Source of the DNA: Acidobacteriaceae bacterium KBS 146
GTDB taxonomy: Bacteria; Acidobacteriota; Terriglobia; Terriglobales; Acidobacteriaceae
Length of the DNA: 64,000 nt
NCBI GenBank assembly: GCA_000688615.1
Contig: JHVA01000001.1
Location: forward strand, 1,736,001-1,800,000
Reading direction: 5' to 3'
The translations under genes and the position numbers were made by a program. The number at the start of each line of letters is the position of its first letter. Within the stretch, counting starts at the first letter, position 1. A model generated the notes under the pieces. That model was not told the origin of the DNA and did not search any database. It was given only the letters and a program-made list of their open reading frames with translations. Shown piece after piece: positions 1 through 64,000 of the stretch.

Positions 1-789
1 CCGCAGAGCCGCAAGCGCCAGCATAATCTTCGCAAATGGGCGGAGATAGTGGCCGTACGCGGCTGCGATTTCGAGTTGCCGGATGCCGACCCGCTTGTTG
101 CCATGAATCCCGGCAAAGCCGAGAAAAAGTCTCTTGAATCTGGGTAGACTTCCGATAATGTAGTTCGCCGCGCCCAGAGTGAGATAGGCATCGGCGGCAT
201 CCGGCGCCGCCACCAGTAACCTCTGGGCATATTTATCAGCATCCCGGACCATCTTCATACTTTCCATCTGATGCTTGTCGATCAGGCTGGCATAGTCGGA
301 CTGCATACCCAAGCTCAGAGTCATGGCGAACAGAGCGTTCGTGTCGCCAGGGTCAGTCTTCAAGCGCTGCTGCGCCAACTCCTGGGCCTCCTTATCCGCC
401 GCGAAGAAAGCCGCGCGTAACTCTGGATCAGGCTTTAGAGGGACGTCGCCAAGAAAGCGCTTATCGTCCAGGAAAAACTCAGAAGTCAGAATGTCCTGCC
501 GATAGCACTCCTCAAACAGATAACTCGCCGCTTCCGATGCGCTTCCCAGAGGGTCTTCCGGGTGGGACTTCCGCCATGCATCAAATCGGCTGCGAGCTTC
601 CACAAACTTGAGTTCGTAAAGAAGGTGAAATCCTGCATCCAGCTCTGGCACCTGCAACGCCACAACTGGAGTTTGCCTCGAGAATGCCAGTGCCGCTTGA
701 TCACCTATGATGTTTAACATCAGCGCGATACAAAGCAGCAAACGAAGATGACCGTAGTCTTCCTTCAGAGCTTTCAATATACGGATCAT
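1..789 (-). CDS. TPR-like secreted or anchored protein (3' end outside window)
   Basis: An open frame starts with ATG at 789 and runs without a stop to base 1, giving 263 codons of an incomplete protein. Residues about 16-36 form one hydrophobic stretch (signal peptide or anchor). The rest is helical and repeat-like: 'AQQRLKTDPGDTNALFAMTLSLG' type spacing and 'LLVAAPDAADAYLTLGAANY' are typical of tetratricopeptide units, so a scaffold or assembly role in the periplasm is plausible. No enzymatic motif is visible. It sits upstream of nothing recognisable in the window and is separated by 52 bases from the next minus-strand gene, so the two may be co-transcribed. The fold call is moderately secure; the function is unknown. 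Confidence 0.6.
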   Translation of the reverse strand, partial: MIRILKALKEDYGHLRLLLCIALMLNIIGDQAALAFSRQTPVVALQVPELDAGFHLLYELKFVEARSRFDAWRKSHPEDPLGSASEAASYLFEECYRQDILTSEFFLDDKRFLGDVPLKPDPELRAAFFAADKEAQELAQQRLKTDPGDTNALFAMTLSLGMQSDYASLIDKHQMESMKMVRDADKYAQRLLVAAPDAADAYLTLGAANYIIGSLPRFKRLFLGFAGIHGNKRVGIRQLEIAAAYGHYLRPFAKIMLALAALR

Positions 790-841
790 TGGCGTCGTAC
801 AGAATCTGTGACCGATTCCCCTAGCTGAGCGCAATCAGATC

Positions 842-1657
842 TTACGGCTCCTGGCAGGACTCTGGCGAGAGCAGCCCGCTAGCCTGGTAGTTGAAATACG
901 TCTCGTCCGCCTGCGACGATTTCGGGAAGAGTAGAAAAATCTTGGTATGGGATTGCATTGAAAACCGAGATGGAAGCCATGTGCCACCATTATCGATAGG
1001 CAGTTCTTTCAACTTGAATCGAGTTCCAGCATCGACTCGTGCGACAAATCCTCCGATCATCACAGGGCGGATAACTTCGGCCTCAACCTGAACCCAGCGG
1101 AACGATGTCTGATCAATCCATAATCTACCGCGCATTCCTTTCAACACTGAAGTCTGCACGCTCTTCGGGACGTAACCGGGTTTTGGATTTGCATCGAGGA
1201 CATAAGTTTCGTATCCATCGATTCGCTCCATACCCTTCCAAGTGAATTGCATAGCTACGGTGAGTTCTTCGAGCATCAGTCGATCGTTCTGTCTTTCTTT
1301 TTCGTACCGAGCTACTCGCCTATGACGTTCCTCAGCGGTCTCCCGTTGCCGCTGTCGCACCGTAGCTTCGAGCTTCTTAGCCTCTTCTTCCTGGTCCTCA
1401 GCCGAAAGGCTCTTGCCGTTTATAGCAATAAGGCGGTTGTAGGGAGATCCGGCAATCATTTGGACCTGATATGTCTTTACGTCCTTTCCGATCCGGTCCG
1501 ACTCGCAAAAGTCGAAGCTCGGAGCCTTCTCCCAATCGGCATGAGTGACCTGAGATGATCGCTGAATAATGTCCTCCACCGTAAAAGGCGATGGCTGGCT
1601 CAGGCGCGGAGCTGCCAGGAATGATAACCAGAGGATGGATATCTTCTTGACCAGCAT
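842..1657 (-). CDS. hypothetical secreted protein, possible LolA/outer-membrane lipoprotein-sorting-like fold
   Basis: A 271-residue protein with an N-terminal signal peptide (MLVKKISILWLSFLAAP) and a GGAG ribosome binding site about 7 bases before the ATG. A charged, probably coiled segment at about 85-130 is rich in Glu, Arg and Lys (EEEAKK, RQRQRETAEERHRR). The second half contains 'GRLWIDQTSFRWVQVEAEV', which resembles the strand-rich core of LolA/LolB-like and MucB-like proteins. I do not recognise a named family with certainty. It probably follows from the divergent region near 1.7 kb and lies just upstream of the TPR-like gene on the same strand. Function unknown. Confidence 0.55.
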   Translation of the reverse strand: MLVKKISILWLSFLAAPRLSQPSPFTVEDIIQRSSQVTHADWEKAPSFDFCESDRIGKDVKTYQVQMIAGSPYNRLIAINGKSLSAEDQEEEAKKLEATVRQRQRETAEERHRRVARYEKERQNDRLMLEELTVAMQFTWKGMERIDGYETYVLDANPKPGYVPKSVQTSVLKGMRGRLWIDQTSFRWVQVEAEVIRPVMIGGFVARVDAGTRFKLKELPIDNGGTWLPSRFSMQSHTKIFLLFPKSSQADETYFNYQASGLLSPESCQEP

Positions 1658-1833
1658 AAGGAATCTCCATGAGTCGTTTATCTCGGCCGCGTAAGCCGAG
1701 TCCGATCATGCAGCACTTTAGCACCGCATGCCAACTCCATAATTTCGTGTTCTGGGATCGATGGCTACGATAGGTTGCCAATCTTGGAGCACCCCACATT
1801 CATCCCGGTGGGTCCATCACACTCAGCTACTGA

Positions 1834-2066
1834 ATCATCGGGATTCGCCCATGGAAGGGACTCAGCGCAGGGGTCATTCGAACTCCGCTCTGGAGCGGCA
1901 TGACCGAACAGGATCACGACACCTCTTCGCCGATACTGCCGCCAGACTTCCCGTTGGCCGCGTCGGTGAACCGGAAGACATCGCCGAGACATATCTCTAC
2001 CTGATGCAGGCGGAATTTACGACCGGACAGATTCTGGTTATCGACGGAGGCGCGGTCATCTCCTGA
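1834..2066 (+). pseudogene. relic of the C-terminal end of a short-chain dehydrogenase (SDR)
   Basis: Translation of 1861-1920 gives the SDR strand 'LSAGVIRTPLWSGMTEQDHD', and 1923-2063 in the next frame gives LFADTAARLPVGRVG followed by EPEDIAETYLYLM and the C-terminal TGQILVIDGGA. These are the two halves of the usual SDR C-terminus (the PG-x-I-x-T-P loop and the last helix and strand). The reading frames differ by one base at 1921-1923, where a single missing C would restore Asp-Thr-Leu-Phe. No Rossmann GxxxGxG or YxxxK part is present upstream and a stop lies at 1831-1833. This is therefore a truncated and frameshifted remnant, not a working enzyme. Confidence 0.75.
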
Positions 2067-2127
2067 AACCAGCCACCTTGCCGGGTTCTTCGCCTGCGGC
2101 GAGGAGAAGCTCTCTCCTTGCCGCACC

Positions 2128-2577
2128 CTATCCCCATCGCACCATCATGCCGCGCTCGTCGCCTTCGCCATGCTCCATGGCGATCTCTGCATCCATACGC
2201 GAAACGATGCTCTCGAACCGTTCACCCCACTCCACCAGCACTAGCGCATCGGGCTCCGCGATCATCTCTTCCAAACCCAGCGTCGCCAGCTCCCTCTCCG
2301 TCTCCAACCGGTACAGATCGAGGTGATACAACCGCACCTTCGGCCCAACGTATTCGTGCACCAGCGTGAAAGTGGGCGATGTTACATCTTCTTCCACAGC
2401 AGCTCCTAGCCAAGCCGCAATTCCCTTCACCAGGGTCGTCTTTCCGGCCCCCACCTCGCCTCGCAACACGACCAGTTTAGGAGCGGGTAAGAGAATCTCT
2501 CCAATTCTCTCTCCCAGTGCCACTGTTCCAGCGACGCTACGAGTACGAAACCTTTTCTCTCGAGTAAAACTCTTCAC
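2128..2577 (-). CDS. tsaE: tRNA threonylcarbamoyladenosine biosynthesis ATPase TsaE
   Basis: TsaE is the ATPase partner of TsaB/TsaD in making t6A37 on ANN-decoding tRNAs. The 149-residue length is normal for the family. The P-loop GEVGAGKTT is at residues 40-48 and is followed by the family-specific DVTSPTF (64-70) and the 'LYHLDLYRLE' strand. The start is a GTG at 2577 with a GAGAG stretch just upstream. It lies 16 bases after the nnr gene on the same strand, a coupling seen in many bacteria, so the two probably share a transcript. No partner tsaB or tsaD is in the window. Confidence 0.93.
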   Translation of the reverse strand: MKSFTREKRFRTRSVAGTVALGERIGEILLPAPKLVVLRGEVGAGKTTLVKGIAAWLGAAVEEDVTSPTFTLVHEYVGPKVRLYHLDLYRLETERELATLGLEEMIAEPDALVLVEWGERFESIVSRMDAEIAMEHGEGDERGMMVRWG

Positions 2578-2593
2578 TGATCTCTCTTCTCTC

Positions 2594-4204
2594 TCACCGC
2601 AAACCGCAGATCCAGGTCAATCCATCCTCATCCTGCACGCGATAGCGAAATGCATCGCTGAAATGCATGACGGTATCGGTTGCAAGAACCGTATGCTCAT
2701 CCATCGATCGTGCGGCAAAGTCTCCGGCGAGACCGTGCAAATATACCGCTGCCTCGACAGCTCGTTCCGTATCCTCCGGATACTGCGCCAGCATCGCTGC
2801 AACGACCCCTGTCAGAATATCGCCACTGCCGCCCTTCGACATTGAAGGATTCCCACTCGTATTTACCGCCAGGCGACCACTCGGATGTGCCACCAGAGTT
2901 CGCCACCCTTTGAGCACCAGCGTCAATCTGTGCTGCATCGCGAATTCTCTTGCCAGTCCAATGCGGTCGGCTTCTACTTCCTTCACCGTCAACCCCGTCA
3001 ATCGGGCCATCTCGCCCGGATGCGGCGTCAACACCATCGTTCTTCCGGCTCCATGCAGAAGGTCGTCTCTTCCATCAAAGGCATTGAGGCCATCGGCATC
3101 GACAACCATCGGAATCTTGACTCGCGCTACCAGTTCCCGCGCGACCGCGCCGGCCTCTTCGCGCTGAGACAATCCAGGTCCCAGGGCAAGCACGGTTATG
3201 CGTTGCAGAAGATCATCAAGTCTTGGCCCCTCAATGTTCGAAAGCGCAACCGCGCCTTCCTGGCCTTCTTCCAGAGGCTTCACCATCAGCTCCGGCGCGA
3301 CTCCCCCAACGAGGTCCACGACCGACTTCGGAACCGCTGCCGTCACCAGGCCCGCGCCGGTTCTCAGTGCTGCCAGGGAAGCCATCGCAGGGGCTCCCGC
3401 CGTTCCATAGCTCCCCCCAACCACCATCACGTGTCCAAACTTTCCCTTGTTTGAGTTCGGACCGCGAGGCTTCTCCGCGATCGCCTTCGAGCCTCCCCCC
3501 CAGACAAGGCCATTCCCATGGGGTACCGCCTCGTCCGGCGACCCGATTCCAGCGACCACGACTGGCCCTGAGGTCATATAACCAAACACATGTGCCAGCT
3601 TTGGAGCCGTAAACGTAACCACACCGTCGGCACGAAACGCTCCCTCTGCGGTCTGATCCATCGAATCCGCATCCCACCCGCTCGGGACATCGACAGCGAT
3701 CACTGGGATTGCGAGCGCATTCACAAGGTCGCGCGCAGCCACTGCAAGCCCGCGCAGTGGGGGACGGAATCCCGTCCCGACAACCGAATCAAGGACTAGA
3801 TCAGCCTCGACTTCACCGTCAGTACCCGTCAGTCCGGCGCGCTCAAAAGCTCGTCTCAGTCCACCTTCTTCAGTGACTTCGAGCACTTGAATGCCGCTAT
3901 TTGTGCTTCGCAGCCTGGAGAGAGCCTCAGAGGCCTCACCCCTTAGGTCTGCCATCCTGCCCAGCAGGATTACCTGTGTGTGCACCCCTGCATCATGAAG
4001 TACCCGGGCTGCCACCATGCCATCCCCACCGTTATTGCCCTTCCCGCACAGAGCCACGACATGGCGTGCCTTCGGATAGCGCCGCCTTACAAACGTTGCC
4101 ACGGCTCCTCCAGCCTTCTCCATCAGCGCACCGAGCGGAACCCCGAACTCCTCCGCTGTGCGCCGATCCGTCTCTCCCATCTCGGCTGCTGTAAGAACTC
4201 TCAT
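2594..4204 (-). CDS. nnr: bifunctional NAD(P)H-hydrate epimerase / ADP-dependent (S)-NAD(P)H-hydrate dehydratase
   Basis: A two-domain metabolite-repair enzyme that epimerises and dehydrates damaged NAD(P)HX. The N-terminal YjeF_N domain (about 1-215) has 'CGKGNNGGDGMVAARVL'. The C-terminal carbohydrate-kinase-like domain (about 235-510) has 'ALGPGLSQ', 'VVDADGLNAF', 'LTPHPGEMARL' and the nucleotide loop GNPSMSKGGSGDILTG. At 536 residues it is slightly longer than usual, with a short C-terminal tail. It precedes tsaE by 16 bases. A terminator-like hairpin separates it from the upstream penicillin-binding protein gene. No missing motif is seen. Confidence 0.93.
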   Translation of the reverse strand: MRVLTAAEMGETDRRTAEEFGVPLGALMEKAGGAVATFVRRRYPKARHVVALCGKGNNGGDGMVAARVLHDAGVHTQVILLGRMADLRGEASEALSRLRSTNSGIQVLEVTEEGGLRRAFERAGLTGTDGEVEADLVLDSVVGTGFRPPLRGLAVAARDLVNALAIPVIAVDVPSGWDADSMDQTAEGAFRADGVVTFTAPKLAHVFGYMTSGPVVVAGIGSPDEAVPHGNGLVWGGGSKAIAEKPRGPNSNKGKFGHVMVVGGSYGTAGAPAMASLAALRTGAGLVTAAVPKSVVDLVGGVAPELMVKPLEEGQEGAVALSNIEGPRLDDLLQRITVLALGPGLSQREEAGAVARELVARVKIPMVVDADGLNAFDGRDDLLHGAGRTMVLTPHPGEMARLTGLTVKEVEADRIGLAREFAMQHRLTLVLKGWRTLVAHPSGRLAVNTSGNPSMSKGGSGDILTGVVAAMLAQYPEDTERAVEAAVYLHGLAGDFAARSMDEHTVLATDTVMHFSDAFRYRVQDEDGLTWICGLR

Positions 4205-4266
4205 TCAACCCTTCTACCCCATTGGCGCGGTAGAGGCAAAACATGGGTTTTTCAGTCACAAAAGCA

Positions 4267-4290
4267 AAAGCCCCGCATATGCAGGGCTTT
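4267..4290 (-). terminator. hairpin between the PBP gene and nnr
   Basis: AAAGCCC at 4267-4273 pairs with GGGCTTT at 4284-4290 around an inner GC-ATAT-GC helix with one mismatch. On the minus strand it is followed by a T-rich stretch (CTTTTGCTTTTG). It lies 24 bases past the PBP stop and 62 bases before the nnr start, so it probably ends the dcw transcript or acts as an attenuator before nnr-tsaE. Confidence 0.6.
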
Positions 4291-4313
4291 CTTTTCAAAC
4301 CGCGACAGCGAAC

Positions 4314-5591
4314 TTACTCTGTTCCCCCCATCACACCCGAGGCCTGTTGTGAGCGAGGCGTGAAGTAGCTCTTGTCCCAGAGGGCACGATAGAACTGCCC
4401 CGTCAGCTCGGCAGCCTTCGGTCCGAAGGTTGGCCTGCCGCCTTCAAGGAAGAAGACCGTCACGATACGACCATTCGGAGTATCGGCATAGGAGCCAAAC
4501 CATCCAAACCGGGTACCGTTATTCGAGCAGGTCCCCGTCTTGCCCATCACCGGAAACTGGTTGAAGTTCGCGCGCAGCGATCTTGCAGTTCCATACATCA
4601 CAGCGCCTTCCATTCCGTCCACGATCTCCGGAATCAGAGGAGCGATATTCAACTGTCGCTTTACCCGGGGCTGAAATGTCGCGATATCGATCGCGCTCTC
4701 AGGGTGCTGCAGATAGTAGAGCGTGCCGCCATTTGCGATCGCGGAGACCAGCGCGCCCAGCTGCAGCGGCGTCATGGAGACGCTTTCGCCAAACGAGCAC
4801 ATCCTCCCGACGCCGCCCATGGCTGCCGGCAACTCCTCGTCAGGATAGATTCCCAGCTGCTCGCCCTGGATGTGATAGCCGGCCAGCTCTCCCAGCCCGA
4901 ACTGATTCGCGTAATGCTTGACACGCTCAAATCCGAGAGACCGGCCCAGCGTCTCAAAGTAGGCGTTGTTCGAATGTGCGAGCGCCTCGGTCATCGTCAG
5001 GCGGTAACGTCCTCCTAGATTGACCGGGGTATCCTTCTTTACGATTCCCTCTTCCAGGGCTGCCAGCGCTACCGTCAGCTTGATCGTCGAGCATGGCTCC
5101 GCACCGCGCGACAGCGCCAGCTTCTGATTCACCATCGCCAGGATTCGCCCGTTCGAGGGATCGATCACCAGCGCGGTTCCATTCATGTTCCCGAGCGCCT
5201 CGATCGCCGCCGCGCGAACGGTTGAATCCTCGCCATCAGTCACATCGCCAAGTGTCAGATTGTCTGCAAACGAGCTCGCCGAAAAATGTTCGTAATGCCG
5301 CGTCCGCCGCACTGCGAGCTTCGTCCTGGCTCCCCGCCGCCGGGAAGACGTGGCCGTCACGGTCACCTTTTTGGCGGACTTCTTGGCTCTTGAGGTCTTC
5401 TTCGCGGTAACTCTGGTCTTTGCAACGGATGCATGCGCTGTACCTGAGGAATGATGCTTCACAGTGCTAGATGATGTGATCGCAACCAACTCAACTCCTG
5501 AACCCATCATCAGGCCCAGAAGCACCCCGCCAATGACTTTGACCCATTTAGACACCCAGGCGCTCCTTCTACTACCTACTGCCAAACCCAT
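4314..5591 (-). CDS. penicillin-binding protein with a lone transpeptidase domain
   Basis: A membrane-anchored D,D-transpeptidase-type protein of 425 residues. One hydrophobic segment (about 17-38) is followed by a basic Lys/Arg/Ser/Thr-rich linker (about 45-100) and a penicillin-binding transpeptidase domain. Its active-site motifs are STIK (168-171), SNN (207-209) and KTGT (351-354). There is no PBP dimerisation domain and no glycosyltransferase domain, unlike FtsI further along the cluster. The ATG at 5591 is preferred over an in-frame TTG at 5600. It follows ftsZ by 120 bases on the same strand, so a role in septal or sidewall peptidoglycan crosslinking is likely. A class D beta-lactamase-like or BlaR-sensor origin cannot be excluded. 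Confidence 0.82.
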   Translation of the reverse strand: MGLAVGSRRSAWVSKWVKVIGGVLLGLMMGSGVELVAITSSSTVKHHSSGTAHASVAKTRVTAKKTSRAKKSAKKVTVTATSSRRRGARTKLAVRRTRHYEHFSASSFADNLTLGDVTDGEDSTVRAAAIEALGNMNGTALVIDPSNGRILAMVNQKLALSRGAEPCSTIKLTVALAALEEGIVKKDTPVNLGGRYRLTMTEALAHSNNAYFETLGRSLGFERVKHYANQFGLGELAGYHIQGEQLGIYPDEELPAAMGGVGRMCSFGESVSMTPLQLGALVSAIANGGTLYYLQHPESAIDIATFQPRVKRQLNIAPLIPEIVDGMEGAVMYGTARSLRANFNQFPVMGKTGTCSNNGTRFGWFGSYADTPNGRIVTVFFLEGGRPTFGPKAAELTGQFYRALWDKSYFTPRSQQASGVMGGTE

Positions 5592-5711
5592 ATCTTGCAA
5601 TCAGGTTGCCATCTGAAGACAACAAACCTGAGGACATCCTAAAGAATGTTCCCGATACCCGACATGCTACTTCTATGCTACTGTGCCGCTCGCAAAGTGC
5701 AAGGCACCAAC

Positions 5712-7193
5712 CTAGTGTCCACGTCTCAGAAAGGCTGGAATATCAAGCTCATCCGGCTCTGAAGGGTCGGCCTGCGTTGTCGTTGCGCCGCCAAATGGCG
5801 AACGAACACTTGTGTCCGGCAGCGGACTACTATTTTGGACGCTCTCTGCGCTTGCGGAGTAAGCAGGCTCGCGGATCCCCGTTTCCAGTCGCACCGAATC
5901 TTCCATGGAATGTGCAACCGTTGCGCGTGACTGAGAGGTGCGGAAGAAATCGTCGTCGAAGACCGAAGCTGGTACCGGAACCAGCTTCGGCGCCGCCTCG
6001 CTGACCGACGCATCGGGGTCCATCTTGATCTCAGCGGTCGGCTCACGCCGGTCCACCGGTCCAGGTTCTGGCTTGGGCATGTCTTCGCTCAAAAACTTCG
6101 GCATAGGAGCCGCTGCGCGCGGTACAGAGATCCTCGGCTCCACGGGAAGATCAAAACGCACAGTAGGCAGGGTCGCCTCCGCCAGCATCCGCTCGCGCCG
6201 CGCGGGCATCTCCTGCTGCTTGAAGCCCGTGGCGATCACTGTGATCTTCACCTCTTCGCCCATCGACTCATCCTGCACCGCGCCGAAGATGATATTGGCA
6301 TCCTCATGAGCCGCATTCTGAATGATGGTTGACGCTTCATTCACCTCGCTCAGCTTCAGATTGCTCGAGCCGGTGATGTTGATCAGAATTCCTCGCGCAC
6401 CGTCGATCGCCCCGGACTCCAGCAGGGGCGAAGCCATCGCCGCCATAGCGGCCTCCACTGCACGATTCTGACCGGACCGCATCGCGGTTCCCATGACGGC
6501 ATAGCCCATTCCCGCCATCGTCGTCTTGACGTCCGCAAAGTCGCGGTTGATCACACCCGGAATCGTAATGATGTCCGAGATGCCCTGAACGCCCTGGCGC
6601 AACACATCGTCGGCGATGCGGAAGCTCTCGAAAAATCCGGCATCCTTGGCCACGGCCAACAGCTTTTCATTAGGAATCACGATCACCGTATCGACCGACT
6701 CCAACAGCTCCTGCATGCCGCGCTCTGCCTGCATCATGCGGCGCTTGCCCTCGAACCCAAACGGACGTGTCACCACAGCCACGGTCAACGCGCCCATCTC
6801 ACTGGCCAGTGAAGCGATCACCGGAGCCGCACCGGTTCCGGTTCCGCCACCCAATCCAGCGGTCACAAAAACCATGTCGGCGCCTTCGAGCGCCTCGATG
6901 ATCTTGTCCGAATCCTCCAGAGCCGCCCTGCGTCCCACATCCGGATTCGCACCTGCACCAAGGCCGCTCGTCAGCTTCACGCCCAGCTGCAGTTTGACCG
7001 GTGCATTGGAGACGGTCAGAGCCTGAACATCCGTATTTGCCGCAATAAATTCAACGCCTTCCACCTTCGCCGCGATCATGCGGTTCACGGCATTATTTCC
7101 GCCGCCTCCCACCCCGATCACCTTAATCTTGGCTCCAGTGGGGATCTCGTCGTGGTAGTGGATACGGATATCGTCTTCAGGCAGATTCGGCAT
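5712..7193 (-). CDS. ftsZ: cell division GTPase FtsZ
   Basis: Tubulin-like GTPase that forms the cytokinetic ring. The N-terminal core has '[17 protein letters not shown]' and the tubulin signature GGGTGTGA at 115-122. The T7 loop is present (NRDFADV). After the core ends near residue 325 there is a long Pro/Asp/Arg-rich variable linker to about residue 480. The conserved C-terminal peptide [10 protein letters not shown] (484-493) is the FtsA/ZipA docking tail. At 493 residues the linker is longer than in E. coli. It lies 133 bases after ftsA in the usual ftsQ-ftsA-ftsZ order. An AAGGAG motif occurs about 10 bases upstream of the ATG. Confidence 0.98.
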
Positions 7194-7326
7194 CGATGCA
7201 GGGCTCCTTCGCTATCCCAATTCTCACATCATCCCTGTTCGCAAAACATCCATGTTTTCCACGCCCCGTACCAACGGTGGTTCGTGTTCACGAAGAGGAA
7301 GAAGTTGGAACGGTACTGTCCGTCGA

Positions 7327-8559
7327 TCAGAAGCTGCCCGCAAAGATCGACTTCAGCTTCGACCGCAGGCCCTGCTCTTCGCTCGCCTTCCTGACTAGGG
7401 TCCGGTGCGTGTACAGCAGCATCCCAATTACAGTGGCGAACTCCGGTTTCACCAGCTCCTCCGGCATCTTCGACAGCGGTACGGGATACCCGATCCGCGC
7501 CGGAACCCGCAACAGGCTCTCCGCATTGTCCAGCAGTCCTGCCATCATGGAGCCTCCGCCCGTGAACACGCATCCCGCTCCCAGAGCCTCAAGCACGCCG
7601 CCCACCCGCAGGTTGTCACGCATCATCGTGAATAGCTCTCGCGCTCGCGGCTCCAGAATCTCTGCAAGAAACCGCTGCCGCACCAGCCGCGCCGGTTGTC
7701 CCCCCGAGATCGCCAGGTCGCCGCCGACCTCAATCTCGTTCGACTGCGGAACGGCAGTGACGACACAGTGTCCATACGTCTGCTTCAGGTACTCAGCCTC
7801 TTCCACGGTCACATGGAGCCCCACGGCCAGGTCATTGGTAAAGTGATCGCCGCCGATCGGCAGGACCGCCGTATGCGCTACCGAACCCTCGAAAAACACG
7901 GACAACTCCGTCGTGCTCGATCCGATATCAGCGATGCAGACTCCAAGCTCCCGTTCATCGGCAGAGAGCACTGCCTCCGCTGAGGCAATCCCCTCATAGA
8001 CCGTATCCACCACCTCCAGCCCGGCACGGTTCGCACACGTAATCACGCTCTGTGCGACGCCTCCGGAGCAGGTTGAGAGATGCAGATTGACCTCGAGCTT
8101 GTTACCCACCATTCCAATCGGATCGTGGATTCCTGCCTGATCGTCAAGAATGAACTCCTGAGGCAGCAGATGGAGCACCTCACGGTCAGCAGGCAGAGCC
8201 ACGCTGCGCGCCCGATCCACTGCGGCCCTTACCTCTTCGCGCGTAATCTCGCGCATCCGGCTTCCCAGGCTGATGCCGCCGCGGGAGTTCATCCCACGCA
8301 CGTGCGTTCCGCCAATCCCAACGACGGCTGTCTCAATCGCCGCCTTCGAAGAGCGTTCTGCCGTCAGCGCAGCACGATTGATGGCCTCTGCAGCCGGTCC
8401 AAGCTCGGCAATCAATCCCTTGCGCATGCCCTTCGATGGTTCAATCCCGTGTCCGCGATAGCGCAGCACGCCATCATGCAGCTCCGCGACAAGCACACAG
8501 CTCTTCGTGCTTCCGGCGTCCAGCACGGTAATCAGGTTTTCTGGCTTCTGGGTCTTCAT
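7327..8559 (-). CDS. ftsA: cell division protein FtsA
   Basis: Actin-like membrane tether for FtsZ. The 410-residue protein begins MKTQKPENLITVLDAGSTK, the first phosphate loop of the actin fold. The SHS2 (1C) region is near 'GIGGTHVRGMNSRGG', and the second phosphate motif is 'CIADIGSSTTELSVF'. The start was chosen because its ATG overlaps the ftsQ stop in an ATGA junction (8556-8559); a longer in-frame start exists inside ftsQ but adds 28 non-homologous residues. The C-terminus (KASEEQGLRSKLKSIFAGSF) is amphipathic and basic, matching the membrane-targeting helix. Confidence 0.96.
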   Translation of the reverse strand: MKTQKPENLITVLDAGSTKSCVLVAELHDGVLRYRGHGIEPSKGMRKGLIAELGPAAEAINRAALTAERSSKAAIETAVVGIGGTHVRGMNSRGGISLGSRMREITREEVRAAVDRARSVALPADREVLHLLPQEFILDDQAGIHDPIGMVGNKLEVNLHLSTCSGGVAQSVITCANRAGLEVVDTVYEGIASAEAVLSADERELGVCIADIGSSTTELSVFFEGSVAHTAVLPIGGDHFTNDLAVGLHVTVEEAEYLKQTYGHCVVTAVPQSNEIEVGGDLAISGGQPARLVRQRFLAEILEPRARELFTMMRDNLRVGGVLEALGAGCVFTGGGSMMAGLLDNAESLLRVPARIGYPVPLSKMPEELVKPEFATVIGMLLYTHRTLVRKASEEQGLRSKLKSIFAGSF

Positions 8560-9896
8560 GGATGAACCACCTGCGGCGGATGATACTTGACCTCTACTCT
8601 CGAGCCCTGTGCTGCGTCCACTGTTTCTCTCGGATGTACCCAAAACGAATCTCCGCTCGCCTTCAAAGTCGACGCCGAAGGAGCGGAAGATCTTGAATCC
8701 GCTGCGCCCCGTTTCGCCGGCGCACTCTTTTTCACAGCCGGCTTCTTCCCTTTGGCCGACGGCTTCGCGGTCGCCTTCTTCGCGGGCGCTGCGTGATGTG
8801 CCGGCACCGCACTTCGTGCCGTGGCAGTTGCAGGGGTGGAGGTTGCGGCGGGGCTCGCTTGCTTGCCATCTTCCACGGGAGCCTGTTGTTCCCCAACTAC
8901 CGGAGCCACCGTGCCATGTTGCATCTCAAGAACCACCTGCCGGTCATATCGCATATCCACCGAAGCAAGATGAGGGTATAGATTTCTCCACTCCGGAAGA
9001 TGCTCTTCAAATTTTCTGTAGCGGTCCAGAAAATTATCTTCTCCGAAGTGAACCATCACCTCGCCGCCCTTATCCTGAACCGTCGCTCGAACGTCCTCAG
9101 GGCTCGAAAGATCAACCTCGCTCAGCTTCTCTGAGATCTTCTCTCCACTCCCATCCAGGTCGTTCGTGAACCTTTCATAGAGCTTCATCCGTGCGGCGCG
9201 CAGCGACAACGGGTCCTTTGCATCGAGACCTGTCACTACGGGAAAAGAATAGTGCGACTTCGTCTGCATATCCGTCAGCATGTCCAGCAGAATTCCACTT
9301 GCATCCACCAGGCCGATGTGGTTCCCCTGGCGAACGAAGGCCACCGGCGTTCGCTCCGTAACCTCAACCCGCAGCCGGTTCGGAAGCAGCCGCATCACCG
9401 TCGCGTGTTCCACCCACGGAAGCTGCTCCAACTCCGCCTTCCGCTGATCCAGCGGTACGCGAAAGATGTTCCGCTCAATGTCTTCCCCAAACAGGCTGAC
9501 CAACTCTGCTCTCGCCACGTGCGAATTTCCTTGCGTCTCGATCGCGGTCGAGGAGCCGATCATAAACCGCTCATCGTGCAGAATCGCGTTGCGCGCCATC
9601 ATGGCCGCACCGCCGCAAAGCCCCACCAGCACCAGCGCGGCGACTGCGGCTGCAATCTTGCCTCCACGGGATTGAGGCAATCCTCCACGCAGCGTCAGGC
9701 GAACACCGTTCTGCCGCCTCCGCGCCGGCAACGCGTCGTCTTCGAGCACATCCTCGTAGTCTATAAATTCGCGAGCCATCATCCTCTTCGGCGCAGACGT
9801 ACTCTCCGGAAGCCCGGTTGACTCCAAGGCGTGCTCCTGCTCCGGCGCCTCTAGCACCGCCGCACCTCGCCTCGAAGATCCGTCTCTACTTCGCAA
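8556..9896 (-). CDS. ftsQ: cell division protein FtsQ with a long basic C-terminal tail
   Basis: Bitopic divisome protein linking early and late assembly. A cytoplasmic N-terminus (about 1-75) is followed by one membrane segment (KIAAAVAALVLVGLCGG region, about 80-102). A POTRA domain ('IETQGNSHVARAELVSLFGED', about 118-190) and the FtsQ beta domain follow. Beyond about residue 335 there is a 110-residue low-complexity tail of Ala, Pro, Lys and Ser that is unusual for the family. The full-length start is a TTG at 9896; ATGs at 9782 and 9779 just before REFIDYEDV are good alternatives. The end overlaps ftsA by four bases, implying translational coupling. Confidence 0.9.
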   Translation of the reverse strand: MRSRDGSSRRGAAVLEAPEQEHALESTGLPESTSAPKRMMAREFIDYEDVLEDDALPARRRQNGVRLTLRGGLPQSRGGKIAAAVAALVLVGLCGGAAMMARNAILHDERFMIGSSTAIETQGNSHVARAELVSLFGEDIERNIFRVPLDQRKAELEQLPWVEHATVMRLLPNRLRVEVTERTPVAFVRQGNHIGLVDASGILLDMLTDMQTKSHYSFPVVTGLDAKDPLSLRAARMKLYERFTNDLDGSGEKISEKLSEVDLSSPEDVRATVQDKGGEVMVHFGEDNFLDRYRKFEEHLPEWRNLYPHLASVDMRYDRQVVLEMQHGTVAPVVGEQQAPVEDGKQASPAATSTPATATARSAVPAHHAAPAKKATAKPSAKGKKPAVKKSAPAKRGAADSRSSAPSASTLKASGDSFWVHPRETVDAAQGSRVEVKYHPPQVVHP

Positions 9897-10214
9897 ACCC
9901 GAGCAGGGCCGCGAGAATCGCCATTTTGACTATATCCCGCAAAAGACGCCCGCCTGCCCATCAAGTTTTCTCTTGTACCCTTTCAGGAACTCACCCCCAC
10001 TGTCACTCCCACCTTTCTGCTATCCTTGGCAACCCCCATCGCCACCCAACAAAACAGCCGAAGCAGAAAGGATGGGAATTCCACCTCGAAGCACTACCTT
10101 AAATGTCCTCCCGTCGAAGGCCCCACACCTGTCATCTCGACCGAAAGGCCCCGCAGGGCCGAACTGGAGAGATCCGCTTCTGGGCCTCACAGAATTAAGC
10201 GGCACGGACTACCC
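9897..10214. other. intergenic region between murC and ftsQ
   Basis: 318 bases with no convincing gene. This is where many bacteria carry murB and/or ddl between murC and ftsQ. Here I find only a hairpin-forming dispersed repeat (10130-10181). No clear promoter was found, but the gap is long enough to hold one for ftsQ-ftsA-ftsZ. Confidence 0.6.
10130..10181. repeat. TGTCATCT-type dispersed intergenic repeat
   Basis: Starts TGTCATCTCGACCGAAAGGC and contains a GGCCC-CGCA-GGGCC hairpin (10147-10160). Related copies begin with TGTCATC at 55360 and 62294, also in gaps between genes. Confidence 0.5.
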
Positions 10215-11627
10215 TCACGCCACCGGCTGAACCGCCCCCAGCTTTTCCAGCATCAGCCCGGCCGCCTGCGAGACACTGCCCGCCCCCATCGTCAGAATGA
10301 CGTCCCCTTCACGCGCCTCACGCACCAGCGCGTCGACACCCTCAGCCACTGATCGGGCATACCTTACCTCTGTTCGCCCAATCGCCCTCACCAGGGAGTC
10401 TGCCGTCACCCCGGCAATTGGTTCCTCGCTCGCAGCATAGATATCCAGCACCTCAACCCGGTCGGCATCGGCAAACGCCTCGGCAAACTCCCGCATCAGG
10501 TCTCTCGTCCGGGTATAGCGGTGAGGCTGGAACAACACAAGGACCCTGCCGTATTCGCACTCCTTTGCCGCCTTCAGTGTAGCCACGATCTCCGTCGGGT
10601 GATGGCCGTAGTCATCGACAACCGTTACGCCGCGCACCGTTCCCTTCACCTGAAAACGCCGATCCACGCCCCGGAACCCGTCCAGTCCCGCCGCAATCTG
10701 TTCAGGAGCAATGCCCAGCTGAACTCCAATCGCGACCGCGGCTGCGGCATTCATCACATTGTGTCTTCCTGGAACATGCAGAAGGAACGGACCCAGCGTC
10801 GTTCCACGGTAGCTGACCTCGAACCGCGAAAACCCCACCCCATTCCGCGCTAACATCCTGACCTGAAAGTCAGCGTCCGCACTCTCACCATAGGTGTAAA
10901 GACGCCGTCTCACCTGGGGAAGCAACGCTCGCAGAGGAGCGTTATCCACGCACGCCACTGAAGCCCCATAAAACGGAACTCGATCCATAAACTCCAAAAA
11001 GGCTGCTTCCACATCCGCCATATCGCGATAGCAGTCCATATGCTCGCGGTCGAGATTCGTGATGACCGCCAACACCGGCGACAGCTTCAAAAACGACCGG
11101 TCGCTCTCATCGGCCTCCGCCACCAGATATTGCGAATTCCCCAGCCGGGCGTTCGAACCCAGCGCATTCACGCGTCCGCCAACCACGACTGTAGGATCCA
11201 GTCCGCCGGCTGCCAGGACTGAGGCCACCATGCTCGTCGTGGTCGTCTTGCCATGCATTCCGGCCACTGCAATGCCGTACTTCAGCCGCATCAACTCAGC
11301 CAGCATCTCCGCACGCTGAATTACCGGAATCTTCCGGGCCCTCGCCTCCAGCACCTCGGGATTCTCCCGCCCGACCGCGGAGCTCGTCACGACCACATCG
11401 GCTCCCGCTGCATTGGCCGCCACATGGCCTTCAAAAACCCTGGCCCCCATGCCCACCAGCCGCTCCGTAACCGGAGATCGCCGCAGATCACTCCCTGAAA
11501 CCGCATACCCCATCGTCAGCAGAATCTCCGCAATTCCACTCATCCCAATTCCGCCAATTCCTATGAAGTGAATCCGAAGCGTGGAAGCGAAAAACAGCGG
11601 AGCAGATGGCGCATTGGTAACCGGCAT
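10215..11627 (-). CDS. murC: UDP-N-acetylmuramate--L-alanine ligase MurC
   Basis: Adds L-Ala to UDP-MurNAc, the first peptide-stem step, in the cytoplasm. The N-terminal Rossmann domain has '[17 protein letters not shown]' (20-36). The ATP loop GMHGKTTT is at 123-130. The central '[13 protein letters not shown]' and the C-terminal '[11 protein letters not shown]' motif (about 336) are typical of MurC. At 470 residues the size is normal. The ATG at 11627 is the only good start. It is the first gene of the left half of the dcw cluster and is separated from murG, its usual upstream neighbour, by 8.2 kb of unrelated genes. Confidence 0.97.
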
Positions 11628-11703
11628 ATCCCCACTCTAGCAGTAGGCGATCCACCTCCGCTTCGTCGATAAACTGAATGAGGATTCAAAAAGGAGCTCT
11701 GCT

Positions 11704-12057
11704 GTGAAGTCCGAAATGCGTCGCGTGGATATCCAGGAACTCGTGAAGAATGCAGGTGCCCCATACTTCAACCAGGACCTGACCACGCTCAATGACCACG
11801 TGGTCCGATTGAGCGTCATGACCGAGCCCTTTTATTGGCACCGTCATCCCAACTCCGACGAAACCTTTCTTGTTCTCGAAGGCGAACTTCTCATCGAGTT
11901 CGAAGATCAGAAGATTACGTTAACGCCGGGTCAGATGCTGACCGTTAGCGCAGGCGTAGCTCACAGGACACAGCCCATCGGTTCAAAATCCGTCAACCTC
12001 ACTGTTGAGCGCGCCGACTCCAGAACCGAACGGATCTCTTATCATGAATTGGGATGA
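11704..12057 (+). CDS. small cupin-domain protein
   Basis: A 117-residue single-domain cupin. Motif 1 is visible as 'FYWHRHPNSDETFLVLEGEL' (about 41-60, with two His and one Glu as possible metal ligands). Motif 2 is 'LTPGQMLTVSAGVAHR' (about 74-89, with the last His ligand). The GTG at 11704 is supported by AGGAG seven bases upstream; an ATG four codons later is the alternative. Such stand-alone cupins act as sugar isomerases, dioxygenases or metal-binding regulators, and the substrate cannot be read from sequence. It lies between murC (divergent) and the nitronate monooxygenase-like gene (convergent). Confidence 0.8.
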   Translation: MKSEMRRVDIQELVKNAGAPYFNQDLTTLNDHVVRLSVMTEPFYWHRHPNSDETFLVLEGELLIEFEDQKITLTPGQMLTVSAGVAHRTQPIGSKSVNLTVERADSRTERISYHELG

Positions 12058-12270
12058 GAACCCTTCAATGATCCCACCCGGTTGTACCCCAGCCCCTTCA
12101 GGATGAAGGTCGTAAGAAACCGGATCTCGTCGTCCGAAGAACGCTCCTATTGCACGACCCTTCGCTCGTTCCTCGTCGTGCTGCTTCCCTTCATCCTCTT
12201 CCTCAAGCGGCCCCGGCACAAAAACACATCGAGCTGGACGCTCACTGAGGATTCCTCTGCCGAAGGCGCA

Positions 12271-13356
12271 TCAGCGAAGATACGGAAACGCATCTCCCCA
12301 TAGATCGTGCACAATAGCTGCCGCCGATTTCGCCTCGGCGAATCGTGCTGCCTGTCCCGCCCATAGCTGCATCCGTTCTGCATCGTTCGTGCGTGCGGCC
12401 TCCTCCCGCATCAGGCGGGTAAGTCCTCGCTGCACTGGATAAGGTGCCGGTGGTGGCGCATCGGCAGACGCCGCGGCCTCGACATAGCCTGTGCGCACAC
12501 TTCTTCCCGCTCGGCCGGAGAAGGCTCTGGTCAGCATGGTGTCATGCGCCTCAGTGCGCGCCAGTCTATCCGCATAGGCAGAAGGAATCTTCGCCTCGGG
12601 AGCACGCAGAAACCCTGTTCCGATCTGTACTGCACTCGCTCCCAGAACCAGCGCCGCGGCCACCGCTCGTCCGTCTGCAATTCCTCCAGCCGCAATGACT
12701 GGCACAGAGACGGCATCACACGTCTGCGGAAGGAGTGCCATAAGACCGATCATCCCGGTTTCAGCCTTCGCCGCATCGAACGCTCCACGATGCCCTCCCG
12801 CTTCCATTCCCTGAGCAATGATGGCGTCCGCGCCCGCTTCCTCGGCGGCGCGAGCCTCCGGCACCGTCGTCGCAGTCGCCAGCCAAAGGATGTCTCTCGC
12901 CTTCATCTCTGCAACAAAAGCAGAAGAGTAAACACCCATGATCGAAGAGATCGCCCGCGGCTTCACGGCGAGTATAGCCTCACACTGCGCCTCGAAATTT
13001 GGCAGAACGGCATCGCCCATCTCAGCTGGCACAACCGGCCCCCACCGGCCGAGGAACTCGCGCTGCCGCTCTTCGAGCCGCGCATCCCGTACCGGAGACG
13101 GATCCGGTATCCACAGATTTATCTGGAAGGGTCCATCACTCAGCCGCCGGAACTCTTCCGCCCAGCTGCGAATCTCCTCCGGCGTCATCAGGACCGCGCC
13201 GCACGCTCCCATCCCCCCGGCATTTGCGACTGCAGCAGAGAGTGACGGAGGACTTACACTCGCCATAGGCGCAAGCAGGATAGGGAGATGAGTTCCGACC
13301 TTGGCGTTGAATTCCTCTGCGCGAGAGAACGGCGATCGAGGTCTGCCTTTTCCCAT
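12271..13356 (-). CDS. nitronate monooxygenase / 2-nitropropane dioxygenase-like flavoprotein
   Basis: FMN-dependent TIM-barrel enzyme of the NMO family. Flavin-binding features include 'PILLAPMASVSPPSLSAAVANAGGMGACG' near 25-53, 'AIIAQGMEAGGHRG' (the phosphate/His region, about 185) and 'VIAAGGIADGRAVAAALVLGASAVQIGTGFL' (about 220-250). The 361-residue length is normal. GGAGG sits four bases before the ATG. Family members oxidise alkyl nitronates such as propionate-3-nitronate; some are instead enoyl reductase-like (FabK), but the AGGHRG motif favours NMO. It is one of the accessory genes between murC and murG. Confidence 0.85.
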   Translation of the reverse strand: MGKGRPRSPFSRAEEFNAKVGTHLPILLAPMASVSPPSLSAAVANAGGMGACGAVLMTPEEIRSWAEEFRRLSDGPFQINLWIPDPSPVRDARLEERQREFLGRWGPVVPAEMGDAVLPNFEAQCEAILAVKPRAISSIMGVYSSAFVAEMKARDILWLATATTVPEARAAEEAGADAIIAQGMEAGGHRGAFDAAKAETGMIGLMALLPQTCDAVSVPVIAAGGIADGRAVAAALVLGASAVQIGTGFLRAPEAKIPSAYADRLARTEAHDTMLTRAFSGRAGRSVRTGYVEAAASADAPPPAPYPVQRGLTRLMREEAARTNDAERMQLWAGQAARFAEAKSAAAIVHDLWGDAFPYLR

Positions 13357-13668
13357 GACACCTCCACATCGAACGTGAGCACCATGGCCTACCGCATCCT
13401 AGCGGGTGTACAGATTTGCAGCCATAAATCAATCGAATATCGAGGCCAGCAATCTTGCAGCGTCGATTGTCAGTGATAAACATAAGAAAATAAAGCATAA
13501 TTTTCCACTGAATCTTCATTCACAATCGGCGCAACGAAACTTTACAATTCGGGTTCTAATAAACCGAGTGCCTGATCCGCATGGCAAAGCGGGCAGGAAC
13601 CTCAGCCGGTTATCCGCGAAGCCCAGCCCGTTGGGGCACAACGAAGGATCTTCCGACGAAGGCAGGCA
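13357..13668. other. divergent intergenic region before the YXWGXW gene
   Basis: 312 bases separating two divergent genes. The middle part (about 13465-13510) is distinctly AT-rich compared with its surroundings and probably holds promoter elements, but I could not fix a -35/-10 pair with confidence. An AAGG ribosome binding site lies about seven bases before the ATG at 13669. No coding sequence is supported. Confidence 0.45.
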
Positions 13669-14742
13669 ATGGACCTCTCCCGTAGAATCCGCAACGTATT
13701 TGGGGCTGCCGTGCTAGGAACCGCAGTCTTGACTGGCGCAGCATTCTTCTCTCCTACACAGGCACAAGCTAGAGTATTTGTCTCCGTTGCAATCGCTCCC
13801 CCCGCAATTCCCGTCTACGCCCAGCCTGCGATGCCCGGCGATGGCTACATCTGGACCCCCGGTTACTGGGCCTGGACTGGCGAAGGCTATGAATGGGTTG
13901 AGGGCGCATGGGTCCTTCCTCCTTATGTTGGTGCGCTCTGGACTCCCGGTTACTGGGGCTACGGATCGGGCGGCTATCTCTGGAATGCCGGTTATTGGGG
14001 CCCGAGTGTCGGCTACTACGGCGGAATCAACTATGGCTTCGGCTACTTCGGCGTAGGATTCTACGGCGGCTACTGGGGTGGAGGACACTTCTGGTACAAC
14101 CGCTGCTACAACAACTTCCGGCCCGGCTGGCGTGGCGGCTATATATACAACCGTCCCTACGCTGGCCATGCGGACGGCCGCCCCGGAGGATCGAGTTGGA
14201 ATAACCGCGGCAATAACTTCGCCGGCAATCGCGGCTCGTACTTCAACAATCGCGGTAACAACTTCGGTCAGAGCAGCCGCAATGGAGACTTCAATCGCGG
14301 CATGACCAACGTCTCGGCCTCCCGCAACTACAACAGCGGAGGCTTCAACAATGGACGTCAGGGCAACTTTGATCGCGGCAACTTCCAGGGAACGCGGGAA
14401 GCAACAACGACGCAACGCAGCTTCGCGGGCTCCAACCAGAACTTCAACAACCACAGTTTCTCGAACCCCGGCCAGAGCATGGCCTATCGCGGTAACCAGA
14501 GCTACGGCAACCGTGGCGGCTTCGCAAGCTCACAATCACGGCCCAGCTTCGGCGGTAACTCTGGAGCCTTCCGCGGCAATAGCGGAAGCTTTGGCGGATC
14601 GCGCGGCGGAGGCTTCAACGGTGGTGGCGGTGGCTTCAACGGCGGTGGCGGCGGATTCCATGGCGGCGGCGCTGGCGGAGGAGGCTTCCACGGTGGTGGC
14701 GGCGGCGGTGGTGGATTCCACGGCGGCGGCGGACATCGCTAG
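13669..14742 (+). CDS. YXWGXW-repeat secreted protein with Gly/Asn/Arg-rich tail
   Basis: A 357-residue exported protein. A signal peptide (about 1-35, ending AQA) is followed by three W-x-x-GYW units at about 62-67, 91-96 and 105-110, the hallmark of the YXWGXW repeat family. Then comes a Tyr/Gly/Trp-rich stretch to about 155. The C-terminal 200 residues are low complexity: first Asn/Arg/Gly/Ser-rich with many 'NRGNNFG' units, and at the very end (about 305-357) GGGGF-N/H repeats ending in GGGGHR. This composition suggests a surface or extracellular matrix protein, or a disordered, possibly RNA-binding-like tail. The function is unknown. A strong terminator follows. Confidence 0.82.
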   Translation: MDLSRRIRNVFGAAVLGTAVLTGAAFFSPTQAQARVFVSVAIAPPAIPVYAQPAMPGDGYIWTPGYWAWTGEGYEWVEGAWVLPPYVGALWTPGYWGYGSGGYLWNAGYWGPSVGYYGGINYGFGYFGVGFYGGYWGGGHFWYNRCYNNFRPGWRGGYIYNRPYAGHADGRPGGSSWNNRGNNFAGNRGSYFNNRGNNFGQSSRNGDFNRGMTNVSASRNYNSGGFNNGRQGNFDRGNFQGTREATTTQRSFAGSNQNFNNHSFSNPGQSMAYRGNQSYGNRGGFASSQSRPSFGGNSGAFRGNSGSFGGSRGGGFNGGGGGFNGGGGGFHGGGAGGGGFHGGGGGGGGFHGGGGHR

Positions 14743-14764
14743 ACCGCAATTCTTCTAAAGCTCT

Positions 14765-14798
14765 AAGGCTGAGATCCCAGTATCTCAGCCTTTTTTTT
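14765..14798 (+). terminator. rho-independent terminator after the YXWGXW gene
   Basis: Perfect 11-bp stem AAGGCTGAGAT (14765-14775) / ATCTCAGCCTT (14782-14792) with a CCCAGT loop, running into eight T residues (14791-14798). It lies 23 bases after the stop codon. Confidence 0.92.
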
Positions 14799-14892
14799 GT
14801 TTTCTGCATCTCCCTCAGACCACACAGGCACTCTCTTTACCGGAGCGTTGAGCTCGCTTACCCTTTCTCTTGGCAAAAGAGAAGGAGATTCC

Positions 14893-16383
14893 ATGTCGAA
14901 ATCCGAGGGGCTGGCCCCTCACACTGTTGTTTCTGAGTCGACAAAAGCAACGCGACGCGACTTTCTCCAGGGAGCTATCGCAGTCGCGGGCACGCTCGCC
15001 ACCACGGGAGTACCGTCACCAACCGCCGCCGCACAATCCCCCCAAAAGCGTCCCAATCTCGTCTATTTCCTTGGTGAGGGACAGCGCGCGGATGCTCTCT
15101 CCCTCGCGGGCCACCCCATCCTTAAAACTCCCAATCACGACCGCATCGGCACCGAGGGTGTGCGCTTCAACAACGCCTTCTGCACCAATGCTCTCTGCGC
15201 CCCCGCACGCGCCGCCGCGCTCACCGGCATGTACTCCCGCTCTACCGGCGCTCTCTCCAACGAGCATCTCGGCAAGCCGCTGCCCTCCGACATCCCTCTC
15301 TTCACCGACCTCCTCAAGCAGGCAGGCCACGAGATCGCAATCCTCGGCAAGGTCCACATGCACAACGGCGTCGAAGACCGGAACTGGGACTACTACTTCG
15401 GACACAACGACCCCGGCAACAACTACGTCGATCCCTTCTTCAAAGAAGGCCGCAACGGCATCGTAGGCCCGCAGAAGCAGTACCACAACGTCTACCCCGA
15501 TGACCTCACCACCGACAAAGCTCTCGAGTGGATCGATCAGGATCGCGGTGACAAGCCCTTCTGCATTCTCATCTGGTTCGTCGCCCCGCACGAGCCCTTC
15601 TTCCGCCCTCGCCGCCACCTCGACCTCTACAACGGTGTCCCCATCCCTAAGCCCGCCACCTTCGACGACGACCTCAAGGGCTACCCAGGCAAGCCCAAGA
15701 GCTTCATCGACGCTGAAAACAAGATCGGAACCACCTACTCCCACGTCGCCTGCGGCTCGCTCGAAGGCATGACCAAGGACTACTACGCCGGTCTCGTCGC
15801 CGTCGACGAAAACATCGGACGTGTCCTCGACCACTTGGAGAAGAAGGGCATCCTCGACGACACCGCCATCCTCCACACCTCAGACCACGGCTACTTCCTC
15901 GGCGAGTGGCGCTGCTTCGACAAGCGCCTCATGCACGAGCCCTCCCTCCGCGTGCCCATGATGCTGCGCTATCCCAAACGGGTCAAAGCCGGCACCGTTC
16001 GGGACGAGATGGTTCTCGACATCGACATCGCCCCCACACTGCTCGATATCGCCGGCGTCTCTACCCCATCGCACATGCAGGGCAAAAGCATCCTTCCTCT
16101 AGCCGCAAGGCCGGAACCCACCTTCCGCAAGGAGTGGTACTACGAGTACTACGAATGGCCCAACCCTGAGCACGTCGCGCCCCACCGCGGCATCCGCACC
16201 GAACAGTACAAGCTCATCCAGTACGTCATGGACCCCACTGAAGGCGAGCTCTACGACCTGAAGTCCGACCCCGGCGAACGCACCAACCTCTACAACAAAC
16301 CCGAGCACGCCAAGCTCCAGGCTCACCTCGAACAGCGCCTCGAAACCCTGCGAACCAGCTACCCGGAGCGCCAGAAGATCTAG
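14893..16383 (+). CDS. Tat-exported type I sulfatase family protein
   Basis: A 496-residue alkaline-phosphatase-superfamily sulfatase. The start at 14893 has GAAGGAG nine bases upstream; a longer frame from 14797 overlaps the terminator and is unlikely. A twin-arginine signal (TRRDFLQGAIAVAG, Arg 21-22) precedes the mature protein. The formylglycine signature CxPxR is CAPAR at 102-106, followed by the usual 'AALTGMYS'. Other family features are 'HTSDHGYFLGEW' and 'PSLRVPMMLRYP'. The usual paired Asp near the N-terminus reads GEGQRAD here (61-67), so the metal site may be atypical. No sulfatase-modifying enzyme lies nearby. Substrate unknown; choline-sulfatase- or N-sulfoglucosamine-sulfohydrolase-like activity is possible. 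Confidence 0.88.
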   Translation: MSKSEGLAPHTVVSESTKATRRDFLQGAIAVAGTLATTGVPSPTAAAQSPQKRPNLVYFLGEGQRADALSLAGHPILKTPNHDRIGTEGVRFNNAFCTNALCAPARAAALTGMYSRSTGALSNEHLGKPLPSDIPLFTDLLKQAGHEIAILGKVHMHNGVEDRNWDYYFGHNDPGNNYVDPFFKEGRNGIVGPQKQYHNVYPDDLTTDKALEWIDQDRGDKPFCILIWFVAPHEPFFRPRRHLDLYNGVPIPKPATFDDDLKGYPGKPKSFIDAENKIGTTYSHVACGSLEGMTKDYYAGLVAVDENIGRVLDHLEKKGILDDTAILHTSDHGYFLGEWRCFDKRLMHEPSLRVPMMLRYPKRVKAGTVRDEMVLDIDIAPTLLDIAGVSTPSHMQGKSILPLAARPEPTFRKEWYYEYYEWPNPEHVAPHRGIRTEQYKLIQYVMDPTEGELYDLKSDPGERTNLYNKPEHAKLQAHLEQRLETLRTSYPERQKI

Positions 16384-16436
16384 TCACACGTGAGATGACG
16401 AGAAGGGCGTTTATGAGGACAAATTCTTTTGCTGTC

Positions 16437-18143
16437 CTAGCTTGATGGTATTGCTTTCTTGAGCAGTGAAAAAATCTCCCGATGCACGTCCTCGAATTGA
16501 GACGCTTGTAGTAGGGACATTTGCTCAACCGGGGTATCGATCCTCTTTCCACCAAATTCAATGCCCATGTCATTCTCAAGCCCGAGAATTAGTTGGGTAC
16601 CTTCAGGTTGATGATCCGCTATGAATTGGAGTATCTGTGGCAGATGCTTACCATCTTGTCCTTGCTGATTTGGCGAGTCAATAATGATTGGACAGACAGT
16701 TGCCGGGGAATAGCGAAATATCAGATTGAGGATCGCGAACTGATAAGCCAATAGTGCTCGCGGCAAAGTGCTACCGGTCTCGAAGATGGAAGGGATCAGG
16801 GTCTGAAATACGGACTGCGTATAGGCTTGCACATCGACAGCAATAAAATTCCGCCTAAGAGTTTCAGCGTACACAGCTAAACGATCTCTCCGAACAGCAG
16901 CCGCACGCCGATCCAAACCGTCAAGCTCTGATTTGATTCTTGTGGCCTCGGCCTCCGCGTTTACGCGCGTTTCCTGAAGGGAGGTGAGTTGTCCGGTGAG
17001 CAGATTGTCCGCTGCCCGACGGCCTTCGCTTTCGATCAACACCTGAAAGGTAACCTCGCCCTGCGCCTCTTCTAAAATTTCTTGAATTCTCGCCGCTTGC
17101 GAGCGAGCGATGGAATATTCGTCGTATACCTGAGAGATTTCCCTGTCTAGGCGTGTCAAATCGGCTCGAAGGTGAATAATGAATTCGGCTACTTTGTCTT
17201 CATCGCTCGCGATGGCGAACCTAGCTGCAAAGTTATTTTCGTAATGTGTCCCGCAGGTCGGGCATTCGACGCCGCTCCTATCGAGTCTCTGCAAAAAGTC
17301 AAAGTCTCTAGATATTTCCCCCAAAGCGCGTTCCGCAATCTCGAGCCTATTCGCTTGTAAAGCGCGCTCAGAGTTTAGCTTGCTAAGGCGCGTGCGAAAC
17401 TTTTCTTCTGTGGCCGCGAGCGCTTGACTTTCACCAATCATTCTTTTGATTCGATCGCTAAATACACCTGGATCGAGGCTGAAGACGGTCGCGCTTGAAT
17501 CTCTCTCTAGCCGATTTATTACGTTTGCCACGCCGCGCTCTGCACCCACAGCTTCTTGCGCTTCGATACGCCTAGTCAAATATTCGGCGCTCGTTCTGTA
17601 GTATGCGTTGTTTTTGACACCAGCATGGTAGTCAACCATCGCGTCCTTCCAAGCGTAGTACTGGTAGAGGCGATCAAAGGCTGTCCATGAGTTCTGCCAA
17701 CTAGAATCCTGGTCCATGTAGAAGGGGAGGAAGAAGAATGCGGGCGGAGGTGTCTGCGGTTCTTCTTCGCGGGAGGCGAGGATGAGCCCAAAATCGAGCA
17801 AGGCAGCCAAATAGGGCGCAAGTTCTGAGCTTACGCGGGAGAAGGATTTTAGAAAGGTGCCATCACCCGTGAAGATTGCAAAAAAGCCGCCGTCTCGCAG
17901 AATTTGGTATTCCTTATCATCCAGGCGAAAACGAACGAGAGATTTTATCTCTGCGGCCTTCCATCGTGGGTGCTGTTTTGCAGGTTCAGCTCCGAATGTT
18001 TGATAGATCGTCTTTATCAGAGAGGACTTTCCCGTCGAGTTTCCGCCAGCTATGATCGTGCGAATTGGATCGAATGTCTCGCGACGCGCTCTCCTCTCCT
18101 TCTCTGACAAGATCAGGATCTCGGAGATTATCAAGTGTTTCAC
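16437..18143 (-). CDS. SMC/Rad50-like ATPase of a two-gene defence-type module (LmuB-like)
   Basis: A 568-residue ATPase with a split ABC head. The Walker A loop GGNSTGKS is at 33-40, preceded by 'FDPIRTIIA'. Residues about 185-430 form coiled-coil-prone sequence interrupted by a zinc-hook-like CPTCG at 294-298. The C-terminal head has a signature-like 'STLPRALLAYQFAILNL' (458-474) and a Walker B-like PIIIDSP (485-491). The start is a GTG at 18143, because an in-frame TGA lies just upstream. The gene begins 44 bases after the DUF4297 nuclease gene on the same strand. This architecture matches LmuB of Lamassu or ATPases of ABC-three-component-type systems, inferred as nucleic-acid-sensing immunity. 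Exact family assignment needs profile searches. Confidence 0.75.
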   Translation of the reverse strand: MKHLIISEILILSEKERRARRETFDPIRTIIAGGNSTGKSSLIKTIYQTFGAEPAKQHPRWKAAEIKSLVRFRLDDKEYQILRDGGFFAIFTGDGTFLKSFSRVSSELAPYLAALLDFGLILASREEEPQTPPPAFFFLPFYMDQDSSWQNSWTAFDRLYQYYAWKDAMVDYHAGVKNNAYYRTSAEYLTRRIEAQEAVGAERGVANVINRLERDSSATVFSLDPGVFSDRIKRMIGESQALAATEEKFRTRLSKLNSERALQANRLEIAERALGEISRDFDFLQRLDRSGVECPTCGTHYENNFAARFAIASDEDKVAEFIIHLRADLTRLDREISQVYDEYSIARSQAARIQEILEEAQGEVTFQVLIESEGRRAADNLLTGQLTSLQETRVNAEAEATRIKSELDGLDRRAAAVRRDRLAVYAETLRRNFIAVDVQAYTQSVFQTLIPSIFETGSTLPRALLAYQFAILNLIFRYSPATVCPIIIDSPNQQGQDGKHLPQILQFIADHQPEGTQLILGLENDMGIEFGGKRIDTPVEQMSLLQASQFEDVHREIFSLLKKAIPSS

Positions 18144-18187
18144 GGCGCTCTCTCTTTCTCAGTTCACGGATTAGCAGCATCAGATTG

Positions 18188-19288
18188 CTAACGCTCATAG
18201 GCCTCGATGATTATTGCGGTTTTCAAGTAAATATCAGAGAAGCCCCATTCTCTTCGCATCACCTTACGAACGTCCGCGAAAACCTTCTCGATGAGGTCAA
18301 GTAGTCGCGTCTCCACAATGTGTGATGTGACTGACTCCCGGAGGGCTTCTCGCAAGCGCAAGCGAGGAAGGTCCCGGGCGGCAAGGCGATCTAAACGGAC
18401 CGCGTCCCATTCCTTTCTGATAGCTGAAAGAAGGCTGAACGGGCATCCTTCGGCGTTCAGACGCTGCGACACCTCATCGAAATCCACCGACGATCCTGAT
18501 ACGCCTGCCTGCCTCAATACATCCTCAAAAGAGGACCGGCTTAGCGACTTATGGATAAGTAGATCCTCGAACGCCTCGATTGTTTCCTTACGGTTATTTC
18601 TGACAACGACTTCGCTAAGAAGAGAGCGGTAAAGCGGAAATATTCGGAATTCCCTATCCGGAAACAGCTGTTGCAAGAAATCGGTGAGTTTCCCGCGGGT
18701 ATACGTGTCATGCTTTCGCAGAGGGAGATCCGCTTTCACGAATTCCACTAATCCGCTAAGGTCCGGATCTTTTTCCAGGTTAGCTTCAGTCTTGAGTGCC
18801 TCTTTTATAGTCTTCTGATCGTCCACGTGAAGCTCATCGAAAGTGGTGATCTCTTGGTCATAGTGTTTTTTTACATCACATCCAAGTTTCACAGTAACCG
18901 ATACGTTGGAGACTATTGCTAGAAGCTGGACCTCAGGAAATTTTGCCTTCAAATCGTAAAGTTTACCCATTATCGAGGGCAACAACTTTGGCTTCTCACC
19001 CCCGCCAACATCCTGCTTTATCAAGTTTTTGATTGTGAAGTTAGCACCGTCTTTGGTTTTTATCTGATAGCCCGAAATGGCCGTCGGGGAAGATTCAGAA
19101 TCCAAAATCATCACATCTTCATGATGGTCAAAGATGACCACGTAGTCTTTGCCAGAGACATGTAGTTCAAGCAAATGACACAACGCCCAATGCTGTTGGT
19201 AAGAGAAGCGGTCGGATGCTGTTGCGCCAGACAAATCACGCGGCGCCATGCTCACAAGGCGGGACTTAAGATCCACGATGTCACTCAT
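18188..19288 (-). CDS. DUF4297/Cap4-type dsDNA nuclease-domain protein (LmuA-like)
   Basis: A 366-residue protein whose first 130 residues match the DUF4297 / Cap4 endonuclease pattern: 'DRFSYQQHWALCHLLELH' (26-43), 'YVVIFDHHEDVMILD' (49-63) and YQIKTK (74-79), i.e. the acidic residues and QxK of a PD-(D/E)XK-like active site. The rest (about 150-366) is helical with no motif I recognise and may bind the ATPase or sense the trigger. It is the first gene of a pair with the SMC-like ATPase. The pairing is that of two-gene Lamassu-type systems in which the ATPase licenses DNA cleavage. Base composition is less GC-rich than in the flanking dcw genes, consistent with transfer. Confidence 0.75.
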   Translation of the reverse strand: MSDIVDLKSRLVSMAPRDLSGATASDRFSYQQHWALCHLLELHVSGKDYVVIFDHHEDVMILDSESSPTAISGYQIKTKDGANFTIKNLIKQDVGGGEKPKLLPSIMGKLYDLKAKFPEVQLLAIVSNVSVTVKLGCDVKKHYDQEITTFDELHVDDQKTIKEALKTEANLEKDPDLSGLVEFVKADLPLRKHDTYTRGKLTDFLQQLFPDREFRIFPLYRSLLSEVVVRNNRKETIEAFEDLLIHKSLSRSSFEDVLRQAGVSGSSVDFDEVSQRLNAEGCPFSLLSAIRKEWDAVRLDRLAARDLPRLRLREALRESVTSHIVETRLLDLIEKVFADVRKVMRREWGFSDIYLKTAIIIEAYER

Positions 19289-19451
19289 GCTGGGAATCAG
19301 CCAATAGTAGCATCGCGCGACGTCAAGTCAGCTAAATCCTAATGCTCCTGAACCATCTATCTAAAAAGTAGGCTCTATCAGTCCTTATAAGTCGGCTAAG
19401 CGTAAGTGAGACGGCTCTCGGCGGATTGCACCGTTAACATTAGGGCTCGCC

Positions 19452-19519
19452 GTGTGCCCCATTCATGACGCGGCCTCATCGCGGCATGAGTGGGCTCATT
19501 CGCGCGAGAGCGCGAACCG
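19452..19519. repeat. GTGCCCCAT-type dispersed intergenic repeat
   Basis: Reads GTGTGCCCCATTCATGAC, then CGCGGCATGAGTGGGCTC, then a GCGCGAGAGCGCG hairpin and AACCG. The same ordered blocks (TGCCCCAT, CATG-TGGG, GAGCGAAGCTC, GAACCG) recur at 47219-47270, with a further partial unit at 47159-47218. Confidence 0.6.
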
Positions 19520-19530
19520 TCTTGCTTAAG

Positions 19531-19590
19531 GGCACGGCTTCGGCCGTGCTGTCCCGGGACTACAAGAAAAGGAGCTTCAGCCCCTGAGGT
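19531..19590. repeat. paired hairpin repeat unit
   Basis: A perfect GCACGGC-TTCG-GCCGTGC hairpin (19532-19549) is followed about 20 bases on by a second imperfect hairpin, AGGAGC-TTCA-GCCCCT. Such paired palindromes flank many acidobacterial genes and resemble REP-like elements. This is one copy. Confidence 0.5.
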
Positions 19591-19782
19591 CCAAACCCTG
19601 TCAAGCCCGGAATCCCGCAAGCAGCACAAACGAAAGCACATCGAAATGCCGATCCATTCCCCCAAACCGAGTAACCTTAAATCATGAGATCGACCGAGCT
19701 TTATAACCCCTGTATCGAGACGAGGTTCATCCATAAACCGAATCATTGGAAGACTTTGAGAGGCATGACCCAATAAAATTGG

Positions 19783-19802
19783 GACTTTGCGAGCGAAGTC
19801 CA
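19783..19802 (-). terminator. possible weak terminator downstream of murG
   Basis: GGACTT and AAGTCC arms close a short hairpin about 50 bases past the murG stop. On the minus strand it is followed by CAATTTTATTGG, itself palindromic and T-rich. If real, it would end the right-hand dcw transcript here and leave murC to another promoter. Confidence 0.35.
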
Positions 19803-19848
19803 GACCTAAGTCTCATCTTTGTAAGACTTTGCGCAAAACAGGAGGGGG

Positions 19849-20931
19849 CTATCCCGCCAGTTCGACAGCCATCCCGGCAATCTCCCGCACAGCCTGAGGA
19901 TGGGCCAGAGACCTCGCCCTCTCGCCCATCGCAACCCTCCGCTGATTGTCCGATAGCAGCTCAGTCAGAACCCCCAGCAGCCGCTCCGCCGTAAGCTCCG
20001 CTTCGATAATCAGCTCCGCCGCACCGGCAGCGACAAACGCCTCCGCGTTCTTCCGCTGGTGATCGTCGGCGGCCTGCGGAAACGGAATCAGCACCGCCGC
20101 CCGGCCCGCCGCCGCAACCTCGGCCACCGAGCTGGCTCCGCTGCGGCACAAAATCAGGTCCGCCGCCGCAAACTGCGCCGCCATCTCGTCGAGATAGGGC
20201 GTCACCGTCAGCCGTTCGAAACCGATCCCGGCCTCGCGATACGCCGCCAGCGTCGTCTCGGCATGACGCGCCCCGGTCTGGTGAACCACAGTCAGTTCAG
20301 GAAATCGCTCCAGCAACGGAGCCATGATCTTCGGCATCGTCTGATTAAGAATGCGAGCACCCTGGCTCGCGCCGAAGACCAGCAGCCGCTGCGCCGGACC
20401 TGCCGGACGAGGCTCAATCGCAAAAAACTCCGGACGAACGGGCGTGCCCGTAACCCGAGCGTTGCGAAAGTACTTCGTCGTCTCGCTCAGGTTCACCGCA
20501 GCCGCGCTGACATGCTTGCCCACCAGCCGGTTCGCCAGCCCCGGCACCGCGTTCGGCTCGAAGGCGAGCGTAGGAACCCGCAGCAGGATCGCCGCCATCA
20601 TCGCCGGCCCGGAGGCATAACCTCCAACTCCGATCACCACCTGCGGCCGAAAGCTTCGCAGCAGCTTCACGCAGTGCAACACTCCTAAAGGAAGATCGAA
20701 CAGCGTTCGCGCCCGTGTCGCGAGGCTGACATTCTTCAACTGACCGACCTTGATCAACTCCAGCGGGAATCCCGCCTCGGGAACCAGCCTGGTCTCCAGC
20801 CCGCGAGCGGTTCCGACAAAACGGACCTCGCCGCCATGTACATCGCGCAACTCCCGCGCAATCGCCAGTGCAGGCACAACATGGCCGCCCGTCCCGCCGC
20901 CCGCAATCAAAACCCGCAGCAACTTGCCCAC
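19849..20931 (-). CDS. murG: UDP-GlcNAc--lipid I N-acetylglucosaminyltransferase MurG
   Basis: Peripheral membrane glycosyltransferase that makes lipid II. The N-terminal loop is 'VLIAGGGTGGHVVPALAIA', the second glycine-rich loop is 'IGVGGYASGPAMMAA', and the C-terminal domain has 'CRSGASSVAEVAAAGRAAVLIPFP' with the UDP-sugar contacts and 'DDHQRKNAEAF'. About 360 residues is normal. The start is ambiguous: a GTG at 20931 just after the ftsW stop with GAGATT upstream, or a TTG at 20940 overlapping ftsW. It ends the right-hand part of the dcw cluster; the expected next gene, murC, is 8.2 kb away. Confidence 0.96.
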   Translation of the reverse strand: MGKLLRVLIAGGGTGGHVVPALAIARELRDVHGGEVRFVGTARGLETRLVPEAGFPLELIKVGQLKNVSLATRARTLFDLPLGVLHCVKLLRSFRPQVVIGVGGYASGPAMMAAILLRVPTLAFEPNAVPGLANRLVGKHVSAAAVNLSETTKYFRNARVTGTPVRPEFFAIEPRPAGPAQRLLVFGASQGARILNQTMPKIMAPLLERFPELTVVHQTGARHAETTLAAYREAGIGFERLTVTPYLDEMAAQFAAADLILCRSGASSVAEVAAAGRAAVLIPFPQAADDHQRKNAEAFVAAGAAELIIEAELTAERLLGVLTELLSDNQRRVAMGERARSLAHPQAVREIAGMAVELAG

Positions 20932-20932
20932 G

Positions 20933-22024
20933 TCAGTCAATCTCGCGGGTGACGTTCAACAGAACCCCCATGCTGGCCAGCATGACGAAGAGCGATGTTC
21001 CCCCGAAAGAGATAAAAGGCAGTGTGATTCCCTTCGTGGGCACCAGCGCGATCACCACGCTCATATTGAAGAAAGCCTGGATCAGCACCGTGCAAGTGAT
21101 GCCAAAGGCAAGAAAGCGAGCGAACGGATCGGTCGAAAGATATGCTGCGCGAAGCCCACGATATCCCAGCGCGACGAACAGAGCGATCACCATCACCGCG
21201 CCGATCAGCCCCAGCTCCTCGCAGATATTTGCGAAGATAAAGTCAGTGTGCGGCTCGGGAAGATAAAAGAGCTTCTGTATCCCTTCCATCAGGCCCCGAC
21301 CGCGCAGACCGCCGGTACCGACAGCGATCAGCGACTGCAGAATGTGGAAGCCCGTCCCTCGCGGGTCCGCCTCAGGATTGACAAACGCGAGCATGCGCGC
21401 CCGTCGCCACGGCACGCGAAACAGCAGATAGTAGAGGACAGGCATGGAGGCGAGCGCTCCAATGCCCAGATACTTGAGCTGCATGCCCGCGAGGTAAAGC
21501 ATAAGGCCGGTGACAGCGGCGCATACGATAGCCGTGCCGAGGTCGGGCTCCATGACAATGAGACCGATGAAGAGGATCGGAGGAAGCGCCGCGCGAAGCA
21601 CCGTCCCGCGCCAGTCATCCATCTTGTGAATGCGGGTCTGCAGGAAATAAGCGAGAAAGAGCACCAGCGTAGGCTTGGCAAGCTCCGAAGGCTGGAAGCT
21701 CACAAATCCAAAACGGAACCAGCGATGTGTATTGTGCGAGTCGCGCATCGCGAAGACGCCGATCAGCAAAACCATGGTCACGGCGACAGCAGTAAAGACA
21801 AACTTGGGATTGTTATATCGCCGGTAGTCCACCTGCATCAGCAAAGAGAGCGCGATAAGCCCAAAGACTGCCCACATTCCCTGCCGCAGCATGAAGTAAT
21901 ACGGAGTTCCAAACGTAGACTTTGCCATGACGGCCGATGCGGAAAAGACCGTGACCAGGCCGAACAGCACCAGCAGCAGCACTACTCCGAAGAGCCATTT
22001 ATCGACGCCAACTCTCTTCGCCAT
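20933..22024 (-). CDS. ftsW: SEDS-family peptidoglycan polymerase FtsW
   Basis: Polytopic inner-membrane glycosyltransferase of the septum, partner of FtsI. The 363 residues carry about ten membrane segments. SEDS markers include 'SFQPSELAKPTLVLFLAYFL' (about 122-141), 'MEPDLGTAIVCAAV' (about 167-180), the long periplasmic loop with 'GGLRGRGLMEGIQKLFYLPEPHTDFIFA' and the end 'PFISFGGTSLFVMLASMG'. It begins 17 bases after murD and abuts murG, the standard dcw order. Confidence 0.96.
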   Translation of the reverse strand: MAKRVGVDKWLFGVVLLLVLFGLVTVFSASAVMAKSTFGTPYYFMLRQGMWAVFGLIALSLLMQVDYRRYNNPKFVFTAVAVTMVLLIGVFAMRDSHNTHRWFRFGFVSFQPSELAKPTLVLFLAYFLQTRIHKMDDWRGTVLRAALPPILFIGLIVMEPDLGTAIVCAAVTGLMLYLAGMQLKYLGIGALASMPVLYYLLFRVPWRRARMLAFVNPEADPRGTGFHILQSLIAVGTGGLRGRGLMEGIQKLFYLPEPHTDFIFANICEELGLIGAVMVIALFVALGYRGLRAAYLSTDPFARFLAFGITCTVLIQAFFNMSVVIALVPTKGITLPFISFGGTSLFVMLASMGVLLNVTREID

Positions 22025-22041
22025 CTCAACACTTCCTGCTG

Positions 22042-23397
22042 CTAAGTCAATTCGTGAACGATCTTGCGGAAAGTCCGTCCGCGATGCTCGTAGTTTTCAA
22101 ACTGGTCGAAGCTCGAGCATGCCGGAGCCAGAAGCACAACATCACCGGGGATGGCAGCCTTGCTGGCCTCGCGTACGGCCACATCGATCGTTCCCGCTCC
22201 CACCATCTTCACGACTCCTTGCAGCTGACGCTCAATCTTTTCCGCGGCAGAACCAATCGTATAAACAGCCTTGACCCGTTCCCGGAGCAAAGGCGACAGC
22301 AAAGCATAGTCCGAGTCCTTGTCCTTGCCTCCGAGGATCAGGTGAATTCCACCGGGAAAGGCCGCTACGGCCTTCATCGCAGCATCCACATTGGTCGCCT
22401 TGGAGTCGTTGTAATACTCCACGCCCTCGACGGTGCTGACAAACTCCAGCCGATGCTCGACCGCCTGGAAGCTGGCGACAGCGCTGCGGATCTTCTCAGC
22501 AGGCACTCCGGCGAGCCGTGCGGCACACACCGCAGCCAAAACGTTTTCGACGTTGTGAGCTCCCTTAAGGGGAATCTCTGCCACCGGCATCACCGGTTCC
22601 GCCTTGGCGCCCTCGCGGGGAAGAAAGACAATGCTGTCTCCGTGGACGAAGGCACCTTGCTTGATCGGACGCCGCGGGCTGAACCAGAAGATTTGCGCTT
22701 TGGTTTTGGCTGCGACCATCTGGGTTGGCTTGTCTTCCGCGTTCAGCACGAGGAAATCCTCGGCCTGCTGATGCTCGGTGATCCGGGTCTTCATGGCGGC
22801 ATAGTTTTCAAAACTGCCATGACGATCGAGATGATCCGGAGTGATGTTGAGGACGACCGCAATCCAGGGACGGAACTGCTCGATCGTCTCCAGCTGAAAG
22901 CTCGAGACCTCAAGCACATTGACGGTCTCGTCCGTGCTCGAGGAGATGAGGTCGATGACGGGCGTCCCTATGTTTCCGCCGACTAGCGTCGGCGCACCGC
23001 TTTCCGCGAGGATCTTCCCTACCAGTGTCGTCGTTGTCGTCTTTCCGTTTGAGCCTGTGATGGCGAGAATCCGCCCCTTGAGAAAGCGGCTGGCCAGTTC
23101 GAGCTCCCCGATGACGTGAACTCCGAAGCTGATGACCTGACGGACCTCGGGCGTGTCCAGCGGAACTCCAGGTGAGATGACGATGAGGTCCTGCCGGCGG
23201 AAGGTTAACAGACCATGGCCGCCACTCTCGACCATGACCCCTGCATCGAGCAGGGCAGGAATCTCCTGGGCAAGAGCCACGGCACTGCGAGCATCGCTCA
23301 CGGTGACCCGCGCCCCCTGCCTGCGCAGAAACATCGCGGCAGCAATTCCCGACTTCCCCAATCCGACAACGAGCACTCGCTTATTCTTCAGTTCCAT
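22042..23397 (-). CDS. murD: UDP-N-acetylmuramoyl-L-alanine--D-glutamate ligase MurD
   Basis: Adds D-Glu to the peptide stem. The ATG at 23397 (MELKNKRVLVVGLGKSG) is preferred over an in-frame TTG four codons earlier. The Rossmann-like N-domain is followed by the ATP loop GSNGKTTT (115-122), 'NITPDHLDRHGSFENYAAMK' and the C-terminal 'YNDSKATNVDAAMKAVAAF' with the Lys/Asp of the Mur ligase fold. 451 residues is normal. It lies 26 bases after mraY. Confidence 0.96.
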   Translation of the reverse strand: MELKNKRVLVVGLGKSGIAAAMFLRRQGARVTVSDARSAVALAQEIPALLDAGVMVESGGHGLLTFRRQDLIVISPGVPLDTPEVRQVISFGVHVIGELELASRFLKGRILAITGSNGKTTTTTLVGKILAESGAPTLVGGNIGTPVIDLISSSTDETVNVLEVSSFQLETIEQFRPWIAVVLNITPDHLDRHGSFENYAAMKTRITEHQQAEDFLVLNAEDKPTQMVAAKTKAQIFWFSPRRPIKQGAFVHGDSIVFLPREGAKAEPVMPVAEIPLKGAHNVENVLAAVCAARLAGVPAEKIRSAVASFQAVEHRLEFVSTVEGVEYYNDSKATNVDAAMKAVAAFPGGIHLILGGKDKDSDYALLSPLLRERVKAVYTIGSAAEKIERQLQGVVKMVGAGTIDVAVREASKAAIPGDVVLLAPACSSFDQFENYEHRGRTFRKIVHELT

Positions 23398-23423
23398 CAC
23401 AGCTTCCAATCAGACCACACCCT

Positions 23424-24560
23424 TCAGCGCAACTTCAATGTCGTCAGCGCCAGCAGCGCAAAGATAAGCGCGAGAATCCAGAAACGCGCAATGACCTTCG
23501 ACTCGGACCAGCCAAGAAGCTCAAAATGATGATGCAGCGGCGCCATTTTGAAGATGCGCTTTCCGTTACGCAGCTTATAGCTGCCGACCTGCAGCATGAC
23601 GCTGAGGGCTTCGAGAATGAAGACGCCGCCGATGAACGGCAGCAAAAGCTCCTGCTTAATGGCGACGGCGAGGGTCCCGATGGCGCCGCCGAGCGCAAGG
23701 CTGCCGACGTCCCCCATGAATATCTCCGCAGGGTGCGCGTTATACCAGAGGAAGCCGATGCTGGCGCCTACCATGGCTCCGCAAAAGACCGTCAACTCAC
23801 TGACCAGTGGCATGCGCTGCAGCTCGAGATAGTCCGAAAAGACAACGTGTCCGCTGACATAGGTCAGCACCGTAAGGGCTCCCGCAGCGACGATGGTGCA
23901 GCCGATAGCCAGGCCGTCCAGGCCGTCTGTAAGGTTGACGGCATTACTTGCGCCCGCGATGACGATCATGACAAAGACGACAAACGGCACAAACGCCAGC
24001 CAGTGCAGATGCGGAATCTGTCCCAGCGAATGCCACACGAGGTCGGGGCGAAAACGTTTGAAAAACGGAAAGATCAGGCGGGTCGAATAGTTTCCATGAG
24101 CCTGAAGGCGCAAAAGGAAGATAGCAACCCCACCACTGACAAGCAGCTGCAGGCCCAGCTTAGCCCGCGCGGTCAGGCCGAGATTACGGCGATGAACGAC
24201 CTTGATGTAGTCATCGGCAAAACCAATCGCTCCGAAGGCAAGCGTCGAGAGCATGACCAGCCAGACAAAGGGGTTAGAGAGATCGGACCAGAGAAGCGTC
24301 GGGACCAGAATGGAGATGCAGATCAGCACGCCGCCCATGGTTGGGGTACCACTTTTCTTCTGGTGAGATTGCGGTCCCTCTTCGCGGATGTACTGGCCGA
24401 TCTGAAATTCGCGCAGCCTCTCAATGACGTAAGGACCAATCAGCAGCCCGATCAACAGTGCCGTCAGGCTGGCGAAGACGGTGCGAAACGTCAGATAACG
24501 GAAGATGCGAAACAGGCGAAAGTAAGGAAAGAGCTTCTGGTACAACAGCCAATAGAGCAA
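23424..24560 (-). CDS. mraY: phospho-N-acetylmuramoyl-pentapeptide transferase MraY
   Basis: Integral membrane enzyme that makes lipid I from UDP-MurNAc-pentapeptide and undecaprenyl phosphate. The start is a TTG at 24560, accepted because the N-terminus [14 protein letters not shown] aligns with the family. Signature regions: '[13 protein letters not shown]', '[17 protein letters not shown]' (the Asp-Asp catalytic pair), '[12 protein letters not shown]' and the C-terminal '[17 protein letters not shown]' (HHH). About ten membrane segments in 378 residues. A 132-base gap separates it from murF. Confidence 0.97.
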
Positions 24561-24692
24561 AACGTCCGCCTTCGAGTGAGATCCGCAGGAGAGGCACGCA
24601 TGACATGCTGCGACTAGAGCTTATCTTAACAGCCAGCTATGGCTGCGATTCGCAGGATTTCCACGCAGGAATCAAACTTCATTCCCATCACT

Positions 24693-26072
24693 TTAATCCT
24701 TGAGCGCAGCGAGAGCCTTCTCCAGCCGCACGCCGCGCGAGGCTTTTAGGAGCACAACATCACCCTCCCCGAGATTCGAACTCATCCATTCGCCTGCCTC
24801 TTCCGGCGTATCGATAAAGCTGGCATTTCCACCGGCAGACAACGCACCTTCGACGAGTGCTGAGGCAACGCCACGGACACCCAGGATGATGCTGACTCCC
24901 CTCTCGGCCATTCTGCGGCCGCAGGCTGCATGCAGCGCGGCGGCCTCGGGTCCCAGCTCCAGCATCTCCCCAGCGATGGCAATGTGGCGGTTGCCCGGCA
25001 TTGCCATCAGGGCGTCGATCATCGCATCGAGAGCCCTGGGATTGGAGTTATAGGAGTCGTTGATGAGGGTCGCGCCGTGCCATGAAAGCACCTCGCCGCG
25101 CTTATCGGAGGGCTGCAGGGCTGCGATCGCGGTGGCGCACTCACTCAATGGAATTCCACTCTGTACGCCCACGGCGATGGCAGCTAAAGCATTCAGAACG
25201 TTGTGACGTCCGAGCAACTGGAGCTGCACTGAAGCGCGCTGCGAATCGACAACAGCTTCGAACCGGATGCCCCTGGCCCCCAGCTCCTCAAGATTTTCCG
25301 CGCGAACCTGCGCGTCTCCCGATAATCCATACAGAACAGCTCGCTCTCCCATGTCGCGACCAAACTCCCGCACGTAGCGATCGTCCGCATTCAGGAAGGC
25401 GATGCCATCGGGTGGCAAGGACTCAACCAACTCGTACTTCGCTCGCGCGATGCCGGCCAGGCCATCGGGAAAGAACTCAATGTGAACCGGAGCTACGTTC
25501 GAGACGACGGCCCAGGTGGGCGCTGCAATTCGGGCCAACGCTGCGATCTCACCCGCATGATTCATCCCCATCTCGATGACTGCGACCTGATGGTCATGCT
25601 CGAGCCGCAACAGCTGCAAAGGAACACCGAAGGCGTTATTGAGATTGCCGGCAGATTTAAGAACACGAAACCTCGCGCTGAGAACCTGCGCAACCGCTTC
25701 CTTGGTCGTCGTCTTTCCTGCAGACCCCGTAACACCGACAACCGGGCCGCCCCAATGACGGCGAACAGCATGAGCCAAACGCTGCAGCGCCAGCAGCACA
25801 CAGTCATCGCATTCGGCGACCCGCAATAGCTTCGTTTCGTCCACATCCGATGGAATCAGCCAGTGGTTGCTGACGACTGCGCCGGCCGCTCCGCTGGCAA
25901 GTGCTGCAGCGACATAGTCATGACCGTCAAGACGCTCTCCCTTTACGGCGAAGAAGAGTTCTCCAGCGCCGATCGTACGTGTGTCGATGGAGTATCCGAG
26001 CACCTCGGTAGAGGTTTCGAAGATGCCCTCGGCATGAATCCAATCGGCAATCTGGCCCAGCGTTAACTTCAT
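24693..26072 (-). CDS. murF: UDP-N-acetylmuramoyl-tripeptide--D-alanyl-D-alanine ligase MurF
   Basis: Adds D-Ala-D-Ala, finishing the pentapeptide. The N-terminal uridine-binding domain includes 'YSIDTRTIGAGELFFAVKGERLDGHDYV'. The ATP loop GSAGKTTT is at 116-123, 'VIEMGMNHAGEIAALARIA' gives the central motif, and 'LINDSYNSNPRALDAMIDAL' is the C-terminal family mark. 459 residues. Its ATG overlaps the murE stop by four bases (26069-26072), so translation is coupled. Confidence 0.96.
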   Translation of the reverse strand: MKLTLGQIADWIHAEGIFETSTEVLGYSIDTRTIGAGELFFAVKGERLDGHDYVAAALASGAAGAVVSNHWLIPSDVDETKLLRVAECDDCVLLALQRLAHAVRRHWGGPVVGVTGSAGKTTTKEAVAQVLSARFRVLKSAGNLNNAFGVPLQLLRLEHDHQVAVIEMGMNHAGEIAALARIAAPTWAVVSNVAPVHIEFFPDGLAGIARAKYELVESLPPDGIAFLNADDRYVREFGRDMGERAVLYGLSGDAQVRAENLEELGARGIRFEAVVDSQRASVQLQLLGRHNVLNALAAIAVGVQSGIPLSECATAIAALQPSDKRGEVLSWHGATLINDSYNSNPRALDAMIDALMAMPGNRHIAIAGEMLELGPEAAALHAACGRRMAERGVSIILGVRGVASALVEGALSAGGNASFIDTPEEAGEWMSSNLGEGDVVLLKASRGVRLEKALAALKD

Positions 26073-27559
26073 TTCAGTCCTTTCAACACGCGCGAGGCCA
26101 CAGCCACATCGTCGAAGGGCACGGGACCGCTTTTGAGGACCTGTACCTTCTCGTGGCCTTTTCCGGCAAGCAGAACGATGTCTTCCTGGCGGGCGGATCG
26201 AATCGCCGTCTCAATCGCCGCCGCACGATCTTCCTCTATGATGCACGGAGTTCCCGTCTCTTTTACTCCGGGCAGTGCCTCCGCGATGATGGCGGCCGGG
26301 TCTTCACTGCGAGGATTATCACTGGTGAGCACGACCAGGTCGCTGCCCTCACCCGCAGCGCGCCCCATACGCGGGCGCTTCGTGCGGTCGCGATCTCCAC
26401 CGCAACCGAACAGCGTGATCACCCTGCCGCCACGATCGTGGACCAACTCGCGAGCAAGCACGATCAGATTTCGCAGCGCATCGTCGGTATGGGCGTAATC
26501 CACGACAACTGTCAGACCGCCGTCATTGGGGACAACTTCAAATCTTCCAGGCACCTGGGCAGCGCTCTTTGCCGCGTGCGCGATCTGATCGAGCGTGAGA
26601 CCTCGGGCATGGGCAGCCGCCGAAGCAGCCAGCAGATTGTAGACATTCACTCGTCCCGTCAATGGCGACTGGATGTCAACAACGCCGTTCGGAGTCTTCA
26701 TACGAAACGTGGTCTCGCCTGCCTGCATTTGTATCTCTTCTGCGAGGAAATCGGCGCGTGCGCTGAGCCCATATCGAAGCAGCTGCGAATGCTCCATACC
26801 ATCCGCGATCTTTTCGCCGTATGGGTCGTCGATATTGACCACAGCGACACGTGGCGGAGCGGTTCCAACACCCTCGAAGAGACGTAACTTCGCCGCGAAA
26901 TAACGCTCCATCGTGCCATGAAAATCAAGATGATCCTGAGTCAGGTTTGTAAAGATGGCGACATCCACGGGCAATCCCCAGATGCGCTCCTGATCGAGCG
27001 CATGGCTCGACATCTCCATGACAGCCTCGGTCGCGCCAAGCTTCACACCTTCTGAGAACAGCTCGAGGACGTCGCGGGACTCCGGCGTCGTGTGAGGCGA
27101 TTCCCGGACCTGCCCGGCAAGATGCGTCTCGATGGTTCCAATCAGCACGCTCCTTCTGCCAACACTGTTGAGCATCGACTCCAGCAGGAAGGCAGTCGTC
27201 GTCTTGCCGTTCGTTCCCGTGACCCCACTCAAGGCAAGGTGTTGTTGCGGGTGACCGAAGATCACAGAACTCGTCTGAGAGAGGGCTCTGCGACCATGTT
27301 CGACCAGGGCAGCTCCGATGCCGGGCCGCTCATGGCGCAACTTTTCGTATGCCTCTGCCGAGTCAGTAAGGATGGCGCTGGCGCCCTGCTGTATGGCTGC
27401 GTCGATGAAGCGATTGCCATCAACGGTGCCGCCGCGCATGGCGACAAAGAGATCTCCCGGCTGAATGCGGCGCGAATCGTACTGGACCCCACGAACGACA
27501 GCCTCGGCCTCAGTGGACAAAGTGGCGTCAATCTCGCGCAGAACATCGTTCCATTGCAT
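26069..27559 (-). CDS. murE: UDP-N-acetylmuramoyl-L-alanyl-D-glutamate--2,6-diaminopimelate ligase MurE
   Basis: Adds the third stem residue. The ATP loop GTNGKTTT is at 115-122, followed by 'MEMSSHALDQERIWG' and 'NLTQDHLDFHGTMERY'. The substrate-selecting motif reads DNPR (414-417), which in this family indicates meso-diaminopimelate rather than lysine, so A1-gamma type Gram-negative peptidoglycan is predicted. 496 residues. It lies 20 bases after ftsI and overlaps murF by four bases. Confidence 0.96.
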   Translation of the reverse strand: MQWNDVLREIDATLSTEAEAVVRGVQYDSRRIQPGDLFVAMRGGTVDGNRFIDAAIQQGASAILTDSAEAYEKLRHERPGIGAALVEHGRRALSQTSSVIFGHPQQHLALSGVTGTNGKTTTAFLLESMLNSVGRRSVLIGTIETHLAGQVRESPHTTPESRDVLELFSEGVKLGATEAVMEMSSHALDQERIWGLPVDVAIFTNLTQDHLDFHGTMERYFAAKLRLFEGVGTAPPRVAVVNIDDPYGEKIADGMEHSQLLRYGLSARADFLAEEIQMQAGETTFRMKTPNGVVDIQSPLTGRVNVYNLLAASAAAHARGLTLDQIAHAAKSAAQVPGRFEVVPNDGGLTVVVDYAHTDDALRNLIVLARELVHDRGGRVITLFGCGGDRDRTKRPRMGRAAGEGSDLVVLTSDNPRSEDPAAIIAEALPGVKETGTPCIIEEDRAAAIETAIRSARQEDIVLLAGKGHEKVQVLKSGPVPFDDVAVASRVLKGLK

Positions 27560-27579
27560 AAGGGGATTTTATGTGGGAT

Positions 27580-29916
27580 TCAGTGCGAGAATTTTACGAC
27601 GACCTCGGTACCTGCTGGGACCATCGTTCCAGGGGCCGGAGCCTGCTCTTTTGCAAGGCCGCTTCCGACCGGCTGCACGCGAAGTCCAGTCTGACCTGCC
27701 TTCTCAACGACCGTGCGGAGAGACTGACCCTCAAATGAGGGAACAGCAACTCGATGACTGGCATCGACGACCACGCCTCCATCCTGGCGGAGTTGCACGG
27801 CAGGTGCGACATGCGGTGCAACGGCAGAGGCGTTCTGCTGGGCCGAGTCATTGGTCGAGCTTGCCCGGAACCCTGCGAGTACCTTTTCCGGCAGCATCTC
27901 TGCCAGGCGCGAGGGCTTGCTGGGGGTTCGGGTGGCAGTCTCCGTCGCCTTTTGCGTGGTTGAGGAACGGTCATCCACATCGGGCGCAGCCGGGGCGGTG
28001 CTGTTCTGCGCTGCACGGAGAGGATCGTCGGCAGGGAGGTTGTTGATGTCGGCGAACATCTGATTGAGATCGGCGCCATTGTCGATGGGCGACTCTGATG
28101 CAACCTCCTTGGTAGCCTCCATCATCTGCTTCGGAGTCTTCAGGGGTTGATCGTGCGGCACACCAAGATACTCAAGAACCTCCTGGGCAACTTCCTGGAA
28201 GACGGGGGCACTGGTTTCTGCGCCGTAACGCGAACCTACCGTCGGGGTGTCGATCACTACTGCGATGGAGATGGCAGGATTACTGACCGGAGCGAAACCT
28301 GCAAAGCTGGCGACCAGTTTGGTATGCGAGTACGTATGCGTCGCCGGATCAATCTTCTGCGCGGTCCCTGTCTTTCCAGCCGAGCTGTATCCGTTGAGCT
28401 GTGCTTTTTTTCCGGTTCCCTCGGTGACGATGCCCTGCATCATCATGCGCATCTTCGCCGAGGTCAACTCCTTGATCACACGATGCGCTCCCTCGGGCAG
28501 CGGATTCGGCAGCTGGTTCGAGGGACGGAAGACGATGGGCTTAAGACGCGGATCGCCTTTGACTTCATCGGTCGATTGCAGCAGGATGTGTGGCGCCATA
28601 TACACTCCGCCGTTCGCGATCGCACTAACCATCGTGACGAGCTGTACCGGAGTTACGCCAACCTCCTGGCCAATTGCGAGGGAAAGAATACTAGTTGCGT
28701 CCCACTTGCGAGGATTGCGCAAAAGGCCGCGCGTCTCGCTGGGAAGCTCGATCCCGCTCCGATCACCGAACCCGAAAGAACGCATATAGTCATAGAACTT
28801 CTGATTGCCCAGCTTGAGCGCCATCTTCGCTGCACCTACGTCGCTCGAGTGCTCAAGTGCGTACTGTACGGTCACTCGCCCGAAACGGTCGCTGTGATCG
28901 TCGTGCAGGGTACGGCCAAACATCGTCATTGCGCCGAACTGGCAATCGACGATGTCTGTGGGCTGCACCCCTGCGCCATCGATTGCTGCCGCATAGGTGA
29001 CCAGCTTAAAGGTCGAGCCAGGCTCGTAAACGTCGCTGACGGCGAGGTTCTGCAGCACGCCCGGATGAATGTGCCGGTTATCGTTGGGATTGAACCGTGG
29101 CGCGATAGCCAGCGCAAGAATCTGCCCGGTGTGCGGGTCCTGGACCACGACGGTTCCATGCGCAGCCTTCATCTTCTCCATCTGCGCGTCGAGTGCCCGC
29201 TCCGCCATGTACTGAATATTGGCGTCCACAGAGAGGACCAGGTTCTCTCCCGGCATGGGCTGGTTCTCTTCACTGCCAAGGACATGGCGTTTCGCATCGA
29301 CCGCGGTCATTACGTGGCCGGGAGTTCCGTGCATCTCGTCATCGAACTCACGCTCGAGGCCGCTGAGACCGGTATCGTCCGTGCCGACATACCCGAGCAC
29401 CTGCGCTGCCAGATCGTTGCTGGGATAGAAGCGCTTAAACTCTTTCTGGAAATAGACGCCCTTCAGATTAAGCTCGCGAACCCGCGTAGCCGTCTCCGCA
29501 TCCACGCGTCGGGCCACCCAGGCGAAATTACGGGATGCGTTGAACCGCGCAAGCATCTGCTTGTCTGAGGTGAAATTGTCCTGCGCGTCGGTGTGGACAA
29601 TTTTTGCGAGGATGTCGGCAGTCGAACCGCGGTTCTCGCCCAGTTCATTGGGCACGGCATAGATGCTGTCGACCAGCACCGTCATGGCCATCTCTTTAAG
29701 ATTGCGGTCGTAGAGAACTCCGCGCCGCGGAGCAATCTCAAAGGTTCGCTGCTGCTGACGCGCTGCGCGCTCGACGAAATCCCCGTGGCGGACGACCTGC
29801 AACCAAACCAGGCGAATGCCGATGGCCGCCGTCCAGAAAACGAAAAAAAGCGCCACGTTGACGAACCGGATTCTCCGAATGGGAGCGGTCAGTGTCTGCC
29901 GTGGCGCCTTGTTCAT
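27580..29916 (-). CDS. ftsI: division-specific class B penicillin-binding protein FtsI with a C-terminal PASTA domain
   Basis: Septal D,D-transpeptidase. From the ATG at 29916 (GGAAG upstream; a GTG 17 codons earlier is possible) the 778-residue protein has one membrane segment (about 18-40) and a PBP dimerisation domain to about 215. The transpeptidase domain carries STFK (301-304), SSD (357-359) and KTGT (515-518). The SxN motif thus ends in Asp. A Ser/Pro/Thr-rich linker leads to one PASTA domain in the last 65 residues ('HRVAVPSFEGQSLRTVVEKA', 'GTMVPAGTEVVVKFS'). It follows ftsL and precedes murE. Confidence 0.94.
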   Translation of the reverse strand: MNKAPRQTLTAPIRRIRFVNVALFFVFWTAAIGIRLVWLQVVRHGDFVERAARQQQRTFEIAPRRGVLYDRNLKEMAMTVLVDSIYAVPNELGENRGSTADILAKIVHTDAQDNFTSDKQMLARFNASRNFAWVARRVDAETATRVRELNLKGVYFQKEFKRFYPSNDLAAQVLGYVGTDDTGLSGLEREFDDEMHGTPGHVMTAVDAKRHVLGSEENQPMPGENLVLSVDANIQYMAERALDAQMEKMKAAHGTVVVQDPHTGQILALAIAPRFNPNDNRHIHPGVLQNLAVSDVYEPGSTFKLVTYAAAIDGAGVQPTDIVDCQFGAMTMFGRTLHDDHSDRFGRVTVQYALEHSSDVGAAKMALKLGNQKFYDYMRSFGFGDRSGIELPSETRGLLRNPRKWDATSILSLAIGQEVGVTPVQLVTMVSAIANGGVYMAPHILLQSTDEVKGDPRLKPIVFRPSNQLPNPLPEGAHRVIKELTSAKMRMMMQGIVTEGTGKKAQLNGYSSAGKTGTAQKIDPATHTYSHTKLVASFAGFAPVSNPAISIAVVIDTPTVGSRYGAETSAPVFQEVAQEVLEYLGVPHDQPLKTPKQMMEATKEVASESPIDNGADLNQMFADINNLPADDPLRAAQNSTAPAAPDVDDRSSTTQKATETATRTPSKPSRLAEMLPEKVLAGFRASSTNDSAQQNASAVAPHVAPAVQLRQDGGVVVDASHRVAVPSFEGQSLRTVVEKAGQTGLRVQPVGSGLAKEQAPAPGTMVPAGTEVVVKFSH

Positions 29917-29971
29917 GATGGTTCTTCCAATCTTACTTCGATTTCTGTCTCGCGGTGCTTCAACCACCTCT

Positions 29972-30502
29972 CTATCGGGCTACGATAGCTGGAGCCTGGG
30001 CTTCGGCCCATACGGGCCCACCGGCACTGGTTTCACTTCCATCGGGACGAACCACCTGTCCGGGCTGCGGTGCGTCAAGGCCGAGCTGCCGGGCGATCTT
30101 GTCGATCCTCTCCGGATCCGTCAACTGAGCCTCATTCAAACGAAGCTGATGATTCTGCTCCCGCAGCTGCTCCACCTGCTGCTTCTGCGCCTCGACCCTG
30201 TAACCGATCTCGATGGCCATGAAGTGCTGCCATACATAGACCATGACCAGCACAAAGAGCATGCTCATCACCACGGTGAACTGACGCATCTCGCGACGGC
30301 GCTCCGGGTCGTCGGCCTTAACCAGCCGGGTGTTGTCGAGATGCTTGGCAAAGAACACCTCGGGCGTAGGACCTCGACGGGCCTTTCGCTGTGCCTCCAG
30401 CAGCGCACGATTTCGCTCTGCAACAGATTCTGTGCGGCGCTGAGGCCGTGCCGCCGCGCTCATCATCTCGATCTGCTGTCCTGCCATTACCGACGCTGCC
30501 AT
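29972..30502 (-). CDS. ftsL: FtsL-like divisome protein
   Basis: A 176-residue bitopic protein between rsmH and ftsI, the FtsL position in dcw clusters. A long basic cytoplasmic N-terminus (about 1-70) is followed by a membrane helix (FTVVMSMLFVLVMVYVW, about 74-92). A short periplasmic leucine-zipper-like coil follows ('EAQKQQVEQLREQNHQLRLNEAQL', about 103-126) with the 'DPERIDKIARQLGLDAP' motif that ends many FtsL and DivIC proteins. The first 13 residues may be an over-extension, since ATGs occur at residues 6, 13 and 14. Sequence identity in this family is always low, so the call leans on position and topology. Confidence 0.82.
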   Translation of the reverse strand: MAASVMAGQQIEMMSAAARPQRRTESVAERNRALLEAQRKARRGPTPEVFFAKHLDNTRLVKADDPERRREMRQFTVVMSMLFVLVMVYVWQHFMAIEIGYRVEAQKQQVEQLREQNHQLRLNEAQLTDPERIDKIARQLGLDAPQPGQVVRPDGSETSAGGPVWAEAQAPAIVAR

Positions 30503-30678
30503 CGCGCACCTCTCGTTTTCCTGCTACTCTGCCATCCTCACGAACGAAACCGGGCTGGGATCGTTATAAGAGGAAGGGACCTTTTGTTACTGGTTGTCTT
30601 TCGCCTGAAAGCACGGTGGGACAACCCCAGCCCGATCACTTGTCTGCTCCCTGCTCTGCTGCGTAGAACCAAACCCTG

Positions 30679-31572
30679 CTAAATCCTGACTGCTGCCCGC
30701 AGCTTCGCACTTCGCGATCGCGGATTTCGCTGCTCTTCCTGCTCGCCGGCAACCACCGGCTTCTTCGTCAAAATCTCGTACACTCCACTGCGTCCCGCCT
30801 CGCGAAACGCATCTTTTACGAGCCTGTCTTCGAGCGAGTGAAAGCTGATCAGAACCAGCCTTCCCCCCACTTTCAGAAGAGATGGCGCGCTCTCCAGCAG
30901 CGTCCTGATCTCCCCAAGCTCATCATTCACTCGAATTCGAAGTGCCTGAAAGGTCCGTGTCGCCGGATGAATCTTGTCACCTTTCATTGATGGGGCCGCA
31001 GCCGATACGACTTTCGCCAGTTGTGCGGTTGTCGTAATCGGCCGGGCCCTCACAATGGCTCTGGCGATTCTCCGCGACCTCCTTTCCTCTCCGAATTCGT
31101 AAATCAGGTCGGCGAGCTCGTTTTCGTCTTCCTGATTTACCACTTGTTCGGCCGTCTCCCCCGTGCGCGTATCCATCCGCATATCCAAGGGACCTTCTGA
31201 CCGAAAACTGAATCCTCTGTGCGCCTCATCCAGCTGCAGGCTGCTTACACCAAAATCGGCAAGCAGACCATCGAGGCTTGCAGGCTCAATCTCGCTTGCC
31301 GCCTCGGAGAATGCCTTCGGCACCAACCGAATCTCCGGCATCTCCGGACCCAGCTCTTCGCGAAGCCTTTCGAGCCTCTCCTCCGCGAGCTTCATTGCCT
31401 GAGGGTCGCGATCGAATGCGATCAGCTTTCCCTTCGGTCCTAGCCTCCTCGCAATCTCCGAGGAATGGCCCGCGAGTCCAAGGGTCGTGTCCGCATAAAC
31501 ACCCCCTGGCCGCACATCGAGGTACTTCAAAACTTCTTCTAAAAGAACCGGCACATGCTGCGGTTTACTCAT
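30679..31572 (-). CDS. rsmH: 16S rRNA (cytosine(1402)-N(4))-methyltransferase RsmH
   Basis: SAM-dependent methyltransferase of the 30S P site. The ATG at 31572 (MSKPQHVPVLLEEVLKYL) has GGAG six bases upstream; a longer frame adds 17 unrelated residues. Motifs: 'YADTTLGLAGHSSEIARRL' (SAM loop), 'LIAFDRDPQAMKLAEERL', 'GLLADFGVSSLQLDEAHRGFSF', 'PLDMRMD' and the C-terminal 'LISFHSLEDRLVK'. 297 residues is typical. It lies 75 bases after mraZ and begins the dcw biosynthetic genes. Confidence 0.96.
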   Translation of the reverse strand: MSKPQHVPVLLEEVLKYLDVRPGGVYADTTLGLAGHSSEIARRLGPKGKLIAFDRDPQAMKLAEERLERLREELGPEMPEIRLVPKAFSEAASEIEPASLDGLLADFGVSSLQLDEAHRGFSFRSEGPLDMRMDTRTGETAEQVVNQEDENELADLIYEFGEERRSRRIARAIVRARPITTTAQLAKVVSAAAPSMKGDKIHPATRTFQALRIRVNDELGEIRTLLESAPSLLKVGGRLVLISFHSLEDRLVKDAFREAGRSGVYEILTKKPVVAGEQEEQRNPRSRSAKLRAAVRI

Positions 31573-31647
31573 CGATCTCCGCCCTCTGTGCTGCCCCTGG
31601 GGGCCAACTTCGTCTTCCTGCAAGCTGATCCCAGCTTGTCGACCTTC

Positions 31648-32088
31648 CTATAACCCAAAATCTGCCAGCGCCGTCATATCCGCCTCGTTCATGGGCTGAG
31701 CCTCCAGCTCCGCCTTGAACGAATCGTGGTTGACCACTTCAAGAAACGTCTGCGAACCCAGAACCACGACATCTCCCACCACCTTGGCCGACTCCCGCAG
31801 AATCTGCGGCAAAAGCAACCGGCCCTGCGTGTCCATCTCTGCCATCTGTCCGTAATAGTTCGTTACGTCCAGAAACTTCTTCTTGGCCGGGTTCATGGAA
31901 GGAATCGCCGCCAGCTTCTCCTCGATCTTTTCCCACTCCTTCAGCGGATAGATCTCTGCCCGCTTCCCGTCCTTGCTGGTGATGTAGAACTGGGGACCAT
32001 ACAGCTCATCCACCCGCCGCTTGAACTCCGCCGGCAGCTTCAGCCGGCCTTTTTCGTCCACGCGAGTTGGGTGATTTCCCCGAAACAT
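31648..32088 (-). CDS. mraZ: transcriptional regulator MraZ
   Basis: First gene of the dcw cluster and its regulator. The 146-residue protein has two SpoVT/AbrB-like swapped-hairpin domains, each with the D-x-x-GR-L-x-LP motif: 'VDEKGRLKLPAEFK' (about 10-23) and 'MDTQGRLLLPQILRE' (about 84-98). MraZ forms ring oligomers that bind tandem repeats in its own promoter; three 10-bp-spaced GTGG repeats are visible about 100 bases upstream. Confidence 0.95.
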   Translation of the reverse strand: MFRGNHPTRVDEKGRLKLPAEFKRRVDELYGPQFYITSKDGKRAEIYPLKEWEKIEEKLAAIPSMNPAKKKFLDVTNYYGQMAEMDTQGRLLLPQILRESAKVVGDVVVLGSQTFLEVVNHDSFKAELEAQPMNEADMTALADFGL

Positions 32089-32174
32089 AACGACCTCGGT
32101 ACCTCTGTTCCCTGCTCAAGTCAGGAGTGGGGTTATGTGGGGTAGACTTTCTTCAAAATCTTGCTTTGAATAGT

Positions 32175-32208
32175 CCCTTTCGTTCCACTTTTTACCACTT
32201 CCGTCCAC
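32175..32208 (-). promoter_or_regulatory. putative MraZ operator (10-bp direct repeats)
   Basis: On the minus strand GTGG occurs at exactly 10-bp intervals (CCAC on the plus strand at 32185-32188, 32195-32198 and 32205-32208), with a fourth degenerate unit (AGGG, 32174-32177). MraZ in other bacteria binds three or four TGGG/GTGG-type repeats with this spacing just upstream of mraZ. The array begins just after the predicted -10 box, which would suit autorepression. Confidence 0.75.
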
Positions 32209-32237
32209 ATAGTCTCGTAGTAGAGAGTCGCTGTAAA
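32209..32237 (-). promoter_or_regulatory. candidate sigma-70 promoter for the dcw cluster
   Basis: Minus strand -35 TTTACA (32232-32237) and -10 GACTAT (32209-32214) separated by exactly 17 bases. The -35 matches consensus in five of six positions and the -10 is moderate. It sits directly upstream of the GTGG repeats and about 120 bases before mraZ. Confidence 0.5.
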
Positions 32238-32288
32238 GAACGGAATTTGCAGAAAAGTGGAAAAAACCCGACCATTCCCACAATGGGC

Positions 32289-32297
32289 TGTGGATAA
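32289..32297 (-). promoter_or_regulatory. perfect DnaA-box match upstream of mraZ
   Basis: TTATCCACA on the minus strand, the strict DnaA box consensus, about 55 bases upstream of the predicted -35. It is a single site, so it is not an origin; it could link dcw expression to DnaA or be a chance match. Confidence 0.4.
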
Positions 32298-32425
32298 ACC
32301 AGTCGATGGGGTTATCAGATTAGGCAACCACTATATATTGGGCTAACGAAGGCGGTTCATGCCAACTCTGTCACTTGCGAGGTCATCGAGCATCTGATAG
32401 GCGAAGCAAAAGCGAAAGTGTCGCC

Positions 32426-32953
32426 TCAGGTGCTCTGGGCGACCTTCTTTCTCTTCAGCAGCCATATAAGGTAGGCGAGTACCGCGAGGTTGATTGCCAG
32501 CAAACTGAGCCGGAACCAGTTCGGATGACGTGCCAGCTCGAACAGCTCCCACGGAAGGAAGGAGATGGTCAGGCTCAGGGTCAGGTACTCCGCCCAGACC
32601 TTCTCCAGCATCAGACCGATCCCCTCGGTCAGAGCCAGCAGCGAGTAGCCAAAGGTTGCAAGGCTGATTTGTTTGAGCCGATGAGCATCGATCAGGTCAA
32701 CTTTATCGAGCAGCAGGGTAACCACCTTGCTCTCCGGATCGAACTTGAGTGCTGTCGCCAGGCGCATAATCTCGTCGCCAAGATCTTTGTGCAGCAGATG
32801 GACGGCGCCAATTCCCAGTAGAAAGAAGAGGATGGCTTTGCCCAGCTTGAAAAGACCAATGGCCATCAGACCGCGATCACGGTGATGGTGTGCGCCGGAA
32901 CTGGCCGCGGAGGAGCTCGTCCAGTTGCGATCGGTTGAAAGTTCCGTTTCCAT
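32426..32953 (-). CDS. DUF2127 family membrane protein
   Basis: A 175-residue membrane protein with 'HHHRDRGLMAIGLFKLGKAILFFLLGIGAVHLLH' near the start and a pattern of three or four hydrophobic helices, ending LLKRKKVAQST. The 'GLMAIGLFKLGKA' opening and 'FLPWELFELARHPNWFRL' end are typical of DUF2127, whose function is unknown. The ATG at 32953 is preferred over a TTG 13 codons earlier. It lies on the minus strand just upstream of the mraZ regulatory region and faces away from the fasciclin gene. Confidence 0.75.
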   Translation of the reverse strand: METELSTDRNWTSSSAASSGAHHHRDRGLMAIGLFKLGKAILFFLLGIGAVHLLHKDLGDEIMRLATALKFDPESKVVTLLLDKVDLIDAHRLKQISLATFGYSLLALTEGIGLMLEKVWAEYLTLSLTISFLPWELFELARHPNWFRLSLLAINLAVLAYLIWLLKRKKVAQST

Positions 32954-33169
32954 CCTGATTCTCAGTTGACGGACTCCCGCACGAAATGTCAACGCCAGTG
33001 CAGCAAGGGAAGATGTGCCGGCCCCTGGCGGGGATTGTAGAAATCGAGTGGGACGGAATCGCAGTCAGAAAATAACGGCCGATCAATCCGATTTGCGAAT
33101 CCGGGCGTTCTACAAGTGTGCGCACAGGCAGAGAAGCAAAATCGAAGCTTATCTAATGAGGACGATCCA

Positions 33170-33724
33170 ATGAAGAAACAAATGATGATTCTGGCCACGA
33201 TGGCACTCGCCTTCTGCGCCGGGACAGCAAGTGCGCAGATGAAAGACCCGATGGTCGGCGGCGCGGAGATGTTTCCATCGAAGACCATTGTGGAAAATGC
33301 GATGAATTCGCCGATCCATAAGACCCTGGTCGCCGCAGTCAAAGGTGCCGGGCTGGTAGACACCTTGAACGGCCCGGGCCCATTCACTGTATTTGCTCCA
33401 ACGGATGAGGCATTCAATCAGCTGCCTGCGGGTACCGTCGACAATCTCGTGAAGCCGGAGAATAAGGCGACCCTGACCAAAATTCTGACGTACCACGTCG
33501 TACCGGGGAAGATCAGCGCAAAACAACTGGCGTCCATGGTCAAAGCTGAAGGCGGAAAAGCCACACTCAAGACCGTGCAGGGGGAGCCGCTCATAGCTTC
33601 CATGGCGGGCAGCAACATCGTGCTGACTGACGCCAAGGGCGGAACTGCAACGGTAACAACGGCGGATGTGTTTCAGTCGAATGGCGTCATTCACGTGATC
33701 AACGCCGTTTTAATGCCCAATTAG
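33170..33724 (+). CDS. secreted fasciclin (FAS1) domain protein
   Basis: A 184-residue exported protein. The ATG at 33170 (GAGGA about 8 bases upstream) opens a clean signal peptide ending TASAQ. The single FAS1 domain shows 'NSPIHKTLVAAVKGAGLVDTLNGPGPFTVFAPTDEAFNQLP' and 'ILTYHVVPGKISAKQL', with the C-terminal 'NGVIHVINAVLMPN'. FAS1 proteins act in adhesion or matrix contact. It is followed by a strong terminator and appears monocistronic. Confidence 0.92.
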   Translation: MKKQMMILATMALAFCAGTASAQMKDPMVGGAEMFPSKTIVENAMNSPIHKTLVAAVKGAGLVDTLNGPGPFTVFAPTDEAFNQLPAGTVDNLVKPENKATLTKILTYHVVPGKISAKQLASMVKAEGGKATLKTVQGEPLIASMAGSNIVLTDAKGGTATVTTADVFQSNGVIHVINAVLMPN

Positions 33725-33731
33725 CTCTTAC

Positions 33732-33774
33732 AAGGCGTCTCAAGTATTCAGGTCCCTGAGACGCCTTCTTTTTC
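33732..33774 (+). terminator. rho-independent terminator after the fasciclin gene
   Basis: Perfect stem AAGGCGTCTCA (33732-33742) / TGAGACGCCTT (33757-33767), then a T-rich run to 33774. It begins eight bases past the stop. Confidence 0.9.
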
Positions 33775-33817
33775 CCGCCGGAATTGTCATCCCCGCAAGT
33801 TTCGCGCAATCCTCACT

Positions 33818-35716
33818 TCAGGAATGTTTCGCCAGTACCTGCTCCATGAATCGGTTCAGATGGGGCCTGGCCTTTTCGAGCGCGGCTTCGGCGGTGATCC
33901 CGTACTTGATTCGGAGCGCCTCAACCTTTCCATGTTCGATGAAGGTGTCTGGCCAGCCGACACGGATGAGTGGAACCTGGAGATCCAGCTCATTGAGGGT
34001 CTCCATTACAGCCGATCCGAAGCCGCCGGCGAGAACGTGGTCTTCCAGCGTGATCAGAAGGCTGGCCCGCGACCCAAAGTCGGCAAGGCTTTGACGATCG
34101 ATCGGCTTTGCGAAGCGGGGGTTGATGACGGCAGCGGAGAACCCCTCGCGCTCGAGCATCTCTTTCAGGCGGACTGCCTCTGGAAGCATGGCTCCAAGTC
34201 CGTAGATGGCGACATCGACGCGTCCGGGATCCTCGATCACCTCGGCCTTTCCAATCTCCAAAGCAACTGGCTGAGCCTTGACCTTCGCCCCCGGTCCTGT
34301 GCCGCGGGGATAGCGAATCGCAGAGGGACCCTCATGAAGCATGGCGGTGTACATCATGTCCTGCAGCTCGTCCTCATCTTTGGGGACCATGTGGATGAGA
34401 TTAGGGACACTGCGCAGGTAGCTGATATCGAATAACCCGTGATGCGTCGGACCATCATCGCCGCTCAAACCGCCGCGATCCATGCAGAAGACGACCGGCA
34501 GGTTTTGCAGGCAGACATCGTGAACGATTGGATCGAACGCCCGCTGCAGGAAGGTAGAGTAGATGGCACAGAAGGGCTTATAACCTCGGGTTGCCATGCC
34601 TGCGGCAAAGATCACCGCGTGTTCCTCAGCGATTCCCACGTCGAAGTAGCGCGTGGGATGATGCGGGCGGAAGAGATCGAGCGCAGTGCCATTTGGCATG
34701 GCTGCGGTGATGGCCACAACCTTGTCGTTCTGAGTCGCAAGCTTCGTCAGACTTTCCGCAAAGATCTCCGAATAGGTCTTCTGCCCGGCCGACTTGGTCT
34801 CGCCGGACTCTGGATCGTACGGCCCAAGGCCGTGAAACTTCTTCTGCTTCTCCAGCGCAGGCTGGAAGCCTCTGCCTTTTTGGGTGATCGCGTGAAGAAC
34901 GACGGGCTTGTTCTGCTGCTTGAGAAACTTGAAGGTCTCAATCAGAAGCGGAAGGTTATGGCCGTCGATAGGGCCGTAGTAGCTGAGCCCGAACTCTTCG
35001 AAGAGCATGCCCGGACCGATCAGTCCCTTGGCCGCTTCCTCCGCTTTGCGAGCCACATGACGGGCAGCCTTACCGCCAAATCTTTCGATCAGCCCTGCGG
35101 CTTTGTCGTGAAGGTTGCTGAAGGTGGTGTTGGCCGTGATCTTGTGGAAGTACTCCGCAATGGCCCCGACGTTCTTGTCGATAGACCAGTCGTTGTCGTT
35201 GAGCACGATGATCATGCGGCGCGTCTGCGCGGCGATATTGTTGAGCGCTTCAAACGAGATTCCGTTGGTAAACGCAGCATCTCCGGCGAGGGCGACGATA
35301 TGATCGGTGCCGCCCGCCAGATCGCGGGCCACGGCCATGCCGAGAGCAGCCGAAAGCGCGGTGCCTGCGTGGCCAGCGCCATAGCTGTCATGTTCGCTCT
35401 CTGTACGGAGCATGAAGCCGTTAAGGCCGTTGGGCTGGCGAATCGTGTGGAACTTATCTTCACGACCGGTAAGCAGCTTGTGGACGTATGCCTGATGGCT
35501 GACGTCGAAGACGAAGCTGTCACGGGGCGTGTCAAAGACATAGTGAAGGGCGACCGTAAGCTCGACCACCCCCAGATTGGGACCGATGTGGCCCCCAGTC
35601 TTGGCGACCCCGGTAATGAGCCTGTCCCGTATCTCTTGAGCGAGAGATTCCAGCTCTGTGATTGAAAGCTTCTTTACATCCGCCGGCGACTTGATCTTTT
35701 TTAGAATCCCGTCCAT
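33818..35716 (-). CDS. dxs: 1-deoxy-D-xylulose-5-phosphate synthase
   Basis: Thiamine-diphosphate enzyme that opens the MEP isoprenoid pathway from pyruvate and glyceraldehyde 3-phosphate. 632 residues is normal. 'GPNLGVVELTVALHYVFDTP', 'DVSHQAYVHKLLTGR', 'GAGHAGTALSAALGMAVAR', the ThDP site 'LAGDAAFTNGISFEALNN' and 'LNDNDWSIDKNVGAIAEYF' are all present. The ThDP motif reads GDA rather than the common GDG. The C-terminal transketolase parts ('VGIAEEHAVIFAAGMA', 'CMDRGGLSGDDGPTHHGLFD') are intact. dxr lies 17 kb away in the uppS-cdsA group. Confidence 0.95.
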   Translation of the reverse strand: MDGILKKIKSPADVKKLSITELESLAQEIRDRLITGVAKTGGHIGPNLGVVELTVALHYVFDTPRDSFVFDVSHQAYVHKLLTGREDKFHTIRQPNGLNGFMLRTESEHDSYGAGHAGTALSAALGMAVARDLAGGTDHIVALAGDAAFTNGISFEALNNIAAQTRRMIIVLNDNDWSIDKNVGAIAEYFHKITANTTFSNLHDKAAGLIERFGGKAARHVARKAEEAAKGLIGPGMLFEEFGLSYYGPIDGHNLPLLIETFKFLKQQNKPVVLHAITQKGRGFQPALEKQKKFHGLGPYDPESGETKSAGQKTYSEIFAESLTKLATQNDKVVAITAAMPNGTALDLFRPHHPTRYFDVGIAEEHAVIFAAGMATRGYKPFCAIYSTFLQRAFDPIVHDVCLQNLPVVFCMDRGGLSGDDGPTHHGLFDISYLRSVPNLIHMVPKDEDELQDMMYTAMLHEGPSAIRYPRGTGPGAKVKAQPVALEIGKAEVIEDPGRVDVAIYGLGAMLPEAVRLKEMLEREGFSAAVINPRFAKPIDRQSLADFGSRASLLITLEDHVLAGGFGSAVMETLNELDLQVPLIRVGWPDTFIEHGKVEALRIKYGITAEAALEKARPHLNRFMEQVLAKHS

Positions 35717-35898
35717 CTGGTTTGTTTCCTGTAGGGCCTACCTGAAAATTTGACGCGGTTTTCTTCCATGAGACTCTTCGGCCTCTCTTTTGGGCAGCTC
35801 TTAAGTATACGACCGTGGCTTTTTTTGCTTTGCAACCAAACCATCTGAAACAGGGTAGCGCTCACAAACTTCCTCTTATCTGATAGATATCGAAGCAA

Positions 35899-35926
35899 AG
35901 AGACCCCGGATCGCTCTGGGGTCTCT
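35899..35926 (-). terminator. hairpin downstream of the NIPSNAP gene
   Basis: Perfect 9-bp stem AGAGACCCC (35899-35907) / GGGGTCTCT (35918-35926), 23 bases past the minus-strand stop. The following T-run (TTTGCTT) is weak. Confidence 0.6.
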
Positions 35927-35949
35927 GAAAGTCTCCTCGCACCTGAAGC

Positions 35950-36747
35950 TCAAATCTGCGAGTACGGGGCCGGAGTCAGGACGAGGTTGTCGATGTCGCT
36001 GACGATGGCCTCAAAGCTGTATCGCGGATCGGCAGAGAGTTTCTTCCAGTCCGGGTCAGCACGAAACTTCTCCCAGCCTGCATTGAGGGCATCCATATCC
36101 GGGAAGGTAAGCATGTAAGTCAGTTTCGGCAGGTTCGGACCGATCATCGCGTCCGAAAAAAAGACGTTCCCGCAACCGGAACGACGGAAGATCTCAAACT
36201 CCCCGTGATGGAACATCTCCACCTTGCGGATATGGTCGGCTGGAGTCGGACTCTCATAGGTACGAAGCTGAAAGATTCGCTTCGCTTTCTGCGCGGTGGC
36301 GGCAGGCAAGGTCAACTTGGGATAGCCGTCGAACGATTTCAGCAACGTGCTCTCAATCCGCTCGAAGGGCGGCTCCTTTGCAGGAGCGCTCCAGAACGCC
36401 TCCCCGGCCTTAAGAAATGCGGCGTCTTTGGCAAGCAGGAGATCGACGTCTACGAGAGTCTGGAGGTTCGTTCCCGGGATGAGCAGATAAAACGTCGGAG
36501 TATGCGGACCGAACTCGACCCGAAACGCACCGATCGGCGAGAGACCGAGCCGATTGAGCGCCGGAATGAGTGCCTCAGAGAAGAACTGATCGGTGAGCCG
36601 ACCCTGGGGACCGCTGCGCAGCGTGTACTTGCGCAATTGATAGTACTCACGCGAACCACCGGAATCAGAGGTCTGCGCCGATACCGGTGAAGCAAGTGCC
36701 GCCGCCGAGGTCGCAAGCGCAGCCGCGAGGAAGTTCCTTCTTTGCAC
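35950..36747 (-). CDS. exported NIPSNAP-family protein
   Basis: A 265-residue protein starting from a GTG at 36747, with a Tat-like signal (QRRNFLAAALATSAAALASPVSAQ). Two ferredoxin-like NIPSNAP repeats follow: 'YYQLRKYTLRSGPQGRLTDQF' (about 35-55) and 'IFQLRTYESPTPADHIRKVEMF' (about 155-176), the latter with 'LTYMLTFPDMDALNAGWEKFRADPDWK' near the end. NIPSNAP proteins are small-molecule or dimer-forming scaffolds of unclear role. It is flanked by its own terminator hairpin. Confidence 0.85.
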   Translation of the reverse strand: MQRRNFLAAALATSAAALASPVSAQTSDSGGSREYYQLRKYTLRSGPQGRLTDQFFSEALIPALNRLGLSPIGAFRVEFGPHTPTFYLLIPGTNLQTLVDVDLLLAKDAAFLKAGEAFWSAPAKEPPFERIESTLLKSFDGYPKLTLPAATAQKAKRIFQLRTYESPTPADHIRKVEMFHHGEFEIFRRSGCGNVFFSDAMIGPNLPKLTYMLTFPDMDALNAGWEKFRADPDWKKLSADPRYSFEAIVSDIDNLVLTPAPYSQI

Positions 36748-36875
36748 GGATGGTTCTCCTGAATGATGATTTGCGATGTAATTCTTTCAGGACTCAAAGT
36801 TTATCGCAAAGCAGGTCGGACCTACAGACCAAAACCTGCGGCCCACCATCGGTTCCTCGCCCAAAATAAATAAAA

Positions 36876-36900
36876 CGCCCGGAGATTTATCTTCCGGGCG
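36876..36900 (-). terminator. terminator after the outer-membrane beta-barrel gene
   Basis: Stem CGCCCGGA (36876-36883) / TCCGGGCG (36893-36900), followed on the minus strand by TTTTATTTATTTT. It lies about 40 bases past the stop at 36938. Confidence 0.85.
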
Positions 36901-36937
36901 CGTATGTGGCGATCCAGCAAGCGGACCTGATTCGGAT

Positions 36938-37777
36938 TCAGAACACAAACCGGACCGTCGTCGAGAACGCATGATTGTAGGTGTGGAAGCTTGTAACGGC
37001 GGTCTGGAATCCAGCGCCAACCGTAATTCCCAGGCGGCTGCCTTCGACATGCCGTATCGGTAGCCTTCCAACGATAATTCCGGGGGAAAGAAAGGTCTGG
37101 GTCTTGCCGTCGCGCGCTCCCCCGAGATAGCTGGTCGTGTTCACTTCCAACTCCGGGAAGAAGTACTTTCCGACGCGATACTGTGCGACCGAATTCCAGT
37201 GAAGGATACGGCCGCTGGTAGAGACCTTTGAAGTAGGCAGACCTCCCCCGAGCGAGCTGAACAGGGCCAGTTTGCCGAATCCTTTGCCGCCCAGCAGTGT
37301 CGGGGTGAGCACTGAGCTGGGGGCGCCGTTCTTATAGCTTCCCGTAGGGATCGTCCATGCCAACGCACCGCTGACGATATAGTTCCCCTTGTTTTCCGGA
37401 CGAGCTGTAAAGCGGTACTTGCCCAGCAGCGTCATGTCCCCAAACCCATCCTGCTGGCCGTTGCCGTGCATGATGTAGCCGGGCATAAGGATGTCGATCT
37501 GGGTGTTGGCAAACGGAATGAGATTGAAACCTTTGCCGCTTCCAAAGTGCCAGTCGGTCTCACCGGCTGAAGTACGCTGACGCGTGAAGTCGGAGCGGTA
37601 GACCTGGGCAAGCGTTGGGAAGGGCGAAAACATCGGCACACTCCACTTGGGCTGAGCGGCCTGTGTCTTTGTGGCGCGGGCCTCCCATTTGGAGGCGAAA
37701 TCGTGAATAAAGTCGTCCTGCCCTCTGGCTGCGGAGGATGCAACCAGCAGGATCAACGGTAATAGAATTCTGCGCAA
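36938..37777 (-). CDS. putative outer-membrane beta-barrel transporter (phenol MetA-degradation-like)
   Basis: A 279-residue secreted protein from a TTG start with AGGAG seven bases upstream. A signal peptide (about 1-20, ending ARGQ) is followed by alternating amphipathic strands and a terminal aromatic residue (FSTTVRFVF), the signature of outer-membrane barrels. 'GFGDMTLLGKYRF', 'GALAWTIPTGSYKNG' and 'LTPTLLGGKGFGKLALFSSLGGGLP' resemble the MetA-pathway phenol-degradation / transporter barrel family. Substrate unknown. It appears monocistronic with its own terminator. Confidence 0.7.
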   Translation of the reverse strand: MRRILLPLILLVASSAARGQDDFIHDFASKWEARATKTQAAQPKWSVPMFSPFPTLAQVYRSDFTRQRTSAGETDWHFGSGKGFNLIPFANTQIDILMPGYIMHGNGQQDGFGDMTLLGKYRFTARPENKGNYIVSGALAWTIPTGSYKNGAPSSVLTPTLLGGKGFGKLALFSSLGGGLPTSKVSTSGRILHWNSVAQYRVGKYFFPELEVNTTSYLGGARDGKTQTFLSPGIIVGRLPIRHVEGSRLGITVGAGFQTAVTSFHTYNHAFSTTVRFVF

Positions 37778-37912
37778 AAACAGCTCCTTCTATCCCGTTT
37801 TTCAATTGGTAGGCAGCCCCGCCGAAATCTTTGTCTTCCGGCTTATGATGATTCCATTCTAGCGCACCACCCGTATGCCTCGATGGAGGGAGCAACCGGC
37901 TACACTATCTCC

Positions 37913-38263
37913 ATGCTCGACGAAGCAACCTTCCGCCATGAATCGGACCATGCCCTCGAATCTCTCAAGCAGTCTCTTATCCTCGCGGAGGAACAGAGCG
38001 AAGCCGAAGAGATTCCCTTTGAAACCGAAGAGAAGAATGGCGTTCTGAACGTCGTCTTTGAGCATGACGGCAGCAAGTTTGTCTTTACGCCAAACACACC
38101 AGTCCGTCAGATATGGATCTCTGCCCTTACCACCAGCTTCAAGCTCAACTGGTCGGAAGAGAAACATGCCTTCATCTTGCCGAAGACCGGCGAAGAGCTG
38201 AAGCCCCTTACGCAACGGCTGCTGCGTGAGCACCTGGGAGACGACTCCATCACGCTTCCCTGA
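37913..38263 (+). CDS. cyaY: frataxin-like iron donor protein CyaY
   Basis: A 116-residue acidic protein from the ATG at 37913. The frataxin fold is indicated by an acidic first helix ('DEATFRHESDHALESLKQSLILAEEQSEAEEIPFE'), the strand 'GVLNVVFEHDGSKFVFTPNTP', the near-invariant 'VRQIWISA' and 'FKLNWSEEKHAFILPKTGEEL'. Frataxins bind iron on the acidic ridge and modulate Fe-S cluster assembly at IscS/IscU. No isc or suf genes are in the window. It is read divergently from the beta-barrel gene. Confidence 0.85.
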   Translation: MLDEATFRHESDHALESLKQSLILAEEQSEAEEIPFETEEKNGVLNVVFEHDGSKFVFTPNTPVRQIWISALTTSFKLNWSEEKHAFILPKTGEELKPLTQRLLREHLGDDSITLP

Positions 38264-38323
38264 CCTCGCGCTCTTCTCAAAACATTGTGAAAAGAGAGTC
38301 GGGGGGCTGGACAAGCCAGCAGA

Positions 38324-39220
38324 ATGTGGCACAATCCCTCTATATTGCCTCTCAACCATGAAATTCCGCTGAGCGATTCGGCTGCCAATCATACGCATCA
38401 GGCTGACGACGCGGCATCGCGCGTGGATGCTTCCACACGACAGACGTTGTCTGTCGCAATCATCACGCTCAATGAAGAGAAAAACCTGGCGCGAACCCTG
38501 GCCAGCGTGCAATTCGCAGATGAAATTATCGTCGTCGACTCTGGCTCGATCGACCGCACCGTGGAGATCGCTCGAGAATTCGATGCCAAGGTCTTCCTCG
38601 AACCATGGAAGGGATTCGCAAGCCAGAAAAACTCCGCGATTGAAAAGTGCAGCGGCACGTGGGTTCTTTCGCTCGATGCAGACGAAGAGCTGACGCTCGA
38701 ACTACAGCAGGAGATTCGCATCCTGCTGAGAAAAAAGCCGCCTGCCGACGCTTACATGATCCGTCGCCGGAATTTATTTCTGAACTCCTGGATGCGTCAT
38801 GGCGGTTACTATCCCGATCCCAAGCTTCGGCTGTTTCGGCGTCACTCCGCCAACTTCGCGCCTCCTGCACGCTTCACAGAGCGCCCTGTCCACGAAACAA
38901 TGGCCTTCGACGGTGTTCTCGCTGCACTGAAGCATGACCTGATTCATCATGCCTACCCCACCATCGAGAGCTACATCGATCACATGGACCGCTACAGCAC
39001 GTTGGGCGCTGAGATCATCGTGGCCAAAGGCATGACCAGCCGCTCGTGGTGGAGCTTCTACTACAACATCTTCGTTATCCCCACCTGCACCTTCCTGTGG
39101 AACTTCGTCTTTCGCCTCGGATTCCTCGATGGACGCGAGGGCTTCCTGCTGCATCTGTATCACTCCACCTACACCAGCTGGAAATACGCGAAGGCCTGGC
39201 AGACGACGCGTCACTCATAG
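38324..39220 (+). CDS. family 2 glycosyltransferase, WaaE/KdtX-like
   Basis: A 298-residue GT-A glycosyltransferase. 'LSVAIITLNEEKNLARTLASVQFADEIIVVDSGSIDRT' (about 43-80) is the nucleotide-sugar fold, 'WVLSLDADEELT' (about 110) supplies the DxD motif, and 'NSWMRHGGYYPDPKLRLFRR' is typical of the LPS core WaaE/KdtX subgroup. The C-terminal third carries two or three hydrophobic segments (WWSFYYNIFVIPTCTFLWNF), suggesting membrane attachment. A role in lipopolysaccharide or glycolipid assembly is likely. The first 40 residues have no homology and the start could lie further in. Confidence 0.87.
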   Translation: MWHNPSILPLNHEIPLSDSAANHTHQADDAASRVDASTRQTLSVAIITLNEEKNLARTLASVQFADEIIVVDSGSIDRTVEIAREFDAKVFLEPWKGFASQKNSAIEKCSGTWVLSLDADEELTLELQQEIRILLRKKPPADAYMIRRRNLFLNSWMRHGGYYPDPKLRLFRRHSANFAPPARFTERPVHETMAFDGVLAALKHDLIHHAYPTIESYIDHMDRYSTLGAEIIVAKGMTSRSWWSFYYNIFVIPTCTFLWNFVFRLGFLDGREGFLLHLYHSTYTSWKYAKAWQTTRHS

Positions 39221-39244
39221 TCCCCTACGTGCTACAAAGGACGC

Positions 39245-40855
39245 ATGCTCCTGCGCCAGATTCTTTGTACGCTCTTGCTGACAGCTCCTCTCCTCGCCCA
39301 GACCTCCAGCCAGAAAATTGAAAGAGGGGCCGACCTCATCAGGACGGACGACCTGAAAGCCGACATCTTCTTTCTCGCTTCAGAAGACATGTCCGGACGC
39401 AATGCGGGTACTCTTGAAGACCACATCGCCACCGACTACATCGCCTCGCAGTTCCTGGGTCTTGGATTGAAACCCATGGGCGACCATGGAACTTACTTCC
39501 AGGGGATGGAAATCCTGACCGGAAAACTGGACCAGAAGCACACCACACTGAACGCGACCATCAACGGAAGCAAACACAGCTATACCTTTGGTAAGGATTT
39601 CATGCTCGCGCGACAGAGCATCCGCAACACCTCTGCCTGTGGCGACCTTGTCTTCGCAGGTTATGGGATCAGTGCTCCTGAATTTGGTTATGACGATTTG
39701 GCTGGAATCGATCTGAAGGGAAAGGCAGTCCTCGCCTTTACTCGGGAGCCGCAGGCCAACGATGCGAACTCGAGGTTCATGGGGACATGGGATAGCTATC
39801 ACGCCTTCAACTGGCACAAGATCGAAGAGCTGCGAAAGCGTGGGGCTGCCGCCGTTCTTATCATCCAGGATCGCGTTCCACGTGATGTGAAGCCGATTCC
39901 GCCAACGGCCCCTCGTCCTTCCGGCGAACCCTCCTATGCGTTGGCCGGTGAGATGTGGGACATTCCCGTATTTCTGGTGAAGCGCGAGGTAGCCGACCAG
40001 CTTCTGGCACCCAGCGGAAAGAACGCGGATCAGCTGCAGGCAGACATCGATCGCTCGATGCATGGAGATTCTTTCCCGATTCGTCAAAGTTCCGCTTGTC
40101 TCGCAAAGGCCTACAACGACATCACATCTCACAAGGGACGCAATGTTGTTGCGTTGCTGGAAGGATCAGATCCCAAGCTCAAAGCGGAGACAGTGATCGT
40201 AACGGCGCACCACGACCACATGGGAACCTCCAACGGACACATCTATTACGGCGCGGACGATAACGCATCCGGTGTCAGCGGGCTTCTTTCCGTAGCAAGG
40301 GCGATGACCGGCGCGAAAGTTCCTCCGAAGCGCAGCGTGCTTTTTCTTGCCTACGATGGCGAGGAGCGAATCTTTCTCGGCTCGTACTTCTACGTTACCC
40401 ATCCAGTGATTCCTCTCACCCAGACCATCGCCACGCTGAACCTGGACATGATTGGACGGAACGAAGACGATGCGAACTGGCCTACACCGCCGGATCATAA
40501 CGTCAACATGGTCAACGTACTTGGAACACGCTACAACCCCGCCCTGCGTCAGATCATCGATCGACAGAATCGGCACGAAGATCTGAAGCTGGACTACAAG
40601 ATGGATGCGGTCGACCCGGACTCACTCTGGTCGCGCAGCGATCACTTCTGGTTCGCCACCCTGCATATCCCACAGGTCGAGTTTCAGACGGGGTTGCATC
40701 CGGACTATCACACGCAGAACGATACCTGGGATCGGATCAACTATCCCAAGCTGACGAAGATTGCGCGGCTGGTCTACCTTTCCGTGGCCGAGCTTGCTGA
40801 CTCGGACAAGCCAATTCCGTTTCTTCCTGCCGGCAAGCCGGTCGAGCCGAAGTAA
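39245..40855 (+). CDS. secreted M28-family zinc aminopeptidase with PA domain
   Basis: A 536-residue exported peptidase (signal peptide about 1-19, ending LLAQ). A protease-associated domain occupies roughly 125-265 ('FAGYGISAPEFGYDDLAGIDLKGKAVLAF'). The catalytic M28 domain has its zinc ligands in 'VTAHHDHMG' (His322-His325 region), 'YYGADDNASGVSGLLSVARAM', 'AYDGEERIFLGS' (Glu-Glu), 'LNLDMIGRNEDD' and a terminal 'GLHPDYHTQNDTWDRI'. It follows the glycosyltransferase by 24 bases and precedes the B12-binding domain gene by 45, so a loose operon is possible. Confidence 0.93.
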   Translation: MLLRQILCTLLLTAPLLAQTSSQKIERGADLIRTDDLKADIFFLASEDMSGRNAGTLEDHIATDYIASQFLGLGLKPMGDHGTYFQGMEILTGKLDQKHTTLNATINGSKHSYTFGKDFMLARQSIRNTSACGDLVFAGYGISAPEFGYDDLAGIDLKGKAVLAFTREPQANDANSRFMGTWDSYHAFNWHKIEELRKRGAAAVLIIQDRVPRDVKPIPPTAPRPSGEPSYALAGEMWDIPVFLVKREVADQLLAPSGKNADQLQADIDRSMHGDSFPIRQSSACLAKAYNDITSHKGRNVVALLEGSDPKLKAETVIVTAHHDHMGTSNGHIYYGADDNASGVSGLLSVARAMTGAKVPPKRSVLFLAYDGEERIFLGSYFYVTHPVIPLTQTIATLNLDMIGRNEDDANWPTPPDHNVNMVNVLGTRYNPALRQIIDRQNRHEDLKLDYKMDAVDPDSLWSRSDHFWFATLHIPQVEFQTGLHPDYHTQNDTWDRINYPKLTKIARLVYLSVAELADSDKPIPFLPAGKPVEPK

Positions 40856-40900
40856 AGAGGAACTCGCATCCCCCGCTTGCCGAACGTATACTCAGCTCGG

Positions 40901-41317
40901 ATGAGCAGACCTCCGATACGCGTTCTTGTAGCGAAGCCGGGCCTCGATGGCCATGACCGAGGAGCCAAGGTCATCGCCCGTGCCCTGCGCGATGCCGGGA
41001 TGGAGGTGATCTATACCGGATTGCGCCAGACCCCGGAGAAGATCGTCTCTGCCGCTATCCAGGAGGATGTGGACTGCATCGGTCTGTCCATTCTCTCGGG
41101 CGCGCATAACGCCATCGTTCCCCGGATCGCGAAGTTGCTTCGCACGCAGCATGCTGAAGATATTCTGGTGGTCCTCGGTGGAACGATCCCGGAAGAAGAC
41201 TTCCTGAAGATGAAGGAAAGCGGCGTCGCGGCCATCTTTGGCCCCGGTACGCCGCTTGAAACAACCGTTCAATTTATCCGCGACAACGTGAAGCCCCGCG
41301 GCCTGTTTACCAGCTGA
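40901..41317 (+). CDS. cobalamin-binding small subunit of a methylmalonyl-CoA mutase-type enzyme
   Basis: A 138-residue stand-alone B12-binding domain. The ATG at 40901 gives '[29 protein letters not shown]', with the DxHxxG cobalt-ligand motif (His in DGHDRG). '[19 protein letters not shown]' and '[30 protein letters not shown]' complete the Rossmann-like fold. In split mutases this subunit works with a separate catalytic barrel, which is not in the window. It lies next to leucine/acyl-CoA catabolism genes and overlaps the convergent SDR gene by 11 bases. Confidence 0.92.
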
Positions 41318-42044
41318 TCGTTTCGCCCAGGTGGAAGTAGCCGCCAGTGGGACCATCCGGTCCGAGCGTCGCCAGCTGTACCTCCGTCTTCGCTCCGTCG
41401 ACGATCTCCATCGGAGCCGCGTCGGTTCCCATATCGGTCTTGACCCATCCGGGATGCGCGGAGTTGACCTTGATCTTTGTGTCCTTCAGCGCGTGCGCGA
41501 GGTGAATCGTGTAAGAGTTCAACGCCGCCTTGGAAGCATCATAGGCAAATGCCTTTGCCTCGTAGATCGGTGAGCCTTCCTGTGCATGCAGTCCCAGCGA
41601 TCCAAGGATGCTCGAGACGTTCACGATGCGAGCGGCATCGCTCTTTTTCAGCAGAGGCAGAAGCGCATTCGTCACGGAGACGGAAGCAAAGAAGTTTGTC
41701 TCAAACGTCTGGCGCAGCTGCTCTTCCGAGACCGTCGTGGTGGTGTTTCCGCCAATTGGCTCGAACATGACACCCGCATTGTTCACCAGAATGTCCAGTT
41801 TGCCGAACTCTTTTTCAACCAGCTGTGCTGCGGCTTTAATATCGGCTGGATTCACTACGTCGAGCTTCACCGCGCGAGCATCCACGCCGTCTTTCTTCAA
41901 CTCCTCGACAGCTGCCTGCCCCTTGGCCAGGTCACGCGCTCCCAACAGGATCGTAATTCCCTGCTTGCCAAGCTGCCGTGCCGTTTCCAAACCAATTCCC
42001 TTGTTCGCGCCCGAGATCAGCGCAACCTTCTTGCCTGCACTCAT
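41307..42044 (-). CDS. SDR-family NAD(P)-dependent oxidoreductase
   Basis: A 245-residue classical SDR from the ATG at 42044. The cofactor loop is '[17 protein letters not shown]' (8-24), the structural motif is '[10 protein letters not shown]' (about 82-91), the catalytic Ser is in '[13 protein letters not shown]', and the YxxxK pair is 'YDASKAALN'. '[10 protein letters not shown]' closes the nicotinamide site, and resembles carbonyl reductase-like members. It is the last gene of the minus-strand acyl-CoA group, 56 bases after the thioesterase. Confidence 0.92.
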
Positions 42045-42100
42045 TCCTCTTATCCTCACCGCCGTTGCATCCGGGCAACAGCCTTTCCCTGATTTGATGG

Positions 42101-42532
42101 TTAGATGAGTACCGAATTAAAACGGCTTGCATATTTTTCGGGCAGCGAGTGCTTTTTCATCTCCCTGTCAACAACCACGTGGATGGTCTCCCCTTCACAC
42201 AGCACCGTCTCGTCGGCTTCGCGCTTGACCTTGTAGCCGAATTTAATGACAGCGCCGCGGGCGGCAATCAGCCTTGTCTCAATCTTGAGTTCGTCATCAT
42301 AGCGGGCCGGAAGCTTATAGCGGGCCGAGACATCCACAACCGCGATCCCCAGCCCATCCTCGCGCTCCATCGACCGATAGTCCATGCCGAGGGTCCGGAT
42401 GAAATCCACGCGTCCAATCTCAAACCAGACAAGATAGTTGGCGTGATAAACCACCCCCATCTGATCGGTCTCTGCATACCGTACCCTAACCCGGGAAACG
42501 CTGATGACTGGCTTCTTTTCCGTTTCACTCAT
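42101..42532 (-). CDS. YbgC-type acyl-CoA thioesterase (hotdog fold)
   Basis: A 143-residue single hotdog domain. 'VRVRYAETDQMGVVYHANYLVWFEIGRVDFIRTLG' (about 13-47) holds the catalytic Asp-Gln-Met-Gly / His-Ala-Asn motif of 4-hydroxybenzoyl-CoA thioesterase-like enzymes. The family hydrolyses short or medium acyl-CoAs, and some members associate with Tol-Pal genes. Its place between enoyl-CoA hydratase and an SDR points here to a role in acyl-CoA turnover. Confidence 0.9.
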   Translation of the reverse strand: MSETEKKPVISVSRVRVRYAETDQMGVVYHANYLVWFEIGRVDFIRTLGMDYRSMEREDGLGIAVVDVSARYKLPARYDDELKIETRLIAARGAVIKFGYKVKREADETVLCEGETIHVVVDREMKKHSLPEKYASRFNSVLI

Positions 42533-42581
42533 CTCTTCAGTCTATAGAAAAGCAGCAGTCCGCTATAGAAGTGTGCTGAAT

Positions 42582-43361
42582 CTACTTGCCCCACACCGGT
42601 TTGCGCTTTTCAAGAAACGCAGCCACCCCTTCATGGAAGTCCTGCATCGCTCGCGCCTCGGCATTCGCCGTCATGGCATGCTCCATGGCAGAATCCAGCC
42701 ACGCACGATTCTGTGCCGCCATCAACCGCTTGGTGGCAGCCATCGACTGAGGGCTGTTGGCCTTGAGCTTCTCTGCGAGGGCAACAGCCCGATCAGACAG
42801 CTCTTCCCAAGCCACCACCTCATTCACAAGACCCATGCGCTCGGCCTCCGCGGCGGAGAAGAGCCTTCCGCTCAACAACAGATCCCTTGCATGTTTCTCA
42901 CCCACCTGCAGCGAAAGAAATGCAGAGACCAGCGCCGGGACAAATCCAATCTTCACCTCGGTGAAGCCGAACTTCACCCCCGGCGCAGCCAGTGTGAAGT
43001 CGCAGATGGTGGCCAGTCCCGTACCACCGGCAATCGCAGGTCCGTGCACCACGGCAATGGTCGGCTTGGGCAGCTCGTATAGGATTCGAAACAGCCGAGC
43101 CACCCGCTCTGCATCGGCGACATGCTCGGCCTGCGATTTACCCGCGATGGCCTGAAGGTGAGTGAGGTCCAAGCCGGCGCAAAAGGCATCTCCCGCACCC
43201 GTCAGCATCACCACGCGGCAACGGCCGGCTGCAGCCTTCTCGAGCGCCACAATCAGCTCCTCCTGCATCTCGGGAGTCATCGCGTTGCGACGCTCCGGAC
43301 GATTCAGCATGATCGTCTTGATGCCATCTTCTTCCGTCACCAGAATCGTCTTGTAACTCAT
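42582..43361 (-). CDS. enoyl-CoA hydratase/isomerase, probably methylglutaconyl-CoA hydratase
   Basis: A 259-residue crotonase-fold enzyme. 'IMLNRPERRNAMTPEMQEELIVAL' (about 16-39), the CoA oxyanion region 'AFCAGLDLTHLQAIA' (about 60-74) and 'PAIAGGTGLATICDFTLAAPGVKFGFTEVKIGFVPALV' (about 108-145, with the catalytic Glu in FTEV) are intact. The position 46 bases after HMG-CoA lyase and in a row with the carboxyltransferase subunit suggests 3-methylglutaconyl-CoA hydration in leucine breakdown (LiuC-like). General crotonase activity cannot be excluded. Confidence 0.88.
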   Translation of the reverse strand: MSYKTILVTEEDGIKTIMLNRPERRNAMTPEMQEELIVALEKAAAGRCRVVMLTGAGDAFCAGLDLTHLQAIAGKSQAEHVADAERVARLFRILYELPKPTIAVVHGPAIAGGTGLATICDFTLAAPGVKFGFTEVKIGFVPALVSAFLSLQVGEKHARDLLLSGRLFSAAEAERMGLVNEVVAWEELSDRAVALAEKLKANSPQSMAATKRLMAAQNRAWLDSAMEHAMTANAEARAMQDFHEGVAAFLEKRKPVWGK

Positions 43362-43407
43362 CTTCCCTCACTTGGTTGTGACACAACCTGCTGTTGCAAC
43401 GCAAAGC

Positions 43408-44271
43408 TTATTGCACCTTAGCGCCGTATTTGCGCGCAATCTCCGCACTGGCTGATTGCAGGCTTTCGAGCGGACCAAATTGAGGCAGCTCTGCCCCCAG
43501 CGCGCGCAACTCTTCCAACACCATCTCCGTAGGAAGGTTGCCCACCAGAACATCCTGTGCAAACGGACAGCCGCCCAGACCGCCAATGGCAGCGTCGAAG
43601 CGCCTGCATCCGGCGGTATATGCCGCACGCACCAGTTCACGGGCATTCTCGTAGCGGCCGTGGAGGTGCACGCCAATTTCGACCTCGTCGTGCACTGCCA
43701 TTACGTCGCTCACGACGTCGGCTATCAGCTTCGGCGTCGCCACGCCGACCGTATCCGCAAGCGAGATCTGCGTCACGCCCGAATCGACCAGCAGATCGCA
43801 GGCGTCCACCACCTCATCGATCGACCACGCATCTCCATACGGATTCCCAAAAGCCATCGAGATATACGCCACCACGCCCAATCCAGCCTTGTACGCCAGC
43901 GTTCCCACCTGCTCTAACGCCTCGAGCGATTCTTCGGGAGTCTGATTTTGGTTGCGTTGTAGAAATCCCGGCGAGATGGAATAAGGAAAGCCCAGCGTCC
44001 GCACGGCCTCAGTCTTGATAGCCCGGTCAGCTCCCTTGGCATTAACAACAATCCCGATGATCTCAACATCGTCCGGCGCATCGAGATAGTCCAGCACCTT
44101 CTCGGAGTCGTTCATCTGCGGCACAGCGGCCGCCGAGACGAAGCTGACGGCATCGATGTGCCGAAAACCTGCGGCGATCAGCAGGCGCAGGTAGTCTGCC
44201 TTTACTTCCGCAGGTATATGCAGGGGCAGCCCCTGCCATGCGTCCCGGGGGCATTCAATGACTTTTATCAT
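43408..44271 (-). CDS. hydroxymethylglutaryl-CoA lyase
   Basis: A 287-residue TIM-barrel enzyme cleaving HMG-CoA to acetoacetate and acetyl-CoA, the last step of leucine degradation. 'KVIECPRDAWQGLP' opens the barrel (the usual 'EVGPRDGLQ' reads ECPRDAWQG here). 'ISLADTVGVATPKLI' and 'GVHLHGRYENARELVRAAYTAGCRRFDAAIGGLGGCPFAQ' carry the metal ligands and the catalytic Cys (GGCPFA), followed by 'GNLPTE'. The altered opening motif may change substrate range. It lies 10 bases after the small membrane protein gene. Confidence 0.88.
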   Translation of the reverse strand: MIKVIECPRDAWQGLPLHIPAEVKADYLRLLIAAGFRHIDAVSFVSAAAVPQMNDSEKVLDYLDAPDDVEIIGIVVNAKGADRAIKTEAVRTLGFPYSISPGFLQRNQNQTPEESLEALEQVGTLAYKAGLGVVAYISMAFGNPYGDAWSIDEVVDACDLLVDSGVTQISLADTVGVATPKLIADVVSDVMAVHDEVEIGVHLHGRYENARELVRAAYTAGCRRFDAAIGGLGGCPFAQDVLVGNLPTEMVLEELRALGAELPQFGPLESLQSASAEIARKYGAKVQ

Positions 44272-44281
44272 TTGAGTCTTT

Positions 44282-44785
44282 CTAGTTTTTGTACTTCTCC
44301 CACAGCACGAATATCAGCATCAATGCCAGATAACCTGACAGCACAAGTACCGCTCGCTTCCACCCATTTCGAACTTGGTCCCATTGAAGCCTCTCCTTAT
44401 CTATAACCTGTACCGCTCGGCCTTCGTTCGCAGGATGAACAACCCTGTACGACCCAACAGGGATAAGTGGGAGATACGCAAACTCAATCCAGCGAGTTGC
44501 TACAGCCGCACCTTTCCCTAGTCTCTTATATCCCCTGAATCTCAGACCAGTTCCGCGGTAGTAAGGATTGCTGCCCACCCGAATCTGAAGCTCCGATTGC
44601 TTCAATCTGCGGCTTTCCTCATGCACTTCCTTGACAGAGATACTGCGCCTGCTAAGCTCTGCCCGTAACGCATCCTCAGCCTGAGGAACCAAACCACCTT
44701 CGGCTGCGAGCCTTAGAATTTCGCTGCCCAGCATCTCCCGATATCGAGACTCGAAATCCGCTCGATCTTTTATTTGAGCATTCAC
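44282..44785 (-). CDS. unknown C-terminally membrane-anchored protein inside the leucine-catabolism operon
   Basis: A 167-residue protein that begins with GTG in a GTGA overlap with the stop of the carboxyltransferase gene, so it is translationally coupled. It is charged and helical at first ('FESRYREMLGSEILRLAAEGGLVPQAEDALRAELSRR', about 10-46), then has a strand-rich middle (GTGLRFRGYKRLGKGAAVATRWIEFAYLPLIPVGSYRV), and ends in one membrane helix (VLVLSGYLALMLIFVLWEKYK). I do not recognise the family. A function in acyl-CoA catabolism is not evident, and it may be an inserted gene. Confidence 0.7.
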   Translation of the reverse strand: MNAQIKDRADFESRYREMLGSEILRLAAEGGLVPQAEDALRAELSRRSISVKEVHEESRRLKQSELQIRVGSNPYYRGTGLRFRGYKRLGKGAAVATRWIEFAYLPLIPVGSYRVVHPANEGRAVQVIDKERLQWDQVRNGWKRAVLVLSGYLALMLIFVLWEKYKN

Positions 44786-46506
44786 GTCTGCAGCACCCCC
44801 GGATTGAACCTCCCCACCTCCGGATTCAGCGCACAAGCGTCGAGCGCTGTCATCAGAACCTCGCGCGTCTTCGCTGGATCAATGATCGCGTCGACCCACA
44901 TCCTCGCCGCTCCATACCGAGGATCGGCCTGTGAATCATACGTCGCCTTGATCTCCTCGTAGATCGTCTTCTTCTCTTCTTCGGAGAGATGCTTGCCCCC
45001 GCGCTCCATCTGCTTCACCCGAACCTCGACCAGCGTATTCGCCGCCGAAGCCCCACTCATCACCGCGTAGCGCGCCGTAGGCCACGCAAAGATGAAGCGT
45101 GGGTCGTATGCCTTGCCGCACATCGCATAGTGCCCCGCACCAAAGCTCCCGCCGATGATCACCGTAATCTTGGGCACCACGCTCGTCGACACCGCCGAAA
45201 CCATCTTCGCCCCCGCGCGGATAATGCCGCTCCACTCCGCGTCCTTGCCCACCATAAAGCCGTTGACGTCGTGGAGAAAGATCAGCGGGATCAGGTTCTG
45301 GTTGCAGTCCATGATGAAGCGCGCCGCCTTCTGCGCACTCTCCGTGTAGATCACCCCACCGAACTCTGTACGCTTCGAGCCAGCCTGCGGCCCCATCGCC
45401 ACGGTCTGCTGCTGGTGAACTTTCTGGTTCGCGACGATCCCAACAGCACGTCCGCCGATCCGCGCATACCCGCACAGCAAGGTGCGCCCAAAGTCGGCCT
45501 TATACTCATCGAACTCTGATCGGTCGACGATCCGTGCGATCACTTCCCGCATGTCGTAGACATTCGTCGGCGCCTTCGCCGGGTCAGGATCGATGAGGCC
45601 GTACACCTCCTCTGCTGCATATCTGGGAGCATCCTTCGCTGCGTCGTATGGAACCACGCTGAAGGGCCCGTCTGCCCGTTCGCCAATCTTGCCCACCAGC
45701 GACCGCAGCCGTGCGATGCACAGATGATCGTTCGGCTCCTTGAAGTCCACCGTACCCGAGATCTCCGCATGCATCGCCGCGCCACCCAGCTCCTCCGGGT
45801 CGCTCTTCTGTCCGATGGCAGCCTGCACCAGCGAGGGCCCCGCGAGAAACAACCCCGACCCCTCCGTCATCAGCACGGTATCGGTCATCACCGGCAGATA
45901 CGCTCCGCCGGCCACGCACATCCCCATGATCGCCGTGATCTGCGGAACTCCCAACGAACTCATCACCGCGTTGTTGCGGAACACACGGCCGAAGTCATCC
46001 TGGTCGGGAAAGACGTCCTCCTGCAGGGGCAGAAACACCCCGGCGGAGTCCACCAGGTACAGCGTCGGAATACGGTTGTCGAGCGCAATCGTCTGCGCGC
46101 GCAGTACCTTCTTCGCCGTCATGGGAAAGAAAGCCCCCGCCTTCACCGTCGCGTCATTCGCGACGATCATGCACAACCGTCCGCTCACCCGCCCCAGCCC
46201 GGTCACGACGCCCGCACCGGGAGCGCCGCCGAACTCCTCGTACATTCCATGTGCCGCCCAGAGGCCGAGCTCCAGAAACTCCGTGCCCTCATCCAACAGA
46301 AGCGCCAGCCGTTCGCGCACCGTCAGCCGTCCCTTGGCCCGTTGCGCCTCCGAAGCCTTCGTTCCGCCGCCCTGCCGAATCACGGCCTCCTGCTCACGCA
46401 AACCAGTCATCAACGCCTGCAGCGCCGACCGGTTCGCAGCAAACCGTGCGGCCTTCACGTCCAGCTTCGACTCCAGCCGTCCCTCCGACCCCAGACCCTC
46501 CGCCAT
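44782..46506 (-). CDS. acyl-CoA carboxylase carboxyltransferase (beta) subunit, probably methylcrotonyl-CoA carboxylase
   Basis: A 574-residue carboxyltransferase. The ATG at 46506 has GAGGAG eight bases upstream. The acyl-CoA half has 'GGTKASEAQRAKGRLTVRERLALLLDEG' and 'YLVDSAGVFLPLQEDVFPDQDDFGRVFRNNA', the latter close to methylcrotonyl-CoA carboxylase beta. The carboxybiotin half has 'QMGPQAGSKRTEFGGVI'-type context and 'HDVNGFMVGKDAEWSGIIRAGAKM', 'VPKITVIIGGSFGAGHYAMCGKAYDPRFIFAWPTARYAVM'. HMG-CoA lyase and a hydratase follow, fitting leucine degradation. The biotin carboxylase/carrier subunit is not adjacent. Confidence 0.92.
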   Translation of the reverse strand: MAEGLGSEGRLESKLDVKAARFAANRSALQALMTGLREQEAVIRQGGGTKASEAQRAKGRLTVRERLALLLDEGTEFLELGLWAAHGMYEEFGGAPGAGVVTGLGRVSGRLCMIVANDATVKAGAFFPMTAKKVLRAQTIALDNRIPTLYLVDSAGVFLPLQEDVFPDQDDFGRVFRNNAVMSSLGVPQITAIMGMCVAGGAYLPVMTDTVLMTEGSGLFLAGPSLVQAAIGQKSDPEELGGAAMHAEISGTVDFKEPNDHLCIARLRSLVGKIGERADGPFSVVPYDAAKDAPRYAAEEVYGLIDPDPAKAPTNVYDMREVIARIVDRSEFDEYKADFGRTLLCGYARIGGRAVGIVANQKVHQQQTVAMGPQAGSKRTEFGGVIYTESAQKAARFIMDCNQNLIPLIFLHDVNGFMVGKDAEWSGIIRAGAKMVSAVSTSVVPKITVIIGGSFGAGHYAMCGKAYDPRFIFAWPTARYAVMSGASAANTLVEVRVKQMERGGKHLSEEEKKTIYEEIKATYDSQADPRYGAARMWVDAIIDPAKTREVLMTALDACALNPEVGRFNPGVLQT

Positions 46507-46618
46507 CGGCACCGCTCCTCAAAGACTCGTCAGCATAGCATCTTAGCCAATTCAACAACAGACTATGCTGCACGCGGTCACAGCTTCAGTCCGTGTACCC
46601 TGTCTCTGCGGAGGATCC

Positions 46619-47155
46619 ATGCGGCGTACAACCTATCTGGCCGGCATGCTGCTTGCTGCCTCTACGATGCTCGCCTGCCGTCAGCCAACCGCATCGCAAC
46701 AGAATCTGCCAACCAACCCGGTTCCTGCTGCGGTCCAGAAACATGCCGCCCCCCAACAGCCCGACACAGCGATCGATCAGTCCGTCTCCGCAAACGTCGG
46801 TGACCCGGCAAAGCTCCGGGAGACACTCAGCACGCTCCAGGAGGCCGTCCGGAAACACGATGCCGCCGCCGTAGCCGCTCTCGTCAACTATCCCATTACC
46901 ATCAACCCCCACACTCCGACCACCGTCATCATCCGCACACCCGTGACGTTCGTCGCCCGTTACGACCAGATCATCACCCCACATGTTGCGGACGTCATCG
47001 AGCAACAAAAATACGCAGACCTCTTCGTCAACTACCAGGGAGCGATGTTAGGCAACGGCGAGCTCTGGATCGCAGGCATCTGCCGCGACAAAACCTGCAC
47101 GCAAACCGATATAAAGATCAAAACAATTCAGAACACATCAGGGAAGCCGAAGTAG
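46619..47155 (+). CDS. hypothetical lipoprotein
   Basis: A 178-residue protein from the ATG at 46619 with GGAGG five bases upstream. The lipobox STMLAC ends the signal peptide near residue 20, so a diacylglyceryl-Cys anchor is predicted. The mature part holds a Pro/Gln-rich linker (about 25-60) and a compact domain ('LRETLSTLQEAVRKHDAAAVAALVNYPITINPHTPT', 'GELWIAGICRDKTCTQTDIKIKTIQ') that resembles small NTF2-like or periplasmic stress proteins. No named family is assigned. It is divergent from the carboxyltransferase gene. Confidence 0.72.
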   Translation: MRRTTYLAGMLLAASTMLACRQPTASQQNLPTNPVPAAVQKHAAPQQPDTAIDQSVSANVGDPAKLRETLSTLQEAVRKHDAAAVAALVNYPITINPHTPTTVIIRTPVTFVARYDQIITPHVADVIEQQKYADLFVNYQGAMLGNGELWIAGICRDKTCTQTDIKIKTIQNTSGKPK

Positions 47156-47158
47156 ACC

Positions 47159-47270
47159 GGGTGCCCCATCTTCGCCGCAGTTCTGTCGCGGGCTAAGGTG
47201 GGCTCCTTTGAGCGCCGCCGGGTGCCCCATACATCCGAAGCATGTGGGAGATTTGAGCGAAGCTCGAACC
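47159..47270. repeat. tandem pair of GTGCCCCAT-type dispersed repeats
   Basis: Two units begin GGGTGCCCCAT at 47159 and 47220. The second continues CATGTGGG and GAGCGAAGCTCGAACC, matching the unit at 19452-19519. The pair fills the space between the lipoprotein and pncA. Confidence 0.6.
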
Positions 47271-47292
47271 GTTCTCTTATCATCAGAACTCA

Positions 47293-47943
47293 ATGATTAC
47301 CCTCGGCCCCACCGACGCTCTCCTCGTCATCGACGTCCAGAACGACTTCTGCCCGGGCGGTGCGCTCGCCGTCAAAGGCGGCGACGAGATCGTCCCGCTG
47401 ATCAACCAACTGGGCCAGCGCTTCGAGCACGTCATCCTCACGCAGGACTGGCATCCGGCGGGACATATCTCCTTCGCCTCATCCCATCCCGGCAAGCGGC
47501 CCTTCGAAACGATCGAGGTCGACTACGGGACCCAGACCCTCTGGCCCGATCATTGCGTCCAGGGCACCCGCGGAGCCGACTTCTACCCCGGCCTCAACCT
47601 CCCACACGCCGAGCTGATCCTGCGCAAAGGCTTCCGCCGCGAAATCGATAGCTACTCGGCCTTCCTCGAAGACGACCACACCACCTCCACCGGCCTCGCC
47701 AGCTACCTGCGAGAGCGTGGACTGAAGAGACTCTTTCTCTGTGGGCTGGCGTACGACTTTTGTGTACGATTTTCCGCTATCGACGGGACAGCGGCAGGAT
47801 TCGAATGCATTGTGATTGAAAATGCCACGCGACCCGTTAATCTGGCAGCTTCGTTAGAACAGTCCCATGCCAACTTGCAGGAGCGCGGTATTTCTAAGAT
47901 TCAGGCACAAGAAGTTGATACATCTGTCCAGATATCACGTTAA
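47293..47943 (+). CDS. pncA: nicotinamidase
   Basis: Hydrolyses nicotinamide to nicotinate in NAD salvage. The 216-residue isochorismatase-fold protein has the catalytic Asp in 'LLVIDVQNDFCPGGALAV' (about 11-26), the metal site 'TQDWHPAGHISFAS' (about 50-63), 'LWPDHCVQGTRGADF', the catalytic Lys region 'LILRKGF' and the nucleophile Cys in 'CGLAYDFCVRFSAIDG'. All key residues are visible. It is somewhat long at the C-terminus (about 15 extra residues), and its stop codon is followed in the same frame by a further open stretch of 127 codons. Confidence 0.94.
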   Translation: MITLGPTDALLVIDVQNDFCPGGALAVKGGDEIVPLINQLGQRFEHVILTQDWHPAGHISFASSHPGKRPFETIEVDYGTQTLWPDHCVQGTRGADFYPGLNLPHAELILRKGFRREIDSYSAFLEDDHTTSTGLASYLRERGLKRLFLCGLAYDFCVRFSAIDGTAAGFECIVIENATRPVNLAASLEQSHANLQERGISKIQAQEVDTSVQISR

Positions 47944-48324
47944 GGTGTCTATTCATGCCGGAACCTTTCAGCGAACTTTCAAATCGACTCTTCATTTCAA
48001 AGAACTGGGAAAAAAACTACTGCCACAATTCTCAGCAGCACCTTTCACGGTGCCAGATTATGGGAGGTATCGAGTAATAGCGGCTTCTACATCATTGAAT
48101 TCAGCTACAGAGTCAATGGCAAACAATTCGTCGGACGCTACAAACGCCATGACACTCTCATACCCGGCCACAAGATTGAGATTCTCTACAATCCATCGAA
48201 GCCTGATGAAAACAATTTATCCGGTGATGAAAGCGGTCTCCTACTGCGGTGGATTGTTCGGCTCATATCAGCGCTTCGTTGGAAGTGTTATCTACCTCGT
48301 AATCCACTTCGATATCCCGCTTAG
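47944..48324 (+). pseudogene. start-less DUF3592-like gene remnant in frame with pncA
   Basis: Directly after the pncA TAA the same frame stays open until TAG at 48322-48324. It encodes 'GFYIIEFSYRVNGKQFVG' and 'LIPGHKIEILYNPSKPDENN', the Y-x-V-x-G-K / G-x-x-V-x-V-x-YNP-x-x-P pattern of DUF3592-type proteins, then a basic hydrophobic tail. No ATG, GTG or TTG occurs in the frame before the domain, so it looks like a beheaded gene or the far half of a former fusion. Composition is more AT-rich than in neighbours. A longer overlapping frame (47867-48340) encodes nothing familiar. Confidence 0.5.
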
Positions 48325-48336
48325 ATATCGACCCTT

Positions 48337-48936
48337 TTAACTCCCTGCCAACCCTAACTCCCCACTCCGCTCCTGCATAGCCTTCAGACAATTCCCCACA
48401 TGCTCCTCCAGCGGAATCCCCAGCAGCTCCGCCCCGCCCGTAATATCCTCACGCTTCACTGCCCGCGCGAACGCCTTGTCCTTCATCTTCTTCTTCACCC
48501 CCGCAACTTCGACATCGAGAATCGACTTCGTCGGCTTCACCAGCGCGCACGCCGTCAGAAAACCGGCCAGCTCATCGCACGCAAACAGAGCACGCTCCAT
48601 GTGTGACTCACGGGCTACTCCTGAATAGTCCGCGTGCGCCAGAATCGCGTTGAGCACTGTCTCCGGCCAGCCCAGCTCGCGCAGATGGCCTACGCCCACA
48701 AACGGATGCTCCTCCAGCGATGGATGGCGCTCGTAGTCCATGTCGTGCAGCAGTCCCGCACAGGCATACGGCTCGGCAAACGCGTCGGCCTCCGCTCCGC
48801 GCAGCCCCAGCCTCTCGGCTTCAAGTCTTCCGTAGGCCTCTGTGCAGATAGAAACCGCTATACCGTGCTTACGAAGCGACTCGCTCTTCGTCCATTCTTC
48901 AAGCAGTTGTAAGGCGTCGGATCGTCCGAACCCCAT
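48337..48936 (-). CDS. HD-domain protein
   Basis: A 199-residue single HD domain from the ATG at 48936 (GGAGAG upstream; a longer frame adds 12 residues). The metal motif is 'GLLHDMDYERHPSLEEHPFVG' (about 64-84), with 'ILAHADYSG' as the following His ligand. HD proteins of this size are usually hydrolases of nucleotides or phosphate esters; the substrate is unknown. It is divergent from the XRE regulator. Confidence 0.85.
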   Translation of the reverse strand: MGFGRSDALQLLEEWTKSESLRKHGIAVSICTEAYGRLEAERLGLRGAEADAFAEPYACAGLLHDMDYERHPSLEEHPFVGVGHLRELGWPETVLNAILAHADYSGVARESHMERALFACDELAGFLTACALVKPTKSILDVEVAGVKKKMKDKAFARAVKREDITGGAELLGIPLEEHVGNCLKAMQERSGELGLAGS

Positions 48937-49146
48937 GTTCTCTCTCCTTCGCCGTCCCATTTTCTGGCGCACTGTACAAGTTACTACTTTGGTTCTCTTC
49001 TGGTTTTTCCCGGTATTTTACTAAGAACTGGCGGTTTTCCTCTTGACTCATCAGGAACCCCAGTGTCACTCTAGGCACATCTCCTGCTTCGTTATCGGAC
49101 ATGAGATGCGGTCCTTGCTCTGGGTCCGCCCGCGTCAACACAACTT

Positions 49147-49680
49147 ATGGCAACCATGATGGCACCCGTCGAGCAGCGCGAGGTCCTGCGCTGCGACCAT
49201 TGCAGCCTGGTCCAGTTCCGCACAGTCAGTTCCCTGTGCCGCCGCTGCCACAAATCGCTCGAGGTTGAAGAACCCGAGCCGACGCCAGCCCCTCTATCGA
49301 TTGTGTCCCCAGTGGCAGCATCCGCCGACGGCCTTCAGGTCGCCAGCGCCGTGCGCGATCTTCGCCACGTCCGCAATCTCTCGCAGCGGCAGCTCGCGGC
49401 CCGCATGAATGTGCCCCGCACCTACATCTCCAAGATCGAAAACGGCAAGGCCATGCCGACGCTGTCTTCGCTCGACCGTCTGGCCAAGGCTCTGCAAGTG
49501 GACATCTCCACCCTGCTGCGTGACCCCAATACCCGGCACCGCGACGAGACCGCCGTTCTGATGAACGATCCTTTCCTCGCCGAGATTGCTGCGTACGTCT
49601 CGCAACTCGATTCCCTGCAGCGTTCCATCTTCCTCAATCACGTCCGCGAACTGGCCGCAGGCCGCCGCCGCACAGCATAG
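49147..49680 (+). CDS. XRE-family regulator with an N-terminal zinc ribbon
   Basis: A 177-residue DNA-binding protein. Residues 15-39 (LRCDHCSLVQFRTVSSLCRRCHKSL) form a CxxC...CxxC zinc ribbon. The helix-turn-helix is at about 72-130 ('LRHVRNLSQRQLAARMNVPRTYISKIENGKAMPTLSSLDRLAKAL'). The C-terminal helix 'FLAEIAAYVSQLDSLQRSIFLNHVRELAAG' may dimerise. The zinc-ribbon fusion is uncommon for XRE repressors. It lies upstream of uppS in the same direction and may regulate that group; this is an inference from position only. Confidence 0.88.
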   Translation: MATMMAPVEQREVLRCDHCSLVQFRTVSSLCRRCHKSLEVEEPEPTPAPLSIVSPVAASADGLQVASAVRDLRHVRNLSQRQLAARMNVPRTYISKIENGKAMPTLSSLDRLAKALQVDISTLLRDPNTRHRDETAVLMNDPFLAEIAAYVSQLDSLQRSIFLNHVRELAAGRRRTA

Positions 49681-49845
49681 CAAGCAACCTCTTCAAGGTT
49701 GCCTTAAGTAAACTCCTTCGTGCCGTGCCAACCGCCTCAAGCGGAAGGCGCGGCACCCTCCGCACTCCCCATCCTTGAAACCCCCTCATTCTCCGAATCC
49801 ACAGCCCTGGTTCGTTTGCGAAGCCCCTCCCGGTGTGCTAGCGTC

Positions 49846-50781
49846 ATGCTTTGTGAGGTAGTTTTGCCGTCCAGTTTGCCAAGCCGCGTGCACGAGCTGT
49901 CCCCCGAGGAACAGGCTGTTTACCGGCAACTCGATCCCAATCGCATCCCGGAGCACATTGCCATCATTATGGATGGCAACGGCCGCTGGGCGGGCAAACG
50001 CGCTCTGAAGCGCTTCCTCGGGCATCAGCAGGGAGCCGAAAGCGTGCAGTACGTCGTCGAGACCGCCTCCCGGATCAACCTTCCATGGCTGACGCTTTAC
50101 GCCTTTTCACTGGAAAATAATCTTCGCCGGCCCAAGGCCGAGGTCAGTTTTCTGATGAAGCTCCTCAAGAGCTACCTCATCGGCAACGTCAAGCGGATGA
50201 ACGACAACAACGTCCGCATGGCGTACATCGGGCGTACACATGATCTGCCGCAGGAGGTCCAGGAGACCATGCAGTGGGCCATGGAGTCGACCGCAAAGAA
50301 CACCGGCACGACCCTGACGCTCGCTCTCAACTATGGAGCCCGCACCGAGATCGTCGATGCCGTTCGCCGTATCCTGACCGACCTCACCACCGAGGCTCAC
50401 ACCCGGGGCTGCTCCGTCGAAGACCTTCTCGGCGCCGGCGCTCTCGATGCGCTCGACGAATCCACCATCTCCCGCGCCCTGTACACCTCCCAGATGCCCG
50501 ACCCGGACCTCATCGTCCGCACCTCGGGCGAGCAGCGTATCTCTAACTTTCTGCTCTGGCAGATCGCCTATGCGGAGATCTTTATCACCGACCGGCTCTG
50601 GCCTGACTTCCGCGGCATCCACCTGCTCGAAGCCATCGCCGACTATCAGCGCCGCGATCGCCGCTTCGGTGGCCTGAACGAAAACTCCGACGAGAAGATC
50701 GACACGCTCCAGCCAGTCTCCGAACTCGAAACCGAGATCGCAACCGAGCTGTCGCCCCCGCGCGAACTCACCCGCCGCTAA
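49846..50781 (+). CDS. uppS: isoprenyl transferase (undecaprenyl diphosphate synthase)
   Basis: Makes the C55 lipid carrier for peptidoglycan. The 311-residue form from the ATG at 49846 fits the family better than a 42-codon extension. 'PEHIAIIMDGNGRWAGKRALKRFLGHQQGAESV' holds the catalytic Asp and diphosphate contacts, 'YAFSLENNLRRPKAEVSFLMKLL' the substrate helix, and 'DLIVRTSGEQRISNFLLWQIAYAEIFITDRLWPDF' the C-terminal signature. The tail after 'RRFGGL' is acidic and non-conserved. cdsA, dxr and rseP follow after the divergent padR pair, the usual uppS-cdsA-dxr-rseP set. Confidence 0.95.
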   Translation: MLCEVVLPSSLPSRVHELSPEEQAVYRQLDPNRIPEHIAIIMDGNGRWAGKRALKRFLGHQQGAESVQYVVETASRINLPWLTLYAFSLENNLRRPKAEVSFLMKLLKSYLIGNVKRMNDNNVRMAYIGRTHDLPQEVQETMQWAMESTAKNTGTTLTLALNYGARTEIVDAVRRILTDLTTEAHTRGCSVEDLLGAGALDALDESTISRALYTSQMPDPDLIVRTSGEQRISNFLLWQIAYAEIFITDRLWPDFRGIHLLEAIADYQRRDRRFGGLNENSDEKIDTLQPVSELETEIATELSPPRELTRR

Positions 50782-51074
50782 CTGGCCTCAGGCAACTGCT
50801 TCAACTGCTCAATAAACTCGCTCAGAGCCGGGCGAATCTGCGCAAACATCGGATCCTTCCTTCGCATCAGCGTGACCTCACTGAAAAGCTTCAGGCCGAG
50901 CCCGAGCGAAGCTGCCGTCCCTGCATCCAGGCGCAGCTTTGTCTGAAGCCGCTCCACAATCACAAGAATGTCATCGTGATTGGCCGCATAGAAGCTGAGG
51001 GTCTGCCCATGCACGGGTTCGCCCTTTGCATCCGACAGCTTCTCGACCGTGACACGATATCGATACGAGTTCAT
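50778..51074 (-). CDS. DUF3861 family protein
   Basis: A 98-residue soluble protein: 'YRYRVTVEKLSDAKGEPVHGQTLSFYAANHDDILVIVERLQTKL' with 'GLKLFSEVTLMRRKDPMFAQIRPALSEFI' matches DUF3861, of unknown function. Its ATG overlaps the padR stop (ATGA, 51071-51074), so it is coupled to the regulator and probably its effector or co-regulated product. It overlaps the convergent uppS end by four bases. Confidence 0.85.
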   Translation of the reverse strand: MNSYRYRVTVEKLSDAKGEPVHGQTLSFYAANHDDILVIVERLQTKLRLDAGTAASLGLGLKLFSEVTLMRRKDPMFAQIRPALSEFIEQLKQLPEAS

Positions 51075-51694
51075 CCGATCCTCTCAATCTGCTTGGTCGC
51101 AGCATCAATGATGTCGGTTACGGTGTGGACCTGTTCAGTCGTGAGTGATCCCATCTTCATCCTCAGCGCCATGCGAAGGCTCTCGATAGCGCGCTCGATC
51201 TGCTGCGGACGCTGGCGCGTGTACTCCTGACGCAGATGATCGATACGGGCAAACAGAGCATCGACCATCTCCTTGTTCTCGGCCAGTGCCTTCGCTCCCT
51301 CTTCCGTGATGCTGTACTGCTTCCGCGCGCCTTCGGCTGTTCCCGTGATGTGCCCTATCTCTTCCAGCATGGTCAGCATGGGGTAAACCACACCGGGGCT
51401 GGGCGCATAGGTTCCGCCCAGTCTCTCCTGGATGGACTTGATCAGTTCGTAGCCGTGGCTGGGCTTCTCGGAGATAAGCTGCAGGATCACGTAGCGTAGA
51501 TCGCCGGAACCGAACATGCGTCCACCCCACGGTCCTCCAAAGCCCCTCGTCCCGCGGCCGCCATGCCTGCCAGGTCCAAAGTCACCAAATTTTGCGCAGA
51601 ATCGCTCCTGCAGTTGTTCTCTCCTCCCGTGGAAGTCTTCCCTGCCACGGAAACCTCGAAAACATTCGTGTTGATGTTGATATTGATTTCTCAT
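51071..51694 (-). CDS. PadR-family transcriptional regulator
   Basis: A 207-residue regulator. An unusual His/Gly/Arg/Phe-rich N-terminus (about 1-62, QHQHECFRGFRG, RHGGRGTRGFGGPWGGR) precedes the winged helix: 'LRYVILQLISEKPSHGYELIKSIQERLGGTYAPSPGVVYPMLTMLEEIGHI' (about 67-117). A dimerising C-terminal helix follows. The N-terminal segment could bind metal or haem through its His and Cys residues; this is speculation. It forms an operon with DUF3861, and a palindrome lies 16 bases upstream of the start. Confidence 0.9.
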   Translation of the reverse strand: MRNQYQHQHECFRGFRGREDFHGRREQLQERFCAKFGDFGPGRHGGRGTRGFGGPWGGRMFGSGDLRYVILQLISEKPSHGYELIKSIQERLGGTYAPSPGVVYPMLTMLEEIGHITGTAEGARKQYSITEEGAKALAENKEMVDALFARIDHLRQEYTRQRPQQIERAIESLRMALRMKMGSLTTEQVHTVTDIIDAATKQIERIG

Positions 51695-51709
51695 GTTTTA
51701 GAAAGTATC

Positions 51710-51721
51710 AAGATATATCTT
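51710..51721. promoter_or_regulatory. palindromic candidate PadR operator
   Basis: AAGATATATCTT is a perfect 12-bp palindrome in an AT-rich stretch between padR and cdsA. PadR-family proteins often bind GATATATC-like or ATATATC/GATATAT palindromes in their own promoters, so this may serve as an autoregulatory site that could also affect cdsA. Confidence 0.5.
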
Positions 51722-51783
51722 TATATGTCAATACTCTTCTTGCTATGTGCTAATTCAGCCGATATACACTTGTCCTCATCTCC

Positions 51784-52647
51784 ATGAAGCGAATCCTCAC
51801 TGCCATCGTCCTCATTCTCTTTGTCTTCGGACTTATCTTCTTCGGACAGCTCTGGATGATCACGCTGGCAGCCGCAATCGTTGCCGAACTTGCGGCCTAT
51901 GAGTTCCTCAAGCTAGCCGCCGTAGGAGCCGAAGCGCACGATGCGCGGCTGCGTATTCCGCTCTGGTGGATGTCCCTCGCGACCGCGCTCGCCTTTGTGG
52001 TCACGCTGACCAACTTCCCGGTTGAGGCCCAGTTGCCGGTCCTCAGTGCCCTGACCCTTATGCTCTTTGCCTGGAACGGCTTCCGGGCTCCGCTCATCCA
52101 GGTGCTTCCGGATACCGCTCAGGGTCTCTTCGGCCTCATCTGGATCGCCTATCCCCTGACCATGGTTCCGATGCTCTGGAAGCAGGAGGACGGTCCCGCA
52201 CTCGTGGTCTTCCTGATGGTCTGCGTCTGGTCGGGAGATATCGCAGCGCTTTACATTGGCCGGGCCTTTGGACGCCATAAGCTTGCCCCCCGCATCAGTC
52301 CTGGCAAGACGTGGGAAGGAGCCTTCGCCTCTGTCCTTGGCAGCGTGCTGGCTGCAGCCCTCCTGCTCTGGGTCAGTGACGCACTGACCGCACGCGGCAA
52401 CCTCATCCTCCACATCACCGAACCCATCTGGCAGACACTCGTTCTCGCGGTGATCCTCAACATCGCAGCCCAGGTCGGCGACCTGCTGGAATCCGCTGTC
52501 AAACGCGGTGCAGGCGTCAAAGACTCAGGGACCATGCTTCCCGGCCATGGAGGCATTCTCGATCGCATCGACGCTTTGCTGGTCGCTGCGCCGGTCCTGT
52601 GGTTTGCCCTCCTGCTCAAGGACTACTTCGGCTTCGGCAGATTCTAA
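51784..52647 (+). CDS. cdsA: phosphatidate cytidylyltransferase
   Basis: Integral membrane enzyme forming CDP-diacylglycerol. The 287 residues contain about eight membrane helices. The C-terminal family signature is intact: 'SAVKRGAGVKDSGTMLPGHGGILDRIDALL' (about 238-267), with 'GRHKLAPRISPGKTWEGAFASVLGS' before it. It starts ATG directly after the padR promoter region and is followed by dxr after 37 bases. Confidence 0.95.
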   Translation: MKRILTAIVLILFVFGLIFFGQLWMITLAAAIVAELAAYEFLKLAAVGAEAHDARLRIPLWWMSLATALAFVVTLTNFPVEAQLPVLSALTLMLFAWNGFRAPLIQVLPDTAQGLFGLIWIAYPLTMVPMLWKQEDGPALVVFLMVCVWSGDIAALYIGRAFGRHKLAPRISPGKTWEGAFASVLGSVLAAALLLWVSDALTARGNLILHITEPIWQTLVLAVILNIAAQVGDLLESAVKRGAGVKDSGTMLPGHGGILDRIDALLVAAPVLWFALLLKDYFGFGRF

Positions 52648-52684
52648 GAGGCGTTTCCGGTTCCTCATCTGAGAAAATAGACCT

Positions 52685-53875
52685 GTGAAAAAGCTCGCGA
52701 TTCTTGGCTCGACCGGTTCCATCGGCACCTCTACCCTCTCCATCTGCGAATCCTTTCCTGATCGCTATCAGCCCATCGCTCTCGCTGCGGGTAAGAACCT
52801 CGATGTTGCCTTTGCGCAATGCCAGCGCTGGCGGCCGAAGGTTATCTCGATCGCGACCGAGGAGCTCGCATCAGAGCTGCAGGCGCGGCTGAAGAACGCC
52901 GGAATCACCGCCACCGAGGTGGTTTATGGCACCGCTGGAACCATCCGCGTTGCCACTCTTACTGAAGCCGATTTCGTCGTCTCCGCCATCGTCGGTGTCG
53001 CCGGCCTCGAAGCCACCTATGCGGCAATCAAGGCAGGCAAGACCATCGGTCTCGCCAACAAGGAATGCCTCGTCGCCGCAGGCGAGCTCATCATGGCTGC
53101 GGCGAAAGAGCATAATGTAGCGATTCTCCCCATCGATTCCGAACACAACGCCGTGCATCAGTGCATGCGTGGCGGCGCTCGAGCCGAGGTTAAGCAGGTC
53201 TGGCTGACAGCTTCGGGTGGTCCCTTCCGCAACACCCCACTCGCTGACTTCGAGCACGTCACTCCGGCTCAGGCGCTCAAGCATCCCACATGGGTCATGG
53301 GTCAGCGCATCACCATCGACTCAGCCACCATGATGAATAAGGGCTTTGAGGTCATTGAGGCCTGCCGCCTCTTCTCCCTGCCTCCTACCCAGGTCCGCGT
53401 CTCCATCCACCCACAGTCCACCGTTCATTCCATGGTCGAGTACATCGACGGCAGCATCCTCGCCCAGATATCCGTCACCGACATGCGCCTGCCCATCCTC
53501 TACGCCCTTGCGTACCCTGAGCGGGTAGACGCCACCCCTGCAACCGGGCTGCAGTTTGACCTCGCCGCGTTGAGCCAGCTCGACTTCTCCGCACCAGACC
53601 TCACTCGCTTCCCCTGCCTTCGCCTCGCGTATGAGGCGGCTGCGGCTGGAGGGGAGGCGTGTATCGCCCTCAACGCCGCTGACGAGATCGCGGTAGCGGC
53701 ATTCCTCGAAGGTCGCATCCCGTTTCTGGGTATCCCGCGTACAATAGAACAGGTGTTGCAACAAACCTCAGGCCGTCGGCCTTCGTCTATCCAGGACGTG
53801 CTAGATGCTGATCTCAGGGCAAGAGCGTGCGCCCGTAATGTAATCGCTCATCAGTTCACAGACGTACTCCGATAA
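52685..53875 (+). CDS. dxr: 1-deoxy-D-xylulose-5-phosphate reductoisomerase
   Basis: Second step of the MEP isoprenoid pathway. The 396-residue protein starts from a GTG. 'LAILGSTGSIGTSTLSI' (about 4-20) binds NADPH. 'LANKECLVAAGELI' and 'ILPIDSEHNAVHQCM' carry substrate and metal ligands (Asp, Glu). 'WLTASGGPFRNTP', 'HPTWVMGQRITIDSATMMNKGFEVIEACRLF' and 'VSIHPQSTVHSMVEYIDGS' complete the family marks. It is placed between cdsA and rseP. Confidence 0.97.
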   Translation: MKKLAILGSTGSIGTSTLSICESFPDRYQPIALAAGKNLDVAFAQCQRWRPKVISIATEELASELQARLKNAGITATEVVYGTAGTIRVATLTEADFVVSAIVGVAGLEATYAAIKAGKTIGLANKECLVAAGELIMAAAKEHNVAILPIDSEHNAVHQCMRGGARAEVKQVWLTASGGPFRNTPLADFEHVTPAQALKHPTWVMGQRITIDSATMMNKGFEVIEACRLFSLPPTQVRVSIHPQSTVHSMVEYIDGSILAQISVTDMRLPILYALAYPERVDATPATGLQFDLAALSQLDFSAPDLTRFPCLRLAYEAAAAGGEACIALNAADEIAVAAFLEGRIPFLGIPRTIEQVLQQTSGRRPSSIQDVLDADLRARACARNVIAHQFTDVLR

Positions 53876-53912
53876 GACATAACGATTCTCCGAGCGAGGT
53901 CTCCACTCTCCC

Positions 53913-55259
53913 ATGTCCACAATCATTCAATTAGGTATCGTCCTCGGCATCATGGTCCTGGTGCACGAGTTCGGTCATTTTGCGGTTGCCAAACTCTGCG
54001 GCATCCGCGTCGAGACCTTCTCGATCGGCTTCGGCAAGCGCCTCATCGGCTTCAAGCGCGGAGATACCGACTACCGCCTCTCCCTGCTTCCGCTCGGAGG
54101 CTACGTCAAGATGTCCGGTGACAATCCCGGCGAGGCCCCTACCGATCCCGGCGACTTTAACGCCCATCCCCGCTGGCAACGGATGCTGGTTGCTCTCGCC
54201 GGTCCTTTCGCAAACTTCATTCTCGCCTTCGGGTTGATGACCGGCGTCTCCATGCTGCACAACGAGGTGCAGGAGTACATCTCCAGTCCGGCTCGCACCG
54301 ATTACATTCCGATCAATACGCAGGCAGCCCGGACAGGAATCCACTCCGGCGATCTCATCGTTCACTACGACACGATCGAGAACCCAACCTGGGATCAGGT
54401 CGCGATTCGTTCCCTGCTGAACCTCAACCAGACCATTCCCTTCTCCTATCTCCACGACGGACAGCGGGTGGATACCAAGCTCTTTGTCGAGGCCAAAGGA
54501 GGAGCCGACAACTTCGCCCTCGACCGCCTTGGTCTAATCCCCAAGATGCAGAACGTTCCGGTCAAGGTGGACTCCCTCGAGCCCAACATGCCCGCCGCCA
54601 AAGCAGGCCTTCAATCGGGTGACCAGATCGCTACCATCGACGGTCTACAGCTCCATTCGGTTCCCGCTCTGCTTGCATATTTACAGGACCAGGCCGGCAA
54701 ACCGGCATCCCTGGTCGTCGACCGCAGCGGAAAGACCGTCCCTCTTCAGATCACGCCTCAACTCGCCGAGGTCGGCGATGGAACCAAGGATTACCGCCTC
54801 GGCTTCCGGCCCGTACAGCCGCCGGTCAAGATTGAGCGGCTTCCCTTCGGCAAGGCGCTCGCAGCCTCATGGGACTACAACAAGAAGGGTTCGATGCTGA
54901 TCGTCGAGGTCCTCAAGCGGATGTTCACCCGCCAGGTCTCCGTCCGCTCGCTCTCCGGTCCCATTGGCATCGGCCAGCAGATCCACCAGGCCGCTGCCAT
55001 GCCGGGCTGGATGCCGATCATCGGCCTGATGGCCTACATCTCCCTCAATCTGGGAATCTTCAACCTGCTGCCTATCCCCATCCTTGATGGTGGTATGCTC
55101 CTCTTCCTCGTCGTCGAGTCCATCATGCGTCGCGATCTCAACCAGCAGCTCAAGGAGCGTGTCTACCAGGTGGCCTTCGTCTGCATCCTCGTCTTCGCTG
55201 CGATGGTCATCTTCAACGACCTCACCAAGCTCAATCTCTTCACAAAGGTCAAACCTTAG
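53913..55259 (+). CDS. rseP: site-2 zinc metalloprotease RseP
   Basis: Inner-membrane protease of envelope stress signalling and signal-peptide clearance. The HExxH motif is HEFGH at 18-22 in the first membrane helix. One or two PDZ domains span about 115-300 ('AARTGIHSGDLIVHYDTI', 'AAKAGLQSGDQIATIDGLQLHSVPALLAYL'). The third zinc ligand lies in the C-terminal 'NLGIFNLLPIPILDGGMLLF'. 448 residues is normal. It is last in the cdsA-dxr-rseP row and is followed by a terminator. Confidence 0.95.
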   Translation: MSTIIQLGIVLGIMVLVHEFGHFAVAKLCGIRVETFSIGFGKRLIGFKRGDTDYRLSLLPLGGYVKMSGDNPGEAPTDPGDFNAHPRWQRMLVALAGPFANFILAFGLMTGVSMLHNEVQEYISSPARTDYIPINTQAARTGIHSGDLIVHYDTIENPTWDQVAIRSLLNLNQTIPFSYLHDGQRVDTKLFVEAKGGADNFALDRLGLIPKMQNVPVKVDSLEPNMPAAKAGLQSGDQIATIDGLQLHSVPALLAYLQDQAGKPASLVVDRSGKTVPLQITPQLAEVGDGTKDYRLGFRPVQPPVKIERLPFGKALAASWDYNKKGSMLIVEVLKRMFTRQVSVRSLSGPIGIGQQIHQAAAMPGWMPIIGLMAYISLNLGIFNLLPIPILDGGMLLFLVVESIMRRDLNQQLKERVYQVAFVCILVFAAMVIFNDLTKLNLFTKVKP

Positions 55260-55282
55260 AGCTGCTGCACCAGAAAAACGCG

Positions 55283-55334
55283 AAGGCGGTCAGATGGCGA
55301 GCTCATTCGCCAGACTGACCGCCTTTGGTTTTTT
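55283..55334 (+). terminator. terminator after rseP
   Basis: AAGGCGGTCAG (55283-55293) pairs perfectly with CTGACCGCCTT (55315-55325) around a smaller inner TGGCGA / TCGCCA hairpin. The arm is followed by TTTGGTTTTTT. Confidence 0.88.
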
Positions 55335-55359
55335 AAAACCAGCGACATCTCTAAGGAAG

Positions 55360-55405
55360 TGTCATCCTGAGCGAAGGCGCAGCCGAAGTCGAAGGATCTG
55401 CGGTC
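55360..55405. repeat. TGTCATCCTGAGCGAAGG dispersed repeat
   Basis: TGTCATCCTGAGCGAAGG followed by GCAGCCGAAGTCGAAGGATC and TGCGG. It shares the TGTCATC start and GAAGTCGA block with the copies at 10130 and 62294. Confidence 0.5.
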
Positions 55406-55448
55406 CAGACCAGGAGTATCTACTCACTCTGTCGTAATTCCTCGAAAA

Positions 55449-55607
55449 CTAATCGTCTTCGTGGCCGCTCACCCGCCCATGGCTCTTCGGCTGACCGGCC
55501 GGGCGTTCATCCAGATCAGTCCGGCCCCACCTCGTCTTGCTCATCGTCACGACAGCAATCAGGATCAGCAGAACAACGACGACTCCACCCCATAGGACAG
55601 GATTCAT
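55449..55607 (-). CDS. small single-pass membrane protein
   Basis: A 52-residue protein with an excellent GGAGG seven bases before the ATG at 55607. One hydrophobic helix (PVLWGGVVVVLLILIAVVTM, about 3-22) is followed by a charged cytoplasmic tail ending GHEDD. No family is recognised. It lies between rseP and the DHH phosphoesterase gene, on the latter's strand. Confidence 0.65.
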   Translation of the reverse strand: MNPVLWGGVVVVLLILIAVVTMSKTRWGRTDLDERPAGQPKSHGRVSGHEDD

Positions 55608-55661
55608 CGGAACACCTCCAAACCTTCTGAGGCCTATCAACTGGCTCCGGTTGCTTCAACC

Positions 55662-56651
55662 TCAGCCGGCGTTCTCCCGCTCCCGCAATTCGGCCACAAT
55701 CTCCCCCGCCGCCTTGCGTGCGTCGTCTTCCCGGTCCGGAGGAAAACTGATGGCTCCAACCCTTGCATGTCCGCCACCGCCATATCGCTCGCAGATCGCC
55801 GCAAGGTTCGCCAGCTTCTCCGCATGCAGTGGTGTCCAGGGATTCGTCCCCACCGACACCTTCGTCCGGAAAGACGACTTACTCAGGCCGACATTGTACG
55901 TCCCTTCGGGAAACAAATAATACGGAATAAATTTGTTGTACCCTTCGGTCGGGTGATCGGTGATGTCAAAGGTGATAACGCCCCGTTCTATCGAGGCGCG
56001 CTCCCGGATCAGCTCAATCGCTGCCTTGTGCCGCTCCATCAGCGGTCCCAGCAACTCCTGCACAAACGGCTGGTCCAGCAACTCCTGCAACGGCATTTCG
56101 GTCAGCAGAGGAATCAGCTTCTCTCCCAGAGTGTTGTCCTGCGTACTCTCGATCACCATGGTCAGCTTCATCGCGGGTGCTGCCATATCTACCGCCGCCG
56201 TGGCATTGTCATACTTGGCCCCATCCACGATGTCAGCCCAGTAGATCAGCTCCTGCAACGGTTCGACGTTGAAACCGAACTTCGTTGCCCCTACATGCGC
56301 GATCAGGCTGGTGCACGAAACATAGTTGGGATCGTAAAACTTCCGCATCGTCTGCGAGCCGTCTGCCTGACCCCGCTCAAAATCCGCCTGATCCTCCGGC
56401 GTAAGAAATGCACTCAAGTGATGGTCAAACCACCACGTCACTTTTTGCGACGCGGAATACTTGAAGTCCACAATCGCATTCTCGCCGTCAATAAACTCGT
56501 TCTCGTCAAACAGAGCCCCGGCGCGATGCACCAGCCCGTGATACGAGAACTCTGTCCCCGTCTTCACGCACTCCTGATAGAACCGCGTGAACACCGAGGC
56601 CGAGCATGCTCCGTCGAAACACTTGTCATGATAGAAAACCTTGCAATCCAA
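55662..56651 (-). CDS. DHH-superfamily phosphoesterase
   Basis: A 329-residue protein from a TTG at 56651 with GAGGG seven bases upstream. 'VFYHDKCFDGACSASVF' (5-21) resembles the first metal motif, 'WWFDHH' (73-78) is the DHH signature, and the C-terminal 'ICERYGGGGHARVGAISF' (about 290-307) is the DHHA1 substrate motif. DHH proteins cleave oligoribonucleotides, bisphosphate nucleotides or cyclic dinucleotides, but this one is a divergent branch. Cytoplasmic; substrate unknown. Confidence 0.85.
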   Translation of the reverse strand: MDCKVFYHDKCFDGACSASVFTRFYQECVKTGTEFSYHGLVHRAGALFDENEFIDGENAIVDFKYSASQKVTWWFDHHLSAFLTPEDQADFERGQADGSQTMRKFYDPNYVSCTSLIAHVGATKFGFNVEPLQELIYWADIVDGAKYDNATAAVDMAAPAMKLTMVIESTQDNTLGEKLIPLLTEMPLQELLDQPFVQELLGPLMERHKAAIELIRERASIERGVITFDITDHPTEGYNKFIPYYLFPEGTYNVGLSKSSFRTKVSVGTNPWTPLHAEKLANLAAICERYGGGGHARVGAISFPPDREDDARKAAGEIVAELRERENAG

Positions 56652-56791
56652 CTGAATTCCCTCGTTCTTTCAGGCGTTCGAATCTCCAGCATATCTGATT
56701 CGCCCCGCTGCTCCGCCGCTTCGTCACAGACCTCTGCATTTGCCGCGCTCTTCGTATATGCTCACTGGAAACTTCCCACACGAGGACCTCT

Positions 56792-57820
56792 TTGTCTGAG
56801 ATCGTTCCCCAGTCCAACCTTCCTCATCGGTCGTCCTCAATCTTCGTCGGTCCCAACGGCTTGCGCGCCGGATGGAGTCTGCTAATCGCAATCGCTCTCG
56901 TCCTTGCTTTGATGTGGGGCATCTCCGGTACCCTTCGCGCGACCCACCTCATCCCTCCTCACGCAATGGAGCACACCCCGGGCCCATTCCCGGTCACAAT
57001 CTCTGAGGTATGCGCCTTTCTCGCCACCGCATTGGTGACCTGGATCATGTCCCGCATCGAACGACGTCCGCTGTCCGTGTATGGTCTGGGCGGCAAACGC
57101 AAAACCTCGCGCCTCGTTACCGGCACCCTCATTGGCCTGCTCGCGATTTCGCTTCTGGTTCTTATCCTGAAGTTACTGGGCCTCCTCGTCGTCGACCGCC
57201 GTCTCCTCTTCGGCTCCGAGGTCCCGCTCTACCTCTTGCTATGGATCCCCGGCTTCTTCGCCATCGGCTTCTTCGAGGAGTACCTCTTTCGCGGCTATCT
57301 GCAATACACCCTGGCCCGTGGACTCTCCGGCCTCGCCCACATGCTCCCCGGCGAGATCGATCCGCGCACCGCAGGCTTCTGGATCGCCGCTCTTGTCGTC
57401 TCCTTCGGATTCGGTGCGGTCCACGGCTCCAATCCCGGCGAAAGCCCCGCTGGGCTCATCTGTGCGGGCGTAGCTTCGCTTGTCTTCTGCTTTAGCCTCT
57501 GGCGAACCGGCTCTCTCTGGTGGGCGATTGGCCTTCACGCCGCCTGGGACTACGGCCAATCCGTGCTCTTCGGAGTCTCAGACTCCGGTGCTCTCTTTTC
57601 GCATCGGCTTCTTGAGACTCATCCCGTGGGAACACCCCTTCTCAGCGGCGGCGCGACCGGGCCGGAAGGCAGCATCCTCTGCCTGATTCCGTTGCTTCTG
57701 CTGGTCGCCGTCATCCACCGCTCGCAGCCCCGCAACGAAGACAGCTACGCCTCCAGAATGCCTCCGCCCCGGCCCTCGGAGGTCTTACTCTCCGACACCT
57801 TACCGCCGCCTACGTTTTGA
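56792..57820 (+). CDS. CPBP-family intramembrane glutamic endopeptidase
   Basis: A 342-residue membrane protease homologue with six to eight hydrophobic helices, read from a TTG with GAGGA upstream. The catalytic motifs are 'GFFEEYLFRGYLQYTLARG' (EExxxR, about 165-183), 'VSFGFGAVHGSNPGE' (His) and 'WWAIGLHAAWDYGQS' (HxxxD, where HxxxN is common). Relatives process CAAX-like proteins or confer bacteriocin immunity. The C-terminal 20 residues overlap the convergent antiporter gene by 11 bases. Confidence 0.88.
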   Translation: MSEIVPQSNLPHRSSSIFVGPNGLRAGWSLLIAIALVLALMWGISGTLRATHLIPPHAMEHTPGPFPVTISEVCAFLATALVTWIMSRIERRPLSVYGLGGKRKTSRLVTGTLIGLLAISLLVLILKLLGLLVVDRRLLFGSEVPLYLLLWIPGFFAIGFFEEYLFRGYLQYTLARGLSGLAHMLPGEIDPRTAGFWIAALVVSFGFGAVHGSNPGESPAGLICAGVASLVFCFSLWRTGSLWWAIGLHAAWDYGQSVLFGVSDSGALFSHRLLETHPVGTPLLSGGATGPEGSILCLIPLLLLVAVIHRSQPRNEDSYASRMPPPRPSEVLLSDTLPPPTF

Positions 57821-59537
57821 GGCCGTATTTCGTCTCTTCCAGATCCAGCTCGCGTTCGAGCCGTCGAAGCACGTCATCGCTGATGCTGCCTCGGTCACGG
57901 AGATCAATAATCGTCCGCCGTTCCACCTGAACCGCTGCGCGAGCCGCACGGCTCAGCGCATGGTAGACCTCTGCTTTAGAGGCCTCCTTGCCCTCTTCTT
58001 CGCTGACTTCGGCCAGCCTGTGTTCATACCGGTCAATCAAATCTTCGTATGCATGATCCAGGCCATCTTTTGCTCCCTGCTTTTCCCTTTCCAGGTACTC
58101 GATCGCATTCTTGATCGACAGTTCGCGCGCATAACGCTCCTCCGGCTCGATGCCCTGCTCCTTAGCCAGACCCAGCGCACGAATCACGGAAGGCAGCGTC
58201 AGCCCCTGCAGCACCAGGGTCACCAGAATCACCGAATAGGTCAGGAAGACGATCAGATTTCGCTGCCCGAATTCCACACCATTGATCACCTCCGGAACCG
58301 AGATGCCTGCCGCCAGCGCGATAACGCCCCGCATCCCCGTCCACCCGATCACAAAACTTTCCCGCCGCGTTACCGGCTCCTCATCGGGATGACGAAGCCG
58401 CTGCACAAAATTCGAGAACTTGATCGCTGGAGTCACCCACACCAGGCGCAACGCAATCAGCATCATGCTGAAGATCACACCGTACTCAATCAGAGTTACC
58501 TTACTGAAGCCGCCCTGAATTCCCGCCAGCACATCCTGCATCTGCAACCCGATCAGCAGAAAGACAATGCCATTCAAGGCAAACGTCATCGCCTGCCATG
58601 CGCCCAACAACTGAATCCGAACTCCGGGAGAAAAGATGCGCGCGCTCTGCCGGCTCAGATACAGGCCCGCCGCGACCACTGCAAGTACACCGGAAGCCCT
58701 CGCCTCCTCGCCAGCCAGATAGGCTGCGTACGGAACAATCAGGCTCAGAACCAATTCCACAGGACCGTTGTCGATATAGCGTTCGAATGTCGCCACAATC
58801 ACACCGATCAGCAGCCCGATCCCCAGTCCCCCCAGAATGAGATACAGCAGGCGGATGATTCCTTCCCCCGCCGAAGGCAGGCTCCCCTGTTCCAGAAGAC
58901 GCAGTCCCACCTCGAGTGCAAGCAGGCCTGTCGCATCGTTCAGCAGGCTCTCGCCCTCGAGGATGTCCACAATCTGGCGCGGCAGGCCGAGCGCCTTCGC
59001 CACCGAAGTTGCTGCAATTGCATCGGTCGTCGACAAAACCGCACCGAGAAGAAAACCCGCCTTCCAGTCCAGAGCCGTAATGAAACGATCTGAAAACTCC
59101 GCGACCCCCCACACCGTAAAACCGACAAGACCAATGGCGAGCGAGGAGATGATCAGAAGATTTTTTCGGAAATCTCTCCACGACACAGTCCATGCGGCCG
59201 CGTACAAAAGCGGCGGCAGAAAGATCACAAACACGAGATTCGGATCCAGCGGAATGCGAGGCATGTGCGGCACAAAGCTCAGCACCAGCCCCGCCAGGAC
59301 GAGCACGATGGGATACGGCACCTTGACCCGATGCGCTATCACTGCAAATGCAGCCACCATGACCAGTAGCAGCAACACCGCCCGCTCAATTGCGTGGAGA
59401 CTCGCAACTGACTCCAAAACTTCCCCCTCAATCTCGTTCGTCTTCTCGAACCCAGTAAACCAAAATTTCAGGCTCCGTGTCGCCCTTGGGGTTTCCGCCA
59501 GATGGTTCAGGCTTTCTCCCCGCTCCTCTTCAACCAT
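57810..59537 (-). CDS. CPA1-family Na+/H+ antiporter
   Basis: A 575-residue transporter. A 50-residue charged N-terminus is followed by about 12 membrane helices. 'PNLVFVIFLPPLLYAAAWTVSWRDFRKNLL' and 'GAVLSTTDAIAATSVAKALGLPRQIVDILEGESLLNDATGLLALEVG' are the NhaP/SLC9-like core, with the ND pair in LLNDATG as the ion-binding Asp. 'RRESFVIGWTGMRGVIALAAGISVP' is also typical. The last 100 residues form a cytoplasmic helical tail. It would exchange Na+ or K+ for protons in pH and salt homeostasis. Confidence 0.92.
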   Translation of the reverse strand: MVEEERGESLNHLAETPRATRSLKFWFTGFEKTNEIEGEVLESVASLHAIERAVLLLLVMVAAFAVIAHRVKVPYPIVLVLAGLVLSFVPHMPRIPLDPNLVFVIFLPPLLYAAAWTVSWRDFRKNLLIISSLAIGLVGFTVWGVAEFSDRFITALDWKAGFLLGAVLSTTDAIAATSVAKALGLPRQIVDILEGESLLNDATGLLALEVGLRLLEQGSLPSAGEGIIRLLYLILGGLGIGLLIGVIVATFERYIDNGPVELVLSLIVPYAAYLAGEEARASGVLAVVAAGLYLSRQSARIFSPGVRIQLLGAWQAMTFALNGIVFLLIGLQMQDVLAGIQGGFSKVTLIEYGVIFSMMLIALRLVWVTPAIKFSNFVQRLRHPDEEPVTRRESFVIGWTGMRGVIALAAGISVPEVINGVEFGQRNLIVFLTYSVILVTLVLQGLTLPSVIRALGLAKEQGIEPEERYARELSIKNAIEYLEREKQGAKDGLDHAYEDLIDRYEHRLAEVSEEEGKEASKAEVYHALSRAARAAVQVERRTIIDLRDRGSISDDVLRRLERELDLEETKYGLKT

Positions 59538-59556
59538 TTAGACTTTGCATAAGAAG

Positions 59557-62223
59557 ATGAGCCCCTCCGATTTCCAAGATGAACCGACCCTGATCCAGCG
59601 CCGGCGGCACAGTGACTCCAGCCAGTCTCGCCGTCTTCCCAGATACCTCTCCATCGCTGTCTCTATCCTGCTCATTCTTGCCCTCACGGCATTCTTTGCA
59701 GCACGCAGCTACGTCCATCACATCCTGACAGCCTCGCTTCCGCAGGTCGATGGCGCGCTTGCTGTCCCTGGCCTTACGGCTCCCGTGGCCGTTCAGCGCG
59801 ACATTCATGGCGTTCCTTACATCCGGGCTGCCTCCCTGGATGACCTCGTCTTTGCCCAGGGCTTCGTCACCGCTCAGGACCGCCTCTTCCAGATGGACCT
59901 GTTGCGTCGCCACGGAGCTGGAGAATTGGCCCAGATTCTCGGGCCCACCTTCGTGCAGCACGACCGCATCCAGCGAACCCTGCAGCTTCGCGCGACCGCT
60001 GACCGTGCCATCTCCGCTCTTCCAAAGGATCAGCTTCATTACCTCGAGGTCTACGCCCGCGGAGTCAACGCCTCCATCGCAGTTCAGAGGGAACAGCTTC
60101 CGTTGGAGTTCCAGGTCCTGCGCTACATCCCTACTCCCTGGACCCCCCGGGATTCGCTCCTGGTGGGGCTCGTCATGTACCAGGACCTCACAAATCAGTT
60201 TCCCACCAAGCTGAGCCGCGAGGCCATCGCTTCTCATCTGTCCCCTGATCTCGTGGCAGATCTCTATCCCGTTGGATCCTGGCGCGACCACCCTCCCGAG
60301 CAGCCCACCGTCGATCTCACCGCGCCGCAGGAGCTTCCCGACATTCCGTTGGATGAGTCCCAGACGAAACTTCAGCGCCCGAAGCTCCCTACTGCTTCCC
60401 CTGCCGACATCCTCGCTCTGGCACAGGCGCTTCAACCTAGCGTCTGTCCGTCGTGTACCTCCGGTTCCAACAACTGGGTCGTCTCCGGAACGCGGACTGC
60501 TACCGGAAAACCACTGCTGTCGAACGATATGCACCTGCGCCTTACGGTCCCGGGAACCTGGTATCAGGCCGATCTCGCTGCTCCTGCTCCCTTCGGCAGC
60601 TTCCACGTCGCCGGAGCCTCGCTTCCCGGGCTGCCCTTCATCATCGTGGGCCATAACGACCACATCGCATGGGGCTTCACCAATCTCGGCGCCGACGTCC
60701 AGGACGTCTACATCGAACACCTTCGTGGCTCAGGCCCCACAACCGAGTTCCAGTCTGCAGATGGCGCCTGGCACTCCCTGCTCCACCAGACAGAGGTGAT
60801 CCACGTACGGGGTAAGCCCGATGTCGAGCTCGACGTCACCTCTACCCTGCACAACGGCACTCCTACACCCATCATCTCTCCCCTGCTTCCCAGCGAGAAG
60901 CGCGCCCTCTCTCTGTGCTGGACCATCTACGATCCGTCCACCCTCTCCGCGCCATTTCTTCACGTCAACGCAGCCACCGACTGGCCCAGCTTTCTGACTG
61001 CCTTCTCCGGGTTTGGTGGACCGGCCGAGAATGCCGTCTATGCCGATGATCAGGGTCACATTGGCTACCACGCCGTCGGCGCCATACCCATCCGAGGGAA
61101 TCCCCTCGCTCCTGCTTCCACGACACCGGCCTCGCCGTCTCCAGCACCTACTGCATCGGGACAGGCTGCACCCGCAACGACGCAGCCTGTTAGCCCATTG
61201 AGTCCCGTCCCTGTCGATGCCGTCACCGGCCATTATGGATGGACCGGCTACATTCCCTTCGCCCAGCTTCCACAGTCTTTCGATCCGGCGAACGGCGTTC
61301 TTGCAACCGCGAACGCCCGCGTCACGCCCGATGGCTATCCCCACCCCATCACGCTCAACTGGGCCGCGCCTTATCGCAACGAGCGCATCTGGAAGGTACT
61401 CCTAAATCGCGAGCATCTCACCGCCTCTGACATGCTCTCGCTCCAAACCGATATCTACTCCGATCTGGATCACAATCTCGCGCAACGCCTCGCCTACTCG
61501 ATCGATCATTCAACCACTCGGGACAAGCGGGTCCATCAGGCCGCTGATCTGCTTCGCAACTGGAACGGCCAGGTCGACGCCAACTCTCCCGCCCCGCCCA
61601 TCGTCAACGCCACCGTCGAAGCCTTCTGGCAGCTCCTGCTTGAGCCTCGCCTGGGATCGGAGCTGCAGACGGATCTTGAAGGCCAATCCGTTCCGCTGTG
61701 GAAGCTCTATCGCTGGGGCGAGAAGAGCTACGCCGCCGAGCAGATCATGATGCACACCCCTGATCACTGGCTGCCCCCTGGCTTCACCAACTGGAACGAA
61801 CTGCTGACCGCAGCCGTCGCACGCGGCCTTACCAACGCCCACGCTCCCGGCAACCTCGCACACTGGAAGCACGGAGAGGCCTACCCGATCGATCTTGAGC
61901 ATCCCGTCTTCTCTCAGTCGGCCTTTCTCCGTGCGTTGATTCACCTGCCCATCGGCACGGGCGTCAAGCCGCTCAGTGGAGATACCAGCACCGTCAAACA
62001 GGTAAGCCGAACCTTCGGCCCTTCGGAGCGCTTTACCGCCGATCTCTCTGACCTGGATCGCTCCACCTTCAACGTCGTGCTCGGGCAGTCAGGTAATCCC
62101 GCGAGCCCCTGGTTTATGGATCAGTGGCCCGCCTGGTATAACGGCACGACCTTCCCCATGCCCTTTACCACCGCAGCCGTCAACGCGGCGACCCGTCACA
62201 CCCTGACCCTTCAACCGCAATAG
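59557..62223 (+). CDS. penicillin acylase family Ntn-hydrolase
   Basis: An 888-residue secreted or anchored precursor (ATG at 59557; a TTG four codons earlier is possible). A membrane anchor (about 27-48, LSIAVSILLILALTAFFAARSYV) is followed by the alpha part ('VAVQRDIHGVPYIRAASLDDLVFAQGFVTAQDRLFQMDLLRR'). The autoprocessing Ser is Ser304 in 'TSGSNNWVVSGTRTATGKPLLSNDMHL', which starts the beta chain. A Pro/Ala/Ser/Thr-rich insert (about 505-545, APASTTPASPSPAPTAS) interrupts the beta chain. 'GHNDHIAWGFTNLGADVQDVYIEHL' is intact. Substrates may be acyl-homoserine lactones, beta-lactams or other amides. Confidence 0.92.
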   Translation: MSPSDFQDEPTLIQRRRHSDSSQSRRLPRYLSIAVSILLILALTAFFAARSYVHHILTASLPQVDGALAVPGLTAPVAVQRDIHGVPYIRAASLDDLVFAQGFVTAQDRLFQMDLLRRHGAGELAQILGPTFVQHDRIQRTLQLRATADRAISALPKDQLHYLEVYARGVNASIAVQREQLPLEFQVLRYIPTPWTPRDSLLVGLVMYQDLTNQFPTKLSREAIASHLSPDLVADLYPVGSWRDHPPEQPTVDLTAPQELPDIPLDESQTKLQRPKLPTASPADILALAQALQPSVCPSCTSGSNNWVVSGTRTATGKPLLSNDMHLRLTVPGTWYQADLAAPAPFGSFHVAGASLPGLPFIIVGHNDHIAWGFTNLGADVQDVYIEHLRGSGPTTEFQSADGAWHSLLHQTEVIHVRGKPDVELDVTSTLHNGTPTPIISPLLPSEKRALSLCWTIYDPSTLSAPFLHVNAATDWPSFLTAFSGFGGPAENAVYADDQGHIGYHAVGAIPIRGNPLAPASTTPASPSPAPTASGQAAPATTQPVSPLSPVPVDAVTGHYGWTGYIPFAQLPQSFDPANGVLATANARVTPDGYPHPITLNWAAPYRNERIWKVLLNREHLTASDMLSLQTDIYSDLDHNLAQRLAYSIDHSTTRDKRVHQAADLLRNWNGQVDANSPAPPIVNATVEAFWQLLLEPRLGSELQTDLEGQSVPLWKLYRWGEKSYAAEQIMMHTPDHWLPPGFTNWNELLTAAVARGLTNAHAPGNLAHWKHGEAYPIDLEHPVFSQSAFLRALIHLPIGTGVKPLSGDTSTVKQVSRTFGPSERFTADLSDLDRSTFNVVLGQSGNPASPWFMDQWPAWYNGTTFPMPFTTAAVNAATRHTLTLQPQ

Positions 62224-62293
62224 AATCCGACGGCCACCCTCAACCGAAGCAACCCAGGCTTTCTTCAATATCTCCGTCGCTGTCGTGTAACGG

Positions 62294-62335
62294 TGTCATC
62301 TGGAGCAAAGGCCGAAAGGATCGAAGTCGAGGAAC
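62294..62335. repeat. TGTCATC-type dispersed repeat
   Basis: TGTCATCTGGAGCAAAGGCC then GATCGAAGTCGAGGAACC and CCGC. A diverged copy of the element at 55360 and 10130, within the 256-base gap after the acylase gene. Confidence 0.45.
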
Positions 62336-62479
62336 CCCGCATTTCGCGATTTTTCCTGTTCCTCAGGCCTTCGCCCCACCGCCTGAGCGACCAGCGCCGC
62401 GTCATAGGCTGCTCTGAGCAGCCAACCACACGCTCGAACCTCCGTCCGCAAGCGCCTGTCTTTGCGATACTCTCACCTC

Positions 62480-64000
62480 ATGCCCCAAGATCGCCGGCCC
62501 CTGATCCTGCTACCTCTGGCCGCGCTTATTGCCATCACGCCTCTTATCTTCCACGGCTGCTCCTGCGGGCATGACTTCGACTTTCATCTCATCAACTGGT
62601 TCGAGGCTGCGCGTCAACTCGCGCATGCCACCTTTCCACGATGGGCTAACACACCGGCCTGGAATGCGGGCGAGCCCCGCTTCGTCTTCTACCCTCCCCT
62701 CTCCTGGCTGCTAGGAGCCCTCCTCGGCCTTCTGATGCCGTGGACGTGGACTCCCATCGCCTTTACATGGGTCGTCCTTACCGGCGCCGGACTCTCTCTC
62801 TACTACGCTGCTCGCAACTTCGCCTCGCCGGACGCTGCGCTGGTCGCGGCTGCCCTCTATCTCACCAATCCCTACATCCTTTACACAGCGTATGAGCGAA
62901 CGGCGTACGCCGAACTGATGGCTGCCATATGGATTCCGCTTGCCCTGAGCGCCGTTCTCCGAAGCCGGGTCACCGTACCGTCCGTCGCGATTCCTATCGC
63001 CCTTCTCTGGCTCACCAATGCCCCCGCCGCCGTAATGGGCTGCTACGCTATGGCGGTCATCGTTTTGATCCGCCTCGTGCTTCCCGGCGACGCGCGGCGC
63101 CTGCCTCTTGCTCTCAACGCCGCTGCCGGAGCCCTGCTCGGCCTTGGCCTTGCCTCCTTTTATCTCCTTCCTGCAGCCTACGAACGGCGCTTCGTTCAGA
63201 TCAACATGGCTATCCTTCCCGGTCTCCGTCCCTGGGATAACTTCCTCTTTCAGCACACTGCTGACCCCGAGCACGATGTCGTCCTCCGCGTAGCCTCCAT
63301 GGTTGCGATCCTGCTTATAACGCTCACCGCTCTTACGTTCACGTGGATCTTCCTCGGCGCTCCTCAATCCAGAACCCCACCTTCATCCAAACCAGCAGCA
63401 GTCACATCCCGCCTAGGCCCGATCCTTGGGATCCTGAGTCTTGCCATTTTTTTCATGCTCACCCCGCTGTCCGCCCCGCTTTGGAGATACCTCCCCGAGC
63501 TGCGCTTTCTTCAATTTCCCTGGAGATTTCTGGCCGTTCTTGGAGCCGTCTTTGGCTTCGCTCTGACACTCGCGCTCTCGCGTTTCAGGCTTCGCGGCAG
63601 CGTGGCGGCTCTACTCTGTGCAGCCGCCTTTGCTCTCCCCGGCTACCGCGTCTTCCATCAGTACTGTTATCCCGAGGACACCGTCGCCGAACGTCTGACC
63701 GTCTTCCGCTCCGCCGATCCCGGAACCGACCCGACGGACGAGTACACCCCCGTCCCCGCAGACAACGATTTCCATAACCACCAAAACCCCGGATACTGGT
63801 TAGCAGAAAAACCGGACGTCACCGCACCAGAATTCGCGACTCCCGGCCCCGCTCCGCGGCAGCTAAACCTCTCTCCCTCCGAACCTACTAATCTTGTACT
63901 CAACCTGCGCAACTATCCGGCATGGACGGTCATCCGCAACGGTTCGCCGGTCAGTACCCGCCTGGCCCGGAAAGATGGATTGATCGCCATCCCGCTTCCG
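62480..64000 (+). CDS. PTPS-related large membrane protein (3' end outside window)
   Basis: An open frame from the ATG at 62480 reaches base 64000 without a stop (507 codons). A signal/anchor helix (RPLILLPLAALIAITPLIF) is followed by 'GHDFDFHLINWFEAARQLAHATFPRWANTPAWNAGEPRFVFYPPLSWLLGALL', the mark of the 6-pyruvoyl-tetrahydropterin-synthase-related membrane domain and akin to GT-C glycosyltransferases through the acidic DFDFH loop. About ten further helices follow, with a periplasmic domain beginning near residue 400. It probably transfers sugars from lipid carriers; this is inference from fold only. Confidence 0.78.
   Translation, partial: MPQDRRPLILLPLAALIAITPLIFHGCSCGHDFDFHLINWFEAARQLAHATFPRWANTPAWNAGEPRFVFYPPLSWLLGALLGLLMPWTWTPIAFTWVVLTGAGLSLYYAARNFASPDAALVAAALYLTNPYILYTAYERTAYAELMAAIWIPLALSAVLRSRVTVPSVAIPIALLWLTNAPAAVMGCYAMAVIVLIRLVLPGDARRLPLALNAAAGALLGLGLASFYLLPAAYERRFVQINMAILPGLRPWDNFLFQHTADPEHDVVLRVASMVAILLITLTALTFTWIFLGAPQSRTPPSSKPAAVTSRLGPILGILSLAIFFMLTPLSAPLWRYLPELRFLQFPWRFLAVLGAVFGFALTLALSRFRLRGSVAALLCAAAFALPGYRVFHQYCYPEDTVAERLTVFRSADPGTDPTDEYTPVPADNDFHNHQNPGYWLAEKPDVTAPEFATPGPAPRQLNLSPSEPTNLVLNLRNYPAWTVIRNGSPVSTRLARKDGLIAIPLP

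Follow-up and report, generated by a model that had tools for sequence, protein, structure and literature searches.

A predicted two-gene Lamassu pair, LmuA–LmuB, in the murG–murC spacer of Acidobacteriaceae bacterium KBS 146

Two adjacent genes in a 64,000-nucleotide stretch of the Acidobacteriaceae bacterium KBS 146 genome (hereafter the window) most probably form an ordinary two-gene Lamassu, LmuA–LmuB without LmuC, which was probably acquired horizontally. In this reading, a LmuA nuclease would be held by a LmuB DNA sensor until triggered. On sequence matches, fold models and analogy with the family, we put its probability at about 0.94. By sequence, the pair is of a known anti-phage/anti-plasmid kind and not a new type, and the activity of this copy is predicted. 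It adds one well-supported two-gene Lamassu to the genus, without another intact copy among the close genomes searched.

Identification of LmuA and LmuB

The two open reading frames described in an earlier note both exist and lie side by side on the minus strand, with 44 nt between them (Table 1).

Table 1 Features of the lmuAB locus and its surroundings. Positions are those of the window.
Feature	Position	Strand	Description
lmuA, predicted effector	18188..19288	-	366 aa, ATG start; N-terminal Cap4/DUF4297 nuclease and helical C-terminal domain
Cap4 nuclease domain, LmuA residues 20-227	18608..19231	-	Pfam
DHHEDV, LmuA 54-59, contains D58	19112..19129	-	D58 in 79/80 rows, 1 gap
YQIKTK, LmuA 74-79, Q75-x-K77	19052..19069	-	Q75 and K77 in 79/80 rows, 1 gap
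LmuA helical C-terminal domain, residues ~193-366	18191..18712	-	Model helices; PADLOC profile 5-365; 9ux7_C alignment 28-366
lmuB, Rad50/SMC-like ABC ATPase, predicted sensor	16437..18143	-	568 aa, GTG start
Walker A GGNSTGKS, LmuB 33-40	18024..18047	-	Sequence and alignment
Hook CPTCG, LmuB 294-298, between two long helices	17250..17264	-	C294, P295 and C297 in 81/81 rows; flanked by model helices 225-286 and 305-361
Walker B and onward, IIIDSPNQQ, LmuB 486-494	16662..16688	-	Ser490 where Glu is usual; Asp is 489
murG	19849-20940	-	Next to lmuA along the minus strand
Sulfatase gene	After lmuB on minus-strand reading	+	Order murG, lmuA, lmuB, sulfatase
WXXGXW gene, glycine-rich protein	13669-14742	+	After the sulfatase gene
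Nitronate-monooxygenase-like gene	Between WXXGXW gene and small gene	-	
Small gene	11704-12057	+	
murC	10215-11627	-	
ftsQ	8556-9896	-	

The motifs DHHEDV and YQIKTK, noted earlier at the N-terminus of LmuA, are present, and the Pfam Cap4_nuclease family matches far above chance (3.1e-35, residues 20-227). The active-site residues D58, Q75, and K77, whose catalytic role we take from the fold family, are intact here, and each is kept in 79 of 80 rows of the alignment with the best relatives (one gap; Table 1). LmuA matches the PADLOC LmuA profile PDLC00238 over nearly its full length (1.1e-81, residues 5-365). The C-terminal ~230 residues, which the earlier note had found unplaceable, are covered by this profile and also by the alignment with 9ux7_C, the LmuA chain of an LmuAB–DNA complex. 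The sequence match of LmuA to PDB chains is weaker than that of LmuB: phmmer finds no LmuA chain at E<=1, and the LmuA profile finds Hachiman 8zue (0.00085) and 9ux7_C (0.0015). The genome of KBS 146 has no second Cap4 gene at E<=0.001.

LmuB matches the PADLOC LmuB profile PDLC00249 over residues 1-564, nearly full length (9.6e-181), and further PADLOC LmuA and LmuB models rank below PDLC00238 and PDLC00249. No family passes the cut-offs in Pfam for LmuB or in NCBIfam for the pair. By phmmer, LmuB matches the PDB chain 9ux7_A, 'Lamassu protein LmuB' (562 aa; 2e-10). The Walker A sequence, the CPTCG hook, and PIIIDSP reported earlier are all found. Among the best 80 of 317 relatives, K39 and S40 of Walker A are present in 80/81 LmuB rows (one gap), D489 and Q493 each in 81/81, and Q494 in 78/81. 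Not every member of the wider family has the hook, as the Vibrio and Klebsiella proteins of alignment A1 lack CPxCG. The 568 residues of LmuB had been thought short for its type; the median length in the 80 kept relatives (best of 317) is 565 aa, with a range of 495-592 whose minimum is a copy cut by a contig end (L100).

Folds were predicted for LmuA and LmuB as single chains. For both proteins, the top VIA row is the LmuAB–DNA complex 9ux7, and Foldseek matches the predicted LmuB to 9ux7 at 2.2e-22. The PADLOC profiles, the Cap4 domain, and the recurrence of the pair (below) together confirm the earlier view that a Cap4 nuclease and an SMC-like ATPase are paired here in the Lamassu manner.

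Comparison with known systems

The closest counterpart is the two-gene LmuAB of PDB 9ux7/9ux8, which likewise combines a Cap4-type LmuA with an LmuB of similar length. PDB entries are described here from their titles and sequences. The 9ux7 LmuA has 315 aa compared with 366 here, the identity over the fold alignments is 14% for LmuA and 18% for LmuB, and the Pro and two Gln that follow Walker B in our LmuB are not kept in 9ux7_A. From the PADLOC families PDLC00238 and PDLC00249, which match full length, no difference is seen in the scans.

The LmuB and Cap4 LmuA folds of three-gene Lamassu (LmuACB/DdmABC; 9hqu, 9hqx, 9uxh, and 9nyg) resemble those of the pair. Three-gene Lamassu has LmuC, whereas the pair does not, and its LmuB is longer, with 660 aa in 9hqu and 571-653 resolved residues among the listed chains. 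Rad50–Mre11 and SbcCD share the Rad50 head fold and CxxC hook with LmuB, but their partner is Mre11 instead of a Cap4 nuclease. The coiled coil of LmuB is much shorter than that of Rad50. Unlike the CBASS Cap4 receptor, LmuA has no SAVED match (Pfam, E<=1) and carries an LmuA-type C-terminal part instead. A Pfam scan of ten neighbouring proteins finds no cyclase.

Conservation of the pair

Because a single-protein scan of the genome-collection contigs found no match, we searched one genome per species with an LmuB alignment. This search confirmed 317 loci; the best 80, which belong to many phyla according to their record titles, were kept. The two genes stay together in other genomes, as a LmuA match lies directly upstream of lmuB on the same strand in 79 of these 80, partial in L048 and split over two frames in L093. 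The 80th locus (L100) begins inside lmuB. The gap between lmuA and lmuB, with starts chosen automatically, is -4 to 66 nt in 78/79 relatives and 158 nt in one.

Among 72,556 plasmid records, 32 contain an LmuB match, and 20 of these 32 are from Klebsiella. Ten of the 32 plasmid loci were inspected: a nuclease gene is annotated directly upstream in eight, one (H30) is unannotated, and one (H1) starts at the first bases of the record. Remote matches are found in 13 phage records, 12 of them Klebsiella. On a Haematobacter plasmid, lmuB is annotated as two CDSs next to type IV secretion genes (L038:2950-4683). On an Aliarcobacter plasmid (L041:458-7267), a restriction subunit S gene precedes the Lamassu, and a hypothetical gene and then an RNA-directed DNA polymerase gene follow it.

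The nearest relative, in Acidobacteriaceae bacterium KBS 83 (L045), has 58% LmuB identity and different neighbours. Just downstream of its lmuB, an open reading frame (L045:5744-6319) reads as serine recombinase-like and could be a means of movement; it has no PADLOC match.

Among 61 close genomes, lmuB is found only in that of KBS 146, and lmuA in two, that of KBS 146 and G018 of the same genus. The latter is a broken lmuA remnant (L002/L003; G018:C538:23414-24171) in a genome without an lmuB match, which suggests past presence and then loss of the pair. Across the phylum, PDLC00249, which also matches 6/14 control genomes, finds 43/396 genomes at E<=0.001, near full length in two only (KBS 146, 2-561; G211, 1-563). 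The other matches are partial, the largest spanning ~230 profile positions in a same-genus genome (G011; 3.2e-7, 717-aa frame). A search of the KBS 146 genome with PF13175 is non-discriminating, as this family matches 14/14 control genomes.

Genomic setting

The pair lies between murG and murC. In KBS 146 these two genes share a contig, as they do in 9 of the 22 genomes of the same genus; they are on separate contigs in 12, and G018 gave no murG. Measured between matched stretches, the spacer of KBS 146 is 8.2 kb long, compared with 1.5-3.5 kb in eight genomes of the genus (G002, G004, G009, G010, G011, G013, G014, and G021). In another family of the same order, one contig carries both murG and murC in 9 of 14 genomes, and there they are 45-247 bp apart. 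A protein search finds no lmuB match in the eight colinear genomes, and tblastn finds neither lmuA nor lmuB in the five spacers read (G002, G010, G013, G014, and G021), all of which hold the WXXGXW gene. G012 has a different order, as its murC is ~34 kb off on the other side of murG. Because the WXXGXW and sulfatase genes stay with murC there, the break may lie near the equivalent of the lmuAB site. The WXXGXW gene is a recurring neighbour: besides the five spacers read (L159 and L161-L164), it is found close to murG in L160 and together with murC in L165.

In 800-base windows, G+C over lmuAB is 0.47-0.52, compared with 0.55-0.65 around it. Most likely, lmuAB was acquired and inserted into a variable spacer, and does not belong to a cell-wall operon as one of its conserved parts. 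The cell-wall setting, which the earlier note had taken as a reason to test for a new subtype, is weak evidence of novelty: the G+C of the pair is low, and the spacer that contains it differs between genomes of the genus. A defence pair can thus occupy the murG–murC spacer, and an odd genomic address alone is not enough for a new type. No terminal repeat or tRNA marks the insert: positions 16300-19900 hold only short imperfect repeats, and the window contains no tRNA or tmRNA gene.

Alternative assignments

A new Lamassu subtype, restricted to this lineage or tied to the cell-wall (dcw) locus, is the least probable alternative. Its appeal comes from the position of the pair and from its surroundings: ten other proteins (seven open reading frames of the window, two from G012, and one from L045), five of which adjoin or overlap the region of the pair, have no defence match in PADLOC at E<=0.001. 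However, the existing LmuA and LmuB profiles match full length, which makes the pair a known type by the HMM check that the earlier note itself had proposed, and the PDB already contains a two-gene LmuAB–DNA complex (9ux7). The best 80 of the 317 confirmed loci span many phyla by record title, the eight colinear same-genus genomes have no lmuB match, and the nearest relative has other neighbours. We rejected the new subtype because the profiles match at full length and the folds match as well.

An ABC-three-component (ABC-3C) or DUF3732-type system, the other assignment raised earlier, is highly improbable. The review PMC10586767 places ABC-3C inside the Lamassu superfamily, and the profile built from eight proteins does match the DUF3732 LmuB of three-gene Lamassu (9hqu_A, Salmonella LmuACB) at 3.2e-8, but the two-gene 9ux7_A is far closer at 3.5e-43. 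DUF3732 and ABC-3C families are absent from the Pfam and NCBIfam matches at E<=1, a threshold at which the HMMER filters drop most matches above ~0.1. Gene content argues the same way: a middle gene cannot fit in the 44 nt between lmuA and lmuB, and the gaps in relatives (-4 to 66 nt in 78/79, 158 nt in one) leave no room for one. Two candidates for a hidden third gene, a 70-aa open reading frame overlapping both genes (17986-18198) and a 125-aa one upstream (19396-19773), were rejected, with no PADLOC match at E<=0.001. A housekeeping DNA-repair module of the Rad50/SbcC kind is similarly improbable, given that lmuB is patchy among the close genomes, the pair is low in G+C, relatives occur on plasmids, and the partner is a Cap4 nuclease.

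Proposed mechanism

As a two-gene Lamassu, the pair could work as follows. LmuB, a short Rad50-like ABC ATPase, would dimerize by means of its heads and of a coiled coil tipped with a zinc hook, and would bind DNA ends or unusual DNA that arises when phages or plasmids replicate. As long as the complex rests, inactive LmuA would be docked on LmuB by its helical C-terminal domain. Sensing of DNA would free or oligomerise LmuA, whose Cap4-type nuclease domain would then cut DNA; the invader would be stopped and the cell probably killed or arrested. These steps, from the sensing of DNA through the docking and release of LmuA to DNA cleavage and cell death, are inferred from the family, as is the horizontal origin of the pair. 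According to PMC10586767 and PMC12904381, LmuB probably recognizes DNA ends or secondary structure and then sets the LmuA effector free, and abortive infection is the proposed outcome for Lamassu.

Substitution at Walker B

Judged from the sequence, the only detail worth keeping beyond the assignment is the uniform absence of the Walker B Glu in the nearest two-gene relatives. The residue after the Walker B Asp is, by motif, presumably the catalytic Glu position of Rad50/SMC proteins. In the 81 LmuB rows, which represent the 80 nearest of 317 relatives and from which farther relatives may differ, the residue after D489 is Ser in 58, Thr in 13, Ala in 9, Asn in 1, and Glu in none. The 79 rows that match a search pattern blind to Walker B give the same result (S 56, T 13, A 9, and N 1), indicating that the absence of Glu was not created by the search pattern.

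It is possible, although on balance doubtful, that the two-gene Lamassu clade as a whole lacks the Walker B catalytic Glu but keeps Walker A and the invariant Q493. If the position is the hydrolysis residue in the structure, LmuB here would be a one-shot, ATP-locked DNA sensor. ATP binding would then arm LmuB, and nuclease activation would be effectively irreversible. PMC10586767 describes a Glu-to-Gln change at the LmuB Walker B as general and suggests little hydrolysis; the residue here is Ser, a different substitution. The Walker B change, shared by the closest two-gene relatives, offers a modest point for experiments on ATP use by Lamassu. In a profile alignment, 9ux7_A likewise has D-S at Walker B, and therefore the loss of the Glu is not particular to the window.
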